A stretch of DNA of 49,975 nt. Source: Defluviitaleaceae bacterium. GTDB taxonomy: Bacteria; Bacillota; Clostridia; Lachnospirales; UBA5962. Position numbers and translations under genes: made by a program. Under the pieces are notes generated by a model. The model was not told the DNA's origin. It made no database searches and was given only the letters and a program-made list of their open reading frames with translations. Of this stretch, positions 1 to 49,975 are shown in pieces. Position 1 is the stretch's first letter. Each line of letters starts with the position of its first letter. The stretch is from positions 1-49,975 of the forward strand of contig WRGD01000148.1 of NCBI GenBank assembly GCA_009787355.1. The letters are read 5' to 3'.

Positions 1-1
1 A

Positions 2-199
2 GATTTACAGTTAGCTATGAGCGTTGCTCTTTTAACTAAAGGAGTATTTTTTAAGGACCAAAAAACTATAGATATGGGTTTAGATAAGCTTAAAGAACTA
101 GGTAAATATTTAGCACACGAGATGATGCTAGAAATATTAAAAGCTCGTATTGAAAAAGGAATTAGAAAATATTGGGGTTTCCCTATTATAATGGGGTAA
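2..199 (+). CDS. C-terminal end of an unrecognised protein (cut by the window edge)
   Basis: An open frame runs in from the left edge and stops at 197-199. The first ATG at 17 is probably internal, because the frame is open upstream of it and no ribosome site precedes it. The visible 65 residues are helical in character, with a Lys/Glu-rich stretch and a WGFPIIMG ending. I do not recognise the family. A 10-bp AT stem (227-236 with 245-254) follows the stop. Confidence 0.4.
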   Translation, partial: DLQLAMSVALLTKGVFFKDQKTIDMGLDKLKELGKYLAHEMMLEILKARIEKGIRKYWGFPIIMG

Positions 200-278
200 C
201 ATTGAAATACGACCACCATATTAAAATTTTATATAATAATATTGTTATATAAAACTTGTCAGTTTTTATATTCAAACT

Positions 279-353
279 AAAATCCACAATAAAATTATTT
301 AAATTTCATTGTGGATTTTATACTGTCGATGAATTATTATCGGCAGTTTTTTT
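279..353 (+). terminator. Tandem hairpins ending in a rho-independent terminator
   Basis: A perfect 12-bp stem pairs 279-290 with 308-319. It is followed at once by a second stem, 322-330 with 339-347 (one G-T pair), and a run of seven T at 347-353. The second hairpin has classic intrinsic-terminator form on the plus strand and probably ends the transcript of the gene cut by the left edge. Confidence 0.6.
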
Positions 354-357
354 AAGC

Positions 358-435
358 AGTGAAAAAGTAAGTAAAAATGGTAAAAACCCAAAAGGAATAC
401 AAACATTATTGTGCAGAAATTGTAACAAAACATAA
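358..435 (+). pseudogene. Relic of a transposase N-terminal zinc-ribbon
   Basis: Reading the plus strand from 358 gives a short peptide with K-N-G-K-N-P-K-G-I-Q near its start and C-R-N-C-N-K-T before a stop at 433-435. The pattern of a basic N-G-K segment, an aromatic or hydrophobic strand, then C-x2-C is what the second half of the zinc-ribbon in many insertion-sequence transposases looks like. There is no start codon with a ribosome site and no catalytic domain after it, so if real it is a decayed fragment. The match is short. Confidence 0.3.
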
Positions 436-487
436 ATTTTGAATTTAGAGAAAATGAAATATTAAAAAATTTCAAAACAAATTTAAG

Positions 488-542
488 ACATGACCAACAA
501 AATCCTTTAATTCAATAAAAAACATATGTAATGTGGTATAAT
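488..542 (+). promoter_or_regulatory. Possible promoter with extended -10 and upstream ACATGACC motif
   Basis: TGGTATAAT at 534-542 is an extended -10. TTCAAT at 511-516 is a poor -35 with a long 20-nt spacer. ACATGACC at 488-495 ends 15 nt before that -35, the same offset as the TGATACATGACC motif in two better promoters at 20601 and 40201. The transcript would end at the terminator at 588-626. Confidence 0.3.
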
Positions 543-587
543 AAATCCACAAAATATTTATAGAGATAAACTCTAAGAAATATAGAA

Positions 588-626
588 AGCACAGATAAAA
601 ATAATTTATCATCTGTGCTCTTTTTT
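588..626 (+). terminator. Rho-independent terminator (possibly bidirectional)
   Basis: AGCACAGAT (588-596) pairs with ATCTGTGCT (611-619), and inner GATAAA/TTTATC pairing can extend it. Six T follow at 621-626. The plus-strand T-run suggests a plus-strand transcript. The minus-strand flank is also T-rich, so it could close the antiporter operon that ends at 720. Beyond this and the relic, 200-719 shows no gene. Confidence 0.6.
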
Positions 627-719
627 GTTTATATATTATTTGAGTAACATTATTTGTTAAACTGTAATAAATAATTAAAATTTAGCTACTAAATCTCTTA
701 TTTATATACAGTTAAATAT

Positions 720-2351
720 TTATTGTAAAAATCCAACATAAATTAGCATAATACCAAAGAAAATTCCCATTGCTATACAAATGCCTCTAAAACCAAGGTC
801 AATTTGTTTAACTCTTTTAAGAAGTTTACTTTTTTTGATATAATATTTGTAAATTAGTATACCCACAACAAGACTTATAAAGAAAATAATAATTTTTTCC
901 AAATATCCTGCTGGATTTACACTAAGTTCAGTATTAAACATAAATAAAATAAACTGTTGACCAAAAACCCCCCCCAAGAAACATAAAGAACCAAGTAAAA
1001 GTATAGGTATTTGTTGTGCTATATCAACTTTTTTGGTTTCTATATTGATATTTGGTTTACCCCAAAGCATAGTAGAAAACTTTACGAAACTAATAATAGT
1101 ACCTAGAGACATAAATATAAGAATATATTGCATTATACCTTGCTGACCACTCATAATAAAGTATTTTGATATACTACCATTAAAAATCGGTGTACCGGTT
1201 ATACCAAATATCGCTAGTAATGTTGCTGTCCCAACTAAAGGCATAGATTTAAAAACACCTTTTATATCATATATAGTTCTTGTTCCATAAGCATAAGATA
1301 TAATACCAGTTGCAAGAAACAATGTTGATTTAAATATTGCATGATTAACCATATGATACAAAGAACCAATGTAACTATATGGACCACCTATGTTAAAACC
1401 AGTAAATATTAAACCGATTTGTGAGATAGTATGATACGCAAGTACAAGCTTAGCATCAGACTGAGCAAGTGCCATTATAAAACCAACTATTGCAGTAATA
1501 ATTCCAATTGCTAAGAAGAACTCTGGAACTGCTACAACTTCAAATGTATATTGAAATCTTAAAAATAAATAAACTGCACTTTTTATATGAAGACCGCTAA
1601 GTATTGCAGAAACTGACGAAGGTGCACCTGGTGTACCATGGGCTTTTGGAAGCCATGAAAACATAGGGACTAACGCAGATTTTAGTACAATGAAAGTCAT
1701 AATTAATACATAGGGCAGTATTATATACTCTCTTTCAATAAACTTGAGTTGTTCATTGGCAATGTACAAACTTAATGTTCCAGTGTACCTATATAGATAA
1801 CCTGCACCAAGCAAATAAAACTGCATGATTACAACATTTGCCATAAAGTATATAAGACCATCGTACATAGACCTTTTAGCTCTTTCAAAAAGTATAAGAA
1901 CTGTAACGATAAGAGTAGCAACTTCCATAAGAACAAAAATATTAAAAAAGTCGCTTGTTAGGAAAATTCCCATTAAAGCACCCTGCCATATAAACATAAG
2001 CATCCAAAAAAGAGGCTTCTTTTGTTCGTTAAAGCTATATATAACACCTATTAAAAAGAAAAAAGCTGTTAACATAATAAAAACTGCCGAGAGTGTATCA
2101 GCCATAAGAGTAATACCCATTACACTTTCGTAACCACCAATTCGTTCTATAATTCCACTCTCACCTAAAAAACCACCTTTTATTGCCCCTTCATAAACAG
2201 TAAATGCCCTAGCCTGTATAAACATATAGACAGATGCAATAACAAGCCCAAGTTGTGCAATAACTGCGAAAATTCTGACAAGGGTACTTTTATATAAAAG
2301 GTACAGTATTAACCCAACTATAATGGGAACAATTACAAAATAAACTAACAT
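720..2351 (-). CDS. mrpD: Mrp/Mbh-type antiporter subunit D, copy 1
   Basis: This is the proton-translocating subunit of a multisubunit cation/proton antiporter (MrpD/MbhH, related to NuoM/N), with about 14 membrane segments in 543 residues. The residues that carry protons in the family are all present: E143 in the FVLMEV segment, K224 before the P in the TM7 region, H238 in WLPKAH, K257 in the HIKS segment, H333 and H337, K341 in HAIFK, and K396 in NGSISK. It is the last gene of a six-gene minus-strand operon (E, F, G, fusion, C, D) and starts 16 nt after mrpC, with a GAGGT ribosome site. The substrate cation cannot be read from sequence; Na+ is usual for the family. The gene lies before a terminator-rich gap. 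Assignment to the family is firm. Confidence 0.9.
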   Translation of the reverse strand: MLVYFVIVPIIVGLILYLLYKSTLVRIFAVIAQLGLVIASVYMFIQARAFTVYEGAIKGGFLGESGIIERIGGYESVMGITLMADTLSAVFIMLTAFFFLIGVIYSFNEQKKPLFWMLMFIWQGALMGIFLTSDFFNIFVLMEVATLIVTVLILFERAKRSMYDGLIYFMANVVIMQFYLLGAGYLYRYTGTLSLYIANEQLKFIEREYIILPYVLIMTFIVLKSALVPMFSWLPKAHGTPGAPSSVSAILSGLHIKSAVYLFLRFQYTFEVVAVPEFFLAIGIITAIVGFIMALAQSDAKLVLAYHTISQIGLIFTGFNIGGPYSYIGSLYHMVNHAIFKSTLFLATGIISYAYGTRTIYDIKGVFKSMPLVGTATLLAIFGITGTPIFNGSISKYFIMSGQQGIMQYILIFMSLGTIISFVKFSTMLWGKPNINIETKKVDIAQQIPILLLGSLCFLGGVFGQQFILFMFNTELSVNPAGYLEKIIIFFISLVVGILIYKYYIKKSKLLKRVKQIDLGFRGICIAMGIFFGIMLIYVGFLQ

Positions 2352-2367
2352 TTATTTACCTCTTTTT

Positions 2368-2733
2368 TTATCCAGCCATTTGGCGTTTTTTTACAATATC
2401 CCAATCGGTAGTTTTATATTTTCTATAAAGTGTTAAAAACATAATAGTATTTACAGCTGTAACAGAAAGCCCAATAACAATAGCTGTTATCATAAGCCCT
2501 TGTGTCAAAGGATCTCCTATGTTTTCGATTGAATGCCCCTCCATGCTTTGTAAAATCGGAGGCACAATGTTACCGTTAAAACCAATACTTAACCAAAACA
2601 TTACTACTGAAACTTCCATAATAGACATAAAAATTATAGATTTTATCATGTTTCTACTTACTATAATTGCATAGTAACTAAAGAAAAACATAATAATAGA
2701 AACTAATTCAACTATTCCAAATCCGATAGTCAT
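2368..2733 (-). CDS. mrpC: Mrp/Mbh-type antiporter subunit C, copy 1
   Basis: This is a small NuoK-like membrane subunit (MrpC/MbhG), 121 residues with three predicted membrane helices. The Glu of the MEVS segment in helix 2 is the conserved NuoK-type carboxylate. The third helix begins with DPLTQGLMITAIVIG, the usual family signature. The C-terminal tail RKYKTTDWD is shared with copies 2 and 3. It follows the MbhD-MbhE-MrpB fusion gene by 21 nt and has a GGAGA ribosome site. MrpC-type subunits sit next to MrpD in the membrane arm and help form the lateral ion path. Identity is clear from motif, size and position. Confidence 0.9.
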   Translation of the reverse strand: MTIGFGIVELVSIIMFFFSYYAIIVSRNMIKSIIFMSIMEVSVVMFWLSIGFNGNIVPPILQSMEGHSIENIGDPLTQGLMITAIVIGLSVTAVNTIMFLTLYRKYKTTDWDIVKKRQMAG

Positions 2734-2754
2734 TTTTTCATCTCCTTTAATATA

Positions 2755-3714
2755 CTAGTTTCTTTCAATTGCTACATATCTATAGAATAATATAATAAAA
2801 CCACAAGCAACTTTCAATCCTACAAGTGCGTTCATAAATATTAGATATATATTTCGTGTCATTGCTGTGTACTGTTCTGGAAAAAGGTACAAAGTTCCTT
2901 GAAAAACAGTAACAGCAGCAACAACAACAATTAAAATAAAAACTAGCTCTTCTAACTTATTAATTTTCTTCATATCTAGGTCGTAAACATCATAAATTAG
3001 GAAACGACATATAAAAAAGCTGGCGATTGCAAGACCACCTTGAAAACCACCACCAGCAGTTAAAAACCCATTAGCAATTACGTATATACCAAATAAAATA
3101 GCCATTGGGGCAAGTGCTCTAAGTAACAAGTTTGCAATGTTCGACTTTTCAATTTCAGAACGCTCACCTTCTTTTATTTGAATTTTATCAGTATATGACA
3201 TATGTGTAATTGCAACAACGGCAATAACTAACATAAGTGCTTCAAAAAGTGTATCGTATAATCTATATCCAAGATATATACTAGTAACAGCATTTTCTCC
3301 ACCAATATCAGACATAAACCTAGTAATGTATAGTTCTTTTAGATAAGAGTTTGTTGTTTCTGGTGGTAAAAAATATATAAACATACTACCTAGTATTAGT
3401 ACAAAAATACAAGGTATAATAAATCTTTTTATTTTGTTTTCTTTTTTTATCTCTTCTTCTTCAGCTTTAATTTGTATAATATCTCTGAGTTTAAAGAATT
3501 TTTCAAAGCAAACTATAAAGACAATTGTAGAAAAAGCACCAATTGCAGCTTCTGCCATAGCAACATCTGGAGAACCCAGAAGGAAAAAAGCAAAAGCACC
3601 AACTAATGAAAAAATAAAGAACCAAATAATCATGCTTAGAACTTTTTTTTCTATTAGTACCAAAACACCAGAAAGCATCCAAAGAAACAACATTATGTAT
3701 AAAATATTTATCAT
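2755..3714 (-). CDS. MbhD-MbhE-MrpB triple-domain antiporter subunit, copy 1
   Basis: This 319-residue membrane protein joins three units that are separate in archaeal Mbh. The first is an MbhD-like domain (about 1-75) with LGSPDVAMAEA at 46-56. The second is an MbhE-like helix pair (about 95-172) with GYRLYDTLFEA near 149-159, the counterpart of the RGFDTLGE motif in the MrpA tail. The third is an MrpB domain (about 190-319) with GGGFQGG at 221-227. A charged Glu/Lys linker lies at about 80-96. In Mrp systems the first two domains form the C-terminus of MrpA; here they come without the NuoL-like body of MrpA. The 3' end of mrpG overlaps its start by 4 bp, so the two are translationally coupled. 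All three copies in this window have the same fusion. Confidence 0.88.
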   Translation of the reverse strand: MINILYIMLFLWMLSGVLVLIEKKVLSMIIWFFIFSLVGAFAFFLLGSPDVAMAEAAIGAFSTIVFIVCFEKFFKLRDIIQIKAEEEEIKKENKIKRFIIPCIFVLILGSMFIYFLPPETTNSYLKELYITRFMSDIGGENAVTSIYLGYRLYDTLFEALMLVIAVVAITHMSYTDKIQIKEGERSEIEKSNIANLLLRALAPMAILFGIYVIANGFLTAGGGFQGGLAIASFFICRFLIYDVYDLDMKKINKLEELVFILIVVVAAVTVFQGTLYLFPEQYTAMTRNIYLIFMNALVGLKVACGFIILFYRYVAIERN

Positions 3715-4034
3715 TTTATCACCTCTTGTTTGTCTTTATTTTTGCTGTGATTTTCTGGTCTTAGTCCACTTAAATACGCACCTTTAGATAAAAAGTGAGA
3801 CATAAGAGGATTTAGAACAACAATAATTAGTATTAATAGTATTGATTTAGCAGAGAAAAAACTAAATCCATGTCTAATAGCGATACCTAATATAAAAACC
3901 ATTACACCAACGGTATCTATTTTTGTTGAAACAAGTAGTCTTGGGTAAAAGTTTTTAAATTTAAATAGTCCCAAAAGACCTACAGCCATTAAAATAAGGG
4001 CTATTCCCATAACTACATAACTTAATATAATCAT
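3711..4034 (-). CDS. mrpG: Mrp/Mbh-type antiporter subunit G, copy 1
   Basis: MrpG/MbhC is a small three-helix subunit; this one has 107 residues. The signature is GLLGLFKFKNFYPRLLVS followed by KIDTVG, matching the family pattern G-x-R/K-F-x-D-x-Y-x-R-L and the K-x-D-T-x-G turn. The first helix is very hydrophobic and the C-terminal tail is polar. Its start overlaps mrpF by 4 bp and its end overlaps the fusion gene by 4 bp, so F, G and fusion are tightly coupled. It is an accessory membrane subunit needed for assembly or activity in known Mrp complexes. Confidence 0.88.
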   Translation of the reverse strand: MIILSYVVMGIALILMAVGLLGLFKFKNFYPRLLVSTKIDTVGVMVFILGIAIRHGFSFFSAKSILLILIIVVLNPLMSHFLSKGAYLSGLRPENHSKNKDKQEVIK

Positions 4035-4294
4035 TCTTCATTCCCTTCTTTTACTCTTTTACTTAAAAATAGTATTATAAAAATTTCTCCAAGTATACCA
4101 AACAAGGCGTAAATTAATGCTAAATCTAGCAAATAACCAACGTTCATTATAGAAGCAGCTACTACTATAAGAATAACAATTTTTGAAGAAAAAATACTAA
4201 AACCTAAAAATCTGTCCCATATTGTTGGACCTTTTATAATTCTTACGACTACTGTCAAAAGATATATAAGAAGTACAGATACTATAATATTCAT
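4031..4294 (-). CDS. mrpF: Mrp/Mbh-type antiporter subunit F, copy 1
   Basis: MrpF/MbhB, 87 residues and three helices. The motif R-I-I-K-G-P-T-I-W-D-R-F-L-G-F is the family hallmark (R-x-x-x-G-P-x-x-x-D-R). The third helix, LLDLALIYALFGILGE, carries the conserved Asp and Glu. A GGAGAG ribosome site lies rather far from the ATG (about 17 nt). It follows mrpE by 24 nt and overlaps mrpG by 4 bp. Confidence 0.88.
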   Translation of the reverse strand: MNIIVSVLLIYLLTVVVRIIKGPTIWDRFLGFSIFSSKIVILIVVAASIMNVGYLLDLALIYALFGILGEIFIILFLSKRVKEGNEE

Positions 4295-4318
4295 AATTTA
4301 ATATGCTAACTCTCCTTT

Positions 4319-4804
4319 CTATTTTACAGCAACAATAAGTTTATCTTCCATATCTCCCAAAAGAGCTACTTTTAAATTTTCCATATCTTCTGGGTCTGGT
4401 TCATCTCTTTTTCTTAACCATAAAACATTAATTTTGTCATCTTCTGTTATCACATATAAAGAACCCGGAGTTAAAGTTATGCTTGCTTCTAACATAGCTC
4501 TTAATGGCTTTACCTCTATATCTGTAGGAATTGCTACAATATCAGTACGCTCCTTAGAAAAAACTATTGTTAAAACATAAAAAGCACTTTTGAAAATTTC
4601 ACCTATTAAGTAAATAGGGTAAAAAATAAGTTTTGTAAAATTTATTTCGTCTATTTCTTTAAGTGGCAAAAATTTTTTTGTAAACAAAACAGATATAATG
4701 CTTGCAACAACACCAGATATTACAAAAATAGGTGATAATGTTTCAACTAATATAATCCAAACTAATGTAAGAAATGTAACAATTATAAGTTTTCGAAGTA
4801 TCAT
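4319..4804 (-). CDS. mrpE: Mrp/Mbh-type antiporter subunit E, copy 1
   Basis: First gene of the copy-1 operon, 161 residues. MrpE/MbhA has two or three N-terminal membrane helices and a small cytoplasmic domain. The diagnostic I-T-L-T-P-G-S segment, with LWLRKRDEPDPE after it, is present. I place the start at the ATG at 4804, because GAGG lies 7 nt upstream of it. The TTG at 4810 would sit only 2 nt from that site. The start also matches that of copy 3. A good promoter lies about 70 nt upstream at 4873-4901. Confidence 0.88.
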   Translation of the reverse strand: MILRKLIIVTFLTLVWIILVETLSPIFVISGVVASIISVLFTKKFLPLKEIDEINFTKLIFYPIYLIGEIFKSAFYVLTIVFSKERTDIVAIPTDIEVKPLRAMLEASITLTPGSLYVITEDDKINVLWLRKRDEPDPEDMENLKVALLGDMEDKLIVAVK

Positions 4805-4872
4805 TCTCAATCCTCCTCTCCTTCTCTGATTAAAAAATTTCTATAAACTAATTTTAGAAATTTTCTTTTTTC

Positions 4873-4901
4873 ATTTTAATCGTTATTTCTAAAAAAATCA
4901 A
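4873..4901 (-). promoter_or_regulatory. Promoter of the copy-1 antiporter operon
   Basis: On the minus strand TTGATT (4901-4896), a 17-nt spacer and TAAAAT (4878-4873) form a sigma-A type promoter about 70 nt upstream of mrpE. With the terminator at 5030-5064, it indicates that copy 1 can be transcribed separately from copy 2. Confidence 0.45.
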
Positions 4902-5029
4902 CATATTTTTTCAAAATTATCTCTTATATAAAATTATTATTAACATGATTTTTTATTTTATTGTAGTATACTATTTTTATATTTTTCACTTATGCAATTC
5001 CTTTTAGAAAATTTACTATGTTAAATTTC

Positions 5030-5064
5030 AAAAAATGCTTAAAAATTAAATTTATAAGCATTTT
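5030..5064 (-). terminator. Terminator after copy-2 antiporter operon
   Basis: AAAATGCTTA (5032-5041) pairs perfectly with TAAGCATTTT (5055-5064) around a 13-nt loop. On the minus strand the stem runs into a T-run. It lies 26 nt past the stop of copy-2 mrpD. Confidence 0.6.
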
Positions 5065-5090
5065 CAAAAAACTCTATTTAATAACAATTT

Positions 5091-6677
5091 CTAAAATCCT
5101 ACTATAAGTAATATAAAAGCAAAAAACAAACCAACAGAAAGTATGATTCCTCTTATACCCATATCGTATGTTTGTAATTTTTTTAAAATAGGTGTATCTT
5201 TTTTTATCAATTTATTTATAAAAAAGGCTATCACAATACTAATTACAAATATTACACCATGCTGTATATTTTCGGCTATATTTATAGATTTATAAGCATT
5301 AAAGAAAATCCCTATTGCCTCTCTAGAAAAAATACCACCTAAAATACATAATAATCCAAGAGGTATAATAGAAAATTCTTGTATTTCCATTTTTAACGTT
5401 TCAGATTCTGACTCTTCTATTTTTGATTTTCCAAAAAATATAGAAGAAAATTTAAAAAATATTACCATACTACCCAAACTTATAATGTACATAATAATAG
5501 TACCTAAAATATCCATATCTCTTATTATTAATTGTTTAGAAACACTTCCATTTAAAAAAGGTGTTGCAAAAATACTAAGAAATGCAAATATTAAAACATA
5601 GCTAGTAATGGGTGCAGATTTTAATACACCTTGTATTTTGTCTAAATCTTTGGTTTGATACTTTTCTATTATTATACCGGTTCCTAAAAATAAGGCAGCC
5701 ATGGCAATTGCATTGTTTATCATATGATATGTTGTACCAATTCTACTATATTCATCTCCTGTATTTAAACCAAAAATAATTAATCCGAATTGAACTACAG
5801 CTAAATAGGATAACATATGCCTTATATTTTTTTGACTTATTGCCATAAAAATCCCTACTATAGAAGTAGAAGCACCTACAAAAGCAAAAATAGCATTGTT
5901 TGCAAAATCTCCAAAAACATAATGCATTCTAATAAACAAATAAATACCACTTGTCATCTGTACAGTAGACATAACGGCTAAAACAGTAGGTGGAGCTCCT
6001 GCTGTTGCAAGTGCTTTTGGTACCCATGTCGTCATTGGTATTAATGCACATTTTAATGCTGCAAATGTCATTATTAGAGCATATGGTAAAACTAGAAGAC
6101 TAGGGTCTATATGAGGTATACGATAGGTTGCTTCGTATATGTCTAGTGTACCTGTAAGTCTGTATAAATATCCAACACCTAAAAGATAAAATTGAACAGA
6201 TATAACATTTATTATTAGATAATATAAGCCATCGTATAAAGAACGGTGTTTTCTATTATACATTATTAGTATTGTGCTTATTATTGTAGAAACTTCCATA
6301 AGTACAAATCTGTTGAAAAAATCACCTGTCATGAATATCCCTATCAAAGAGCCTTCCCATATAAACATAAGTAGCCAAAAAAGTTTACTCTTTTTTTCAG
6401 CAAAGTTGTATATAGTAATTGTTAAAAATATAAGTGTTGTTAGTAAAATAAGTATTGATGACAAGCCATCAACATTTAGCCTTATGCCTGTAACACTGTA
6501 ATAATTCCCTACAGTTTCTGATACTGTATATGTTCTTGCTTGTAAAAATAAATTAAAAGAAGCTATTATAAGAGCTAATTGTGCTAATATTGCTATAATT
6601 TTAGCTGCTTTATCATTTGTAAATAAATACATAAAAACAGCTAAAAGAATTGGCGATACTACATATAGTGTAAGCAT
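5091..6677 (-). CDS. mrpD: Mrp/Mbh-type antiporter subunit D, copy 2, with degenerate proton-path residues
   Basis: A 528-residue NuoM/N-like membrane protein, clearly an MrpD by length, order and the retained motifs: E128 in FVLMEV, K209 in LKCALIP, and K381 in NGSVSK. Several residues kept in copies 1 and 3 are changed. The His of WLPKAH is L223 (WVPKAL), the Lys of HIKS is T242 (QMTS), and the His and Lys of NHAIFK are N322 and M326 (NNAIAM). The conserved Thr of AYxT is replaced by Ala in SYLAVVQ. The frame is intact with a good AAGGA ribosome site, so the gene looks expressed rather than decayed. It may conduct differently, use another pathway, or serve as a structural or regulatory subunit. 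It is the last gene of the copy-2 operon, before the terminator at 5030-5064. Confidence 0.85.
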   Translation of the reverse strand: MLTLYVVSPILLAVFMYLFTNDKAAKIIAILAQLALIIASFNLFLQARTYTVSETVGNYYSVTGIRLNVDGLSSILILLTTLIFLTITIYNFAEKKSKLFWLLMFIWEGSLIGIFMTGDFFNRFVLMEVSTIISTILIMYNRKHRSLYDGLYYLIINVISVQFYLLGVGYLYRLTGTLDIYEATYRIPHIDPSLLVLPYALIMTFAALKCALIPMTTWVPKALATAGAPPTVLAVMSTVQMTSGIYLFIRMHYVFGDFANNAIFAFVGASTSIVGIFMAISQKNIRHMLSYLAVVQFGLIIFGLNTGDEYSRIGTTYHMINNAIAMAALFLGTGIIIEKYQTKDLDKIQGVLKSAPITSYVLIFAFLSIFATPFLNGSVSKQLIIRDMDILGTIIMYIISLGSMVIFFKFSSIFFGKSKIEESESETLKMEIQEFSIIPLGLLCILGGIFSREAIGIFFNAYKSINIAENIQHGVIFVISIVIAFFINKLIKKDTPILKKLQTYDMGIRGIILSVGLFFAFILLIVGF

Positions 6678-6684
6678 ATATTTT

Positions 6685-7044
6685 TTATCCTTCTGTTTTT
6701 CTTATTCTTGCTAAATCCCAGTCTGTTGTTTTGTATTTTCTGTACAATGTAATAAACATTATTGTTTTTATAGCTGTTACAGCAATACCAATAACAACAG
6801 CAGTAAGCATTAAAGCTTGTGTAACAGGGTCAGCTGTGTATATATGTTCGTAATCTGCCATTGTATATAAAATAGGAGGATTAAGTCTTTCCCTAAAGCC
6901 AATACTAAGCCAAAATGTAATAACCGATACTTCCATAAGAGAGCTGAAAATAATTGTTCTTATTATGTTTCTGTTTGTAACAAGTGCATAAAAAGCAAGA
7001 AAAAATACTATTATTGAAACAAGTTCTACATTACTCATATCCAT
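6685..7044 (-). CDS. mrpC: Mrp/Mbh-type antiporter subunit C, copy 2
   Basis: NuoK-like subunit of 119 residues, three helices, with the MEVS Glu in helix 2, the DPVTQALMLTAVVIG signature at the start of helix 3, and the RKYKTTDWD tail seen in copies 1 and 3. The ATG at 7044 overlaps the stop codon of the upstream fusion gene. A second ATG two codons in (7038) has better spacing from AAAGGA and could be used instead. mrpD begins 7 nt after its stop. Confidence 0.88.
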   Translation of the reverse strand: MDMSNVELVSIIVFFLAFYALVTNRNIIRTIIFSSLMEVSVITFWLSIGFRERLNPPILYTMADYEHIYTADPVTQALMLTAVVIGIAVTAIKTIMFITLYRKYKTTDWDLARIRKTEG

Positions 7045-7994
7045 TAATTCCTTTCAATTGCAACGTATCTATAAAATAATATAATGAAACCTAGTGCAAC
7101 TTTTATACCTATAAGAGCATTCATTACAAATAAGTATATTTCTTGTGCAAGGGTCATAAATCTATATGGTACTTGTTGAATAAGTCCTGCAAAAATAGTA
7201 AGAGCTGCCATAGCAACTATTATTATAAAAATAAAATCTTCTAGCCTGTTTATCTTTTTTATGGGTAAATCATAAATATCATATATAAAAAATCTGCAAA
7301 CAAAAAAACAAGCTATAGCAAGTCCACCCTGGAAACCTCCACCAGCAGATAAAAAACCATTAGCAATAAGATATACACCAAATATTATTGTTATAGGAGC
7401 AACTATTCGAACCAAGAACAAAGCCATACCAGATGTTTCTAACTCGCTATGTTTTCCATCATTTACTTTTGTTATATCAAAATTGGACATATGAACAACA
7501 GCAACTACAGCTATAACAAGAAGCAGTGCCTCGAAAATTGTATCGTAAACTCTATATCCAAGGTATATAGCTGTTACAGCATTTTCACCACCTATATCTA
7601 TAGTAAATCTATCTAAAATAAGATTTTTTAAATAGTCGTTTTGTTCTACTGGAATTGCAAAATTAATAAAAAGTACTAAAATACCAATAGAAATAATAGC
7701 TGGTAAAATATATCTTTTAAATTTGTTTTCTTTTTCTATCTCCTTTTCATCTTTAAGATATTTCTTCATATCTCTAAGATTGAAAAATTTCTCAAAACCA
7801 ATTACAAATATTATTGTAACAAAAGCACTAGCTGTTGCCTCTGCCATCGCAAGGTCTGGTGAACCTAGTAGAAGGTATATTATAGAAGCAATTATAGAAG
7901 ATAAAAAAAGCCAAAGTATCATTCGTACTATTTTCTTTTCAAATATTACAAAAACAGAACAAACAAGCCATAAAATAACTATTAATGTTGTCAA
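7044..7994 (-). CDS. MbhD-MbhE-MrpB triple-domain antiporter subunit, copy 2
   Basis: 316 residues with the same three-part layout as copies 1 and 3. MbhD-like LGSPDLAMAEA is at about 43-53, the MbhE-like GYRVYDTIFEA near 147-157, and the MrpB GGGFQGG at 218-224. The Asp and Glu of the first two motifs, the likely ion-path carboxylates, are kept. The start is a TTG at 7994, preceded by AAAGGTGAT. Unlike the D subunit of this copy, this protein shows no loss of key residues. It starts 3 nt after mrpG and ends on the mrpC start codon. Confidence 0.87.
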   Translation of the reverse strand: MTTLIVILWLVCSVFVIFEKKIVRMILWLFLSSIIASIIYLLLGSPDLAMAEATASAFVTIIFVIGFEKFFNLRDMKKYLKDEKEIEKENKFKRYILPAIISIGILVLFINFAIPVEQNDYLKNLILDRFTIDIGGENAVTAIYLGYRVYDTIFEALLLVIAVVAVVHMSNFDITKVNDGKHSELETSGMALFLVRIVAPITIIFGVYLIANGFLSAGGGFQGGLAIACFFVCRFFIYDIYDLPIKKINRLEDFIFIIIVAMAALTIFAGLIQQVPYRFMTLAQEIYLFVMNALIGIKVALGFIILFYRYVAIERN

Positions 7995-7997
7995 TTC

Positions 7998-8309
7998 TTA
8001 ATCACCTTTCTTATTATCTTCATTTTCTAATAAATGACCACTAACATAAGCAGTTCTAAGTAAAATATGTGCTGTAAGAGGGTTTAAAATTAAAATTAGA
8101 GCTAATATTAAAAGTGTTTTTGCAGAAAAAAAACTAAATCCGTGCCTTATAATAACACCAATTAAAATAGTTATAGCTCCTACAGTATCTACTTTCGAAG
8201 ATACTAGAAGTCTTCTATAAAAGTCTTTAAATTTGTATATACCAAATACACCAATAATTAAAAAAAATATTCCAATAGATATTATTACATTACTTATTAT
8301 TTCTATCAT
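7998..8309 (-). CDS. mrpG: Mrp/Mbh-type antiporter subunit G, copy 2
   Basis: 103 residues, three helices. The family signature is present as GVFGIYKFKDFYRRLLVS with KVDTVG after it; here the Asp before F-Y matches the common form better than copy 1 does. The segment I-R-H-G-F-S-F-F-S-A-K is shared with copy 1. The start overlaps mrpF by 4 bp. Confidence 0.87.
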   Translation of the reverse strand: MIEIISNVIISIGIFFLIIGVFGIYKFKDFYRRLLVSSKVDTVGAITILIGVIIRHGFSFFSAKTLLILALILILNPLTAHILLRTAYVSGHLLENEDNKKGD

Positions 8310-8569
8310 TCTTCTTTACCTCCTCTTACCCTATCTGCTAAAAACATAATAAGGAAAATTTCTCCTAAAAATCCAAATAATGCGTATATAATAGCCAAAT
8401 CTAACAAAAATGTTGTACTTTCTATAGATGCAAATATTACAATAAATATAATAAATTTGTGAGATATAAGATTAAATGCCAAAACTCTATCCCAAATTGT
8501 AGGTCCTTTTATAACTCTAAAAATTACAAGTAAAATAAGAACTACTAAAATCCACAAAAAATAATTCAA
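8306..8569 (-). CDS. mrpF: Mrp/Mbh-type antiporter subunit F, copy 2 (first gene; no mrpE)
   Basis: 87 residues, three helices, with R-V-I-K-G-P-T-I-W-D-R-V-L-A-F and a C-terminal helix ending in LFGFLGE. The start is a TTG at 8569; GGAG lies 10 nt upstream, and an in-frame stop just before it rules out a longer form. In copies 1 and 3 mrpE precedes mrpF, but here only 110 bp with a long hairpin separate it from copy-3 mrpD. Copy 2 therefore has no E subunit of its own and would have to borrow one or work without it. Confidence 0.86.
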   Translation of the reverse strand: MNYFLWILVVLILLVIFRVIKGPTIWDRVLAFNLISHKFIIFIVIFASIESTTFLLDLAIIYALFGFLGEIFLIMFLADRVRGGKEE

Positions 8570-8596
8570 AAATCAATATCTCCTTTCTCTAAAAAT

Positions 8597-8670
8597 AAAC
8601 ATTTACTAACATACGTAATCAAACTAAATATGCTAACAAATGTACTAAAAACGTATATTAGTAAATGTTT
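8597..8670. repeat. 19-bp inverted repeat (hairpin) between copies 3 and 2
   Basis: Arms 8597-8615 and 8652-8670 are complementary over 19 bp with one mismatch, around a 36-nt loop. On the minus strand the hairpin follows the stop of copy-3 mrpD and precedes the ribosome site of copy-2 mrpF. Only five T follow it, so it may be a leaky terminator, an attenuator or a processing and stability hairpin within a longer transcript. No clear promoter is visible in the remaining bases. Confidence 0.6.
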
Positions 8671-8679
8671 TAATATAAA

Positions 8680-10308
8680 TTAATTATAAAAGCCAACTGC
8701 AATCAATATAAAAGCAAAAAATGCTACCATAGAAAAACACATTCCACGAAATCCCATTTCGGATGTTCTTATCCATTTCATTGCAGGCCCTTCTTTTGTA
8801 AGAAAAGCTTTGTATATAACATATCCAGCCATAAGACTAACAAAAAATATTATAGCTTTTTCTGTATATCCTGCTATGTTTACATAAACAGAATATCCAA
8901 ATAAAAAGTTTATTGTCTGAATTCCTAAAATACCCATCAAAAAACACATAACACCAAGTAATAATATAACACCATGACTCATAATATCTAATGGTTTTTT
9001 TCTGATATTAGGTTTTTTACCAAAAAATATCGCACTAAATTTAATACATATAATTATTGTACCTAAGTTTACAATATTTAATATTATATTTGTGTCCCAA
9101 CCCGTACCAGACATTAAAAAATATTTAGAAATACTACCATTAAATAGCGGTGTTCCAATAATACCAAGTAATGCTAGTATCATCGCTATAGATATAGCAG
9201 GCATTTCAAAAAACACACCTCGTATTTGAGTAGATTCCCGAGTATGGTAATAATGAGATATAATACCAGCCCCAAGAAAAAGACATGCTTTAAAAATAGC
9301 ATGGTTTGCAATATGGAATAACCCTCCAACATAGTTGTAACCATCAATATCTCCAATAGAAAGCCCAACCAATATAAGGCCAACTTGTGCAATTGTACTA
9401 TACGCAAGCATTAGTTTTATATCTGTTTGAGAAACAGCAAATATAACACCCGCCAAAGCTGTTATAATGCCAAGTACAAGAAAAATTTGGCTTCCATCTA
9501 TACCACCATTTTGAAAAACATCGGAAAAACGTAAGAATAGATAAAGTCCACTCTTTATATGCAGTCCAGAAAGTATAGCCGAAACACTACTAGGAGCACC
9601 TTTAGAACCATGTGCCTTTGGTAGCCAAGAATACATTGGCATAAGAGCACATTTTAAGCCTACAAATGTCATTATTAGAGCATATGGGAGTATTAAATCA
9701 GATGTATATAAATAACGTACTCTCTCTGATACAAGACTAATATCTAGTGTACCAGTCATTCTGTAGAGATAACCTACTCCAAAAACAAAAAAGTTTACAA
9801 TTATTGTACTAATAACAAGATATATCATACCATCGTACATATTTCTATTTTTTCTTTCATACATAATAAGAACTGTAACTACAATGGTTGCAATTTCTGT
9901 AAGTACAAATATATTAAAAAAATCTCCAGAGAGGAAGATGCCAATTAAAGATGCTTGCCACAAAAATTTTAGTAGCCAGAAAAGTGGCGAATGATTTGCA
10001 GAAAAACTATAAAAAGTGGCTATTAAAAATATAAAAGCTGTGAGCATTATAAACATAGATGAGAGCATATCCGCAACAAGTACAATACCCATAAAACCAT
10101 AATAACCACCAACTGGAGAACTTATAACATTATTTGTATGTGAAACATATAAAAAATTCTGCAAAGTAAAATAAAATAATGTAGATTGTGCAAGTAAAGC
10201 TACTATTCTTGTAAAACGATTAGCACCACTTAGATACAAAATAACAGCAATAATAACTGGTGAAACAACGAAATAGAAAAGTAAATTTTCGATATATTGA
10301 TTTGTCAT
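8680..10308 (-). CDS. mrpD: Mrp/Mbh-type antiporter subunit D, copy 3
   Basis: 542 residues, about 14 membrane helices, related to NuoM/N. The proton-path set is complete: E138 in FVLTEI, K219 in LKCALMP, H233 in WLPKAH, K252 in HIKS, the His/Lys of NHAIFK, and the Lys of NGSISK. It resembles copy 1 much more than copy 2 in these segments. The start has AAAGGA at proper spacing and lies 2 nt after mrpC. It ends 9 nt before the 19-bp hairpin that separates it from copy 2. Confidence 0.9.
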   Translation of the reverse strand: MTNQYIENLLFYFVVSPVIIAVILYLSGANRFTRIVALLAQSTLFYFTLQNFLYVSHTNNVISSPVGGYYGFMGIVLVADMLSSMFIMLTAFIFLIATFYSFSANHSPLFWLLKFLWQASLIGIFLSGDFFNIFVLTEIATIVVTVLIMYERKNRNMYDGMIYLVISTIIVNFFVFGVGYLYRMTGTLDISLVSERVRYLYTSDLILPYALIMTFVGLKCALMPMYSWLPKAHGSKGAPSSVSAILSGLHIKSGLYLFLRFSDVFQNGGIDGSQIFLVLGIITALAGVIFAVSQTDIKLMLAYSTIAQVGLILVGLSIGDIDGYNYVGGLFHIANHAIFKACLFLGAGIISHYYHTRESTQIRGVFFEMPAISIAMILALLGIIGTPLFNGSISKYFLMSGTGWDTNIILNIVNLGTIIICIKFSAIFFGKKPNIRKKPLDIMSHGVILLLGVMCFLMGILGIQTINFLFGYSVYVNIAGYTEKAIIFFVSLMAGYVIYKAFLTKEGPAMKWIRTSEMGFRGMCFSMVAFFAFILIAVGFYN

Positions 10309-10310
10309 TT

Positions 10311-10694
10311 TTATCCTTTCTGTATAGCTTCTTTTGAAACTTCTTTACTTTTTATTTTCGCAATATCCCAATCTGTTGTTTTAAATTTTCTGTATAAAGT
10401 TATAAACATTATTGTTTTTATTGCTGTTATAGATATACCTATAACTATTGCTGTTATCATAAGGGCTTGTGGCAATGGGTCTGATATATAAACTTGATAA
10501 TTATCTACTTCAAACATGGAGGCTACAATAGGTGCTACCATTCCCTCGGTAAAACCTATACTTAACCAAAACATAATAATGCCAACTTCCATCATACTTG
10601 CAAATACTATTGTTTTTACAATATTTCTATTTGTAAGCAAACCGTATAAACCTAAAAAAAATACTATTATTGAAATTAATTCGATTGAATTCAT
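10311..10694 (-). CDS. mrpC: Mrp/Mbh-type antiporter subunit C, copy 3
   Basis: NuoK-like subunit of 127 residues. Helix 2 has the MEVG Glu and helix 3 starts with DPLPQALMITAIVIG, which is closest of the three to the usual family sequence. The ATG at 10694 is chosen because AAAGGAGG sits just upstream. The frame extends to an ATG at 10763, but that would run into the fusion gene and adds 23 residues with no match to the other copies. The C-terminal tail is longer and charged (KSKEVSKEAIQKG). Confidence 0.88.
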   Translation of the reverse strand: MNSIELISIIVFFLGLYGLLTNRNIVKTIVFASMMEVGIIMFWLSIGFTEGMVAPIVASMFEVDNYQVYISDPLPQALMITAIVIGISITAIKTIMFITLYRKFKTTDWDIAKIKSKEVSKEAIQKG

Positions 10695-10707
10695 TTTTTT
10701 GCCTCCT

Positions 10708-11658
10708 TTAGTTCCTTTCGATAGCAACATATCGGTATAGAAGTATGGTAAAACCACAGGCAACTTTAATACCTATTAAAAGGTTCATAATAAATAAATA
10801 AATGTTCTGTGCTATAGGCAAATAATTTGGTGGTATTTCTCCAAAGAAACCGTGAAAAACCATAAGAGATGCCATTATAACAACAGCAACAAATATCGTA
10901 TCTTCTAATTTATTTACTTTTTTTATAGGAATATCATAAATATCAAATATTAAAAATCTACAAATAAAGAAACTTGCTACAGCAAGACCACCTTGAAAAC
11001 CACCACCAGCTGTTATAGCTCCATTTGCAATTAAATATATTCCAAATAAAACTGTAATCGGTGCTACTATTCTTACTGTAAATAAGGATATAGCATTATT
11101 TTTCACTTCACTCTGTTTTCCATCTTTTTTATACACACCATCAAAATGGCTAAGATGTACAACAGCAACAACAGCAATAAGTAAAAGTAGTGCTTCAAAA
11201 ATAGTATCATAAACACGGTATCCCAAATATATAGCACCTACAACATTTTGACCACCAACATCTGTACTAGCTCTAAGTATATACAAATTTTTTAGATACG
11301 TATCCTGAGGAGCTTGTGGCAAGAAATTCATAAACAAAGCAAAAGTACAGAGAACTACAAAAGCAGGTAATATAATTTTTTTAAATATATTTTCTCTTGT
11401 TTTAGAATTCTCTTCTTCTATAAAATTTTGCAAATTTTTAATACCAAAAAAATTTTCAAAACAAACAATAAATATTATTGTAACAAATGCAGATGCTGTT
11501 GCTTCTGCCATTGCTACGTCTGGGCTTCCCAAAAACAAAAAACCTAAACTAGCAATTATAGAAGATAGAAATAACCATAAAATCATACTAAGTAATTTCT
11601 TTTGAAACAACACAAAAATATTACAAAAAAGCCAAAAAGACATAATAGTTGTTGTCAT
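10708..11658 (-). CDS. MbhD-MbhE-MrpB triple-domain antiporter subunit, copy 3
   Basis: 316 residues with the same fusion as in the other two copies: LGSPDVAMAEA near 43-53, GYRVYDTIFEA near 147-157 and the MrpB motif AGGGFQGG near 217-224. One difference is GGQNVVG in place of GGENAVT before the MbhE-like helix, so a conserved Glu is Gln here. A charged linker lies at about 78-92. The start overlaps mrpG by 4 bp and the stop lies 13 nt before mrpC. Confidence 0.87.
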   Translation of the reverse strand: MTTTIMSFWLFCNIFVLFQKKLLSMILWLFLSSIIASLGFLFLGSPDVAMAEATASAFVTIIFIVCFENFFGIKNLQNFIEEENSKTRENIFKKIILPAFVVLCTFALFMNFLPQAPQDTYLKNLYILRASTDVGGQNVVGAIYLGYRVYDTIFEALLLLIAVVAVVHLSHFDGVYKKDGKQSEVKNNAISLFTVRIVAPITVLFGIYLIANGAITAGGGFQGGLAVASFFICRFLIFDIYDIPIKKVNKLEDTIFVAVVIMASLMVFHGFFGEIPPNYLPIAQNIYLFIMNLLIGIKVACGFTILLYRYVAIERN

Positions 11659-11981
11659 TTTGCCACCTCTTTATTTCCTTTAGCTTTTTTGTTTTTATGA
11701 CCAGAAATAACAGCATATCGTAAAAGTGTATGTGATTTTAATGGGTTTATAATTAGTATTAAAATCATTAATAAAATAGTTTTTGCAGAAAACCAACTTA
11801 TACCATGACGTATTGCAAGCCCCGATAATATTGTTATAGCTCCAACTGTATCTATTTTACTAGTAGATAAAATACGTGAAAAAAAATCTTTAAATTTAAA
11901 AATAGCAATAACACCAATTAAAATAAAAAACGTCCCAACAACTATAAAAATATTGCTAATTATGTGTAATAAATTTTCCAT
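11655..11981 (-). CDS. mrpG: Mrp/Mbh-type antiporter subunit G, copy 3
   Basis: 108 residues, three helices, with GVIAIFKFKDFFSRILS and KIDTVG. The common Y-x-R-L is F-S-R-I here, a mild divergence. The tail is strongly basic (GHKNKKAKGNKEVAK). It starts 4 nt after mrpF and overlaps the fusion gene by 4 bp. Confidence 0.86.
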   Translation of the reverse strand: MENLLHIISNIFIVVGTFFILIGVIAIFKFKDFFSRILSTSKIDTVGAITILSGLAIRHGISWFSAKTILLMILILIINPLKSHTLLRYAVISGHKNKKAKGNKEVAK

Positions 11982-11985
11982 TCTA

Positions 11986-12267
11986 TCATCCCCTTTCTTT
12001 CACATTTTTAGAAAGAAAAGTTATTAGAAATATCTCTCCCAAAAATCCGAACAAAGTGTATATAATAGCTAAATCTAATAAATACGCTGTGTTTCTCATA
12101 GATGAAAATATAGCAATAATCAAAACTAATTTAGAAGAAATTATGCTAAATCCTAATACACGATCCCATATGGTAGGACCTTTTATAACACGGATAACAC
12201 AAACTATAGCAAATAGTAATATTACCCACAAAATTATTTCTAATAATGACATATAAAATAATGACAT
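11986..12267 (-). CDS. mrpF: Mrp/Mbh-type antiporter subunit F, copy 3, with duplicated start region
   Basis: 93 residues, three helices, with R-V-I-K-G-P-T-I-W-D-R-V-L-G-F and LFGFLGE near the C-terminus. The 5' end is unusual. A 15-bp unit is repeated in tandem (12242-12273), so the ribosome-site-proximal ATG at 12267 and a second ATG at 12252 lie in identical surroundings and the protein begins MSLFYMSLLE. AGAGG precedes the first ATG by about 6 nt, so I take 12267. If the second is used, the protein has 88 residues, close to copies 1 and 2. Confidence 0.86.
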   Translation of the reverse strand: MSLFYMSLLEIILWVILLFAIVCVIRVIKGPTIWDRVLGFSIISSKLVLIIAIFSSMRNTAYLLDLAIIYTLFGFLGEIFLITFLSKNVKERG

Positions 12268-12273
12268 ATAAAA
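12242..12273. repeat. 15-bp tandem duplication over the mrpF start codon
   Basis: Bases 12242-12258 repeat with a 15-bp period at 12257-12273 without mismatch. The unit contains the start codon on the minus strand and is a multiple of three, so both copies keep the frame. Confidence 0.8.
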
Positions 12274-12337
12274 CCTCTAATGTAAACTTTAAAATATAAA
12301 ATTCAATTTTTTTAATTTTGAAATCTGAAAAAACATA

Positions 12338-12838
12338 TTATTTCTGTGCTTTTATAAGTTCTCTTTGAAGAGGACCTATTAACATTTCATCCAAATTTTC
12401 TATTTCACTTGGGTCTTTATCATTCTTTTTTCTAAGCCATAACAATTTTATATCTTCGCCATCCATTTCCACAAAAATAGTACCAGGAGTAAGAGTTACT
12501 GAATCTAATAGCATAATTTTTAGCATTTCATTTTTAATTTTAGATTTTACAGAAACTATGTCTGCACGACTTCCTTCTTTTGAAAAAACAATAGATATTA
12601 TATAAAAACCTGCAACATATATTTCTTTTATTAAAAAAAATGGATAATGCAAAAGTTTGGAAAAGTTTATATCTTGTATTTCTTTTAAAGGCAATAGTTT
12701 TTTGCAGAATAATAAAACAACTACAGCTGTTATAACACCAGAAATTACAAAAATGGGTGCTACAGATTCCGCCAAAATTACCCACATTATAGTGAATATA
12801 AAAATGATTGTAATATCTTTCTTATTAATGAGTATCAC
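12338..12838 (-). CDS. mrpE: Mrp/Mbh-type antiporter subunit E, copy 3
   Basis: 166 residues with N-terminal membrane helices, then the T-L-T-P-G-T segment typical of MrpE and LWLRKKNDKDPSE near the end, parallel to copy 1. The start is a GTG at 12838. AAAGG lies only a few bases upstream, which is tight spacing. The gene begins 11 nt after the stop of the upstream methyltransferase gene, so copy 3 appears to be read from that gene's promoter or from one inside it. mrpF follows after 70 nt. Confidence 0.86.
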   Translation of the reverse strand: MILINKKDITIIFIFTIMWVILAESVAPIFVISGVITAVVVLLFCKKLLPLKEIQDINFSKLLHYPFFLIKEIYVAGFYIISIVFSKEGSRADIVSVKSKIKNEMLKIMLLDSVTLTPGTIFVEMDGEDIKLLWLRKKNDKDPSEIENLDEMLIGPLQRELIKAQK

Positions 12839-12849
12839 TTCCTTTTACT

Positions 12850-14229
12850 TTATTTTAAAATTACTTCATTTAATTTTTTTCTTTCTAGAATTGTCAATGT
12901 TTCAATGTGCAGGGTATGTGGAAAAAAATCGTAAGGTTTTAAAAATTTTATTGTATAAAAATCCGAAAATACTTTCAAATCTCTTGCTAAAGTTTTAGGG
13001 TTACAAGAAATATATATTATTTTATCAGGATTTATTTCTAAAACGGCATTTGAAACATTTTCATCTAGTCCTTTTCTTGGTGGGTCTAATATTATTGTTT
13101 TTATGTTTTTATTTACAAAATTTTTCGAAATATCTTCTGCCCTACCCAATAAAAAATGAGCATTTTGTATATTATTTATTTTTGCGTTTTCTTTTGCATT
13201 TTTTACTGCATATTCTACAACTTCTATTCCGAAAATTTCTTTTACATATTTAGATAAATATAGTGTAATCGTGCCTATACCACAATATATATCTAATACA
13301 TTTTCAGATTTTTCAAAATTTGTGTATTTTATTAAATCATCTAATAATCTTTTATAAAGAACATTATTTATCTGATAAAATGAATGTATCGATATATGAA
13401 ACTTTAAATCTCCTATAAAATCTACAATATATTCTCTACCAAAAACTACACTATTTTTATCACCTAAAATTAAATTTGTATTTTTTGTATTATAATTTAC
13501 AACGATACTTTTTACATTTTCTATATTGGATAAACTTTTAACAAATTCATTAGGTAAAACATTTCTAGTATCGTTTATAACAATACCAATCATAATTTCA
13601 TTTGTTATATGTCCTTGCCTTATAAAAATATTTCGTATAATTCCTGTTCTATCATTTTCATTGTAAGCAGATATGTTATGATTTACCAGCATCTCTTTTA
13701 ATATTTGTAAAATATAACTATTTTGATTTTGTTGCATAGCACAATTGTTATAATCTATTACATTATGAGAATTTTTTTTATAAAAACCTATTTTTATACC
13801 TTGCTCGTATCTAACGGGATATATAACTTTGTTTCTATAATTAAAAATATTAGAAGTTTCTACTGGCAACATAATTTTATTAATATAATTTTTATCAAAA
13901 ATATTAATCATCAAATTTTTCAAATTCTCTACTTTAAAATTAACCCCAGAACTATAATTCATATGCAAGATACTACACCCACCACAAGAACTAAATACAC
14001 TACACCTATTATCTACTATGCTTTTTTCTATTCTATTTTTAGATGGTTTTATTATGTGTAGTATTTTTCCAAAAGCATAGTTTTTTTTAACTTTTACAAT
14101 AAGAATTTTTAAAATATCATGAGTCAACCCACCCTCTACAAAAACAGTGAAATTATTAACTTTTGCAACGCCACTACCCATATCTGTAAAGTCTAAAATC
14201 TCTACTTCATATTCTTCGTTTTTTCTCAT
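12850..14229 (-). CDS. 23S rRNA (uracil-5-)-methyltransferase, RlmD/TrmA family
   Basis: A SAM-dependent RNA uracil C5-methyltransferase of 459 residues. In order it has a TRAM RNA-binding domain in the first 60 residues, an iron-sulfur-type cysteine group (C-x5-C-x2-C within CSVFSSCGGC), the SAM site VLDIYCGIGTITLYLSK, the DPPRKGL motif and the catalytic-Cys segment ISCNPKTLARDL. These identify the RlmCD/RlmD/TrmA family; the exact target uracil is inferred. I place the start at 14229 rather than the upstream ATG at 14331, because an extended -10 (14279-14287) lies between the two and the TRAM domain starts right after 14229. The ribosome site is weak. mrpE of antiporter copy 3 follows 11 nt after the stop. 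Confidence 0.88.
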   Translation of the reverse strand: MRKNEEYEVEILDFTDMGSGVAKVNNFTVFVEGGLTHDILKILIVKVKKNYAFGKILHIIKPSKNRIEKSIVDNRCSVFSSCGGCSILHMNYSSGVNFKVENLKNLMINIFDKNYINKIMLPVETSNIFNYRNKVIYPVRYEQGIKIGFYKKNSHNVIDYNNCAMQQNQNSYILQILKEMLVNHNISAYNENDRTGIIRNIFIRQGHITNEIMIGIVINDTRNVLPNEFVKSLSNIENVKSIVVNYNTKNTNLILGDKNSVVFGREYIVDFIGDLKFHISIHSFYQINNVLYKRLLDDLIKYTNFEKSENVLDIYCGIGTITLYLSKYVKEIFGIEVVEYAVKNAKENAKINNIQNAHFLLGRAEDISKNFVNKNIKTIILDPPRKGLDENVSNAVLEINPDKIIYISCNPKTLARDLKVFSDFYTIKFLKPYDFFPHTLHIETLTILERKKLNEVILK

Positions 14230-14278
14230 ATACAAATACACCAAAAATTTATATTTCCCTGTTTTTTTACTTTTTCTT

Positions 14279-14287
14279 ATTATATCA
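14279..14287 (-). promoter_or_regulatory. Extended -10 promoter of the methyltransferase gene
   Basis: TGATATAAT on the minus strand, about 50 nt upstream of the chosen start; no good -35 is visible. It may also drive the downstream copy-3 antiporter genes. Confidence 0.45.
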
Positions 14288-14429
14288 TATACTATGTAAT
14301 TTTTATATAAGGAAATTTGATTTTTCTGCAATTTCTTTTACAAATTTATTTATTTTTTAATCTTTATATTTTGTCATTTTTTCTATTTTGTAAAATTCCA
14401 GCAAGGAATATCATAAAAATTATAAAATG

Positions 14430-14438
14430 TGCTATAAT
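14430..14438 (+). promoter_or_regulatory. Extended -10 promoter of the serine hydrolase-GH39 operon
   Basis: TGCTATAAT, about 58 nt upstream of the ATG at 14496, without a recognisable -35. Confidence 0.45.
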
Positions 14439-14495
14439 AATTGCCGATATAAAATATAGTTGAAGTTTTCGCAAATAACAAATTTAAGGAGTATT

Positions 14496-15392
14496 ATGCT
14501 TACAGATTTTAGACTTTCTGTTTTAGAAAAAAACTTGGGTGTATATGGTGTTACAGTTGTTAAAAGTGGTAAAATAATAGCAAGGCACGATTTTAGAGTA
14601 CCAGATGCTGTTCATGTTTTTTCTGTTTCAAAAACATTTACATCTATGTCAATTGGTATTTTGTATGGAAATAAACTTATAAATTTAGATGATAAAGTTT
14701 TGGATTTTTTTCCAGAATATAAAGAAATAGCAACTGAAGGTTCTGAAGATATAACAGTAAGAAATTTATTACATATGAGTTCTGGTCATATGACTACTGG
14801 TATTGTTACAACAAGAAAAGATAATAACAACAAAATAGACTATGCAGAAGATTTCTTTAAAACTCCTATGTTAGAGTCGGCAGGTAAAGAATTTACATAT
14901 GAAAATTCTTGTACTTATATGCTTTCACGTATTGTTAATAAAATTACTGGTAAAAATCTTTTGGATTTTATGATACCAAAATTTTTTGGACCCCTAGGTA
15001 TAGACTATCCTATTTGGAGCAATTGTCCTATGGGCTATACAATTGGAGCTTTTGGATTACATCTTACAACAGAAGAAATATCTAGATTAGGTGTTTTGAT
15101 GCTAAATGGAGGTGTATACAATGAAAAACAAATAGTACCAAAAGATTATATAGAAAAATCTATAAATGATACGAGAGAAGCTAGATGGAGCGACCCTGAA
15201 GGGTCTTTTGGTTATGGTTATCAACTTTGGAGAAATTCTATAGATGGTTCTTATCGTGCAGATGGCAAATACGGTCAATATTGTATTATTTTTACAGATA
15301 GAGATGCCGTTGTTTCTGTAACATCTCATTTTGAAGGAAACCAAAACGATATACTTAGAGCTGTATATAAAGATATTTACACAAAATTATAG
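14496..15392 (+). CDS. Serine hydrolase, class C beta-lactamase-like fold
   Basis: 298 residues with the penicillin-binding/beta-lactamase signature: S43-x-x-K46 in FSVSKTF, Y135-x-N137 in FTYENS, and a C-terminal SHFEGN segment in the place of the third (HxG/KTG-type) motif. No signal peptide is seen, so the enzyme is probably cytoplasmic. The start at 14496 has AAGGAG 4 nt upstream; the frame is open to a TTG at 14460 that lacks a ribosome site. It lies 33 nt before a GH39 beta-xylosidase gene, which suggests an esterase or deacylase acting on sugar derivatives rather than antibiotic resistance. That role is an inference; the family assignment is firm. Confidence 0.8.
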   Translation: MLTDFRLSVLEKNLGVYGVTVVKSGKIIARHDFRVPDAVHVFSVSKTFTSMSIGILYGNKLINLDDKVLDFFPEYKEIATEGSEDITVRNLLHMSSGHMTTGIVTTRKDNNNKIDYAEDFFKTPMLESAGKEFTYENSCTYMLSRIVNKITGKNLLDFMIPKFFGPLGIDYPIWSNCPMGYTIGAFGLHLTTEEISRLGVLMLNGGVYNEKQIVPKDYIEKSINDTREARWSDPEGSFGYGYQLWRNSIDGSYRADGKYGQYCIIFTDRDAVVSVTSHFEGNQNDILRAVYKDIYTKL

Positions 15393-15424
15393 ATTAAAAA
15401 TCAAAAAAGAGGTAATAAAGTATA

Positions 15425-16939
15425 ATGAAAAAAATAACAACAGAAAATCGAATTCCATGGAATGAAAATTTTAAATATTGTATAGGTACAGGTCGACTTG
15501 CTCTTGCACTACGAAAAGAGTATTTAGATGGTCTTAAAAAAGCTGTAGATGATATTGGTTTTAAATATATTCGTGGACATGGTATTTTTCATGATGAAAT
15601 AGGTATATACCGTGAATATGAATGGAATGGAGAAGAAAAAGTTATGTATAATTTCACATATATAGATCAAATTTTCGATTCCTTTTTAGAAATAGGTATA
15701 AAACCTTTTATAGAACTAGGCTTTATGCCAGAACAATTAGCTTCTGGAACAAAAACAGTTTTTTGGTGGAAAGGTAATGTAACTCCTCCAAAAAATTATA
15801 AAAAATGGAATAATTTAATATCTGCAACAATAAATCATTTAATAGATAGATATGGTATAGAAGAAGTAAAGACATGGCCTATAGAAGTTTGGAATGAGCC
15901 AAATTTATCTAATTTTTGGGAAAACGCTGATATGGAGGAATATTTTAAATTATATAAAGAAACGGTAACGACTATAAAATCTATAAACGAAGATTTAATA
16001 GTAGGTGGTCCTTCGATATGTGGTGGTAGCGACCATTGGTTAGATGATTTTCTTACATTTTGTAAAAAAGAAAATCTTAAACTAGATTTTTTATCAAGGC
16101 ATGCATATACAAGTGGACCAGCACAACTTATTCCTTTTTCTTGTTACCAAGAAATTCACTCAAAAGAAAATTTGCTAAAAGATTTTAAAACTGGTAGAGA
16201 AGCAATAGAAAAAGTAAATTTTAAAAATATACCTGTACACATAACAGAATTTAACACATCTTACAAGCCCCTAAACCCTGTACATGATACAGCGTTTAAC
16301 GCTGCATATTTGGGTAAAATACTTAGCTATGGTGGTGATTTTGTAGATTCTTTTTCTTACTGGACTTTTAGCGACGTTTTTGAAGAAGAAGATATTCCTA
16401 AATCTCTTTTTCATGGTGGTTTTGGACTACTTGCTTATAATTTAATAAAAAAACCAACATATTATTTGTATCAATTTTTTTCAAAATTAAAGGGTGATAT
16501 ACTATACAGAGATGATAATTTAATTGTTACGGAAAAAAACGGAAAATTGTATATAATAGCTTTTAATCCTGTAGAAGATGTACATGATATAACTTTATAT
16601 CAAACTTTAGAATTACCTATATGTAAAAGCGAAGACACAGTTTTTGTAAAAAGAAGTGTTATAAATGAAGAATACGGCAATGCATGGCAAGCATGGAGGA
16701 AGATGGGCAGACCGAGATTTCCAAATAAAGAACAAATAGAAGATATAAAAGAAGCGGCTATCCCGAAATTTGAAACATATAATTTGCCTGTAAAAGAGGG
16801 TTCTATTACATTAGAATTTGTATTACAAAAAAATGAAATTACACTTTTTGAAATAACAGGAATTCATAAGCCAAAATCTTATGAAAGTCCTTATTATGGA
16901 CTTGATGATAGTAGGATAGTTGGATATAACAATTTGTAA
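15425..16939 (+). CDS. xynB: Glycoside hydrolase family 39, probable beta-xylosidase
   Basis: 504 residues with no signal peptide, so it would act on imported oligosaccharides. A (beta/alpha)8 barrel spans the first 350 residues. The acid/base Glu is E158 in EVWNEPN and the nucleophile is E275 in HITEFNTSY; both segments are typical of GH39. A beta-sandwich C-terminal region follows. GH39 members are mostly beta-xylosidases with some alpha-L-iduronidases; the size and motifs fit XynB. Co-transcription with the serine hydrolase upstream suggests breakdown of substituted xylo-oligosaccharides. AGAGGT precedes the ATG. Confidence 0.82.
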   Translation: MKKITTENRIPWNENFKYCIGTGRLALALRKEYLDGLKKAVDDIGFKYIRGHGIFHDEIGIYREYEWNGEEKVMYNFTYIDQIFDSFLEIGIKPFIELGFMPEQLASGTKTVFWWKGNVTPPKNYKKWNNLISATINHLIDRYGIEEVKTWPIEVWNEPNLSNFWENADMEEYFKLYKETVTTIKSINEDLIVGGPSICGGSDHWLDDFLTFCKKENLKLDFLSRHAYTSGPAQLIPFSCYQEIHSKENLLKDFKTGREAIEKVNFKNIPVHITEFNTSYKPLNPVHDTAFNAAYLGKILSYGGDFVDSFSYWTFSDVFEEEDIPKSLFHGGFGLLAYNLIKKPTYYLYQFFSKLKGDILYRDDNLIVTEKNGKLYIIAFNPVEDVHDITLYQTLELPICKSEDTVFVKRSVINEEYGNAWQAWRKMGRPRFPNKEQIEDIKEAAIPKFETYNLPVKEGSITLEFVLQKNEITLFEITGIHKPKSYESPYYGLDDSRIVGYNNL

Positions 16940-17010
16940 AATTTTAATTATAAATAAAATTAAAATGATGAATTATATCATTAGAATTTCATAGAAATCG
17001 CTATAGACCA

Positions 17011-17028
17011 CTATCTATCTATCTATCT
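17011..17028. repeat. Tetranucleotide repeat (CTAT)n
   Basis: Four and a half tandem CTAT units lie in the 275-bp gap between the GH39 gene and gpmI. The same gap has a short stem (17061-17066 with 17075-17080) and the gpmI promoter; nothing else is recognised there. Confidence 0.8.
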
Positions 17029-17148
17029 AGCTTAGATATTATTAGGTTACTTCAATAAGGTGATGACAGTCGTATCATCATGTACGTAACATTTGAACAA
17101 GATTTAGAGGAGAATAAAAAATTAATGTTTTCGTATTTTATATAAAAA

Positions 17149-17157
17149 TGATATAAT
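17149..17157 (+). promoter_or_regulatory. Extended -10 promoter of gpmI
   Basis: TGATATAAT about 58 nt upstream of the gpmI start, with no convincing -35. Confidence 0.45.
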
Positions 17158-17214
17158 CAATATGTTAATTTTTTAATTATTATATATACTAAATTTTTGA
17201 TTTTGGAGGCATCT

Positions 17215-18765
17215 TTGAAAAAAACAACTGTATTAATGATATTAGACGGATACGGAATATCCGAAGAAAAAGATTCAAATGGAGTCTATTTATCAAACAC
17301 ACCAAACCTAGATAGAATAATGAAAAAATATCCTAATTCTTTAGGTATAGCAAGTGGGCTAAGTGTTGGACTACCAGAAGGACAAATGGGAAATTCCGAG
17401 GTAGGTCATACGAATATTGGAGCAGGACGAATAGTTTATCAAGAACTAACAAGAATAAGTAAATCAATACAAGATGGCGATTTCTTTTTAAATTTAGTTT
17501 TAAAAAATACTATGCAAAAATGTTTAGATGAAGATAAGGCATTACATTTAATAGGACTATTATCTGATGGTGGCGTACATAGCCACATAGAACATCTTTT
17601 TGCACTTTTAGAAATGGCAAAACAAAATAATATGTCAAAAGTTTTTGTACATTGTTTTTTAGATGGGAGAGATACTGCTCCAACATCTTCTATAAAATAT
17701 ATAAAAGAATTACAAGATAAAATGGACGAGCTAGGTATAGGACAAATAGCAACTGTAATGGGTAGATTCTATGCAATGGATAGAGATAATCGATGGGAAA
17801 GAGTAAGACAAGCATATTATGCAATGGTACAAGGAGAAGGTGTAACAGCTATAGACCCTATAAAAGCAATAGAACGTTACCACCATGGAGATTTTGACGA
17901 AAAAATTATACAAGATGAATTTATATATCCAACCGTTATTTCAGATAAGATAGAGCCTATAGGTAGAATATTGGAAAATGATACAGTAATATTTTACAAT
18001 TTTAGACCAGACAGAGCAAGACAACTTACAAATGCTTTTTGCGATGAAAAATTCGAGCATTTTGAAAGACCAAAGGGATATATTCCATTAAATTTTATAA
18101 CATTTACAGATTACGACCCTACTATAGAAAATAAACAAGTTGTTTTTGAATCAGATAATATAAAAAATACATTGGGAGAACATTTATCAAACTTAGGTTT
18201 AAAACAACTAAGATTAGCAGAAACAGAAAAATATCCTCACGTTACATTTTTCTTTAATGGTGGTGTAGAAGAACCTTTTGTATTGGAAGATAGAATACTT
18301 ATACCATCTCCTAAAGTAGCAACATATGATTTGCAACCTGAAATGAGTGCAAATGAAATAACAAGAAAATTGGTAGAAGCTATAGAATCACAGGAATACG
18401 ATTTTATACTAGTAAACTACGCAAATCCAGACATGGTAGGACATACAGGAGATTTAAAAGCTGTAATATCTGCAATAGAAACTGTAGATACAGGAATAGG
18501 AAATGTATACGATGCTATAATAAAAACAAATTCTAGTATGTTTATATGTGCAGACCATGGAAATGCAGATAAAATGGTAGATTATGAAACAAGAGAACCT
18601 CACACGGCTCATACTACAAATCCTGTACCTTTTATTATTGTAAATGTAGATTTTATAAAAGATTTAAAAAATGGGAAGTTATGCGATATAGCTCCAACTA
18701 TACTGGATATGATGGGACTTGAAGTTCCAGAGTCTATGGAAGGTAAAAGTATTATTTTAAGATAG
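17215..18765 (+). CDS. gpmI: 2,3-bisphosphoglycerate-independent phosphoglycerate mutase
   Basis: Interconverts 3- and 2-phosphoglycerate in glycolysis; a two-Mn alkaline-phosphatase-superfamily enzyme of 516 residues, the usual length. LMILDGYG at the N-terminus, the phosphorylated S61 in GQMGNSEVGH, FLDGRDTAP, GRFYAMDRDNRW and the metal-binding CADHGNADKM are all present. The start is a TTG at 17215 with GGAGG 5 nt upstream. An upstream in-frame TTG at 17197 has no ribosome site. It is a single-gene unit between its own promoter and a strong terminator. Confidence 0.95.
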   Translation: MKKTTVLMILDGYGISEEKDSNGVYLSNTPNLDRIMKKYPNSLGIASGLSVGLPEGQMGNSEVGHTNIGAGRIVYQELTRISKSIQDGDFFLNLVLKNTMQKCLDEDKALHLIGLLSDGGVHSHIEHLFALLEMAKQNNMSKVFVHCFLDGRDTAPTSSIKYIKELQDKMDELGIGQIATVMGRFYAMDRDNRWERVRQAYYAMVQGEGVTAIDPIKAIERYHHGDFDEKIIQDEFIYPTVISDKIEPIGRILENDTVIFYNFRPDRARQLTNAFCDEKFEHFERPKGYIPLNFITFTDYDPTIENKQVVFESDNIKNTLGEHLSNLGLKQLRLAETEKYPHVTFFFNGGVEEPFVLEDRILIPSPKVATYDLQPEMSANEITRKLVEAIESQEYDFILVNYANPDMVGHTGDLKAVISAIETVDTGIGNVYDAIIKTNSSMFICADHGNADKMVDYETREPHTAHTTNPVPFIIVNVDFIKDLKNGKLCDIAPTILDMMGLEVPESMEGKSIILR

Positions 18766-18786
18766 CTTATAACATTTAAACAAATA

Positions 18787-18848
18787 AAACCAAAAATAAT
18801 TTCTATAAAATTTAGAAATTATTTTTGGTTTAAAAAATTTTTTTTATA
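18787..18848. terminator. Bidirectional terminator between gpmI and cwlD
   Basis: A perfect 19-bp stem pairs 18787-18805 with 18813-18831, followed by an A-run and a T-run to about 18846. It separates the convergent genes gpmI and cwlD. Confidence 0.75.
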
Positions 18849-18855
18849 AAGCAAA

Positions 18856-19521
18856 TTATTTTGCTTCTTCTAATTCATATTGATAATTAAAATAATCAAC
18901 AAGACCTTTGTATATTGCGAGTGCAACTTTTTCTTGGTATTCATCTGTTTTTAGTAAATTTAAGTCTTGCGGATTTGTTAAAAATCCACATTCTATTAAT
19001 ATTGCCGGTATTGTTGTTTTTCTAAGAATATAATAGCTTGTGTTTTTTCTTGCTTCTCTACCCGAGCTACGTTCTAAATCTTCTCCCATATATTTTTGTA
19101 TATAGTTAGCAAGTATTTTACTTGTTCCTTTTTCATTATAATAAAAAACTATTGCTCCACTTGGTTTTGGAGTTGTAAAAGCGTTTTGATGAATACTTAA
19201 AAGAACATCTGCCTCGCTTATATTTGATATATACCTTCTTCCTTGCATATCTTTATTTTTTGTATCTCCTAAAGCTTTATCTTCTGACCTTGTTAGTAAT
19301 ACATAGGCATCTGCCATCTCTAGCATTGATTGTAATTTTAAGGATATTTTTAGATTTATATCTTTTTCCAAAACATCACCATCTCCTATTTTTCCTGGGT
19401 CAAACTCTCCGTGTCCCGCATCTATCAAAATAACTTTTCCAGATAAAGGTAGTGTGGCAAAAACTTTTATCGGAATCGGAATAAAAATGAATATTAAAAT
19501 TAGAATAATGATTTTTTTCAT
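18856..19521 (-). CDS. cwlD: N-acetylmuramoyl-L-alanine amidase CwlD (spore cortex)
   Basis: 221 residues: a signal peptide or anchor (1-22), then an Amidase_3 zinc hydrolase domain. The zinc ligands are H37 in IDAGHG, E52 in LEKDINL and H111 in SIHQNAF. The catalytic Glu is E177 in LIECGFLTN. The SIHQNA form and the short length fit CwlD, which removes the stem peptide from muramic acid in the spore cortex before lactam formation. The ATG at 19521 lies 1 nt after the stop of pdaA and gives a clean signal peptide; ATGs at 19545 and 19569 lie inside pdaA and have no ribosome site. pdaA next to it supplies the following step of the pathway. Confidence 0.87.
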   Translation of the reverse strand: MKKIIILILIFIFIPIPIKVFATLPLSGKVILIDAGHGEFDPGKIGDGDVLEKDINLKISLKLQSMLEMADAYVLLTRSEDKALGDTKNKDMQGRRYISNISEADVLLSIHQNAFTTPKPSGAIVFYYNEKGTSKILANYIQKYMGEDLERSSGREARKNTSYYILRKTTIPAILIECGFLTNPQDLNLLKTDEYQEKVALAIYKGLVDYFNYQYELEEAK

Positions 19522-19522
19522 A

Positions 19523-20443
19523 TTATTTTCTGCTATTCTCTTCATATTTGTTATGTTTACTTTTATCATTTAGTTTTTTTATCTTTTCGTTATTATTTTT
19601 TACTCCATCTATTTCTTTATTTTCTATTAGTTCATCTTCCTTGTTTTCATTTACAGGTTCAATAGTGTTAGTGTTTTCATCTTTATTTTCTAAAATTTCT
19701 ATTCCTGTCAAATGGTCTAAAGAACCAAATTCATAGCCTAGCGAAATATATTTAAGTATAAGTTCTTCTAGTATTAAAGAATTTGTTTTAGATGTATTAT
19801 GGAGAAGAATTACAGCACCTTTGTGTATTCTAGGTACTAGTCTTTTAAAAGCTTCTTCTTTATTAGGTTGAGCCTCTTCTTTCCAATCTACATATGCCAA
19901 ACTCCAAAATATAGTTTTGTAACCCAAGTTTTTTGCCATTTCTAAATTTTTTTCAGTATATTTTCCTTCTGGGGGTCTATAATATTTTGGAATATCTGTA
20001 TTCATTATTTTTTTATATTCTTCATTTACTAGGTCAAGTTCTTTTTTAAACATATCGAAACCAAGATTTGTCATATTTGGATGTGTCATTGTATGATTTG
20101 CAACGATGTGATTTTCCGATACCATTCTTTTTATTATATCTGGATTATTTTTTATATATATTCCTGTAAGAAAAAATGCACCTGGTACATTATATTTTTT
20201 AAGTATGTCTAATATATGTTCTGTATATCCATTTTCATAACCAGCATCGAATGTAAAATAAATTTTATTAGAATCTCCAACATAATAAGAATCATATTTT
20301 TTTAAAAATTCTATTGTTTCTTCTCCACGTGGTATTTCTCCATCTTTTTCGTAAACTAATCCCCATCCATTTGCAAATAATTTTTTGTTAAATACCAAAA
20401 TAAAAATGAAAAAGATTAAAAAAATCTTTAAATATTTTTTCAT
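19523..20443 (-). CDS. pdaA: Delta-lactam-forming polysaccharide deacetylase PdaA
   Basis: 306 residues with a signal peptide or anchor (1-24) and a NodB-type deacetylase domain. The metal-site motifs are D66 in YFTFDAGYENG and H117/H121 in ANHTMTH; RPPEGKY is the third motif. The FTFDAGYENG variant (instead of TFDDG) is typical of PdaA, which deacetylates muramic acid and closes the muramic delta-lactam of spore cortex after CwlD. After the domain there is an unusual tail of about 55 residues rich in Asn, Glu and Lys. AGGAGG precedes the ATG at 20443; an upstream ATG at 20515 is not supported. cwlD follows directly. Confidence 0.87.
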   Translation of the reverse strand: MKKYLKIFLIFFIFILVFNKKLFANGWGLVYEKDGEIPRGEETIEFLKKYDSYYVGDSNKIYFTFDAGYENGYTEHILDILKKYNVPGAFFLTGIYIKNNPDIIKRMVSENHIVANHTMTHPNMTNLGFDMFKKELDLVNEEYKKIMNTDIPKYYRPPEGKYTEKNLEMAKNLGYKTIFWSLAYVDWKEEAQPNKEEAFKRLVPRIHKGAVILLHNTSKTNSLILEELILKYISLGYEFGSLDHLTGIEILENKDENTNTIEPVNENKEDELIENKEIDGVKNNNEKIKKLNDKSKHNKYEENSRK

Positions 20444-20600
20444 AAAAATACCTCCTAAAAATATTAAATATTCTAAATTATTTTTTGTAAACGGAACGAT
20501 AATATACATAATCATAGAAATTTGTTATTTTACAAATTGAACTCTATTTAGATTAAGAGATAAGATTTTGTTTTCAGCTTTTTTTAAATCTCACTTGTTT

Positions 20601-20612
20601 TGATACATGACC
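20601..20612 (+). promoter_or_regulatory. TGATACATGACC motif upstream of a -35 box
   Basis: The same 12 bases occur at 40201-40212. In both places the motif ends exactly 15 nt before a TTGACA box. It could be a regulator site or the end of a mobile element. Confidence 0.5.
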
Positions 20613-20627
20613 TAATTAAAAAAAGTA

Positions 20628-20656
20628 TTGACATTTTATATTGATTGATGTACAAT
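20628..20656 (+). promoter_or_regulatory. Strong sigma-A promoter with no coding gene after it
   Basis: TTGACA (20628-20633), 17 nt, TACAAT (20651-20656). It points to the plus strand, while both flanking genes (pdaA and trmK) are on the minus strand. A terminator follows about 90 nt later. Confidence 0.6.
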
Positions 20657-20662
20657 AATTTT

Positions 20663-20774
20663 AGCCCTTTTTGAATGATTAACACCTTAAAAATAGGTTA
20701 AAAGCATATTTTTTTAGTTTTGTCACAATCATCCTTTTAAAAAAAACACTGTAGTGAAAACTACAGTGTTTTTT
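20663..20774 (+). ncRNA. Candidate small RNA of about 110 nt
   Basis: The promoter at 20628-20656 and a perfect intrinsic terminator (stem 20743-20754 with 20761-20772, then T to 20774) frame a short transcript with no credible reading frame. Inside it, 20675-20680 can pair with 20727-20732, and a small hairpin (ACCT 20684-20687 with AGGT 20695-20698) sits within that helix. It resembles no RNA family I recognise; it is too short for 6S RNA or RNase P. The terminator also serves trmK on the minus strand, where eight A upstream of the stem become a T-run, so the terminator alone is not proof of the RNA. Confidence 0.4.
20743..20774. terminator. Bidirectional rho-independent terminator
   Basis: A perfect 12-bp stem around a 6-nt loop, with T on the plus side and A on the other. 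It ends trmK on the minus strand and any plus-strand transcript from the promoter at 20628. Confidence 0.75.
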
Positions 20775-20789
20775 ATCTTAAAAATTAAT

Positions 20790-21461
20790 TTATAAAACTG
20801 ATTCACAAATCTCTATAAACTCTTTTATTTCTCGTCTTTTTTCATCGTTTATTGGTTTTTCTAGTAACCACTTTTTGTCTTTTATTTGTTCTTTTAAATA
20901 ATTTTTAAAAACTTCTTCGTTTTTTTCTATTAATATTTTGCCAAGAATATATTCTTTTTTTGTATACTCTTCAGTACCTTTTATTAAGTTAATTATATGG
21001 TAATATAGCCCATTTTCATATGCTATTATTTCATTTTTTATTTTGAAGCCTATTTTATGAATATATTTTCTTATTTTTATAAGTCCAGATTGTGGGGATA
21101 TTATAAGCTGTCTTGTATTTTCTAAAATATTTTTTCCATCTTCTAAAATATTTATTATTGTATTTGCACCTATTCCAGCTAGTATAATTGTATCTACTTC
21201 ATTTTCATTTAATTTTGATAAACCACTACCAAGTCGTATAGATATTTTATCTACTAAATTGTAATATTCTATATTTTTCTTTGCAAATTCTAGGGGTAAT
21301 TTTCTTATGTCAGATGCTATTGCTCTTGTACTTTTCTTTAATAAACAAGCAAGTATTGGTATATATGCATGGTCTGTTCCTATATCTGCTATTTTTTCAT
21401 GTTGTATTTCATTTACAATAAAATTTATTCTTTTAGATTTTATTTTGTTTAAGTTTTCCAT
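20790..21461 (-). CDS. trmK: tRNA (adenine(22)-N1)-methyltransferase TrmK
   Basis: 223 residues. A Rossmann SAM-binding domain begins with KIADIGTDHAYIPI, the hallmark of TrmK, and includes ASDIRKLPLEFA. A helical C-terminal part rich in Lys and Glu follows (about 165-223). The usual AGMGG segment reads AGIGANT here. TrmK methylates A22 in the D-arm of some tRNAs. It starts 5 nt after the stop of the CdaR-like regulator, has only a weak ribosome site and is probably translated by coupling. Confidence 0.82.
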   Translation of the reverse strand: MENLNKIKSKRINFIVNEIQHEKIADIGTDHAYIPILACLLKKSTRAIASDIRKLPLEFAKKNIEYYNLVDKISIRLGSGLSKLNENEVDTIILAGIGANTIINILEDGKNILENTRQLIISPQSGLIKIRKYIHKIGFKIKNEIIAYENGLYYHIINLIKGTEEYTKKEYILGKILIEKNEEVFKNYLKEQIKDKKWLLEKPINDEKRREIKEFIEICESVL

Positions 21462-21466
21462 TTTTC

Positions 21467-22561
21467 TTAATTATAATAGTTTTCATTTTTATAATCCATA
21501 TACTTACTTACCATTAATGCCATTTTGAAAATTATTGCATCGTCGAAACTCCTAACATCAAGACCTGTTATTTTTTGCAATTTATCTATTCTATATACAA
21601 GAGTATTTCTATGTATATACAATTGTCTAGATGTTTCTGAAACATTTAGATTGTTTTCAAAAAATTTGTTTACGGTCGTAAGTATTTCGTCGTCAAAATA
21701 TTCTACTGTAATATTGCCCAAAACCTCATCCATAAACATTTTACATAGCATATCGGGAAGCTGATATATTAGTCTACCTAATCCTAACTCTTCATAGTTT
21801 ATAACTGTTTTTTCTGGATAAAAAATTCTAGCAACTTCCAATGCCATTTTAGCCTCTTTAAAAGATAAAGAAACGTATTTTAAATCATTTATTTTTCTTC
21901 CCATAGAAATTTTAAAATTTTTACCTGTATGAGAAAACAAAACATCTTGGAATTTTTTCGAAATATCTTCCAATTCTTCCTTGGATTCATTTTCTTTTAT
22001 TTCTCGTATCCAAATAATAGATTTTTGGTCTACTACTGTTAAAAAATCTTTTGTTCTTGTGGGCAGATATTCTTTAATCTGGTCTAATATATTTATATTT
22101 TCTTCTGTATTTATTTCTATTACACATACAACACGTAAAAGTTGTGTTTCTATATTCATTTTTTTTGCTCTTGCATATATATCTACTAAAAGTAAGTTAT
22201 CTAGCAAAAGATTTTTTATAAAACTATCTTTATCGTATCTTTCTTTATATGCAATAAGTAGGTTTTGTATTTGAAATGTAGCAAGTTGCCCGATTCTGTA
22301 AGCGTCTGACTCTTCTCCTTTTATACAAACTATATATTCTACAACTCCATTGTCGAAAACTTTAAAATAATTATAACCCTTCGAAGTCATAGACTCTGCC
22401 ATAGATTTTATAAAATCTATTATAAAATCTATTGTTGTACCTATAATATCAGATTCTGTGGATACTATAATTTTACCATCTTTATCTACAACGCTTATTT
22501 CATATTTTGTAATATTTTTAAGTCCATTTATAGTGCTTTGAAGTATTTGACCACTTATCAT
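21467..22561 (-). CDS. CdaR/PucR-family transcriptional regulator
   Basis: 364 residues. The N-terminal part (about 1-130) has the layout of the sugar-diacid-recognition domain, with VVDKDGKIIVST and ESDAYRIGQLA. A GGDEF-like middle segment (about 150-280) follows. The C-terminus holds the PucR-type helix-turn-helix: NLNVSETSRQLYIHRNTLVYRIDKL. Homologues respond to glycerate or sugar acids, but no matching catabolic genes lie next to it; it sits between xthA and trmK. The ATG at 22561 has a strong GGAGG; an upstream ATG at 22588 lacks one. The ligand cannot be inferred. Confidence 0.78.
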   Translation of the reverse strand: MISGQILQSTINGLKNITKYEISVVDKDGKIIVSTESDIIGTTIDFIIDFIKSMAESMTSKGYNYFKVFDNGVVEYIVCIKGEESDAYRIGQLATFQIQNLLIAYKERYDKDSFIKNLLLDNLLLVDIYARAKKMNIETQLLRVVCVIEINTEENINILDQIKEYLPTRTKDFLTVVDQKSIIWIREIKENESKEELEDISKKFQDVLFSHTGKNFKISMGRKINDLKYVSLSFKEAKMALEVARIFYPEKTVINYEELGLGRLIYQLPDMLCKMFMDEVLGNITVEYFDDEILTTVNKFFENNLNVSETSRQLYIHRNTLVYRIDKLQKITGLDVRSFDDAIIFKMALMVSKYMDYKNENYYN

Positions 22562-22607
22562 AAAATACCTCCTTTCTATTTTTATCAATCATTTTTTAAT
22601 TAATTTT

Positions 22608-23360
22608 TTAGTCTATAACTAATCCCACGGGACAATGGTCGCTACCAAAAATATCCTTATATATTATTGCTTCTTTTATATTATTTTTAATGTATGTAGA
22701 TACAAGAAAATAATCTATACGCCAACCAACATTCTTTTCACGAGCAGACCCCATATAAGACCACCATGTATACTCATCTTTTTTATCTGGATATAAATAT
22801 CTAAAGCTATCTACATACCCAGATTGTAATAAAGCTGTAAATTTATCTCTCTCCTCTTTTGTAAAGCCGGGATTTTTTGTGTTTGCTTTTGGATTTTTTA
22901 AGTCTATTTCTTTATGTGCAACATTTAAATCACCACAAATTATTACTGGTTTATTTTCCTCAAGCATAAGTAAATAGTCTTTAAAAGCATCTTCCCATTT
23001 CATTCTGTAATCTAATCTTAGAAGTTCTCTTTTAGAATTTGGCGTATATACTGTAACAACAAAAATTTTCTCAAGCTCTATTGTTATTACTCTTCCCTCA
23101 TTATTAAAATAATCGTTGTATATACCATATGTTACATTTATTGGTTTTGTTTTTGTAAAAATTGCTGTACCAGAATACCCTTTTTTCTCTGCACTATTGA
23201 AATACTGATGATAGTTTGGAAAATTTAGAGTAAGCTGATTTTGATTCATTTTTATTTCTTGTAAACAGAAAATATCGGCATTTACTTCATTAAAAAAATC
23301 TAAAAAACCTTTTTTAATAGCTGCACGAAGTCCGTTTACATTCCAAGAAATAAGTTTCAT
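22608..23360 (-). CDS. xthA: Exodeoxyribonuclease III
   Basis: 250 residues, a complete AP endonuclease/3'-exonuclease of base-excision repair. The motifs are in order: MKLISWNVNGLRA, the metal-binding Glu in LQEIK, YTPN, CGDLNVAHKEIDL, the NPGFTKEER loop, WRIDYFLVS and GSDHCPVGL with the catalytic His. It is the first gene of a short minus-strand cluster with the CdaR-like regulator and trmK; the start has AGGAG. Confidence 0.93.
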   Translation of the reverse strand: MKLISWNVNGLRAAIKKGFLDFFNEVNADIFCLQEIKMNQNQLTLNFPNYHQYFNSAEKKGYSGTAIFTKTKPINVTYGIYNDYFNNEGRVITIELEKIFVVTVYTPNSKRELLRLDYRMKWEDAFKDYLLMLEENKPVIICGDLNVAHKEIDLKNPKANTKNPGFTKEERDKFTALLQSGYVDSFRYLYPDKKDEYTWWSYMGSAREKNVGWRIDYFLVSTYIKNNIKEAIIYKDIFGSDHCPVGLVID

Positions 23361-23588
23361 AAAAACTCCTAATTAATGATAGTTAAAAAATTATAATTTT
23401 TGAACAATTTTTATAAAAAAAATTGAAAATTTAATAAATTTATACTTTTTATAAATTTATGTTTGCACAAAATAATCGTAGCATATTTAACAAATATTTT
23501 AACTACAATATGTATTTTTGTCAACAAAAATATAGTGTTTCAATTAAAGACAAAAAAATTGACAAGAAATATGTATAAAATTACTAAC

Positions 23589-23619
23589 AAAAACCTTTCC
23601 AATTTGTAGAAAGGTTTTT
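23589..23619 (-). terminator. Terminator after yyaC
   Basis: A perfect 11-bp stem (23589-23599 with 23609-23619), 31 nt past the yyaC stop. The rest of the 23361-23649 gap is AT-rich, with nothing else recognised. Confidence 0.55.
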
Positions 23620-23649
23620 ATTTTAACTAGTTAAAAACTTAAAAATTTT

Positions 23650-24201
23650 TTAAATAAGGCTAATAACATTTACCATTCCGCTATAAGCAATATCTGCCAT
23701 TTTCATAACTATTCCAAGCCTTGTATTTTGTATCGACATATGACCGAAAATTCCATTTTGATTTACTATGCCCGTTACAAACATATCTCCTACTTCTGGT
23801 AGTATTTTATTTACTCCTTGTCCCGGCTTTATACTTCCTTCTCCTATAGTAAGACAACCTATGTTTTTTTCTAATCCTAAACTCGCATCTACAGCTATTA
23901 CAAATTTATTCTTATATTTTTTATTTATCTCGTATACAATTTCTTCTAAATTTTTTGCGTGTACTGGATTTTCTAGTGTACCATATATGGTAACATTTTT
24001 TGGTGAATAATTATAAAGTTTGTATCCTATTAAGGGTCCTAATGAATCTCCTGTAACTTTATCTGTCCCAATACATAATATTATTATTTCTTTATCATTG
24101 GAATATAAATTTTTAAATATTTCATAAAAAACATTTGTAAAATAATTTACAGCATTTTCTTTGTTCGTATCTATATAAGTTATGTTTTTATTTATCAACA
24201 T
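23650..24201 (-). CDS. yyaC: YyaC-family spore protease-like protein
   Basis: 183 residues of the YyaC (DUF1256) family, related in fold to the germination protease Gpr and to hydrogenase-maturation proteases. CIGTDKVTGDSLGPLIG and TLENPVHAKNLEE are the diagnostic segments, followed by VIAVDASLG and GEGSIKPGQGV. The family is confined to spore-formers; its substrate is unknown to me. The ATG at 24201 has AGGAG; the ATG at 24222 has none. Confidence 0.85.
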   Translation of the reverse strand: MLINKNITYIDTNKENAVNYFTNVFYEIFKNLYSNDKEIIILCIGTDKVTGDSLGPLIGYKLYNYSPKNVTIYGTLENPVHAKNLEEIVYEINKKYKNKFVIAVDASLGLEKNIGCLTIGEGSIKPGQGVNKILPEVGDMFVTGIVNQNGIFGHMSIQNTRLGIVMKMADIAYSGMVNVISLI

Positions 24202-24439
24202 AAAATCTCCTAATTTTGTCAATTTAAGTACAAAAAATCTACTGATTATTTTTTTCTATAAATATACTATAACACAATGCTATTATCTAATTATTGCCAA
24301 TTTTAGCGACATTAAAACATATCTTATTAAAATTTTCTTACACATTTTTACAAACTCTATATCTTTTATATGGTAATATATATATAAACTATATTTTGTA
24401 AAATTTAGGCAAAAGTTAAAATAAAGGAGGCAAATACAA

Positions 24440-25630
24440 ATGAAAGAGTTTGATTTTCCTACAAATATCAAACAAATCGGAACAATAGATTCTGGTTTAA
24501 AAATATATATAGAAGATTATGTTTCTTCTTATCTAATTCAATATGCAACTGCAGCAGGTTATGATGAGCGTTTAGCTACTCTTGTCGGTAGATATATGTA
24601 CATAGATCAGAACCCTGTCATTTTTATAAATGGTGCAATTTTAGGAAAATACACTGAAGAAGATAGTGGCATTTTGAAATTTACAAGAAGAAGTATGGAA
24701 TATATTGAAGAGCAAATTGATATTCATTTTAAAGGTATGGAGATTGTAGGTCTAATGCAGTCTCAACCGGGTTATGGAACTTTTTTAAACCCTGCGTATA
24801 AATCTTATTATCACCAAAATTTTAATAAGCAATATCAAGTAATGTTTATCATAGACCCTTTAGAAAAAGTAAATTCTTTTTATACAAATAGAAATGGAAA
24901 TTTGCAAGAAAGCAATGGTTATTTTATATATTACGAAAAAAATAATTCTATGCACGATTATATGATGGAAAATAAAATAATAAAACCATTAAAAAATGTA
25001 AATATAAAAGACGAAAATGAAAGTCCTTATATACAAGAAGCACAGATTTGGGGTAAAGAGGAAAAACCACTAAGATTTAAAGAAATAAAACAGGATGAAA
25101 AAAATTATTTAAATGATGAATATGAAGAACCAAAAGGTAAAAAGGTAGTAAATATAGATGAAGCTAAAAATAGAAGTAGAAAACCAGTACCGAAAAATCA
25201 AAGGCGAGTTATAAATATGCTACTTAGTATGAGTAGTGTTTTACTTTTAATATCATTTGTAATGGCAGCAGCACTAATTAGAAGTGAAGATAGAATAGCA
25301 AGATTAGAAGTAGATTTAGGAATTTTAACAAATGCCTATGTAAATATAATACAGAGCCTACAACTAACTCAAGAAGCATTTGCAACACAGAACGTAATAG
25401 TAACAGAAGATGGAATGTCATCTTCTGTAAATAATACAGTACAGAATTGGCCACAAACAGCAAATTTGCCACAAACATATGTTGTACAAGCTGGTGATAA
25501 TTTACTTGCTATTAGCCAAAGATTCTACGGTACTACAGGAATGGTAGGAGAAATAATGAGAGCAAACAATTTAAGCGACCCAGATATGATTTTTCACGGT
25601 ATGATATTACTATTACCTAGTGTAAATTAA
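24440..25630 (+). CDS. Membrane protein with degenerate MPN-like domain and C-terminal LysM
   Basis: 396 residues in three parts. Residues about 18-170 resemble the JAB/MPN metalloprotease fold, including GLMQSQPGYGTFLNP and MFIIDP. The zinc-binding H-x-H of active JAMM enzymes is Q107-S-Q109, and the Ser and Asp further on are N117 and Y120, so catalysis is unlikely. A charged linker leads to one membrane helix at about 258-280, then an extracellular stretch and a LysM domain (about 347-392: YVVQAGDNLLAISQRF). The N-terminus would be cytoplasmic and the LysM would face the cell wall. AAAGGAGG precedes the ATG. The histidine kinase gene starts 10 nt after the stop. The MPN resemblance is my reading of the sequence and needs a structure check. 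Confidence 0.7.
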   Translation: MKEFDFPTNIKQIGTIDSGLKIYIEDYVSSYLIQYATAAGYDERLATLVGRYMYIDQNPVIFINGAILGKYTEEDSGILKFTRRSMEYIEEQIDIHFKGMEIVGLMQSQPGYGTFLNPAYKSYYHQNFNKQYQVMFIIDPLEKVNSFYTNRNGNLQESNGYFIYYEKNNSMHDYMMENKIIKPLKNVNIKDENESPYIQEAQIWGKEEKPLRFKEIKQDEKNYLNDEYEEPKGKKVVNIDEAKNRSRKPVPKNQRRVINMLLSMSSVLLLISFVMAAALIRSEDRIARLEVDLGILTNAYVNIIQSLQLTQEAFATQNVIVTEDGMSSSVNNTVQNWPQTANLPQTYVVQAGDNLLAISQRFYGTTGMVGEIMRANNLSDPDMIFHGMILLLPSVN

Positions 25631-25640
25631 AGGATAGCAT

Positions 25641-26297
25641 ATGGATAAAGATGCGATAGAACAAATAGCTGCAGCTCTTGCACATGAGGTAAAAAATCCT
25701 CTTAGTCTTGTACGTGCTAATATAGAACTTTTGGAACAAAAAGACCCAGAAAAAAATAATAAAAAAAATTATGAGATGATACATAATGAGTTGTTGAAAA
25801 TAAACGAGCTTATAATGCAATTTCTAAACCTTACTGTATCAAACAAAGAGATTTTTGATTTAGTATATATAGCAGATATAATTATAAATATAGTAAAAAA
25901 ATATGATACTAGTTATGCCAATATAAATTTTGTAATAAAAAATATGGTGTATGAAGAAAAAGCCATTTTAGGCTCCGAAAATAAGTTAGATATACTTTTT
26001 AATAATATTATTAAAAATAGTGTAGAAGCAATTAATTCTACAAAAAAAGAAGGAATCATAGAAATAACAATAAAAAACGAAAAAAATCATACAATTGCAA
26101 ATATAAAAGATAATGGTGGAGGAATACTAGAAGAAATAAAAGATAGTCTTGGAATGGATTCATTTACTACAAAAGAGCTAGGCACTGGACTTGGTATACT
26201 TATATGTAAACAAATTTGCAAGGAACACAATGGAGAATTTTCTATTAAAAATACAGAATATGGTTGTGTTGTAGAAGTTTCTTTTCCTTTTGTATAA
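25641..26297 (+). CDS. Sensor-less cytoplasmic histidine kinase
   Basis: 218 residues holding only the kinase core. The HisKA helix pair has H15 in ALAHEVKNPLS, the N-box is NNIIKNSVEAI, G1 is DNGGGI, and the G2-like segment is TKELGTGLGILICKQ. There is no sensor or membrane part. The layout and length recall Spo0B-like or sporulation-kinase catalytic cores. No response regulator gene is adjacent. Close coupling to the MPN-LysM membrane protein suggests that protein could supply the sensing or anchoring function; this is an inference. AAGGA serves as ribosome site. Confidence 0.82.
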   Translation: MDKDAIEQIAAALAHEVKNPLSLVRANIELLEQKDPEKNNKKNYEMIHNELLKINELIMQFLNLTVSNKEIFDLVYIADIIINIVKKYDTSYANINFVIKNMVYEEKAILGSENKLDILFNNIIKNSVEAINSTKKEGIIEITIKNEKNHTIANIKDNGGGILEEIKDSLGMDSFTTKELGTGLGILICKQICKEHNGEFSIKNTEYGCVVEVSFPFV

Positions 26298-26378
26298 TTT
26301 ATATAGATGAAATTTGCAAATAGATAATATCTGTGGTAACATTTACTCTTATATTATATAAATTTTTTAGGAGATATT

Positions 26379-26765
26379 ATGATTTCATCGCAACGTTTTG
26401 AAAATGCCAAAGTAAAATCATTTACGAGGCTTGTAAATATACAAACACAACATCCAAATTATGAACACTATATTTTAGTTTGTCAAAGTGGAAAATGTAA
26501 CAATGGTGAAAATGTACCATCTGTTTTAGAAGAATTAAAAAAACAATTAGAAGAAAAAAATCTAATAGATAAGGTTTTTTTTAGTGCCGTACCTTGTCTT
26601 GGTATTTGTTCTGATGCTGTAAATATTTATGTATACCCAACATCAAAATCAAATACTGGCACAATATATAGCACAGTAAACCCAAATGATATAACAACTA
26701 TTTTACAAGAACATATAGAAAATGGAAATATTGTAGAAGAGCTTTTAACTAAAATAGTTGATTAA
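26379..26765 (+). CDS. Thioredoxin-like [2Fe-2S] ferredoxin
   Basis: 128 residues with the NuoE-like/thioredoxin-fold ferredoxin pattern: C35-x4-C40 in CQSGKCNNG and C73-x3-C77 in PCLGICSDA. These four cysteines would bind one [2Fe-2S] cluster. The C-terminal part (YSTVNPNDITTILQEHIENG) is the usual family ending. Such domains work with flavin or hydrogenase complexes, but none is adjacent here. Its start has GGAGA. Confidence 0.8.
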   Translation: MISSQRFENAKVKSFTRLVNIQTQHPNYEHYILVCQSGKCNNGENVPSVLEELKKQLEEKNLIDKVFFSAVPCLGICSDAVNIYVYPTSKSNTGTIYSTVNPNDITTILQEHIENGNIVEELLTKIVD

Positions 26766-26807
26766 ATTTTTTTGATTGAGATTGATATAGATAAAAATAA
26801 GATAAAT

Positions 26808-26839
26808 AAAAAACAGGAGGCTTTAATAGCTTCCTGTTT
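26808..26839 (-). terminator. Terminator after the MFS transporter
   Basis: A 12-bp stem (26811-26822 with 26828-26839, one G-T pair) runs into six T on the minus strand, 55 nt past the stop of the MFS gene. Confidence 0.55.
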
Positions 26840-26893
26840 AAGATTGACAAAAACTAGTTTAAATATGACATATTATAGTTATTTATAAAGATA

Positions 26894-28138
26894 TTATTTT
26901 CTTCTGATAACAAAAACATTCATCTGCTCATTCATACATAATAAAACAATTATCAAAAATAGAATTGTAGGAAAAAACGCCTCCATAGAAACCATAGCAA
27001 GGAAAAAACCCATGGAAGATGATATTATCTCTCCAAAACCTGCAGCACTTAACTGATATCCCATTTGTTTTTCTATTATATTTTTATTGAATCTATTTGT
27101 TGTTTCATGTAATAAGCATGGAAAAATAGGTGATATTCCAAAGCCAATTAGAACTATACCAATTAAATTTGTTGTAAAAATTAAAATAATACATCCAGAA
27201 ATAGCAAAAAATATACCTATACGTATCATAGTCATATTTGAAAGTTTTGTAGAAATATAACCAAAAATAAGTCTACCAATCATAATAAAACCATAATACA
27301 AAGATGGAAAAATACCTGCTTCTAAAATACTCAAATTTCTAGATTCTATCATAACACCATGTACCCAAAATCCTATTGTAGTTTGTGTACCGATAGCTAC
27401 AAAAAAAATAGACATTTGAAGTAGTTGATATACAAAAAATTTTTTATTTTCGTTTAGATTTTTCTTTTTTATGCTTTTATTTATCTCTTCATCTTTAAAA
27501 TTTTGTGTTTCGGTAAATTTTTTATCATTTTTAGATGTCTTTTCTATTTTTGTATTTATCCAAACTTTATTTTTTATACTATATAAAACAAATAGAAAAA
27601 CCAAAAATTGTATAAACAAAATAGCTAAATATCCGTATCTCCAATTAAAACTCTGTATTATACTAGACATTATTATAGGGCTAATACTAGCACCCATTCC
27701 CCAAAAACAAAGTCCAAAATTCATATGACGAGAAGAGAAATTTTTCGCAAGATAAGAATTAAGACTAGATTCTATAAGTGCCTGTCCAGAAGCAATAAGC
27801 CCTATTAATACAAAAAGAGTATGAAAATAAAAAGTGAAGAATAAACCAATATTTGAAATAATCATTATTGATATACCAATAAGTACAATTTTTTGTATTT
27901 CTAAATATTTTGAAATCAGACCAAACTGACTGGAAACAAAAGAATACATTGTAAAAGCTGTTATTGTTAATATTCCAGCCATTTCAAATGGGACATACAT
28001 ATCTATATGTATACTTGCCCATGCTACTCCTAATGCTCCATCGTTTAATCCTTGCACTAAAAAACTAAAATATATAGCAAACAAGAGAAGTGCCGATTTT
28101 TCCAACTTTTTTATTTTATATTTTTTTATTGTGTTCAT
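26894..28138 (-). CDS. Major facilitator superfamily transporter
   Basis: 414 residues with about 12 membrane helices in two halves, joined by a Lys/Asn-rich cytoplasmic loop at about 195-235. The N-terminal half has FLVQGLNDGALGVAW and a loop-2-like segment; GYISTKLSN is the second-half counterpart. The substrate cannot be told from sequence. It may be a sugar or drug exporter-like carrier. The ribosome site is weak. It stands alone between a terminator and thrS. Confidence 0.78.
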   Translation of the reverse strand: MNTIKKYKIKKLEKSALLLFAIYFSFLVQGLNDGALGVAWASIHIDMYVPFEMAGILTITAFTMYSFVSSQFGLISKYLEIQKIVLIGISIMIISNIGLFFTFYFHTLFVLIGLIASGQALIESSLNSYLAKNFSSRHMNFGLCFWGMGASISPIIMSSIIQSFNWRYGYLAILFIQFLVFLFVLYSIKNKVWINTKIEKTSKNDKKFTETQNFKDEEINKSIKKKNLNENKKFFVYQLLQMSIFFVAIGTQTTIGFWVHGVMIESRNLSILEAGIFPSLYYGFIMIGRLIFGYISTKLSNMTMIRIGIFFAISGCIILIFTTNLIGIVLIGFGISPIFPCLLHETTNRFNKNIIEKQMGYQLSAAGFGEIISSSMGFFLAMVSMEAFFPTILFLIIVLLCMNEQMNVFVIRRK

Positions 28139-28189
28139 GGAATTTCCCGCAATAATTTTATTTTATATTTTCACTAAAAATTAAAATTT

Positions 28190-30133
28190 CTAATTAGTCA
28201 AATCTTTATTTGTATTCTCTTTTGTGATTTTTTGTATAAAATCGTACAAACTGTATGTTCCTAAATCTCCACCACGTAGAGAACGTACAGTTATTGTATT
28301 CTGCTCTACTTCTTTATCACCTATTATTAACATATAAGGAATTTTTGATAGTTGTGCTTCTCTTATTTTAAAACCTATTTTTTCATTTCTAATATCTATT
28401 TGTGTTCTAAAACCACTTTTTATAAATTCTTCACTTATTTTTTTTGAATATTCGTAGGAAGAATGAGAAACGGGCAATATCTTTATTTGCACAGGAGATA
28501 GCCAAAGAGGAAAAGCAGCAGCAAAATGTTCTGTTAGTATTCCTATAAAACGCTCTACACTACCATATATAACACGATGTATCATTATAGGTCTATGTTT
28601 CTCATTGTCTGAACCAATATAAGTTAAATCAAAACGCTCTGGCATTTGAAAATCTAATTGTATAGTACCACATTGCCAAGTTCTGCCTATACTATCTTCC
28701 AAATGAAAATCTATTTTTGGACCGTAAAAAGCTCCATCCCCCTCGTTTATTTTATAATCACGACCCATATCAAAAAGTGCCTCTTTTAAAGAATTTGTTG
28801 CCATTTCCCAATCTTCATCCGAACCCATAGAATTTTCTGGTCTTGTAGAAAGTTCTATTTTATACGTAAAACCAAATATACTATAAAATTTATCTATTAA
28901 TTCAAAAACACCTTTTATTTCATCTTTTATATGCTCTGGCATCATAAAAATATGTGCATCATCTTGTGTAAAACATCTAACTCTCATAAGACCATGTAGT
29001 GCACCGGATAACTCATGTCTATGCACAAGACCTAATTCACCAACTCTTTTTGGTAAATCTCTATAAGAATGTAATTTGCTTTTGTAAACAAGAAGTGCAC
29101 CCGGACAATTCATAGGTTTAACTCTATATATTTCTTCATCTATAATTGTAGAATACATATTGTCTTTATAATGGTCATAATGTCCACTTCGTTTCCATAG
29201 CTCTTCATTTAAAATTATTGGAGTTCTTATTTCTAAATATCCTGCTTTTTCATGCTCTATTCTCCAAAAATCTTCAAGTTGATTTCTTATAACCATACCT
29301 TTTGGTAAAAAGAAAGGAAAACCTGGACCTTCTTCATATATGTCAAAAAGCTCTAGCTCTTTACCTAATTTTCTATGGTCTCTTTTCTTAGCTTCCTCTA
29401 ATCTATTTAAATATGCATCTAATAACTCTTTTTTAGGATATGATATACCATAAATACGTGTAAGCATTGTATTACTTTGGTCTGCACGCCAGTAAGCTCC
29501 AGCAACACTAAGAAGTTTTAAGCTCTTTACCATACCTGTGCTTGGCAAATGTTTACCTACACATAAATCTATAAACTCGCCCTGTTCATAAAAACTAAGT
29601 TCTTCATCTTCAGGAAGAGAATCTATAAGTTCTATTTTGTAGCTCTCTCCTCTTTTTTTCATTAGTTCTATAGCTTCGTTTCTTGGTAATACAAAACGTT
29701 TTAGAGATAAATTTTCTTTTACTATTTTTTGCATTTCTTTTTCTACTTTTGCCAAATCATCAGCACTAAAAGGATTTTGAAATTCAAAATCGTAGTAAAA
29801 TCCTTTATCTATAGGAGGACCAATTGTAAGTTTTACATCTGGATATAAACGCTTTACTGCTTGTGCCAAAATATGAGCAGTAGTATGCCAAAAAACCCTA
29901 CGAGCTGGAAAAGCATCTTCTGGCTCTTTTTCATTGTATTCTGTATCAAATGTTAAAATTTCTAAATTTATATCTTCATCTACTGTATTTGTAAGGTCTG
30001 TTATTTCTCCGTTTACTTTTGCACATATAGCAGACTTTCCAAGCCCTTGGCTTATACTCTTTGCTATATTTTGTATTGTTATACCCTCTTCATATTCTTT
30101 TTTTGTACCATCTTTTAGTGTAACAGTAATCAT
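28190..30133 (-). CDS. thrS: Threonine--tRNA ligase
   Basis: 647 residues, full length. A TGS domain (1-62) is followed by the editing domain with HTTAHILAQAVKRLYP and the class II catalytic core with motif 2 around VHRHELSGALHGLMRVRCFTQDDAH, MNCPGALLVYKSK, and FYGPKIDFHLED. The anticodon-binding domain begins near 545 with PVQIKILPVS. It attaches Thr to tRNA-Thr and edits Ser. AGGAG precedes the ATG. Instead of a T-box leader, the short upstream region has a palindrome over the promoter (30176-30195). Confidence 0.96.
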   Translation of the reverse strand: MITVTLKDGTKKEYEEGITIQNIAKSISQGLGKSAICAKVNGEITDLTNTVDEDINLEILTFDTEYNEKEPEDAFPARRVFWHTTAHILAQAVKRLYPDVKLTIGPPIDKGFYYDFEFQNPFSADDLAKVEKEMQKIVKENLSLKRFVLPRNEAIELMKKRGESYKIELIDSLPEDEELSFYEQGEFIDLCVGKHLPSTGMVKSLKLLSVAGAYWRADQSNTMLTRIYGISYPKKELLDAYLNRLEEAKKRDHRKLGKELELFDIYEEGPGFPFFLPKGMVIRNQLEDFWRIEHEKAGYLEIRTPIILNEELWKRSGHYDHYKDNMYSTIIDEEIYRVKPMNCPGALLVYKSKLHSYRDLPKRVGELGLVHRHELSGALHGLMRVRCFTQDDAHIFMMPEHIKDEIKGVFELIDKFYSIFGFTYKIELSTRPENSMGSDEDWEMATNSLKEALFDMGRDYKINEGDGAFYGPKIDFHLEDSIGRTWQCGTIQLDFQMPERFDLTYIGSDNEKHRPIMIHRVIYGSVERFIGILTEHFAAAFPLWLSPVQIKILPVSHSSYEYSKKISEEFIKSGFRTQIDIRNEKIGFKIREAQLSKIPYMLIIGDKEVEQNTITVRSLRGGDLGTYSLYDFIQKITKENTNKDLTN

Positions 30134-30165
30134 AAAAGCTCCTGATTTTTTATTATTATCTGATT

Positions 30166-30195
30166 AATATAACATTTTACAAGGTGTCTTGTAAA
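30166..30195 (-). promoter_or_regulatory. thrS promoter overlapped by a palindromic operator-like site
   Basis: On the minus strand TTTACA (30195-30190), an 18-nt spacer and TATATT (30171-30166) form a plausible promoter. A perfect 8-bp inverted repeat, TTTACAAG/CTTGTAAA with a 4-nt centre, covers 30176-30195 and so overlaps the -35 and the spacer. That is where a repressor or MerR-type activator would bind. Confidence 0.45.
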
Positions 30196-30211
30196 GTTTT
30201 GGGGTTTTTAT

Positions 30212-30248
30212 AAAAAAATAAACCATCTTCAACTTTGAAAATGGTTTA
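30212..30248 (-). terminator. Terminator after the bactofilin gene
   Basis: A 12-bp stem with one mismatch (30219-30230 with 30237-30248) is followed on the minus strand by a run of seven T. Confidence 0.6.
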
Positions 30249-30291
30249 AAAAAGACTAATATTTTTTAACTCATATTTTTATTATGTGTAA

Positions 30292-30726
30292 TTACTCTAC
30301 AATATTCAGATTTGCTACATTGCTGTGTACTTCATCATTACTTAGTAGCTCTCTTCTTACTACTGTTGGAGCTTTTGCTTGGTTACAGCTACCTACAAAA
30401 TTACCACCACTACTTACTTCCAAAGAACCACAAGAAACATCACCAATAATACTTCCTTCGTCTGTTATATGCAAATGACCACTAGCAGAAACATTACCAA
30501 CTACTTTTCCTTTTACTGTGCAATTTCTACAATATATATCCCCTTCTATATATCCCTCATGGTCTACTACAATTTCTGCATCTATTTCAAAAACACTTTT
30601 TACAATACCACGAATTATAATACTTGTACTTCCTACAATTTTTTCTCCATAAATTTCTATACCTGGTTCTATAACAGATGCACCGGCAAGAACTACCTCA
30701 GCATCTTTCTTTTTTCCAAAAGCCAT
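30292..30726 (-). CDS. Bactofilin (polymer-forming cytoskeletal protein)
   Basis: 144 residues with the repetitive right-handed beta-helix of bactofilins: short hydrophobic strands separated by Gly turns, such as DHEGYIEGDIYCRNCTVKGKV and GHLHITDEGSIIGDV. Disordered polar tails flank the core. Bactofilins assemble into nucleotide-independent filaments that can position cell-wall enzymes. The ATG at 30726 with GGAGG upstream and the MAFGKKK start fit the family; the ATG at 30774 does not. It stands alone, upstream of thrS and downstream of the flippase gene. Confidence 0.85.
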   Translation of the reverse strand: MAFGKKKDAEVVLAGASVIEPGIEIYGEKIVGSTSIIIRGIVKSVFEIDAEIVVDHEGYIEGDIYCRNCTVKGKVVGNVSASGHLHITDEGSIIGDVSCGSLEVSSGGNFVGSCNQAKAPTVVRRELLSNDEVHSNVANLNIVE

Positions 30727-30856
30727 TTTAGTACCTCCGTTTAAAATATAAATTTTATTTTTTATACAAGCCAATAATCGGTAATCACCTCTATATTATA
30801 GACCAAATATAAATTAAAATCAATTCTGAAAACTTTCCTTTAAATAAATTAAAATA

Positions 30857-32455
30857 TTACAAACCGACTTTTCTTAAAAATTTTGCAAATACAGAAACTA
30901 AAGGTAAGTTTTGCAATTCCTTTTCTGTAATACCCCTACAAAAAATCATAACACAAAAATAAGCAAAACAACCAACAATAATAGAGGAAAAAAGAGAAAT
31001 AGTATTGTTTCCGTTTACGAAATACACAATATAAAATGTAATGTAACAAACTAGACCCATAAAAATAGATGAAAACAAAGGCTTTACAAATACAATTAAA
31101 AAATCTATTTTAACATTTATCTTTTTCGAAACATTATACAAATTTATAGTGGAAGAAACAAAATAGCAAGCTATTGTACTAAATACTGCTCCTAATATAT
31201 TTATGCTAGGAATAGAAATTAGAACATAATTTAAAATTATTTTTACAATTCCTCCTAAAACAGCAGCTAATATCGGTATTTTCAAAAAATTCATTCCTTG
31301 TAATATACCAGCAGCAACCTGAGATAGAGCAAGAAATATTATACTAATACCACCTATTTGTAAAAGTCTATATCCATCCGGACTATTTGGAAACAAAAAC
31401 AAAATAATAGGTCTAGCTAAAACAGATATACCAATGGAAGCAGGAACACAAATAAGCATTGTAAACCTAAGTGAAGTATTTACTTTTTGTTTTATAGTGT
31501 CGTTGTGGTTTAGAGCGTCAGATGCAGCTATACTAGGTATTAGAGCAATAGATATTGCTGTAGCAATAGATACCGGCAAAGTTGTAAGTAAAACAAATTT
31601 TCCAGACAATTGCCCAAAATAATTTAATGCGGTATCATGACTAAATCCTATTTCCTCTAATATAACAACAACCATACGAGTATCTATAATATTTGTCATA
31701 GAAAAAATAGCAATACCTATAACAATAGGAAAAGATGTTGTAAATATTTCTTTTGCTATCTTCTTTTTTGGCTCGTATATTTCTATATTTTTATATCTTT
31801 TTATTCTTGCGTTTTGCAATTTCCTATTTATAAAATATACCCAAATAATAAACAAAAGACCAAACAAAGCACCAATACTAGAGGCAGCAGTACCACCAGC
31901 TGCGGATACCTCTATACCATAATCTAAAAAAATATATACTAAAACAACACTAAATATGGCATTTAAAAGTTGTTCTAAAACTTGAGATATTGCAGTAGGT
32001 AAAGAATTTCCAAAGCCCTGAAAATATCCACGCAAAACACTCATTATAGATGTTATAAAAACAGCAGGAGATAGTGCCATAAGACTATAAACGATATGCC
32101 TACTATGAAGAAAAGTAGCCAAATAATTTGCACCAAAGTACATAAAAAGCATAGAAAAAAAACCAATAGTTCCAGCAATAACTATCGCTACTTTTAGCAC
32201 TTTTAAGGCATTCGAATATTGCTTTAATACTACTCTAGTACTTACCATTTTTGATATAGCTGAAGGCATACCAGCAGAAGATATAACAAAAAAGAACATA
32301 TAAAGACTGTAGCTCTGACCGTATACTCCTGTTCCACTATCACCTAACAAGTTTTGCATAGGTATTCTATACAAAAAACCTAAAATTCTTGCAAAAATGC
32401 CAGCAGCAGCAAGTACAAATGCCTGCATCATAAAATGGGAATACTTTTTTTTCAT
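30857..32455 (-). CDS. MOP-superfamily lipid flippase, SpoVB/MurJ-type
   Basis: 532 residues, about 14 membrane helices, of the polysaccharide-biosynthesis/MATE-like MOP superfamily. Family features include an early G-x-x-x-R-x-x-G-x-x-Y/F-R segment (IFARILGFLYRIPMQ), GVYGQSYSLY, SSAGMPSAISKMV and SVLRGYFQGFG. These fit the YtgP/SpoVB/YabM subgroup, whose members flip lipid II in vegetative or sporulation wall synthesis. Which of the two roles applies here cannot be decided. Its ribosome site GGAGG lies within the last codons of the upstream membrane-protein gene, so the two are coupled. Confidence 0.82.
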   Translation of the reverse strand: MKKKYSHFMMQAFVLAAAGIFARILGFLYRIPMQNLLGDSGTGVYGQSYSLYMFFFVISSAGMPSAISKMVSTRVVLKQYSNALKVLKVAIVIAGTIGFFSMLFMYFGANYLATFLHSRHIVYSLMALSPAVFITSIMSVLRGYFQGFGNSLPTAISQVLEQLLNAIFSVVLVYIFLDYGIEVSAAGGTAASSIGALFGLLFIIWVYFINRKLQNARIKRYKNIEIYEPKKKIAKEIFTTSFPIVIGIAIFSMTNIIDTRMVVVILEEIGFSHDTALNYFGQLSGKFVLLTTLPVSIATAISIALIPSIAASDALNHNDTIKQKVNTSLRFTMLICVPASIGISVLARPIILFLFPNSPDGYRLLQIGGISIIFLALSQVAAGILQGMNFLKIPILAAVLGGIVKIILNYVLISIPSINILGAVFSTIACYFVSSTINLYNVSKKINVKIDFLIVFVKPLFSSIFMGLVCYITFYIVYFVNGNNTISLFSSIIVGCFAYFCVMIFCRGITEKELQNLPLVSVFAKFLRKVGL

Positions 32456-32464
32456 TTATTTATA

Positions 32465-33694
32465 TTAACCTCCATAACCAGAGCCGTATCCGCTTCCACC
32501 ATATCCACGATAACCTCTGTACCTACTTCTTCTAATTCTACCACTACTAGTATAATTATATCCGTTTTTTTGGTCAATAATTTCAAGAACTTCTAAATAT
32601 TCTTTTTTGGAAAGATATCTAGTATTTCTATAGCCTTTATAAGCTCTTAATAAAAACATAAAAATAACAATAGGAATTCCAAAAACAATTAATCCGTATC
32701 CAGAAGAATACCCAGTAAAACTAGCAACTCCATAATACATAACATAAATAAAATAAATAATAGCATCTATAATAAATAGCCAAAAAAATACAGGTAATAA
32801 ATTCCTATTATCTTTAATTTTAAAGTAAGTTATAACACAAAGTACAGGTATTACAACAGCTATAACATCGGCAAGTGTTTCATCAAGCCAAAGATACGTA
32901 AGCCACGGTAATGTTGGTGTAGTCCATAAAAAAGGGGCCTGACGAACAGTAAATTGAGAAAATAAATTTACAAATGCTAAAATACTAAAAAGCATAATGA
33001 CAAATTTACCATTTTCAAATGCCATTATTTCATTTTGCAATTCAGAATCTACTTCTTTTCTTATTTTTGTTCCGTCGTATATTAAAATATCTAGACCTTT
33101 ATTCTTGTATTCTAATAATATATCTTCTAAATCTCTATTTAAATTTGTATTTGTGTATACAAATATTTTTTCTATTCCATGTTTTTTTAAATAATCTGTA
33201 CCTGGCAAATCATCTTTACCAATGCTATACCTATTGTCGTATAACTCATTTTTTATTATATTTGTTGTATTTATAGATATATTTCTATTAGAATCTAATA
33301 AAAAAGCAGGATTTGCATCTGAAGAAATTCTTGCCTCTAACAAATTTAAAGTGCCATTTTTAAGCGTGTTTATTATATTACTATTATCTATAACAGTTTT
33401 CTGATTTTCATCTAAATTTACACCATTATACAGCGGTATTGGTCTAAAGCCAAAATCCATAGCAAAAGAAAGTCCTTTTTTTATACTTCCCTCACTTGGT
33501 AAATCAATAATTACTATAGTATTTTTAGAGATAGATTCTATTTCAGAAATTACATCCATTTTTAATTTACTTAATTTCAATCTTTTTAAATCATAAGTTT
33601 TAGGTATATTTATAAAAAGAGATGGCTTTGTAAAACTAGTCCATATATTCGCATCTTCTTTTGCCCAAATTTTATACATTTCTTTTCCATCCAT
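32465..33694 (-). CDS. Unknown membrane protein with Gly/Tyr/Arg-rich tail
   Basis: 409 residues that I do not recognise as a known family. The first 225 residues look soluble and contain NTIVIIDLPSEGS followed by GLSFAMDFGFRPIPLYNG, and later FVYTNTNLN and IDILIYDGT-like strands. This could be an alpha/beta domain. Four or five membrane helices follow (about 228-350). The last 30 residues are basic and then Gly/Tyr-rich (RRSRYRGYRGYGG...). The ATG at 33694 sits 13 nt from GGAGG, a long spacing also seen for the next gene. It lies 33 nt after an ATP-grasp ligase gene and just upstream of the flippase, so a cell-envelope or ligase-partner role is possible. Confidence 0.65.
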   Translation of the reverse strand: MDGKEMYKIWAKEDANIWTSFTKPSLFINIPKTYDLKRLKLSKLKMDVISEIESISKNTIVIIDLPSEGSIKKGLSFAMDFGFRPIPLYNGVNLDENQKTVIDNSNIINTLKNGTLNLLEARISSDANPAFLLDSNRNISINTTNIIKNELYDNRYSIGKDDLPGTDYLKKHGIEKIFVYTNTNLNRDLEDILLEYKNKGLDILIYDGTKIRKEVDSELQNEIMAFENGKFVIMLFSILAFVNLFSQFTVRQAPFLWTTPTLPWLTYLWLDETLADVIAVVIPVLCVITYFKIKDNRNLLPVFFWLFIIDAIIYFIYVMYYGVASFTGYSSGYGLIVFGIPIVIFMFLLRAYKGYRNTRYLSKKEYLEVLEIIDQKNGYNYTSSGRIRRSRYRGYRGYGGSGYGSGYGG

Positions 33695-33727
33695 AAAATC
33701 ATTAATACCTCCTTTTAATTTTATAAA

Positions 33728-34882
33728 TTATAATTTTGATACTAATACAGGTATTTCACTAGCTGTTTTATCTATTTTTGGAGTTTTACTTGTTCTTGCG
33801 TACATTCCCGCAAAAACTCCATCTACAACAAAAACCCCGAGTGTTATATGTAAACCATCTGTAGGTACAGATGTAAACATTTTTTGCATAATCCATTGAT
33901 TTTTGAATGACCGGGCTGCTTTTTTTATTTTTTTATCCTCATCTAAAGAAACATCTATATTTATGCCTTCCCCTATTCTACCAAATGAAGGTTTTAAAAT
34001 ATAGTTATTATTTTTTAATATTTCATCATCTATCTCTTTTGTTGGCATTAAAAATGATTTCCATGTCGGTATATCAATATCTAAATTATTCCAAACTATT
34101 GGTAATCTTTTAGATTGTGTTAAAAGACAAATAGGATGATTAGCTTGTACTATATTTGGGTCGAAAAAAATATTAAAATCAGTTTTTTCAAACTCTAACC
34201 ATTCTACAGGAAAATATCTAACAATTGCAACTATATCTCTATTATTTTTCAGTTTATTATTTAATAAATTTGGATGTAAATAAGATGATGTATAATTCTT
34301 TTTATCCATCAAATCACCAATAAATTTCAAAATTTGATAATCTTCCAAACAAGAAGTATCGTGTAAATATACAATTTTACCAAATTTAATAGTTTTAGAT
34401 AATAAAGCATTTGTAAATATATTACCGAAATTTTCTGTAGGTATATAATCATTAAAATATTTATGTGCTAATATAGGTAATACGGAGGCTTCTGGATAAC
34501 CAGCTGGTACATCACTATTTACTTCCGATATTTTAAATCCTTCTGTTGTTGGGTGAAAATCAAAACGCATAAATCTCACATGTTTTTTAGGGTTATATTC
34601 ACAATTTGATATTTTATTTGCTATTTTTTTTGATATACCCATTTTTATAGCAAGGTTTATTTTATTTTTTAAAGCTTGTTCCATCAAAATAGTTTCATTG
34701 TAAAGTTTTATAGATGTAGATTTTAATAAATCTAATTGATTTTTTGTAAGTAGCACAACTTTGTTACTTATTGTAGATTGAATAGAATGTGTAAAATCCC
34801 ATTTATAAGACTCAAAAATAGCAGAAATTTTATAATCATAAAAATCTTTATATGGTATCTCAGTTAATTTTAAATTTATCAT
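33728..34882 (-). CDS. Glutathionylspermidine-synthase-like ATP-grasp ligase
   Basis: 384 residues. RFDFHPTTEGFKISEVNSD followed by PAGYPEAS matches the pre-ATP-grasp signature of the glutathionylspermidine synthase family. NNYILKPSFGRIGEGI is the ATP-grasp lysine strand and Gly loop, and late segments (QWIMQKMF, HITLGVFVVDGVFAGMYAR) fit the metal/ATP site. Such enzymes form an amide bond between a carboxylate and an amine with ATP. True glutathionylspermidine synthesis is unlikely in a Clostridium-type cell, so the substrate is open. No amidase domain is attached. AAAGGA precedes the ATG. Confidence 0.75.
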   Translation of the reverse strand: MINLKLTEIPYKDFYDYKISAIFESYKWDFTHSIQSTISNKVVLLTKNQLDLLKSTSIKLYNETILMEQALKNKINLAIKMGISKKIANKISNCEYNPKKHVRFMRFDFHPTTEGFKISEVNSDVPAGYPEASVLPILAHKYFNDYIPTENFGNIFTNALLSKTIKFGKIVYLHDTSCLEDYQILKFIGDLMDKKNYTSSYLHPNLLNNKLKNNRDIVAIVRYFPVEWLEFEKTDFNIFFDPNIVQANHPICLLTQSKRLPIVWNNLDIDIPTWKSFLMPTKEIDDEILKNNNYILKPSFGRIGEGINIDVSLDEDKKIKKAARSFKNQWIMQKMFTSVPTDGLHITLGVFVVDGVFAGMYARTSKTPKIDKTASEIPVLVSKL

Positions 34883-34916
34883 GTTGTCCTTTAAAAATAC
34901 TTTAGATAAAAACTAA

Positions 34917-34941
34917 GGAGGCTACCTAATAGGTAGCCTCC
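34917..34941. terminator. Strong GC-rich hairpin between csp and the ATP-grasp gene
   Basis: GGAGGCTACCT (34917-34927) pairs perfectly with AGGTAGCCTCC (34931-34941). It is the most stable hairpin noted in the window. T-rich bases follow on both sides, though without a pure T-run. It probably ends the csp transcript. Confidence 0.55.
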
Positions 34942-34974
34942 AAAGATTTTGTTATTTTATAATCATGTATTGCA

Positions 34975-35066
34975 TAGGTGATAGGCACGTGTACAATAGT
35001 AAAAAATGGTTAAATAAAACAGAAAAGTGTTTTTATTCTATTTTACTAAGTAGGTGGCAGGCACTT
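34975..35066. repeat. Two imperfect direct repeats with AGGTG..AGGCAC core
   Basis: TAGGTGATAGGCACGT (34975-34990) and TAGGTGGCAGGCACTT (35051-35066) agree at 13 of 16 positions and flank 60 bp of AT-rich DNA downstream of csp. The core recalls REP-type palindromes, but each copy lacks the second half. Confidence 0.45.
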
Positions 35067-35081
35067 ACATTTTGATTTTGA

Positions 35082-35282
35082 CTATAATCTAACTACGTTT
35101 TTGGCCTGTGGACCTTTTACACCCTGCTCTACTTCAAATTCAACATCTTGACCTTCGTCTAATGTTTTGAATCCTTCAGTAAGAATTGCAGAGAAATGTA
35201 CGAATACATCGTCTTCGCCATCAACAGAAATAAAACCAAAACCTTTTTCTGCATTAAACCATTTTACCTTGCCTGTTTTCAT
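35082..35282 (-). CDS. Cold-shock protein, CspA family
   Basis: 66 residues, one cold-shock domain of usual length. RNP1 is KGFGFIS and RNP2 is DVFVHFSAI. It binds single-stranded RNA/DNA and acts as an RNA chaperone. GGAGG lies 7 nt upstream of the ATG. The 5' leader is about 40 nt from the promoter at 35330-35358, which is shorter than the long thermosensor leader of Escherichia coli cspA. Confidence 0.95.
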
Positions 35283-35329
35283 TGAGTGTTTCCTCCTACA
35301 TGGTACTAAAAAAATTATTTTCGTACTCT

Positions 35330-35358
35330 ATCCTAACATGAATTACCAGATATGTCAA
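35330..35358 (-). promoter_or_regulatory. Promoter of the cold-shock gene
   Basis: TTGACA (35358-35353), 17 nt, TAGGAT (35335-35330) on the minus strand, about 48 nt upstream of the start codon. Confidence 0.6.
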
Positions 35359-35503
35359 CACAATTATGAGAGAATATTTCAAATAATCCGAATGATATTT
35401 ATGGTAAAAAAACTGTATATATATGTATATTTTCGGCAATAATTTATCAAAAGAACAATAAAATTATAAGGCTTTTGATAAATAAAAACAACAGGTGATG
35501 CGA

Positions 35504-36058
35504 ATGAAAAAATATACAATAATTTTTGCAAGTATTTGTATTTTGGTAGGTGGATTTACTGCATATATGGCACGTGCATTTTTGCACAGTCCAGAACAAA
35601 TGGTAAAAATTTATACAAATCAAACAAATTATGATTATCAAAATTTGATTACACAATATGAAGCATTACTTGCAAATGCAAGGATTATATACAAAACTTT
35701 AGATATACGAACAGGAGATTTAACCGTTACAGAAAATCTTATACCAAATTTTATGGTTAATAGAACAAAAGACGAACTACAAAATATTTTCACAAATTGG
35801 GAAATATTAAATTTTACAGAAAATGATATAACAATAAAACGAATAATAGAAACTCTACCAGAAGCAGAATATACACTTTCTATAAATGAAGAATTTATAG
35901 TAATATTTATAGGTACAAAAGAGGATAACAATATTTTAGAAATAACAACAATGACATATGACCATTTACCCTCAGCAGACATAGAAATATTAGAAAGAGG
36001 TATACCATTAGCTAATAGAGATGAATTAATACGTAGACTTGAGGATTTTAGCTCTTAG
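35504..36058 (+). CDS. Membrane-anchored protein with BofC-like C-terminal domain
   Basis: 184 residues: an N-terminal membrane anchor (about 3-24), then an extracytoplasmic part. The C-terminal 60 residues (EFIVIFIG, YDHLPSADIEILERGIPLANRDELIRRLEDFSS) have the pattern of the BofC C-terminal domain, including the final L-E-x-F/Y-S-S. BofC of Bacillus controls SpoIVB and the sigma-K checkpoint; in Clostridia the role is unclear. The middle domain differs from Bacillus BofC. AGGTGA 6 nt before the ATG at 35504 supports this start; ATG at 35498 is possible. Confidence 0.6.
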   Translation: MKKYTIIFASICILVGGFTAYMARAFLHSPEQMVKIYTNQTNYDYQNLITQYEALLANARIIYKTLDIRTGDLTVTENLIPNFMVNRTKDELQNIFTNWEILNFTENDITIKRIIETLPEAEYTLSINEEFIVIFIGTKEDNNILEITTMTYDHLPSADIEILERGIPLANRDELIRRLEDFSS

Positions 36059-36098
36059 TGTGAAAAATATATGTTTAGACACTAAAAAGCTATTGCTA

Positions 36099-36131
36099 TT
36101 ATACTTATCATTTGAGTAATGATAAGTATAA
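36099..36131. terminator. Hairpin between convergent genes
   Basis: A perfect 13-bp AT-rich stem (36099-36111 with 36119-36131) between the BofC-like gene and the Lon-like protease gene. There is no clear T-run on either side, so termination is likely but not certain. Confidence 0.45.
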
Positions 36132-36139
36132 ACTAAAAC

Positions 36140-38509
36140 TTATAAAAAAGTGTCTCTTTTCTCTAAATTACTATAGAAATCAAGTCTCTCTTGCACTTTA
36201 TTATGAATATCTATAGCTGTAAAATCTGTCAGTATCTCAAGCCCTTCATCTACTGTAGATATAGCATAAATATGAAATTCACTATTTTTTACAGCTTCTA
36301 TTACTTCATCTTTCAAAACCAAATCTACCATATTTTGCAATGGTATTATTACACCTTGTTTTCCTGTTAAATTTCTTTTTTTACAAATATCAAAAAAACC
36401 TTCTATTTTTTCTGTAACACCACCTATAGCTTGTATTTCTCCAAACTGATTCATACTACCTGTTACAGCTATTTCTTGAGATAATGGTATTTTAGAAATA
36501 CTGCTAATAATAGCAAATAGCTCTGTACTAGAGGCACTATCTCCATCTATCCCCGAATAACTTTGTTCAAAACTAATACGCACAGATATAGATAATGGAT
36601 ATTTTTTTGCATACATATTACCCAAATATCCAGAAATAATATGCACACCTTTGTCATGTACCTTTCCACTTAATTTCGATTCTTTTTCTATATTTATAAC
36701 ACCAGATTTTCCTGCATAGCTTGTTGCCGTTATTTTTACTGGTTTGCCAAAAGCATATTCATCTAAATCTATTACAGCTAGTCCGTTTATTTGTCCTATT
36801 TTTTCACCCGTTGTATCTATCATTATAATATTTTCGTCTATATGACTTGTTAATTTTTCTTCATATAAACTATTTATATAATATCTATATTCTATTGCTT
36901 TTTTTACATGAATTTCATGAATTTTATCATTATTTTCTATTTTTGCAAATGAAAAAGATTCTTCTAGTAATTCATCTATCAGCATTAAATTTGTTGTTAG
37001 TTTATCTTTTCTACCAGAAAGCTTTATTACATAATTGATTATAAGAACTTTTGCATCTTTTTCAAAAAAAACATCTTTTTTCTTAGAAAAATTTTCTATA
37101 TACTTCAAAACAGAATATATGTTTTGAGTATTTGCATTTATTTCATAATCAAAATCGGCACGTATTTTAAACATTTTTTTAAAATCGTCTATTTGTGTAC
37201 TTAGTATATCATAAAGATAAAAATCACCTAAAAGTATTATTTTTACATTCAAATTTTTTATTTTTTCTGGATTTATTGTGTTTATAGAAATAGATTGAAA
37301 TTCTTTCAAAGGTTCTATAACAACTTCCTTTGTTTTTAAAAATTTAAACAAACCCTCCATAATAAAAACATTTAAATCTGTAGCTTCTAAAATAAGATAT
37401 CCGCCATTTGCTTTGTGAATAAAACCAGATAATATTTTTGTAAAATTTGTTGTTAAATTTCCATGCTCACTATCATATTCTATTTCACCAAACATAGATT
37501 GGTATGTCAAATTATGACTTAATATTACAGGAGAGCCTTTTGTATTGCTATTATCTACAAAAAGATTTACACCATACTTTAAAAGTGGGTCTTCTATCTC
37601 TTTTTTAGAATTCCAAGGAATAAGAGAGCTTAATTCATCTTCATTATAGTTTTCCGGGATAAAATCTCCGAAATTATCTAGTATATCTTCTTTCAAGTCT
37701 TTTATATAATCTAAAACTTTTGGATTATCTATATATTTTTCTATAAATTTATTAGTTATTTTTCCAACCAAAAACAAAATTTTTAAAAACTCCATATCTT
37801 GAGTTTCTTCTTTTGTTAAATTATCTATTTCACGGATTAAATTCATAGCTTGATGTACATTTTCCTGCAAATTCCCGCTTTTTTCCATTATAGATTCTTT
37901 CTTATCATCTTCAAGATTGTTGTACTCTTCTTCCGTTATTATTATACCATCTACTATTGGCATAAAATATATACCTGTTCCTGTTGTTTTAACACCAAAG
38001 TCGTGTTTTTTTGCTTCTTTAGATATATGTTTTATTATTTCTTCTCTTTTTTTGTTATATTCTTTTGATATAGATGTTTTACTTTCTTCAAAATCTTGCC
38101 CGAGTATTGTTTTTGGTATTTCAAATAAAAGCTCTTCTATTAAATTTTCTATATCTTTTTTTAATTCTTTTCCAAGACCTGCCTTTGTTTTAATAAAAAT
38201 AGGCTCTTTGGGGTTTTTGAAGTTGTAAACATAACACAAATCTTCTGGAGTATTCTTTGTTTTTGCTATTTCATGTATATATTTCTTTGCCACGTCAAGC
38301 TTACCAAAACCCAAATCACCTGCTAAATATATATTGTATCCATCTGAATCTATGTTTAGCCCCAATTTTAAAGCAGCTATAGCACGACTTTGAAAATTAT
38401 CTAAATAGTCCATATTTTCTATTTCTTTATAATTTTCATCATAGAATTTATTAACTATTTCTTCTATATCAAAATTTTTAAGTTCTGTATATTTAAGTTT
38501 TCTTGCCAT
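36140..38509 (-). CDS. LonB-like AAA+ protease with altered Walker A
   Basis: 789 residues of the ATP-binding Lon-family (S16) group found beside canonical Lon in Firmicutes. The P-loop is AGDLGFGK at 63-70 followed by L71, where a Thr or Ser is normal. A long helical insertion (about 125-270) precedes the Walker B-like ANGGYLILEATDL. The C-terminal protease domain has catalytic S658 in GIDGDSASSTE and K701 in GGVTEKIEG. The proteolytic dyad is thus intact, while nucleotide binding may be changed. There is no membrane helix as in archaeal LonB. It is the last gene after tsaE and the tsaB-rimI fusion; AGAGG precedes the ATG. Confidence 0.85.
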   Translation of the reverse strand: MARKLKYTELKNFDIEEIVNKFYDENYKEIENMDYLDNFQSRAIAALKLGLNIDSDGYNIYLAGDLGFGKLDVAKKYIHEIAKTKNTPEDLCYVYNFKNPKEPIFIKTKAGLGKELKKDIENLIEELLFEIPKTILGQDFEESKTSISKEYNKKREEIIKHISKEAKKHDFGVKTTGTGIYFMPIVDGIIITEEEYNNLEDDKKESIMEKSGNLQENVHQAMNLIREIDNLTKEETQDMEFLKILFLVGKITNKFIEKYIDNPKVLDYIKDLKEDILDNFGDFIPENYNEDELSSLIPWNSKKEIEDPLLKYGVNLFVDNSNTKGSPVILSHNLTYQSMFGEIEYDSEHGNLTTNFTKILSGFIHKANGGYLILEATDLNVFIMEGLFKFLKTKEVVIEPLKEFQSISINTINPEKIKNLNVKIILLGDFYLYDILSTQIDDFKKMFKIRADFDYEINANTQNIYSVLKYIENFSKKKDVFFEKDAKVLIINYVIKLSGRKDKLTTNLMLIDELLEESFSFAKIENNDKIHEIHVKKAIEYRYYINSLYEEKLTSHIDENIIMIDTTGEKIGQINGLAVIDLDEYAFGKPVKITATSYAGKSGVINIEKESKLSGKVHDKGVHIISGYLGNMYAKKYPLSISVRISFEQSYSGIDGDSASSTELFAIISSISKIPLSQEIAVTGSMNQFGEIQAIGGVTEKIEGFFDICKKRNLTGKQGVIIPLQNMVDLVLKDEVIEAVKNSEFHIYAISTVDEGLEILTDFTAIDIHNKVQERLDFYSNLEKRDTFL

Positions 38510-38550
38510 CGGAACCTCTAGGTATTATATTTTTGTTACTAGTTTAATCA

Positions 38551-39696
38551 TTATTTCAATTTTTTCATCATTACTATAGCATCCTCGGTTGGATTTTTAT
38601 AATAATTTTCTCTTATTCTACTTTTAGTAAAGTCTAATTTTTCGTATAAATTTCTTGCTACTATGTTACTCAACCTTACTTCTAAAAAAACAGAAGAGAT
38701 ATTTTTTGAAATAGCTATTTTTTGAATTTCTAAAATAAGTTTTAACGCTGTCCCCTCTCCCCTATGTTCTGGTAATACTGCTAAATTTACTATATCACAA
38801 CTATCTGTCATTTGCCACATTCCACAAACTCCTATTACTTTTTTATCCTTTTTCGCTATCAAATATATTGTAAAATTACTTTTTATATCTTTTATTAAAT
38901 TTTCTCTGGAAAAAGAGTCATCTATACAAGTATTTAAAATATTGAACACATCTTCAAAATATTTATCTTCAAATTCACAAATTTTCACTTTAGATATTTC
39001 TCTTACAGCCTGTGGTTTTCTTATGTACATAGGCTCTATATCATCATAATTTTTATCTTTATAAAGTGTTGAAACAATACCAAGACTAAAAGCACTTTGA
39101 AAAACCATTTTTGACAAAATAGTATCAAAATCTTGTAAATATTTCTTATAAACTAATACCCCATCACCTACAAAAATAGCATTTTCAAAATTATATTTTT
39201 CCATTATTTCTTTTATATTCGATACACATTTTTCTATGTCTGTAACTAAATATTCACTAATACGATAAAAATCCAAATAATTTTTTTCTTTTTTATAAAA
39301 ATTAACTGCTATTTCTTCATTTCTAGTAAAATAAGATGTATAAACTAAATTTCGCCTAGCATTAATAATCGGTACAATTATACTCTTTTTGTCTAAAACA
39401 TTATATGCTACCACACTTAAAGTAGGTACTTGTACAATTGGTATACCCCAACCATACGACAAAGCACAGGCAGTAGACAAGGCAATACGAATACCAGTAA
39501 AAGAACCTGGTCCTGTAGATACTGCTATTTTTTCTGGTTTTATATTCGTATTATTTAATATAATATCTATCATTTTCATTAAATTTTGTGAATTACTAAG
39601 ACCATTATTCAAAGTATATTCGGCTATCAAATTACAATTTTGCAGTATACCTACAGAACAAATATTATTAGACGCTTCTATTGCTAAAATATTCAT
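38551..39696 (-). CDS. tsaB: TsaB-RimI fusion: t6A biosynthesis protein joined to N-acetyltransferase
   Basis: 381 residues. The first 230 or so are TsaB: MNILAIEASNNICSVGI, HS-like region GLSNSQNLM, and STGPGSFTGIRIALSTA, the partner that helps TsaD and TsaE make threonylcarbamoyl-adenosine-37 in tRNA. From about 235 on there is a GNAT domain of RimI type: VNLAVLPEHRGEGTALKLI is the acetyl-CoA loop, followed by SVFLEVRLSNIVARNLYEKLDF. RimI acetylates the N-terminus of ribosomal protein S18. In many genomes tsaB and rimI are neighbours; here they are one frame. The start overlaps tsaE by 29 bp. No tsaD is seen in this window. Confidence 0.9.
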   Translation of the reverse strand: MNILAIEASNNICSVGILQNCNLIAEYTLNNGLSNSQNLMKMIDIILNNTNIKPEKIAVSTGPGSFTGIRIALSTACALSYGWGIPIVQVPTLSVVAYNVLDKKSIIVPIINARRNLVYTSYFTRNEEIAVNFYKKEKNYLDFYRISEYLVTDIEKCVSNIKEIMEKYNFENAIFVGDGVLVYKKYLQDFDTILSKMVFQSAFSLGIVSTLYKDKNYDDIEPMYIRKPQAVREISKVKICEFEDKYFEDVFNILNTCIDDSFSRENLIKDIKSNFTIYLIAKKDKKVIGVCGMWQMTDSCDIVNLAVLPEHRGEGTALKLILEIQKIAISKNISSVFLEVRLSNIVARNLYEKLDFTKSRIRENYYKNPTEDAIVMMKKLK

Positions 39697-40123
39697 ATTT
39701 TACAATCACCTTTACTAATCTAAAATTTTCTCCTTTTATTTCATCTTTTTCTATGTTTATTTCTATATACTTATCAGATATAATATCCTTTGCATATTCT
39801 CCCCATTCTATAAGACATATACCGTTACCAAAAAAATATTCTTCAAAACCTTGCTCGTATATATCATTTTGGATTCTATATAGATCAAAATGATATAATG
39901 GTAATTTACCCTTGTATATATTCAAAATATTAAATGTTGGGCTTGTTATATTTTCATCTATTCCAAGACCAATTGCAAATCCTTTAGAAAAAATAGTTTT
40001 ACCAGCTCCTAAATCACCATTTAAAATATATATATCTTGTGGTTTTGCTAAATTACCTATTTTTTTAGCTATTTCTACTGTATCTTCCACCGAAAATGAT
40101 TCGTATTTTTCTATTTTTTCCAT
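39668..40123 (-). CDS. tsaE: tRNA t6A biosynthesis ATPase TsaE
   Basis: 151 residues with the Walker A ILNGDLGAGKT, the SPTF segment, HFDLYRI and IEWGE, all standard for TsaE. It drives the TsaB-TsaD complex that forms t6A37 in ANN-reading tRNAs. It is first in the minus-strand operon tsaE, tsaB-rimI, LonB-like, with GGAG upstream. It is divergent from lon, 168 bp away. Confidence 0.93.
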   Translation of the reverse strand: MEKIEKYESFSVEDTVEIAKKIGNLAKPQDIYILNGDLGAGKTIFSKGFAIGLGIDENITSPTFNILNIYKGKLPLYHFDLYRIQNDIYEQGFEEYFFGNGICLIEWGEYAKDIISDKYIEINIEKDEIKGENFRLVKVIVKYEYFSNRSV

Positions 40124-40200
40124 AAAAATCGCTCCATATTTAAAATGATTTTTTAATTATATCACATTTCAATAATAATAAATAATATACTTTATTGAGC

Positions 40201-40256
40201 TGATACATGACCCAAAATAACATTGCTTTGACAATTTCAAATTAAAAACTTATAAT
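40201..40256 (+). promoter_or_regulatory. lon: Consensus promoter of lon with upstream TGATACATGACC motif
   Basis: TTGACA (40228-40233), exactly 17 nt, TATAAT (40251-40256): a perfect sigma-A promoter, 34 nt before the start codon. TGATACATGACC at 40201-40212 ends 15 nt before the -35, as at 20601. No CIRCE (HrcA) or CtsR-type direct repeat is seen. Confidence 0.75.
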
Positions 40257-40290
40257 TTACATAGAAAAATATCAACGCATAGGAGAAAGT

Positions 40291-42579
40291 ATGGAAAAAA
40301 ATAAACTCACTTTAATAAAGATACAAGGAAGAGTTCTTTTTCCTAAAATTTCTGCACAAATAGAAGTAGAAATTACAGAAGATATCTTTGGTTTTGAAGA
40401 GTTTGATGAAGAGATACCTGTATTTGTTTCTACAAAAATAGAAAATTTAGAAAATCACAATAAAAATGTTAATATCGATTTTTTTGAGACAGGTGTTATA
40501 GCAACTATAATAAAATCTACAAAAGTTACAGATAAATTGTACAGACTTAGCTTTATAGCAAATGATAAGGCAAGAGTAATAAATATTACTAAAGACTATG
40601 TAGATGTAGAAATTTTAGAAGATATAAAAGATATAGAAATAAGTGAAGATGAAAAAGCTGTATTATTAAATCTTGCAAAAAGCAATTTTGAGAGCTATAG
40701 CAGGTATAGTAGGGTTTCTGCTGAAGATTTCGAATATGTAAAAAATTCAAATGACATTTCATCTTTAACATACAGAATAGTTTATGGAATAAATGCAGAT
40801 GTAAAATCAAAACAAGAAATATTAGAAGATAATAATCCTTTAACAAGGTTAAAGAGTAGTATAATTCTTATACAGCGTGAACTAGAGAAAATGCTTATAG
40901 GTCGTGAAATACTTTCAAATGTAAAAGTAAATGTAGAAAAGCACCAAAAAGAATACTATCTAAGAGAACATATGAAAGTTATAAAAGAACAATTAGGTGA
41001 AAAGGATGGTGATTTTGAAGAATATCAAAAACTTATAAACAATTTGAAAGCCGATGAAATTGTAAAAGAAAAATTAAATAAAGAGCTTTCAAAACTTCGT
41101 AGAATACCTAATACATCTCAGGAGTCTTCTATTGTTCGTGAATATTTAGACCTTGTTTTAGAACTTCCGTGGGGCGATAAAACTACAGAAAATAATGATA
41201 TAAAAAATGCTGAAAACATACTTGATGAAGACCATTTTGGTCTTATAAAAGTAAAAGAAAGAATATTGGAATTTTTAGCAGTAAGAAATAAAACAAATGG
41301 ATTAAATGCTCCTATTATATGTTTAGTAGGTCCTCCAGGTGTTGGTAAAACTTCTATAGCAAAAAGCATAGCAAAAGCTTTAAATAGAAAGTATGTAAGG
41401 ATTTCCTTGGGTGGTTTACACGATGAGTCGGAAATAAGAGGTCATAGAAAAACATATCTTGGCTCTATGCCCGGTCGTATAATAGCTGCCATAAGGCAAG
41501 CAAAAAAAGATAATCCCTTAGTTTTACTAGATGAGTTAGATAAAATAAGTTCTAGCCATAGAGGCGACCCAACATCTGCACTTTTGGAAGTTTTGGATAA
41601 AGAACAAAATATTACTTTTAGAGATAATTATGTAGAAGTTCCTTATAATATTTCTGATATTTTGTTTATATGTACAGCAAACACTTTGGATGGAATACCA
41701 CCAGCATTGAAAGATAGATTAGATATTATTCAGCTTTCAAGTTATACTTTTAAAGAAAAAAGGGAAATAGCAAATAATTATTTAATTAAAAAGCAGATAG
41801 AAAATCATGGTATTGAAGATGATTTTCTGGTGATAGAAAATAGTGCATTAGATGATATTATAAATTATTACACAAAGGAGGCAGGTGTAAGGCAACTAGA
41901 AAGACAAATAGAGTCTATTTGTAGAAAGGTTGTAAAAAAATCTTTAGAAAATAATGAAAAAATCACTATAAATACAGATAATCTTGCTGATTATTTAGGA
42001 AAAAGAAAATTTAGAATACGAAAAGTAAAAGATGTTTCAGAAGTAGGAATTGTAAATGGATTGGCATATACCTATTTTGGTGGTGATACACTTTCTGTAG
42101 AAGTAAATAAATCATCTGGTCGTGGAAAATTGAAGTTAACAGGAAATGTTGGAAAAGTAATGGATGAATCTGCAACTGCTGCATTTAGTTTTATACGTTC
42201 AAATTGTTCTACACTAGGAATAAATGAAGATTTTTATAGAAAAATAGATATGCATATACACATACCAGAAGGAGCAACCCCAAAAGATGGACCATCTGCA
42301 GGGATAACTATGGCTACAGCAATGGTATCTACTCTATCGAATAGACCAGTAAAAAGTGATGTTGCGATGACAGGAGAAATAACAATACGTGGTAAAGTAT
42401 TGCCAATAGGTGGTCTAAAAGAAAAAGTATTAGCTGCAAAAGCTGCAGGTATAAAAACTGTTTTATTACCACAAGACAATGAAAGTGATTTGCAAGAAAT
42501 AGAAGACTATGCAAAGGAAGGTTTGGATTTTGTTCTTGTAAATGATATTCATCAAGTTCTCGAATATGCATTGGTATAA
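40291..42579 (+). CDS. lon: ATP-dependent protease Lon
   Basis: 762 residues, full-length LonA. The N-terminal substrate-binding domain (about 1-190) is followed by the helical region and the AAA+ module with GPPGVGKT at 347-354 and LLDELDK as Walker B. The protease domain has S669 in KDGPSAG and K712 in GGLKEK. It degrades misfolded and regulatory proteins in the cytoplasm. The N-terminal domain is somewhat divergent. It is expressed from the perfect promoter just upstream and followed by a small secreted-protein gene. Confidence 0.95.
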   Translation: MEKNKLTLIKIQGRVLFPKISAQIEVEITEDIFGFEEFDEEIPVFVSTKIENLENHNKNVNIDFFETGVIATIIKSTKVTDKLYRLSFIANDKARVINITKDYVDVEILEDIKDIEISEDEKAVLLNLAKSNFESYSRYSRVSAEDFEYVKNSNDISSLTYRIVYGINADVKSKQEILEDNNPLTRLKSSIILIQRELEKMLIGREILSNVKVNVEKHQKEYYLREHMKVIKEQLGEKDGDFEEYQKLINNLKADEIVKEKLNKELSKLRRIPNTSQESSIVREYLDLVLELPWGDKTTENNDIKNAENILDEDHFGLIKVKERILEFLAVRNKTNGLNAPIICLVGPPGVGKTSIAKSIAKALNRKYVRISLGGLHDESEIRGHRKTYLGSMPGRIIAAIRQAKKDNPLVLLDELDKISSSHRGDPTSALLEVLDKEQNITFRDNYVEVPYNISDILFICTANTLDGIPPALKDRLDIIQLSSYTFKEKREIANNYLIKKQIENHGIEDDFLVIENSALDDIINYYTKEAGVRQLERQIESICRKVVKKSLENNEKITINTDNLADYLGKRKFRIRKVKDVSEVGIVNGLAYTYFGGDTLSVEVNKSSGRGKLKLTGNVGKVMDESATAAFSFIRSNCSTLGINEDFYRKIDMHIHIPEGATPKDGPSAGITMATAMVSTLSNRPVKSDVAMTGEITIRGKVLPIGGLKEKVLAAKAAGIKTVLLPQDNESDLQEIEDYAKEGLDFVLVNDIHQVLEYALV

Positions 42580-42625
42580 AATAGAACTTAGAGTCAACGT
42601 TTTAATTATTTTAAAGGAGAAATAA

Positions 42626-43042
42626 ATGTTAAAGAAAATTTTATTAATTATAACTTTTGTATTTATAAATGGAAATACTGTACTTGCGAGTAATCCGACA
42701 ATTACAAGACCAGTGCCACCAAATCTTATTTTTTGGGAGATAGCTGAACATATACCTCACGATAGCCCAGATTTTGAATTATTTTTGTCTAATCAAATTG
42801 CTGTAAGTGTATTAAGTACGCAACCGATTCAAAATAGCTCGACAAGTATAAATGAAAAGCCTTGGTGGTTTTCTTATATAAACCCACGTACTATCGTTTG
42901 GAATGAGGATAATTCTGCAAATATTTCTAGTTGGTTTTATAGTGAGGAAGATTTCAATTTCTGGATGTCATATTGGTTTTCAACTACAGATAATTTAATG
43001 CTACCAGAATGGAATCCACTTTGGCATTCTGGAATGAACTAA
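42626..43042 (+). CDS. Small secreted Trp-rich protein, unknown
   Basis: 138 residues, not recognised. A signal peptide (about 1-21, ending VLAS) is followed by a Pro-rich start (TRPVPPN) and a region rich in Trp, Ser, Asn and Phe: PWWFSYINP, FNFWMSYWF, PEWNPLWH. There are no cysteines. The strong ribosome site AAAGGAG and full signal peptide argue for a real gene. It lies 46 nt after lon and may share its transcript. A wall- or carbohydrate-binding role is only a guess from the aromatic content. Confidence 0.65.
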   Translation: MLKKILLIITFVFINGNTVLASNPTITRPVPPNLIFWEIAEHIPHDSPDFELFLSNQIAVSVLSTQPIQNSSTSINEKPWWFSYINPRTIVWNEDNSANISSWFYSEEDFNFWMSYWFSTTDNLMLPEWNPLWHSGMN

Positions 43043-43072
43043 TCAAAAAATATAATTTGAAAGGTTTTATAT

Positions 43073-44023
43073 ATGAAAATTGTTATCTTAGATGGTTATT
43101 CTTTAAACCCTGGGGATTTGAGTTTTAAAGATTTTGAAAAATTTGGAGATGTAAGTATTTATGATAAAACATCAAAAGAAGATTTACTAGATAGAATACA
43201 TGATGCAGAAATTGTAATAGTTAATAAAGTACCTATTTTAAAAGAAACAATAGATAAATGCAAAAATTTGAAATATATAGGACTAACAGCAACAGGATAT
43301 GATAATGTAGATGTAGAGTATGCGGGAGAAAAAAATATAATTGTTACAAATGTTCCTGCATACAGTACATTTTCTGTTGCCCAATTTACTATATCATTAC
43401 TACTAGAAATATGTAATAATGTTTCAAAACATAATAAAGTTGTAAAAGATGGAGAATGGGAAAATATTCCTTATAAATGGTATTCTTTCGATTTAAGACT
43501 TATGGAGTTATATGGTAAAACTATAGGCATAATAGGTATGGGTAGAATCGGAAGAGCTGTAGCAAATATAGCAAGTGCCTTGGGAATGAACATAATAACA
43601 TATGGTAGTAAGAAAGATAATAGTGATATAGCAAAATCTGTATCGTTTGACGAACTTTTAAAAAATTCTGATGTAATATCTTTACATTGTCCACTATACT
43701 CTGAAACTAGAGGTATAATAAATAAAGATTCAATAGAAAAAATGAAAGATGGGGCAATAATACTCAATACATCACGTGGAGGGCTAATTGTGGATGAAGA
43801 TTTAGCAAATGCACTTAATACTGGTAAATTGTATGCTGCAGGGTTAGATGTTGTATCTGTAGAACCCATATTAAAAGCAAATCCACTTTTAAAAGCTAAA
43901 AATTGTTTTATTACTCCCCATGTTGCATGGGCTCCAATAGAGAGTAGAGAGAGACTCTTGAAAGTTGTTATACAAAATTTACAAGATTTTTTAGATAATA
44001 AATTTGTAAATTTAGTGAATTAG
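43073..44023 (+). CDS. D-isomer specific 2-hydroxyacid dehydrogenase
   Basis: 316 residues of the NAD-dependent D-2-hydroxyacid dehydrogenase family. GIIGMGRIGRAVA is the NAD-binding loop. The catalytic Arg is in NTSRGGL, the Glu lies in VVSVEPI, and the His is in ITPHVAWAP. The pattern is closest to hydroxypyruvate/glycerate dehydrogenases, but the substrate is not fixed. AAAGG precedes the ATG. Confidence 0.85.
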   Translation: MKIVILDGYSLNPGDLSFKDFEKFGDVSIYDKTSKEDLLDRIHDAEIVIVNKVPILKETIDKCKNLKYIGLTATGYDNVDVEYAGEKNIIVTNVPAYSTFSVAQFTISLLLEICNNVSKHNKVVKDGEWENIPYKWYSFDLRLMELYGKTIGIIGMGRIGRAVANIASALGMNIITYGSKKDNSDIAKSVSFDELLKNSDVISLHCPLYSETRGIINKDSIEKMKDGAIILNTSRGGLIVDEDLANALNTGKLYAAGLDVVSVEPILKANPLLKAKNCFITPHVAWAPIESRERLLKVVIQNLQDFLDNKFVNLVN

Positions 44024-44041
44024 ATTATTTATAAAAATTTA

Positions 44042-44073
44042 GGAGGAAATATTCAATTTACAATTGTGAATTG
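44042..44073 (+). promoter_or_regulatory. Displaced ribosome site and hairpin before the M42 gene
   Basis: GGAGG at 44042-44046 lies 40 nt before the ATG at 44087, with a near-palindrome at 44054-44073 in between. Folding of that hairpin would bring the two closer. No other ribosome site is seen. Confidence 0.35.
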
Positions 44074-44086
44074 ACACAAAATTAAG

Positions 44087-45133
44087 ATGAAAATATTAGA
44101 AGATTTAACAAATGCATTTGGTACACCAGGATTTGAAGACGATGTAGCAAATATAGCAAAAAAATATATAAATGCTGAAACAGAAAAAGATGGAGTGGGT
44201 AATTTATATATTAAATCTAAAAAATACGATGAAAATAAACCAATAATAATGATAGATGCACATATGGATGAAGTTTCTTTTATGATAAAGCATGTAAACA
44301 AAAATGGTACTCTTTCATATATAAGTCTTGGTAGCACTATAGCATCTTCTTTTACAGCACAAAAAATGGTAATAAGAAACAAAGATGGCGAACTTGTAAA
44401 AGGAGTTATATCTACTAGACCACCTCATTTTTCTCAAAAAGATGTAGATTTAAGCCATGATAGTTTAGTTATAGATATTGGGGCTAGTTCTAAAGAAGAA
44501 GCTATAAACAATTTTAAAATTGGTCCAGGTTGCCCTGTTGTTCCAGATGTTTTTACAGAGTTTGATGAAAAAAATGACCTTGTTTGGGCAAAAGCACTAG
44601 ATTGCCGTGTAGGATGTACTGCTCTTATAGAAGTAGTAAATGAACTACAGAACGAAAATTTAAATGTAAATATTTCTGCAGTTTTAACAACACAAGAAGA
44701 AGTTGGTTTGCGTGGGATAAAAGTTGCAGCTAGAAAAATAAAACCTGATATTGCAATAGTTTTTGAAGGTACTCCAGCAGACGATACTTTTTTGGATGAA
44801 TATGAATCTCAAACAAGAATTAAAAAAGGGCCTATGCTTAGACACATAGATGCACAAATGATAACAAATCCTAAATTTCAAAAATTCGCACTAGAAATAG
44901 GAGAAAAATTAGGTATACCAACTCAAGAGGCAATAAGAACAGGTGGTTCTACAAATGCAGGAGTATTGCATCTTTCGCATGAAGGAGTACCTACAATAGT
45001 TATTGGTACTCCGGTTAGGTATATTCACACACCTAATACTGTTGCTTGTCTTAGCGATTTAAAAAATGCTATTAAACTTGCAAAAGAAGTAATAAAAGCA
45101 CTTGATAAAGATATTATCGAAAGTTTTAAATAA
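44087..45133 (+). CDS. M42-family aminopeptidase
   Basis: 348 residues of the M42 (FrvX/PepA-like, tetrahedral aminopeptidase) family. The metal ligands appear in IDAHMDEVSFMI, ALDCRVGC, TTQEEVGLRG (catalytic Glu pair) and VFEGTPAD, and the last His is in RYIHTPN. The GPMLRHID and GGSTNAG segments are typical. These enzymes trim peptides released by the proteasome or proteases such as Lon. An in-frame stop at 44072-44074 excludes a longer form; the ribosome site is unusual (see 44042-44073). Confidence 0.9.
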   Translation: MKILEDLTNAFGTPGFEDDVANIAKKYINAETEKDGVGNLYIKSKKYDENKPIIMIDAHMDEVSFMIKHVNKNGTLSYISLGSTIASSFTAQKMVIRNKDGELVKGVISTRPPHFSQKDVDLSHDSLVIDIGASSKEEAINNFKIGPGCPVVPDVFTEFDEKNDLVWAKALDCRVGCTALIEVVNELQNENLNVNISAVLTTQEEVGLRGIKVAARKIKPDIAIVFEGTPADDTFLDEYESQTRIKKGPMLRHIDAQMITNPKFQKFALEIGEKLGIPTQEAIRTGGSTNAGVLHLSHEGVPTIVIGTPVRYIHTPNTVACLSDLKNAIKLAKEVIKALDKDIIESFK

Positions 45134-45178
45134 ATTTAAAAATATCTTGAAGTAAAATAATTATCATGGAGTAGATAG

Positions 45179-46528
45179 ATGTATAAAGAAATAAAAGAAA
45201 TACACAAAAAATGGCAAGAGTATTTAAATACTTCTTTAGAAGTGCGTGGCTGGGTTCGAAGTGTTAGAAAAAATGCAGAAGTTGCTTTTATAGATTTAAA
45301 TGATGGTACATCTTTTGAAGGTATACAAGTAATTGTGAATTTAGAAAATATAGATATAACAGAAATTTCTACAGGTTCTTCTATATCAGTAAATGGCATA
45401 TTAGTAGAAAGTCCTGCAAAGGGCCAAAATTTTGAAATAAAATCAGATAAAATAGAGGTGATTGGAAAGTCTGCAGAAGATTATCCACTACAAAAAAAAG
45501 GTCATACAAAAGAATATTTGCGTACTATAGCTCATTTAAGACCAAAAACAAATTTATTTTTATCTGTTTTTAGAATAAGGTCTATTGCAAGTTTTGCAAT
45601 ACATCAATTTTTCAACGAAAGAGGATTTCTATATTTACATTCACCTATAATTACTCCTTCTGATGCAGAGGGTGCAGGTGAAATGTTTACAGTTACAACA
45701 AACTTAGCTATAGACCCTAAAGATGATTTTTTTGGAAAAAGAAGTTATCTAACAGTTACTGGGCAACATTCTGCCGAGGCATTTGCACACGCTTTTAAAA
45801 ATGTATATACTTTTGGACCTACTTTTAGAGCAGAAAACTCTAATACAAAAAGACATGCAGCAGAATTTTGGATGGTAGAACCAGAAGTATCTTTTTGTGA
45901 ATTAGACGAAGTAATAAAACTATCATACGATATGCTTAAATATATTATAAAATATGTTTTAGAAAATGCAAAAGATGAGTTAGAATTTTTAAATAAATTT
46001 AGTGAAGAGGGTTTAATAGAAAAGCTAAATTCTATAGTAAGTTCTGATTATAAAAAAATAACTTATACAGAAGCTATAGAAATTCTTCAAAAAAGTGGTG
46101 AAAATTTTGAATATCCACCAGAATGGGGAAATGAATTACAAACAGAACACGAAAAATATTTAGCTGGTAAGGTATACAAAGGTCCGGTTTTTGTTACAGA
46201 TTATCCAAAAGATGTAAAAGCGTTTTATATGAGACTTAATGATGATGGTAAAACAGTTGCAGCAACAGATTTGTTAGTACCAGGTATTGGAGAATTAATA
46301 GGTGGTAGTCAGCGTGAAGAGCGTTTTGAAATATTGAAAGAAAAAATGGAAAATATGGGTCTTAATCCGGAAGACTATCTTTGGTATATGGAACTTAGAA
46401 AATATGGTACTGTAAAAAAATCAGGTTTTGGATTGGGTTTTGAAAGATTTATAATGTATATAACAGGTATGGAAAACATACGGGATGTACTTCCTTTTCC
46501 TAGAACTGTAAATAATTTAGAATTTTAG
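45179..46528 (+). CDS. asnS: Asparagine--tRNA ligase
   Basis: 449 residues. An OB-fold anticodon domain ([24 protein letters not shown]) is followed by the class II catalytic core: [39 protein letters not shown] (motif 2), and [15 protein letters not shown] (motif 3). The AENSNTxRHAAEF form, and the lack of the longer AspRS insert, identify AsnRS. A GGAG site precedes the ATG. A terminator follows. Confidence 0.94.
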
Positions 46529-46540
46529 CTAAAATAATTG

Positions 46541-46579
46541 AGTACAAACAAATCATTTTGATTTGCTTGTACTTTTTTT
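46541..46579. terminator. Terminator between asnS and the carrier gene
   Basis: A 15-bp stem with one mismatch (46541-46555 with 46559-46573) and a run of seven T (46573-46579) on the plus strand. It lies between convergent genes and may serve both. Confidence 0.75.
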
Positions 46580-46580
46580 A

Positions 46581-47969
46581 TTATGATAATATTAAAAATG
46601 ACAAAATCATAACAGATACGAGACCAACCACAGTTGGAACTATTGTACGTTTTAAAATATCCATCGGTGAACATTTTACACTACCTGCAACTATAACTAC
46701 TACTGCAGCAACTGGTGATAAAGTTCTTGAAAGATTGGCTGCCATTTGCATTGGTAGAGTTATAACGGCACCTTCTATACCTGCACCTGCTGCAATGTCT
46801 GGTACAGTACCTACAATAGCATAAAAAAATGCAAGACCACCACCACTAACAATACCTATTAAAGTAGTAGCACCTGTAAACACTAAAGACAATATATTAC
46901 CAGCATATGGCACACCGTGTACTGCATTCGTTACCATATCTATAACACCTAATGCACGAAAACCTTCTGCCAAAACTACAGCAGAAACAACTAAAGATAC
47001 AACAGAACCCATACCTTCACCCATTCCATTGAAAAATATTTGCCCATCTTCTGTAATTTGCTTGAAAGATTTTTTACGAATACCTTCTGTAATAAGTGCT
47101 ATAAAAAATGATATTAGTGTAACTGTAACTACGTCTAGTGTAACTCCTTGCATAAAACCTAAATTTTGAAAAAAGAATAGCAATAGTAGGATTATAAGAG
47201 GTAGAACTGGAAAAATACCGTAAAATCCTGGTTTTCGTTCTTGCTCTTTTTTAGATGATTCTGAAGCTATATCTTTTGTATTTAACGTTTCAGGGTTCTT
47301 TTTATCCATGTATCTTTGCCAAAAGAAATGTGCAATAGCCATAATTAATAAAGAAGGTATTGAAATAGCGGCGTGCATACCAAAAACATATGTCATTAAA
47401 TCAATGCCTAATAATTCTGCAACGAGAATATTATCAGCACCTAGTGGAGTTGGCATAATTGTTGCTGTCATTGCAATAACTCCACCTGCTGTTAAGGTAG
47501 ACATACCAGTACCTTTTAGCGTTGGGTATAAAGTTGCCATAAGAAGAAGTGCCAAAGCAGAAGCTGATGGAACAACTAGAGAAAGCATATTACCTACAAT
47601 AAATACTACAGGCACAAGGAAATATACAGATTTTATTTTTTTTACAGGTTTTATAAGTGCGTTTACCGTAACATTGTTTGCTCCAATATAAGTCATATAT
47701 GTAGAGAAACCAAATAATGCCATAATAGTAAGACCTATTGCACCCAATTGTGATATAAATGATTGTTGGATAGACCTAAATGGGTCTAATATATTTATAC
47801 CTGTTCCTGCTCCATCTGGTGGGAAAATATTGTTTCCGAGTAGTACAGCAATAAACATCAATACTACACCCACTGCCATAAGTACAACTTGAGGGTTATA
47901 TTTTTTAATAATTAGTACAGAAACTGCACCTAAGCCAGCAAGGGCTATTAAAACTTGTATTACTTGCAT
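46581..47969 (-). CDS. DcuC-like carrier, probably for a (deoxy)ribonucleoside
   Basis: 462 residues, about 12 membrane helices, with family-like segments VPSASALALLLMATLYPTL, ATIMPTPLGADNILVAELLG and NLSRTLSPVAAVVVIVAG. The fold and repeats resemble the DcuC/C4-dicarboxylate carrier group of the ion-transporter superfamily. It directly follows a nucleoside hydrolase and a ribokinase gene, so nucleoside or ribose uptake is a better guess than dicarboxylates. The ATG at 47969 has AGGAG; a longer frame to 47996 lacks one. Confidence 0.65.
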   Translation of the reverse strand: MQVIQVLIALAGLGAVSVLIIKKYNPQVVLMAVGVVLMFIAVLLGNNIFPPDGAGTGINILDPFRSIQQSFISQLGAIGLTIMALFGFSTYMTYIGANNVTVNALIKPVKKIKSVYFLVPVVFIVGNMLSLVVPSASALALLLMATLYPTLKGTGMSTLTAGGVIAMTATIMPTPLGADNILVAELLGIDLMTYVFGMHAAISIPSLLIMAIAHFFWQRYMDKKNPETLNTKDIASESSKKEQERKPGFYGIFPVLPLIILLLLFFFQNLGFMQGVTLDVVTVTLISFFIALITEGIRKKSFKQITEDGQIFFNGMGEGMGSVVSLVVSAVVLAEGFRALGVIDMVTNAVHGVPYAGNILSLVFTGATTLIGIVSGGGLAFFYAIVGTVPDIAAGAGIEGAVITLPMQMAANLSRTLSPVAAVVVIVAGSVKCSPMDILKRTIVPTVVGLVSVMILSFLILS

Positions 47970-47998
47970 TTTGTTTCTCCTATTTCTAAATATCAATT

Positions 47999-48952
47999 TT
48001 AATTTATATTAAATTCAGCTATGCTTTTCATAAACCATTGTTTAAAAATATTTTCATTAATATCTATACAAACACGTGCATTTGCAGGTTTTTTCATATA
48101 ATTACGCAAATCTATTATTGACGCACCATATGTTAGAGTTCCTGTTGTTTCTATGTCTACGTAAGTGCGTTCTATTGTGAAACACTCTGGACAAAGTATA
48201 TATGCTATAGCACAGCTATCATACATTTTTAAACCTGTTCCAAAACTACCACCACGATATTTTTTAAATAGATGGTAGAACATATCACCAATAATATTCA
48301 TGTTTTTTATTTGTTCACTTTCCTCTGGGTAGACCAACGCTTTTAGTCCAACATCTAATGGTGTTACAGTAACTTTCATTCCAGATTCTGTTGCAGTATC
48401 AAATACAATCTTAGCAGCTTCTGCGTCGCAATCGAAATTAAATTCAGAAAGTACGCCAGAATTTCCACGTCCAAGACTTCCTCCCATTATTACTAATTCT
48501 TCTATACCATAAATAATTTCAGGATATGTTCTTATAGCTAATGCAATGTTCGTAAGAGGACCTATAGCAACTATTGTTATTTTACTATTATTTGCTATAT
48601 TTTCTGTAATTACGTTGCGAATTGCTTCAACAGCATGTTGCTTTACAATTAAACTTTCGTCTACCTGTTTAAAATCGTACCCATCCATACCCGTTTCACC
48701 ATGTATATCAGATGCATCTATTGCTTTTTTTATAAGTGGACGTGTAGAACCTTTTGCAACTGGAATGTTTTTATCGAATAAATTTAGTAGTTTTAGTGTA
48801 TTTAGTGTTACTTTTTCTAAGCTTACATTGCCAGATACAGTCGATATTAGTTTAACATCTAATTTGTCGCTAAATAATGCAAGAGCTAGTGCTACAGCAT
48901 CGTCTATACCCGGGTCTGTGTCTATTATTATTTTCCTTTTTTCGTATATCAT
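47999..48952 (-). CDS. Nucleoside hydrolase (RihA/RihC type)
   Basis: 317 residues. DTDPGIDDAVAL at the N-terminus binds the catalytic Ca2+. VAIGPLTNIALA, VIMGGSLGRGN and SEFNFDCDAEAA follow, and MYDSCAIAYIL provides the later Asp. It hydrolyses ribonucleosides to ribose and base. The specificity (pyrimidine, purine or both) is not clear. GGAGG precedes the ATG. It lies between ribokinase, which would use the ribose released, and the carrier. Confidence 0.88.
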   Translation of the reverse strand: MIYEKRKIIIDTDPGIDDAVALALALFSDKLDVKLISTVSGNVSLEKVTLNTLKLLNLFDKNIPVAKGSTRPLIKKAIDASDIHGETGMDGYDFKQVDESLIVKQHAVEAIRNVITENIANNSKITIVAIGPLTNIALAIRTYPEIIYGIEELVIMGGSLGRGNSGVLSEFNFDCDAEAAKIVFDTATESGMKVTVTPLDVGLKALVYPEESEQIKNMNIIGDMFYHLFKKYRGGSFGTGLKMYDSCAIAYILCPECFTIERTYVDIETTGTLTYGASIIDLRNYMKKPANARVCIDINENIFKQWFMKSIAEFNIN

Positions 48953-48967
48953 GCAATTACCTCCTTA

Positions 48968-49879
48968 TTATATTTCCGATAAATTTGGTATTGATTCTTG
49001 TGCACCTAGCCTTGTTACAGTTATTGCAGACGCTTTTGTCGCAATATCTAAAGCTTCTTTTATGCTTTTACCAGATGCAAGTATTGCTGCTATGGCACCT
49101 ATATATGTGTCGCCTGCTGCTGTAGTATCTAATGTTTTTACTTTTTTTGCTGTAATTTTTATAATTTCACCATTTGCAAAAGTTATACTACCTTTCTCAC
49201 CTAATGTTAATATTGGGATTTGTATTCCTTTTTCGTATAAATTTTTAAGGCAATTTATGCTTTTTTCATCCTCAAGGTCTTCTGGGTATAAACCTGTCAA
49301 AATTTCACATTCTGTTTGATTTACTACTAAAATATCAATAAAGTTATACAAATTTTCTGGTAATACCATAGCAGGAGCTGGATTTAAAATTGTTGTTAAA
49401 CCCATAGTATGTGCTTTTTTTATAATTTCAAAAGTTTCTTTTGGAGATGATTCCAATTGCGTTACTAAAATATCTCCTTCTTCTCCTATTTCTTCTAGTA
49501 TTTCGTTAAATTCTATTGCTTTTACATCATTATTTGCACCAGATTCTAAAATGATTCTATTATCACTATTATTACGTATGATAATTGCAATGCCAGAACT
49601 TATTTGCGATGTTAATAAATATTTATCATTAACACCAAATTTTTTTATGGATTTACGAATTTCATTTGCAAAACTATCACTTCCAACTTTACCAAGCATA
49701 TAAGTTGTTGCACCCAATTTAGCAGCAGCTACAGCTTGATTAGCTCCTTTTCCACCCGGTGAGCTAAAAAAATCTTTTCCTATTAGAGTTTCTCCCTGCG
49801 TAGGTATTGTATCAACACCTATTGATAAATCCATATTTAAACTTCCAAATACTATTACTTTTTTTGTTTTTTTCTCCAA
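48968..49879 (-). CDS. rbsK: Ribokinase
   Basis: 303 residues of the PfkB family: GSLNMDLSIGVD, GGKGANQAVAAAKLG, and the catalytic DTTAAGDTYIGA near the C-terminus, in the RbsK form DTTAAGD. It phosphorylates ribose to ribose-5-phosphate. The start is a TTG at 49879 with AAGGGG upstream. It is the first gene of the salvage operon, 15 nt before the nucleoside hydrolase gene. Confidence 0.9.
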   Translation of the reverse strand: MEKKTKKVIVFGSLNMDLSIGVDTIPTQGETLIGKDFFSSPGGKGANQAVAAAKLGATTYMLGKVGSDSFANEIRKSIKKFGVNDKYLLTSQISSGIAIIIRNNSDNRIILESGANNDVKAIEFNEILEEIGEEGDILVTQLESSPKETFEIIKKAHTMGLTTILNPAPAMVLPENLYNFIDILVVNQTECEILTGLYPEDLEDEKSINCLKNLYEKGIQIPILTLGEKGSITFANGEIIKITAKKVKTLDTTAAGDTYIGAIAAILASGKSIKEALDIATKASAITVTRLGAQESIPNLSEI

Positions 49880-49927
49880 TATAAAACCCCTTTATTTTGA
49901 CTTATAATTTAGATAAAACATTAGTTT

Positions 49928-49957
49928 ATTATACAATTTTTTATTGAAATTTGTCAA
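49928..49957 (-). promoter_or_regulatory. Promoter of the ribonucleoside salvage operon
   Basis: On the minus strand TTGACA (49957-49952), 18 nt, TATAAT (49933-49928), about 50 nt upstream of the rbsK start. Confidence 0.65.
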
Positions 49958-49975
49958 TTTATTAATCTGGTTTTG

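Follow-up and report, generated by a model that had tools for sequence, protein, structure and literature searches.

Judged from sequence alignments, the antiporter-like subunit of the middle one of three tandem Mrp/Mbh-type gene modules (copy 2, its D subunit hereafter D2) is without exactly the triad relay that links LysTMH12 to the cytoplasm. The modules lie in a 49,975-nucleotide stretch of a Defluviitaleaceae contig, referred to here as the window. Copy 2 would then be an intact cation module in which the D relay is lost, with cation movement that is weakly coupled, decoupled, or gated and independent of protons; alternatively, it would act in regulation alongside copies 1 and 3. This is the likeliest reading, and we consider its chances to be evenly balanced.

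Three tandem modules and their D subunits

The three modules are encoded on the minus strand, with copies 3, 2 and 1 following one another from high to low coordinates. Profile searches identify the B gene of these modules as a fused MbhD/MbhE and MnhB protein, and the D gene as an antiporter-like subunit of the family PF00361. The features are as follows, with the basis of each call in brackets.

720..4810, minus strand: copy-1 module, E F G B C D (ORFs, profiles, alignment)
720-2351, minus strand: D1, the copy-1 D, full relay kept (alignment)
5091-8569, minus strand: copy-2 module, F G B C D, no E (ORFs)
5091..6677, minus strand: D2, the copy-2 MrpD/MbhH-like subunit, 528 aa, without the Lys-His-Lys relay (ORF, PF00361, alignments, model)
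6685..7044, minus strand: copy-2 MrpC-like subunit (ORF, alignment)
7044..7994, minus strand: copy-2 fused MbhD/MbhE and MnhB subunit, B2 (profiles, alignment)
7998..8309, minus strand: copy-2 MrpG-like subunit (ORF, alignment)
8306..8569, minus strand: copy-2 MrpF-like subunit, PF04066 (profile, alignment)
8680..12838, minus strand: copy-3 module, E F G B C D (ORFs, profiles, alignment)
8680-10308, minus strand: D3, the copy-3 D, full relay kept (alignment)
2755-3714, 7044-7994 and 10708-11658: B genes of the window that have lost a His of the MnhB part (alignment)

The mrpE gene is present in copies 1 and 3 and absent from copy 2 (8570-8679); in B. pseudofirmus, a complex of the remaining subunits still forms without MrpE (PMC5703873). 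A 280-base A+T-rich gap lies 3' of D2 (window 4811-5090) and contains an AT-rich hairpin near 5033-5063 (AAATGCTT...AAGCATTT), for which the terminator scan made no call. Copy 1 may be on a separate transcript from copy 2. The plasmid search returned no match.

D2 matches PF00361 with 116.9 bits (cut-off 21.5). It has the GluTMH5/LysTMH7 pair (E128 and K209) and the LysTMH12 (K381) of MrpD/MbhH-type subunits, and T242, N322 and M326 stand where the relay residues of TMH8 and TMH11 would be. Because the Pfam definition of PF00361 makes no use of the relay, the homology membership of D2 stands; proton conduction by D2 does not follow from this membership. As regards the 14-TM fold with broken TMH7 and TMH12 of such subunits, the structural model of D2 is of moderate confidence (pLDDT 67, pTM 0.74), with breaks near residues 217-229 and 371-378, and its best PDB matches are MrpD structures (6z16 and 7qru; TM-score, relative to query length, about 0.73-0.76). 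Sequence and predicted fold together class D2 as an MrpD/MbhH-type PF00361 subunit.

The draft genome (2.25 Mb, 152 contigs, 96% complete) contains three PF00361 genes, D1, D2 and D3, all of them D-type, and therefore one antiporter-like subunit per module. The PF00361 search of the genome found no MrpA N-terminal antiporter-like part, so that a complete MrpA-G set is lacking. Clusters of the Mrp/Mbh type without this part are common in the order. Neither PF00146 (NuoH-like) nor PF00346 (NuoD-like) has a match in the genome (controls positive in 11 of 14), and the genome therefore has no complex-I-type redox arm and does not encode a respiratory complex of the Mbh/Mbs type.

The missing Lys-His-Lys relay

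The D2 reading frame starts with ATG and has no internal stops, and its product is 45% identical to each of D1 and D3. At five positions of the three-way alignment where D1 and D3 both carry the residues H, H, K, H and K, the D2 residues are L223, Q240, T242, N322 and M326; E128, H318, K209 and K381 are retained in D2. When D2 is aligned to the solved MrpDs (7qru_D and 6z16_D), T242 corresponds to Lys250, N322 to His333/Asp333 and M326 to Lys337, and the retained E128, K209 and K381 correspond to E137, K219 and K392. The Phe gate (F330) is retained, as are D70 and R250, which correspond in the alignment to 7qru to Asp75 and Arg258 of B. pseudofirmus MrpD. The codons, located by alignments, are listed below.

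5535..5537, minus strand: K381 (AAA), LysTMH12, kept
5700..5702, minus strand: M326 (ATG), the TMH11 Lys position (Lys337)
5712..5714, minus strand: N322 (AAT), the TMH11 His position (His333)
5952..5954, minus strand: T242 (ACA), the LysTMH8 position (Lys250 of B. pseudofirmus MrpD)
6051..6053, minus strand: K209 (AAA), LysTMH7, kept
6294..6296, minus strand: E128 (GAA), GluTMH5, kept
6309..6311, minus strand: R123 (AGA), a new arginine 5 residues before GluTMH5

These alignments agree with the earlier note, which had reported from the sequence alone that copy 2 lacks residues present in copies 1 and 3 at functional sites, and that E128, K209, K381 and an intact frame are kept. A register shift was rejected as the cause, as the alignment is gap-free around each site with the sole exception of a 2-column gap in the 250s, and equivalent residues are not found at shifted positions. 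Of the four lost proton-path residues that the note had named, T242, N322 and M326 are those of the triad, while position 223 drops out because it varies in relatives.

In MrpD, Lys250, His333 and Lys337 form a Lys-His-Lys triad that is joined by water to Lys392 (PMC9568556), and the same link between LysTMH12 and LysTMH8 is described in PMC7419157. The E137A and K219A mutants of MrpD keep assembly and lose antiport, and in the D75A and R258A mutants the complex is lost (PMC5703873). Current models place the binding of Na+ or K+ between the Glu of an MrpA-C/MbhD-like subunit, MrpC and GluTMH5 of MrpD (PMC7419157), and protons travel through LysTMH12 and the triad to a cytoplasmic exit (PMC7419157; PMC9568556 is more cautious on MrpD). 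Applied to copy 2, these models suggest that the complex would still assemble, that Na+ or K+ would still be bound at the site formed by MrpC, the MbhD-like subunit and the MrpD Glu, and that proton hopping between LysTMH12 and LysTMH8 would no longer be possible in D2. The usual alternative entry for protons would also be missing, as the genome has no MrpA-N; and because the three Ds are its only antiporter-like subunits, D2 would have no neighbour of that kind from which to borrow a standard proton path. Cation movement would then be weakly coupled, or proton-independent and gated; otherwise copy 2 may have a regulatory role beside copies 1 and 3.

A consideration against decoupling comes from HycC of E. 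coli, in which H2 production was not reduced when the equivalent residues of TMH8 and TMH11 were mutated to alanine (PMC9474812); by analogy, some members may be able to do without the relay. Copy 2 could also still be a proton antiporter in which Thr242 and Asn322 with waters, or the alternative proton path through the MbhD/MrpC-like subunits, replace the triad. Being polar, Thr and Asn could hold waters; such an alternative path has been put forward for MBH/MBS, where it is under debate (PMC7684303, PMC7419157); and HycC, which lacks the TMH7 Lys, takes a different route (PMC9474812). Furthermore, at least two other groups with the TMH11 His and Lys in place have Asn or Thr for the TMH8 Lys alone. 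However, M326 is hydrophobic, all three relay positions have changed together, and H287 and R123 are the only new titratable residues near TMH8 or TMH11. We regard such a substitute route as quite unlikely.

Conservation, constraint and history of the loss

The survey of the triad covered 79 rows of Mrp/Mbh-type D subunits, of which 76 come from outside the window, and 8 rows from other classes. Only D2 and one other protein lack the full triad. This protein is the single D of a genome of the same GTDB family (G004), and the full loss is thus found in 1 of 84 D homologues from outside the window. Relatives have H, R, N, Q, K, A or D at position 223, which follows WLPKA, and H, Q, Y or F at position 240; as both sites vary across the family, H223 and H240 were rejected as conserved path residues. 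The groups with a changed TMH8 Lys are of two kinds. One is a D clade of four loci (L017, L018, L019 and L020) with Asn at this position, in which the TMH11 His and Lys and LysTMH12 are kept. In the other, the second D of a tandem D-D pair (L117 469-2076 in G040 and L119 7756-9366 in G122) has Thr for the TMH8 Lys, has lost a conserved Trp at 218 and keeps the TMH11 His and Lys, and the first D keeps all of them. A limited search of the open-licence literature found no published report of an MrpD without the triad.

Against a background set of 68 homologues, 53 columns are at least 97% conserved, 9 of them charged, and no more than 9 charged columns attain 95-97% conservation. D1 departs at 0 of the 53 columns, D3 at 1, D2 at 10 and the G004 D at 11. 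At the charged columns D2 departs at four of nine (K242T, H322N, K326M, K473H) and the G004 D at five of nine (K242T, H322Q, K326H, K381M, K473N); D1 departs at none, nor does D3, although the D3 branch is also long. The excess at charged over all conserved columns in D2 is borderline (Fisher p about 0.05), and the five departures common to D2 and the G004 D give a hypergeometric p of 0.023; both tests were chosen post hoc and ignore kinship.

Given its own base composition, the D2 frame would be free of stops by chance with P of about 5e-11, and differences from the paralogues are about twice as frequent at third as at second codon positions. The open frame and the codon-position pattern show past constraint on D2, not its present strength. 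As 43 of the 53 near-invariant columns are also retained, D2 was rejected as a pseudogene. No broken orthologue of copy 2 was met, the nearest match elsewhere having 46% identity, and no orthologue close enough for dN/dS was found. An assembly or sequencing artefact is highly improbable: the sequence is from a single metagenome-derived draft genome in 152 contigs, but the changes are isolated and codon-consistent within an open 528-codon frame and a matching pattern occurs in an independent genome.

The partner subunits of copy 2 retain nearly all conserved charged residues. B2 retains the cation-site acids D47, E52, E68, D151, E155 and D242, and the F subunit retains D27, R28 and D57. All conserved charged columns of the copy-2 F, G and B are retained except His214 of B, and at these columns the C subunit has a single Lys-to-Arg change. 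This His lies in the MnhB part of the protein (numbered as in B2) and is kept in most relatives; all three window copies have lost it, with Phe, Phe or Ala in its place, and G004 has Leu. When tip lengths were fitted on the F+G+B+C topology for 36 modules, the F+G+B+C tip of copy 2 (0.50) was the shortest of the three copies and its D tip (1.26) the longest, so that only the D subunit is accelerated. The D/non-D ratio of copy 2 (2.51) is the top value of the 36 modules (median 0.84). This D-only acceleration fits a changed use of the proton half, with selection and relaxation not told apart.

Relaxed constraint after triplication would account for the same rates: copies 1 and 3 would do the work, and D2 would drift while kept as a scaffold for its module. 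Besides having the highest rate ratio, D2 departs at near-invariant columns of which 7 of the 10 are not titratable, D3 is also fast (ratio 1.36) despite an intact relay, and copy 2 lacks mrpE. On the other hand, the open frame of D2, the retention of its Glu/Lys pair, its gate and its assembly residues, and the slow evolution of the copy-2 F, G, B and C subunits speak against drift, as does G004, whose only D carries these losses with no intact copy to cover for it. We therefore find drift possible, and on the unlikely side. The suggestion that several independent losses at functional sites point to selection for a new role goes too far in both its parts. The residues of one broken relay lose their purpose together, so independent losses cannot be claimed, and the top rate ratio fits a relaxed constraint on the proton half equally well. 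What persists is constraint elsewhere in D2 and in its partner subunits, and the same loss set in a second genome.

The G004 D (C218, 9974-11566; L009/L090 in our numbering) is the only PF00361 gene of its genome and sits in a complete E F G B C D cluster, a single module. Like D2, it has T242, L223, A224 and R123 and has lost H322 and K326; unlike D2, it has His at 326, has also lost LysTMH12 (K381M), and belongs to a module placed elsewhere in the F+G+B+C tree. Among 101 D rows, R123 occurs only in D2, the G004 D and one D of the genome G005. The last of these (C14; L005) has Ala at 223, Arg replacing LysTMH12 and an intact triad. A single R123 lineage of the three proteins was rejected (p-AU 0.002).

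In the F+G+B+C tree the three window modules are joined (100/98), copies 2 and 3 are sisters (100/99) and the module of the genome G006 is next to the window group. This tree rejects the G004 module as sister of the copy-2 module (p-AU 3.5e-85). The D trees have long branches; the full-column tree pairs D2 with the G004 D weakly (57/84), and with the trait columns masked this pairing is neither shown nor rejected (p-AU 0.338). One clade of D1, D2, D3 and the G006 D is also not rejected (p-AU 0.082). D2 and the G004 D were thus not accepted as simple orthologues, with the F+G+B+C tree against a pairing of their modules and the D trees undecided. As the G004 module is not sister to copy 2, the losses look independent, and the relay would have been lost twice, provided that the D genes stayed with their modules. 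A bolder generalization, which we think improbable, is that Mrp-type modules shed the MrpD relay at least twice independently, keeping the cation site and the Glu/Lys switch, and so turned from antiporters into gated cation pathways independent of protons, in which a new Arg arose in parallel beside the cation-coupling Glu.

Comparison with known antiporter-like complexes

The mechanism of proton-cation coupling is disputed for Mrp antiporters and, by extension, for complex I: depending on the published model, MrpD is a carrier of protons, a carrier of sodium or mainly a coupling subunit (PMC7419157, PMC9568556, PMC7684303). D2 and the G004 D are natural triple mutants with the cation half and the coupling pair kept, and the contrast between them and the intact tandem sisters D1 and D3 would tell the coupling models apart directly.

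D2 resembles MrpD of the Mrp-type (CPA3) Na+/H+ antiporters (6z16, 7qru) in predicted fold, GluTMH5/LysTMH7, LysTMH12, the Phe gate and the assembly residues; it differs in lacking the Lys250-His333-Lys337 relay, and its module differs in lacking the MrpA N-terminal part. With MbhH of the membrane-bound hydrogenase (6cfw) and the MbhA-H module, copy 2 shares the subunit set and a single antiporter-like subunit, and the MbhD/MbhE/MnhB-type subunit is common to copy 2 and the MbhA-H cation module. In contrast to Mbh, this genome has no hydrogenase or other complex-I-type redox arm and the D2 relay is lost. A precedent for the loss of a key lysine is HycC of E. coli formate hydrogenlyase, in which LysTMH7 is replaced by Leu208 (PMC9474812). 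HycC keeps Lys239, His332 and Lys336 and has lost the TMH7 Lys, and D2 is the reverse.
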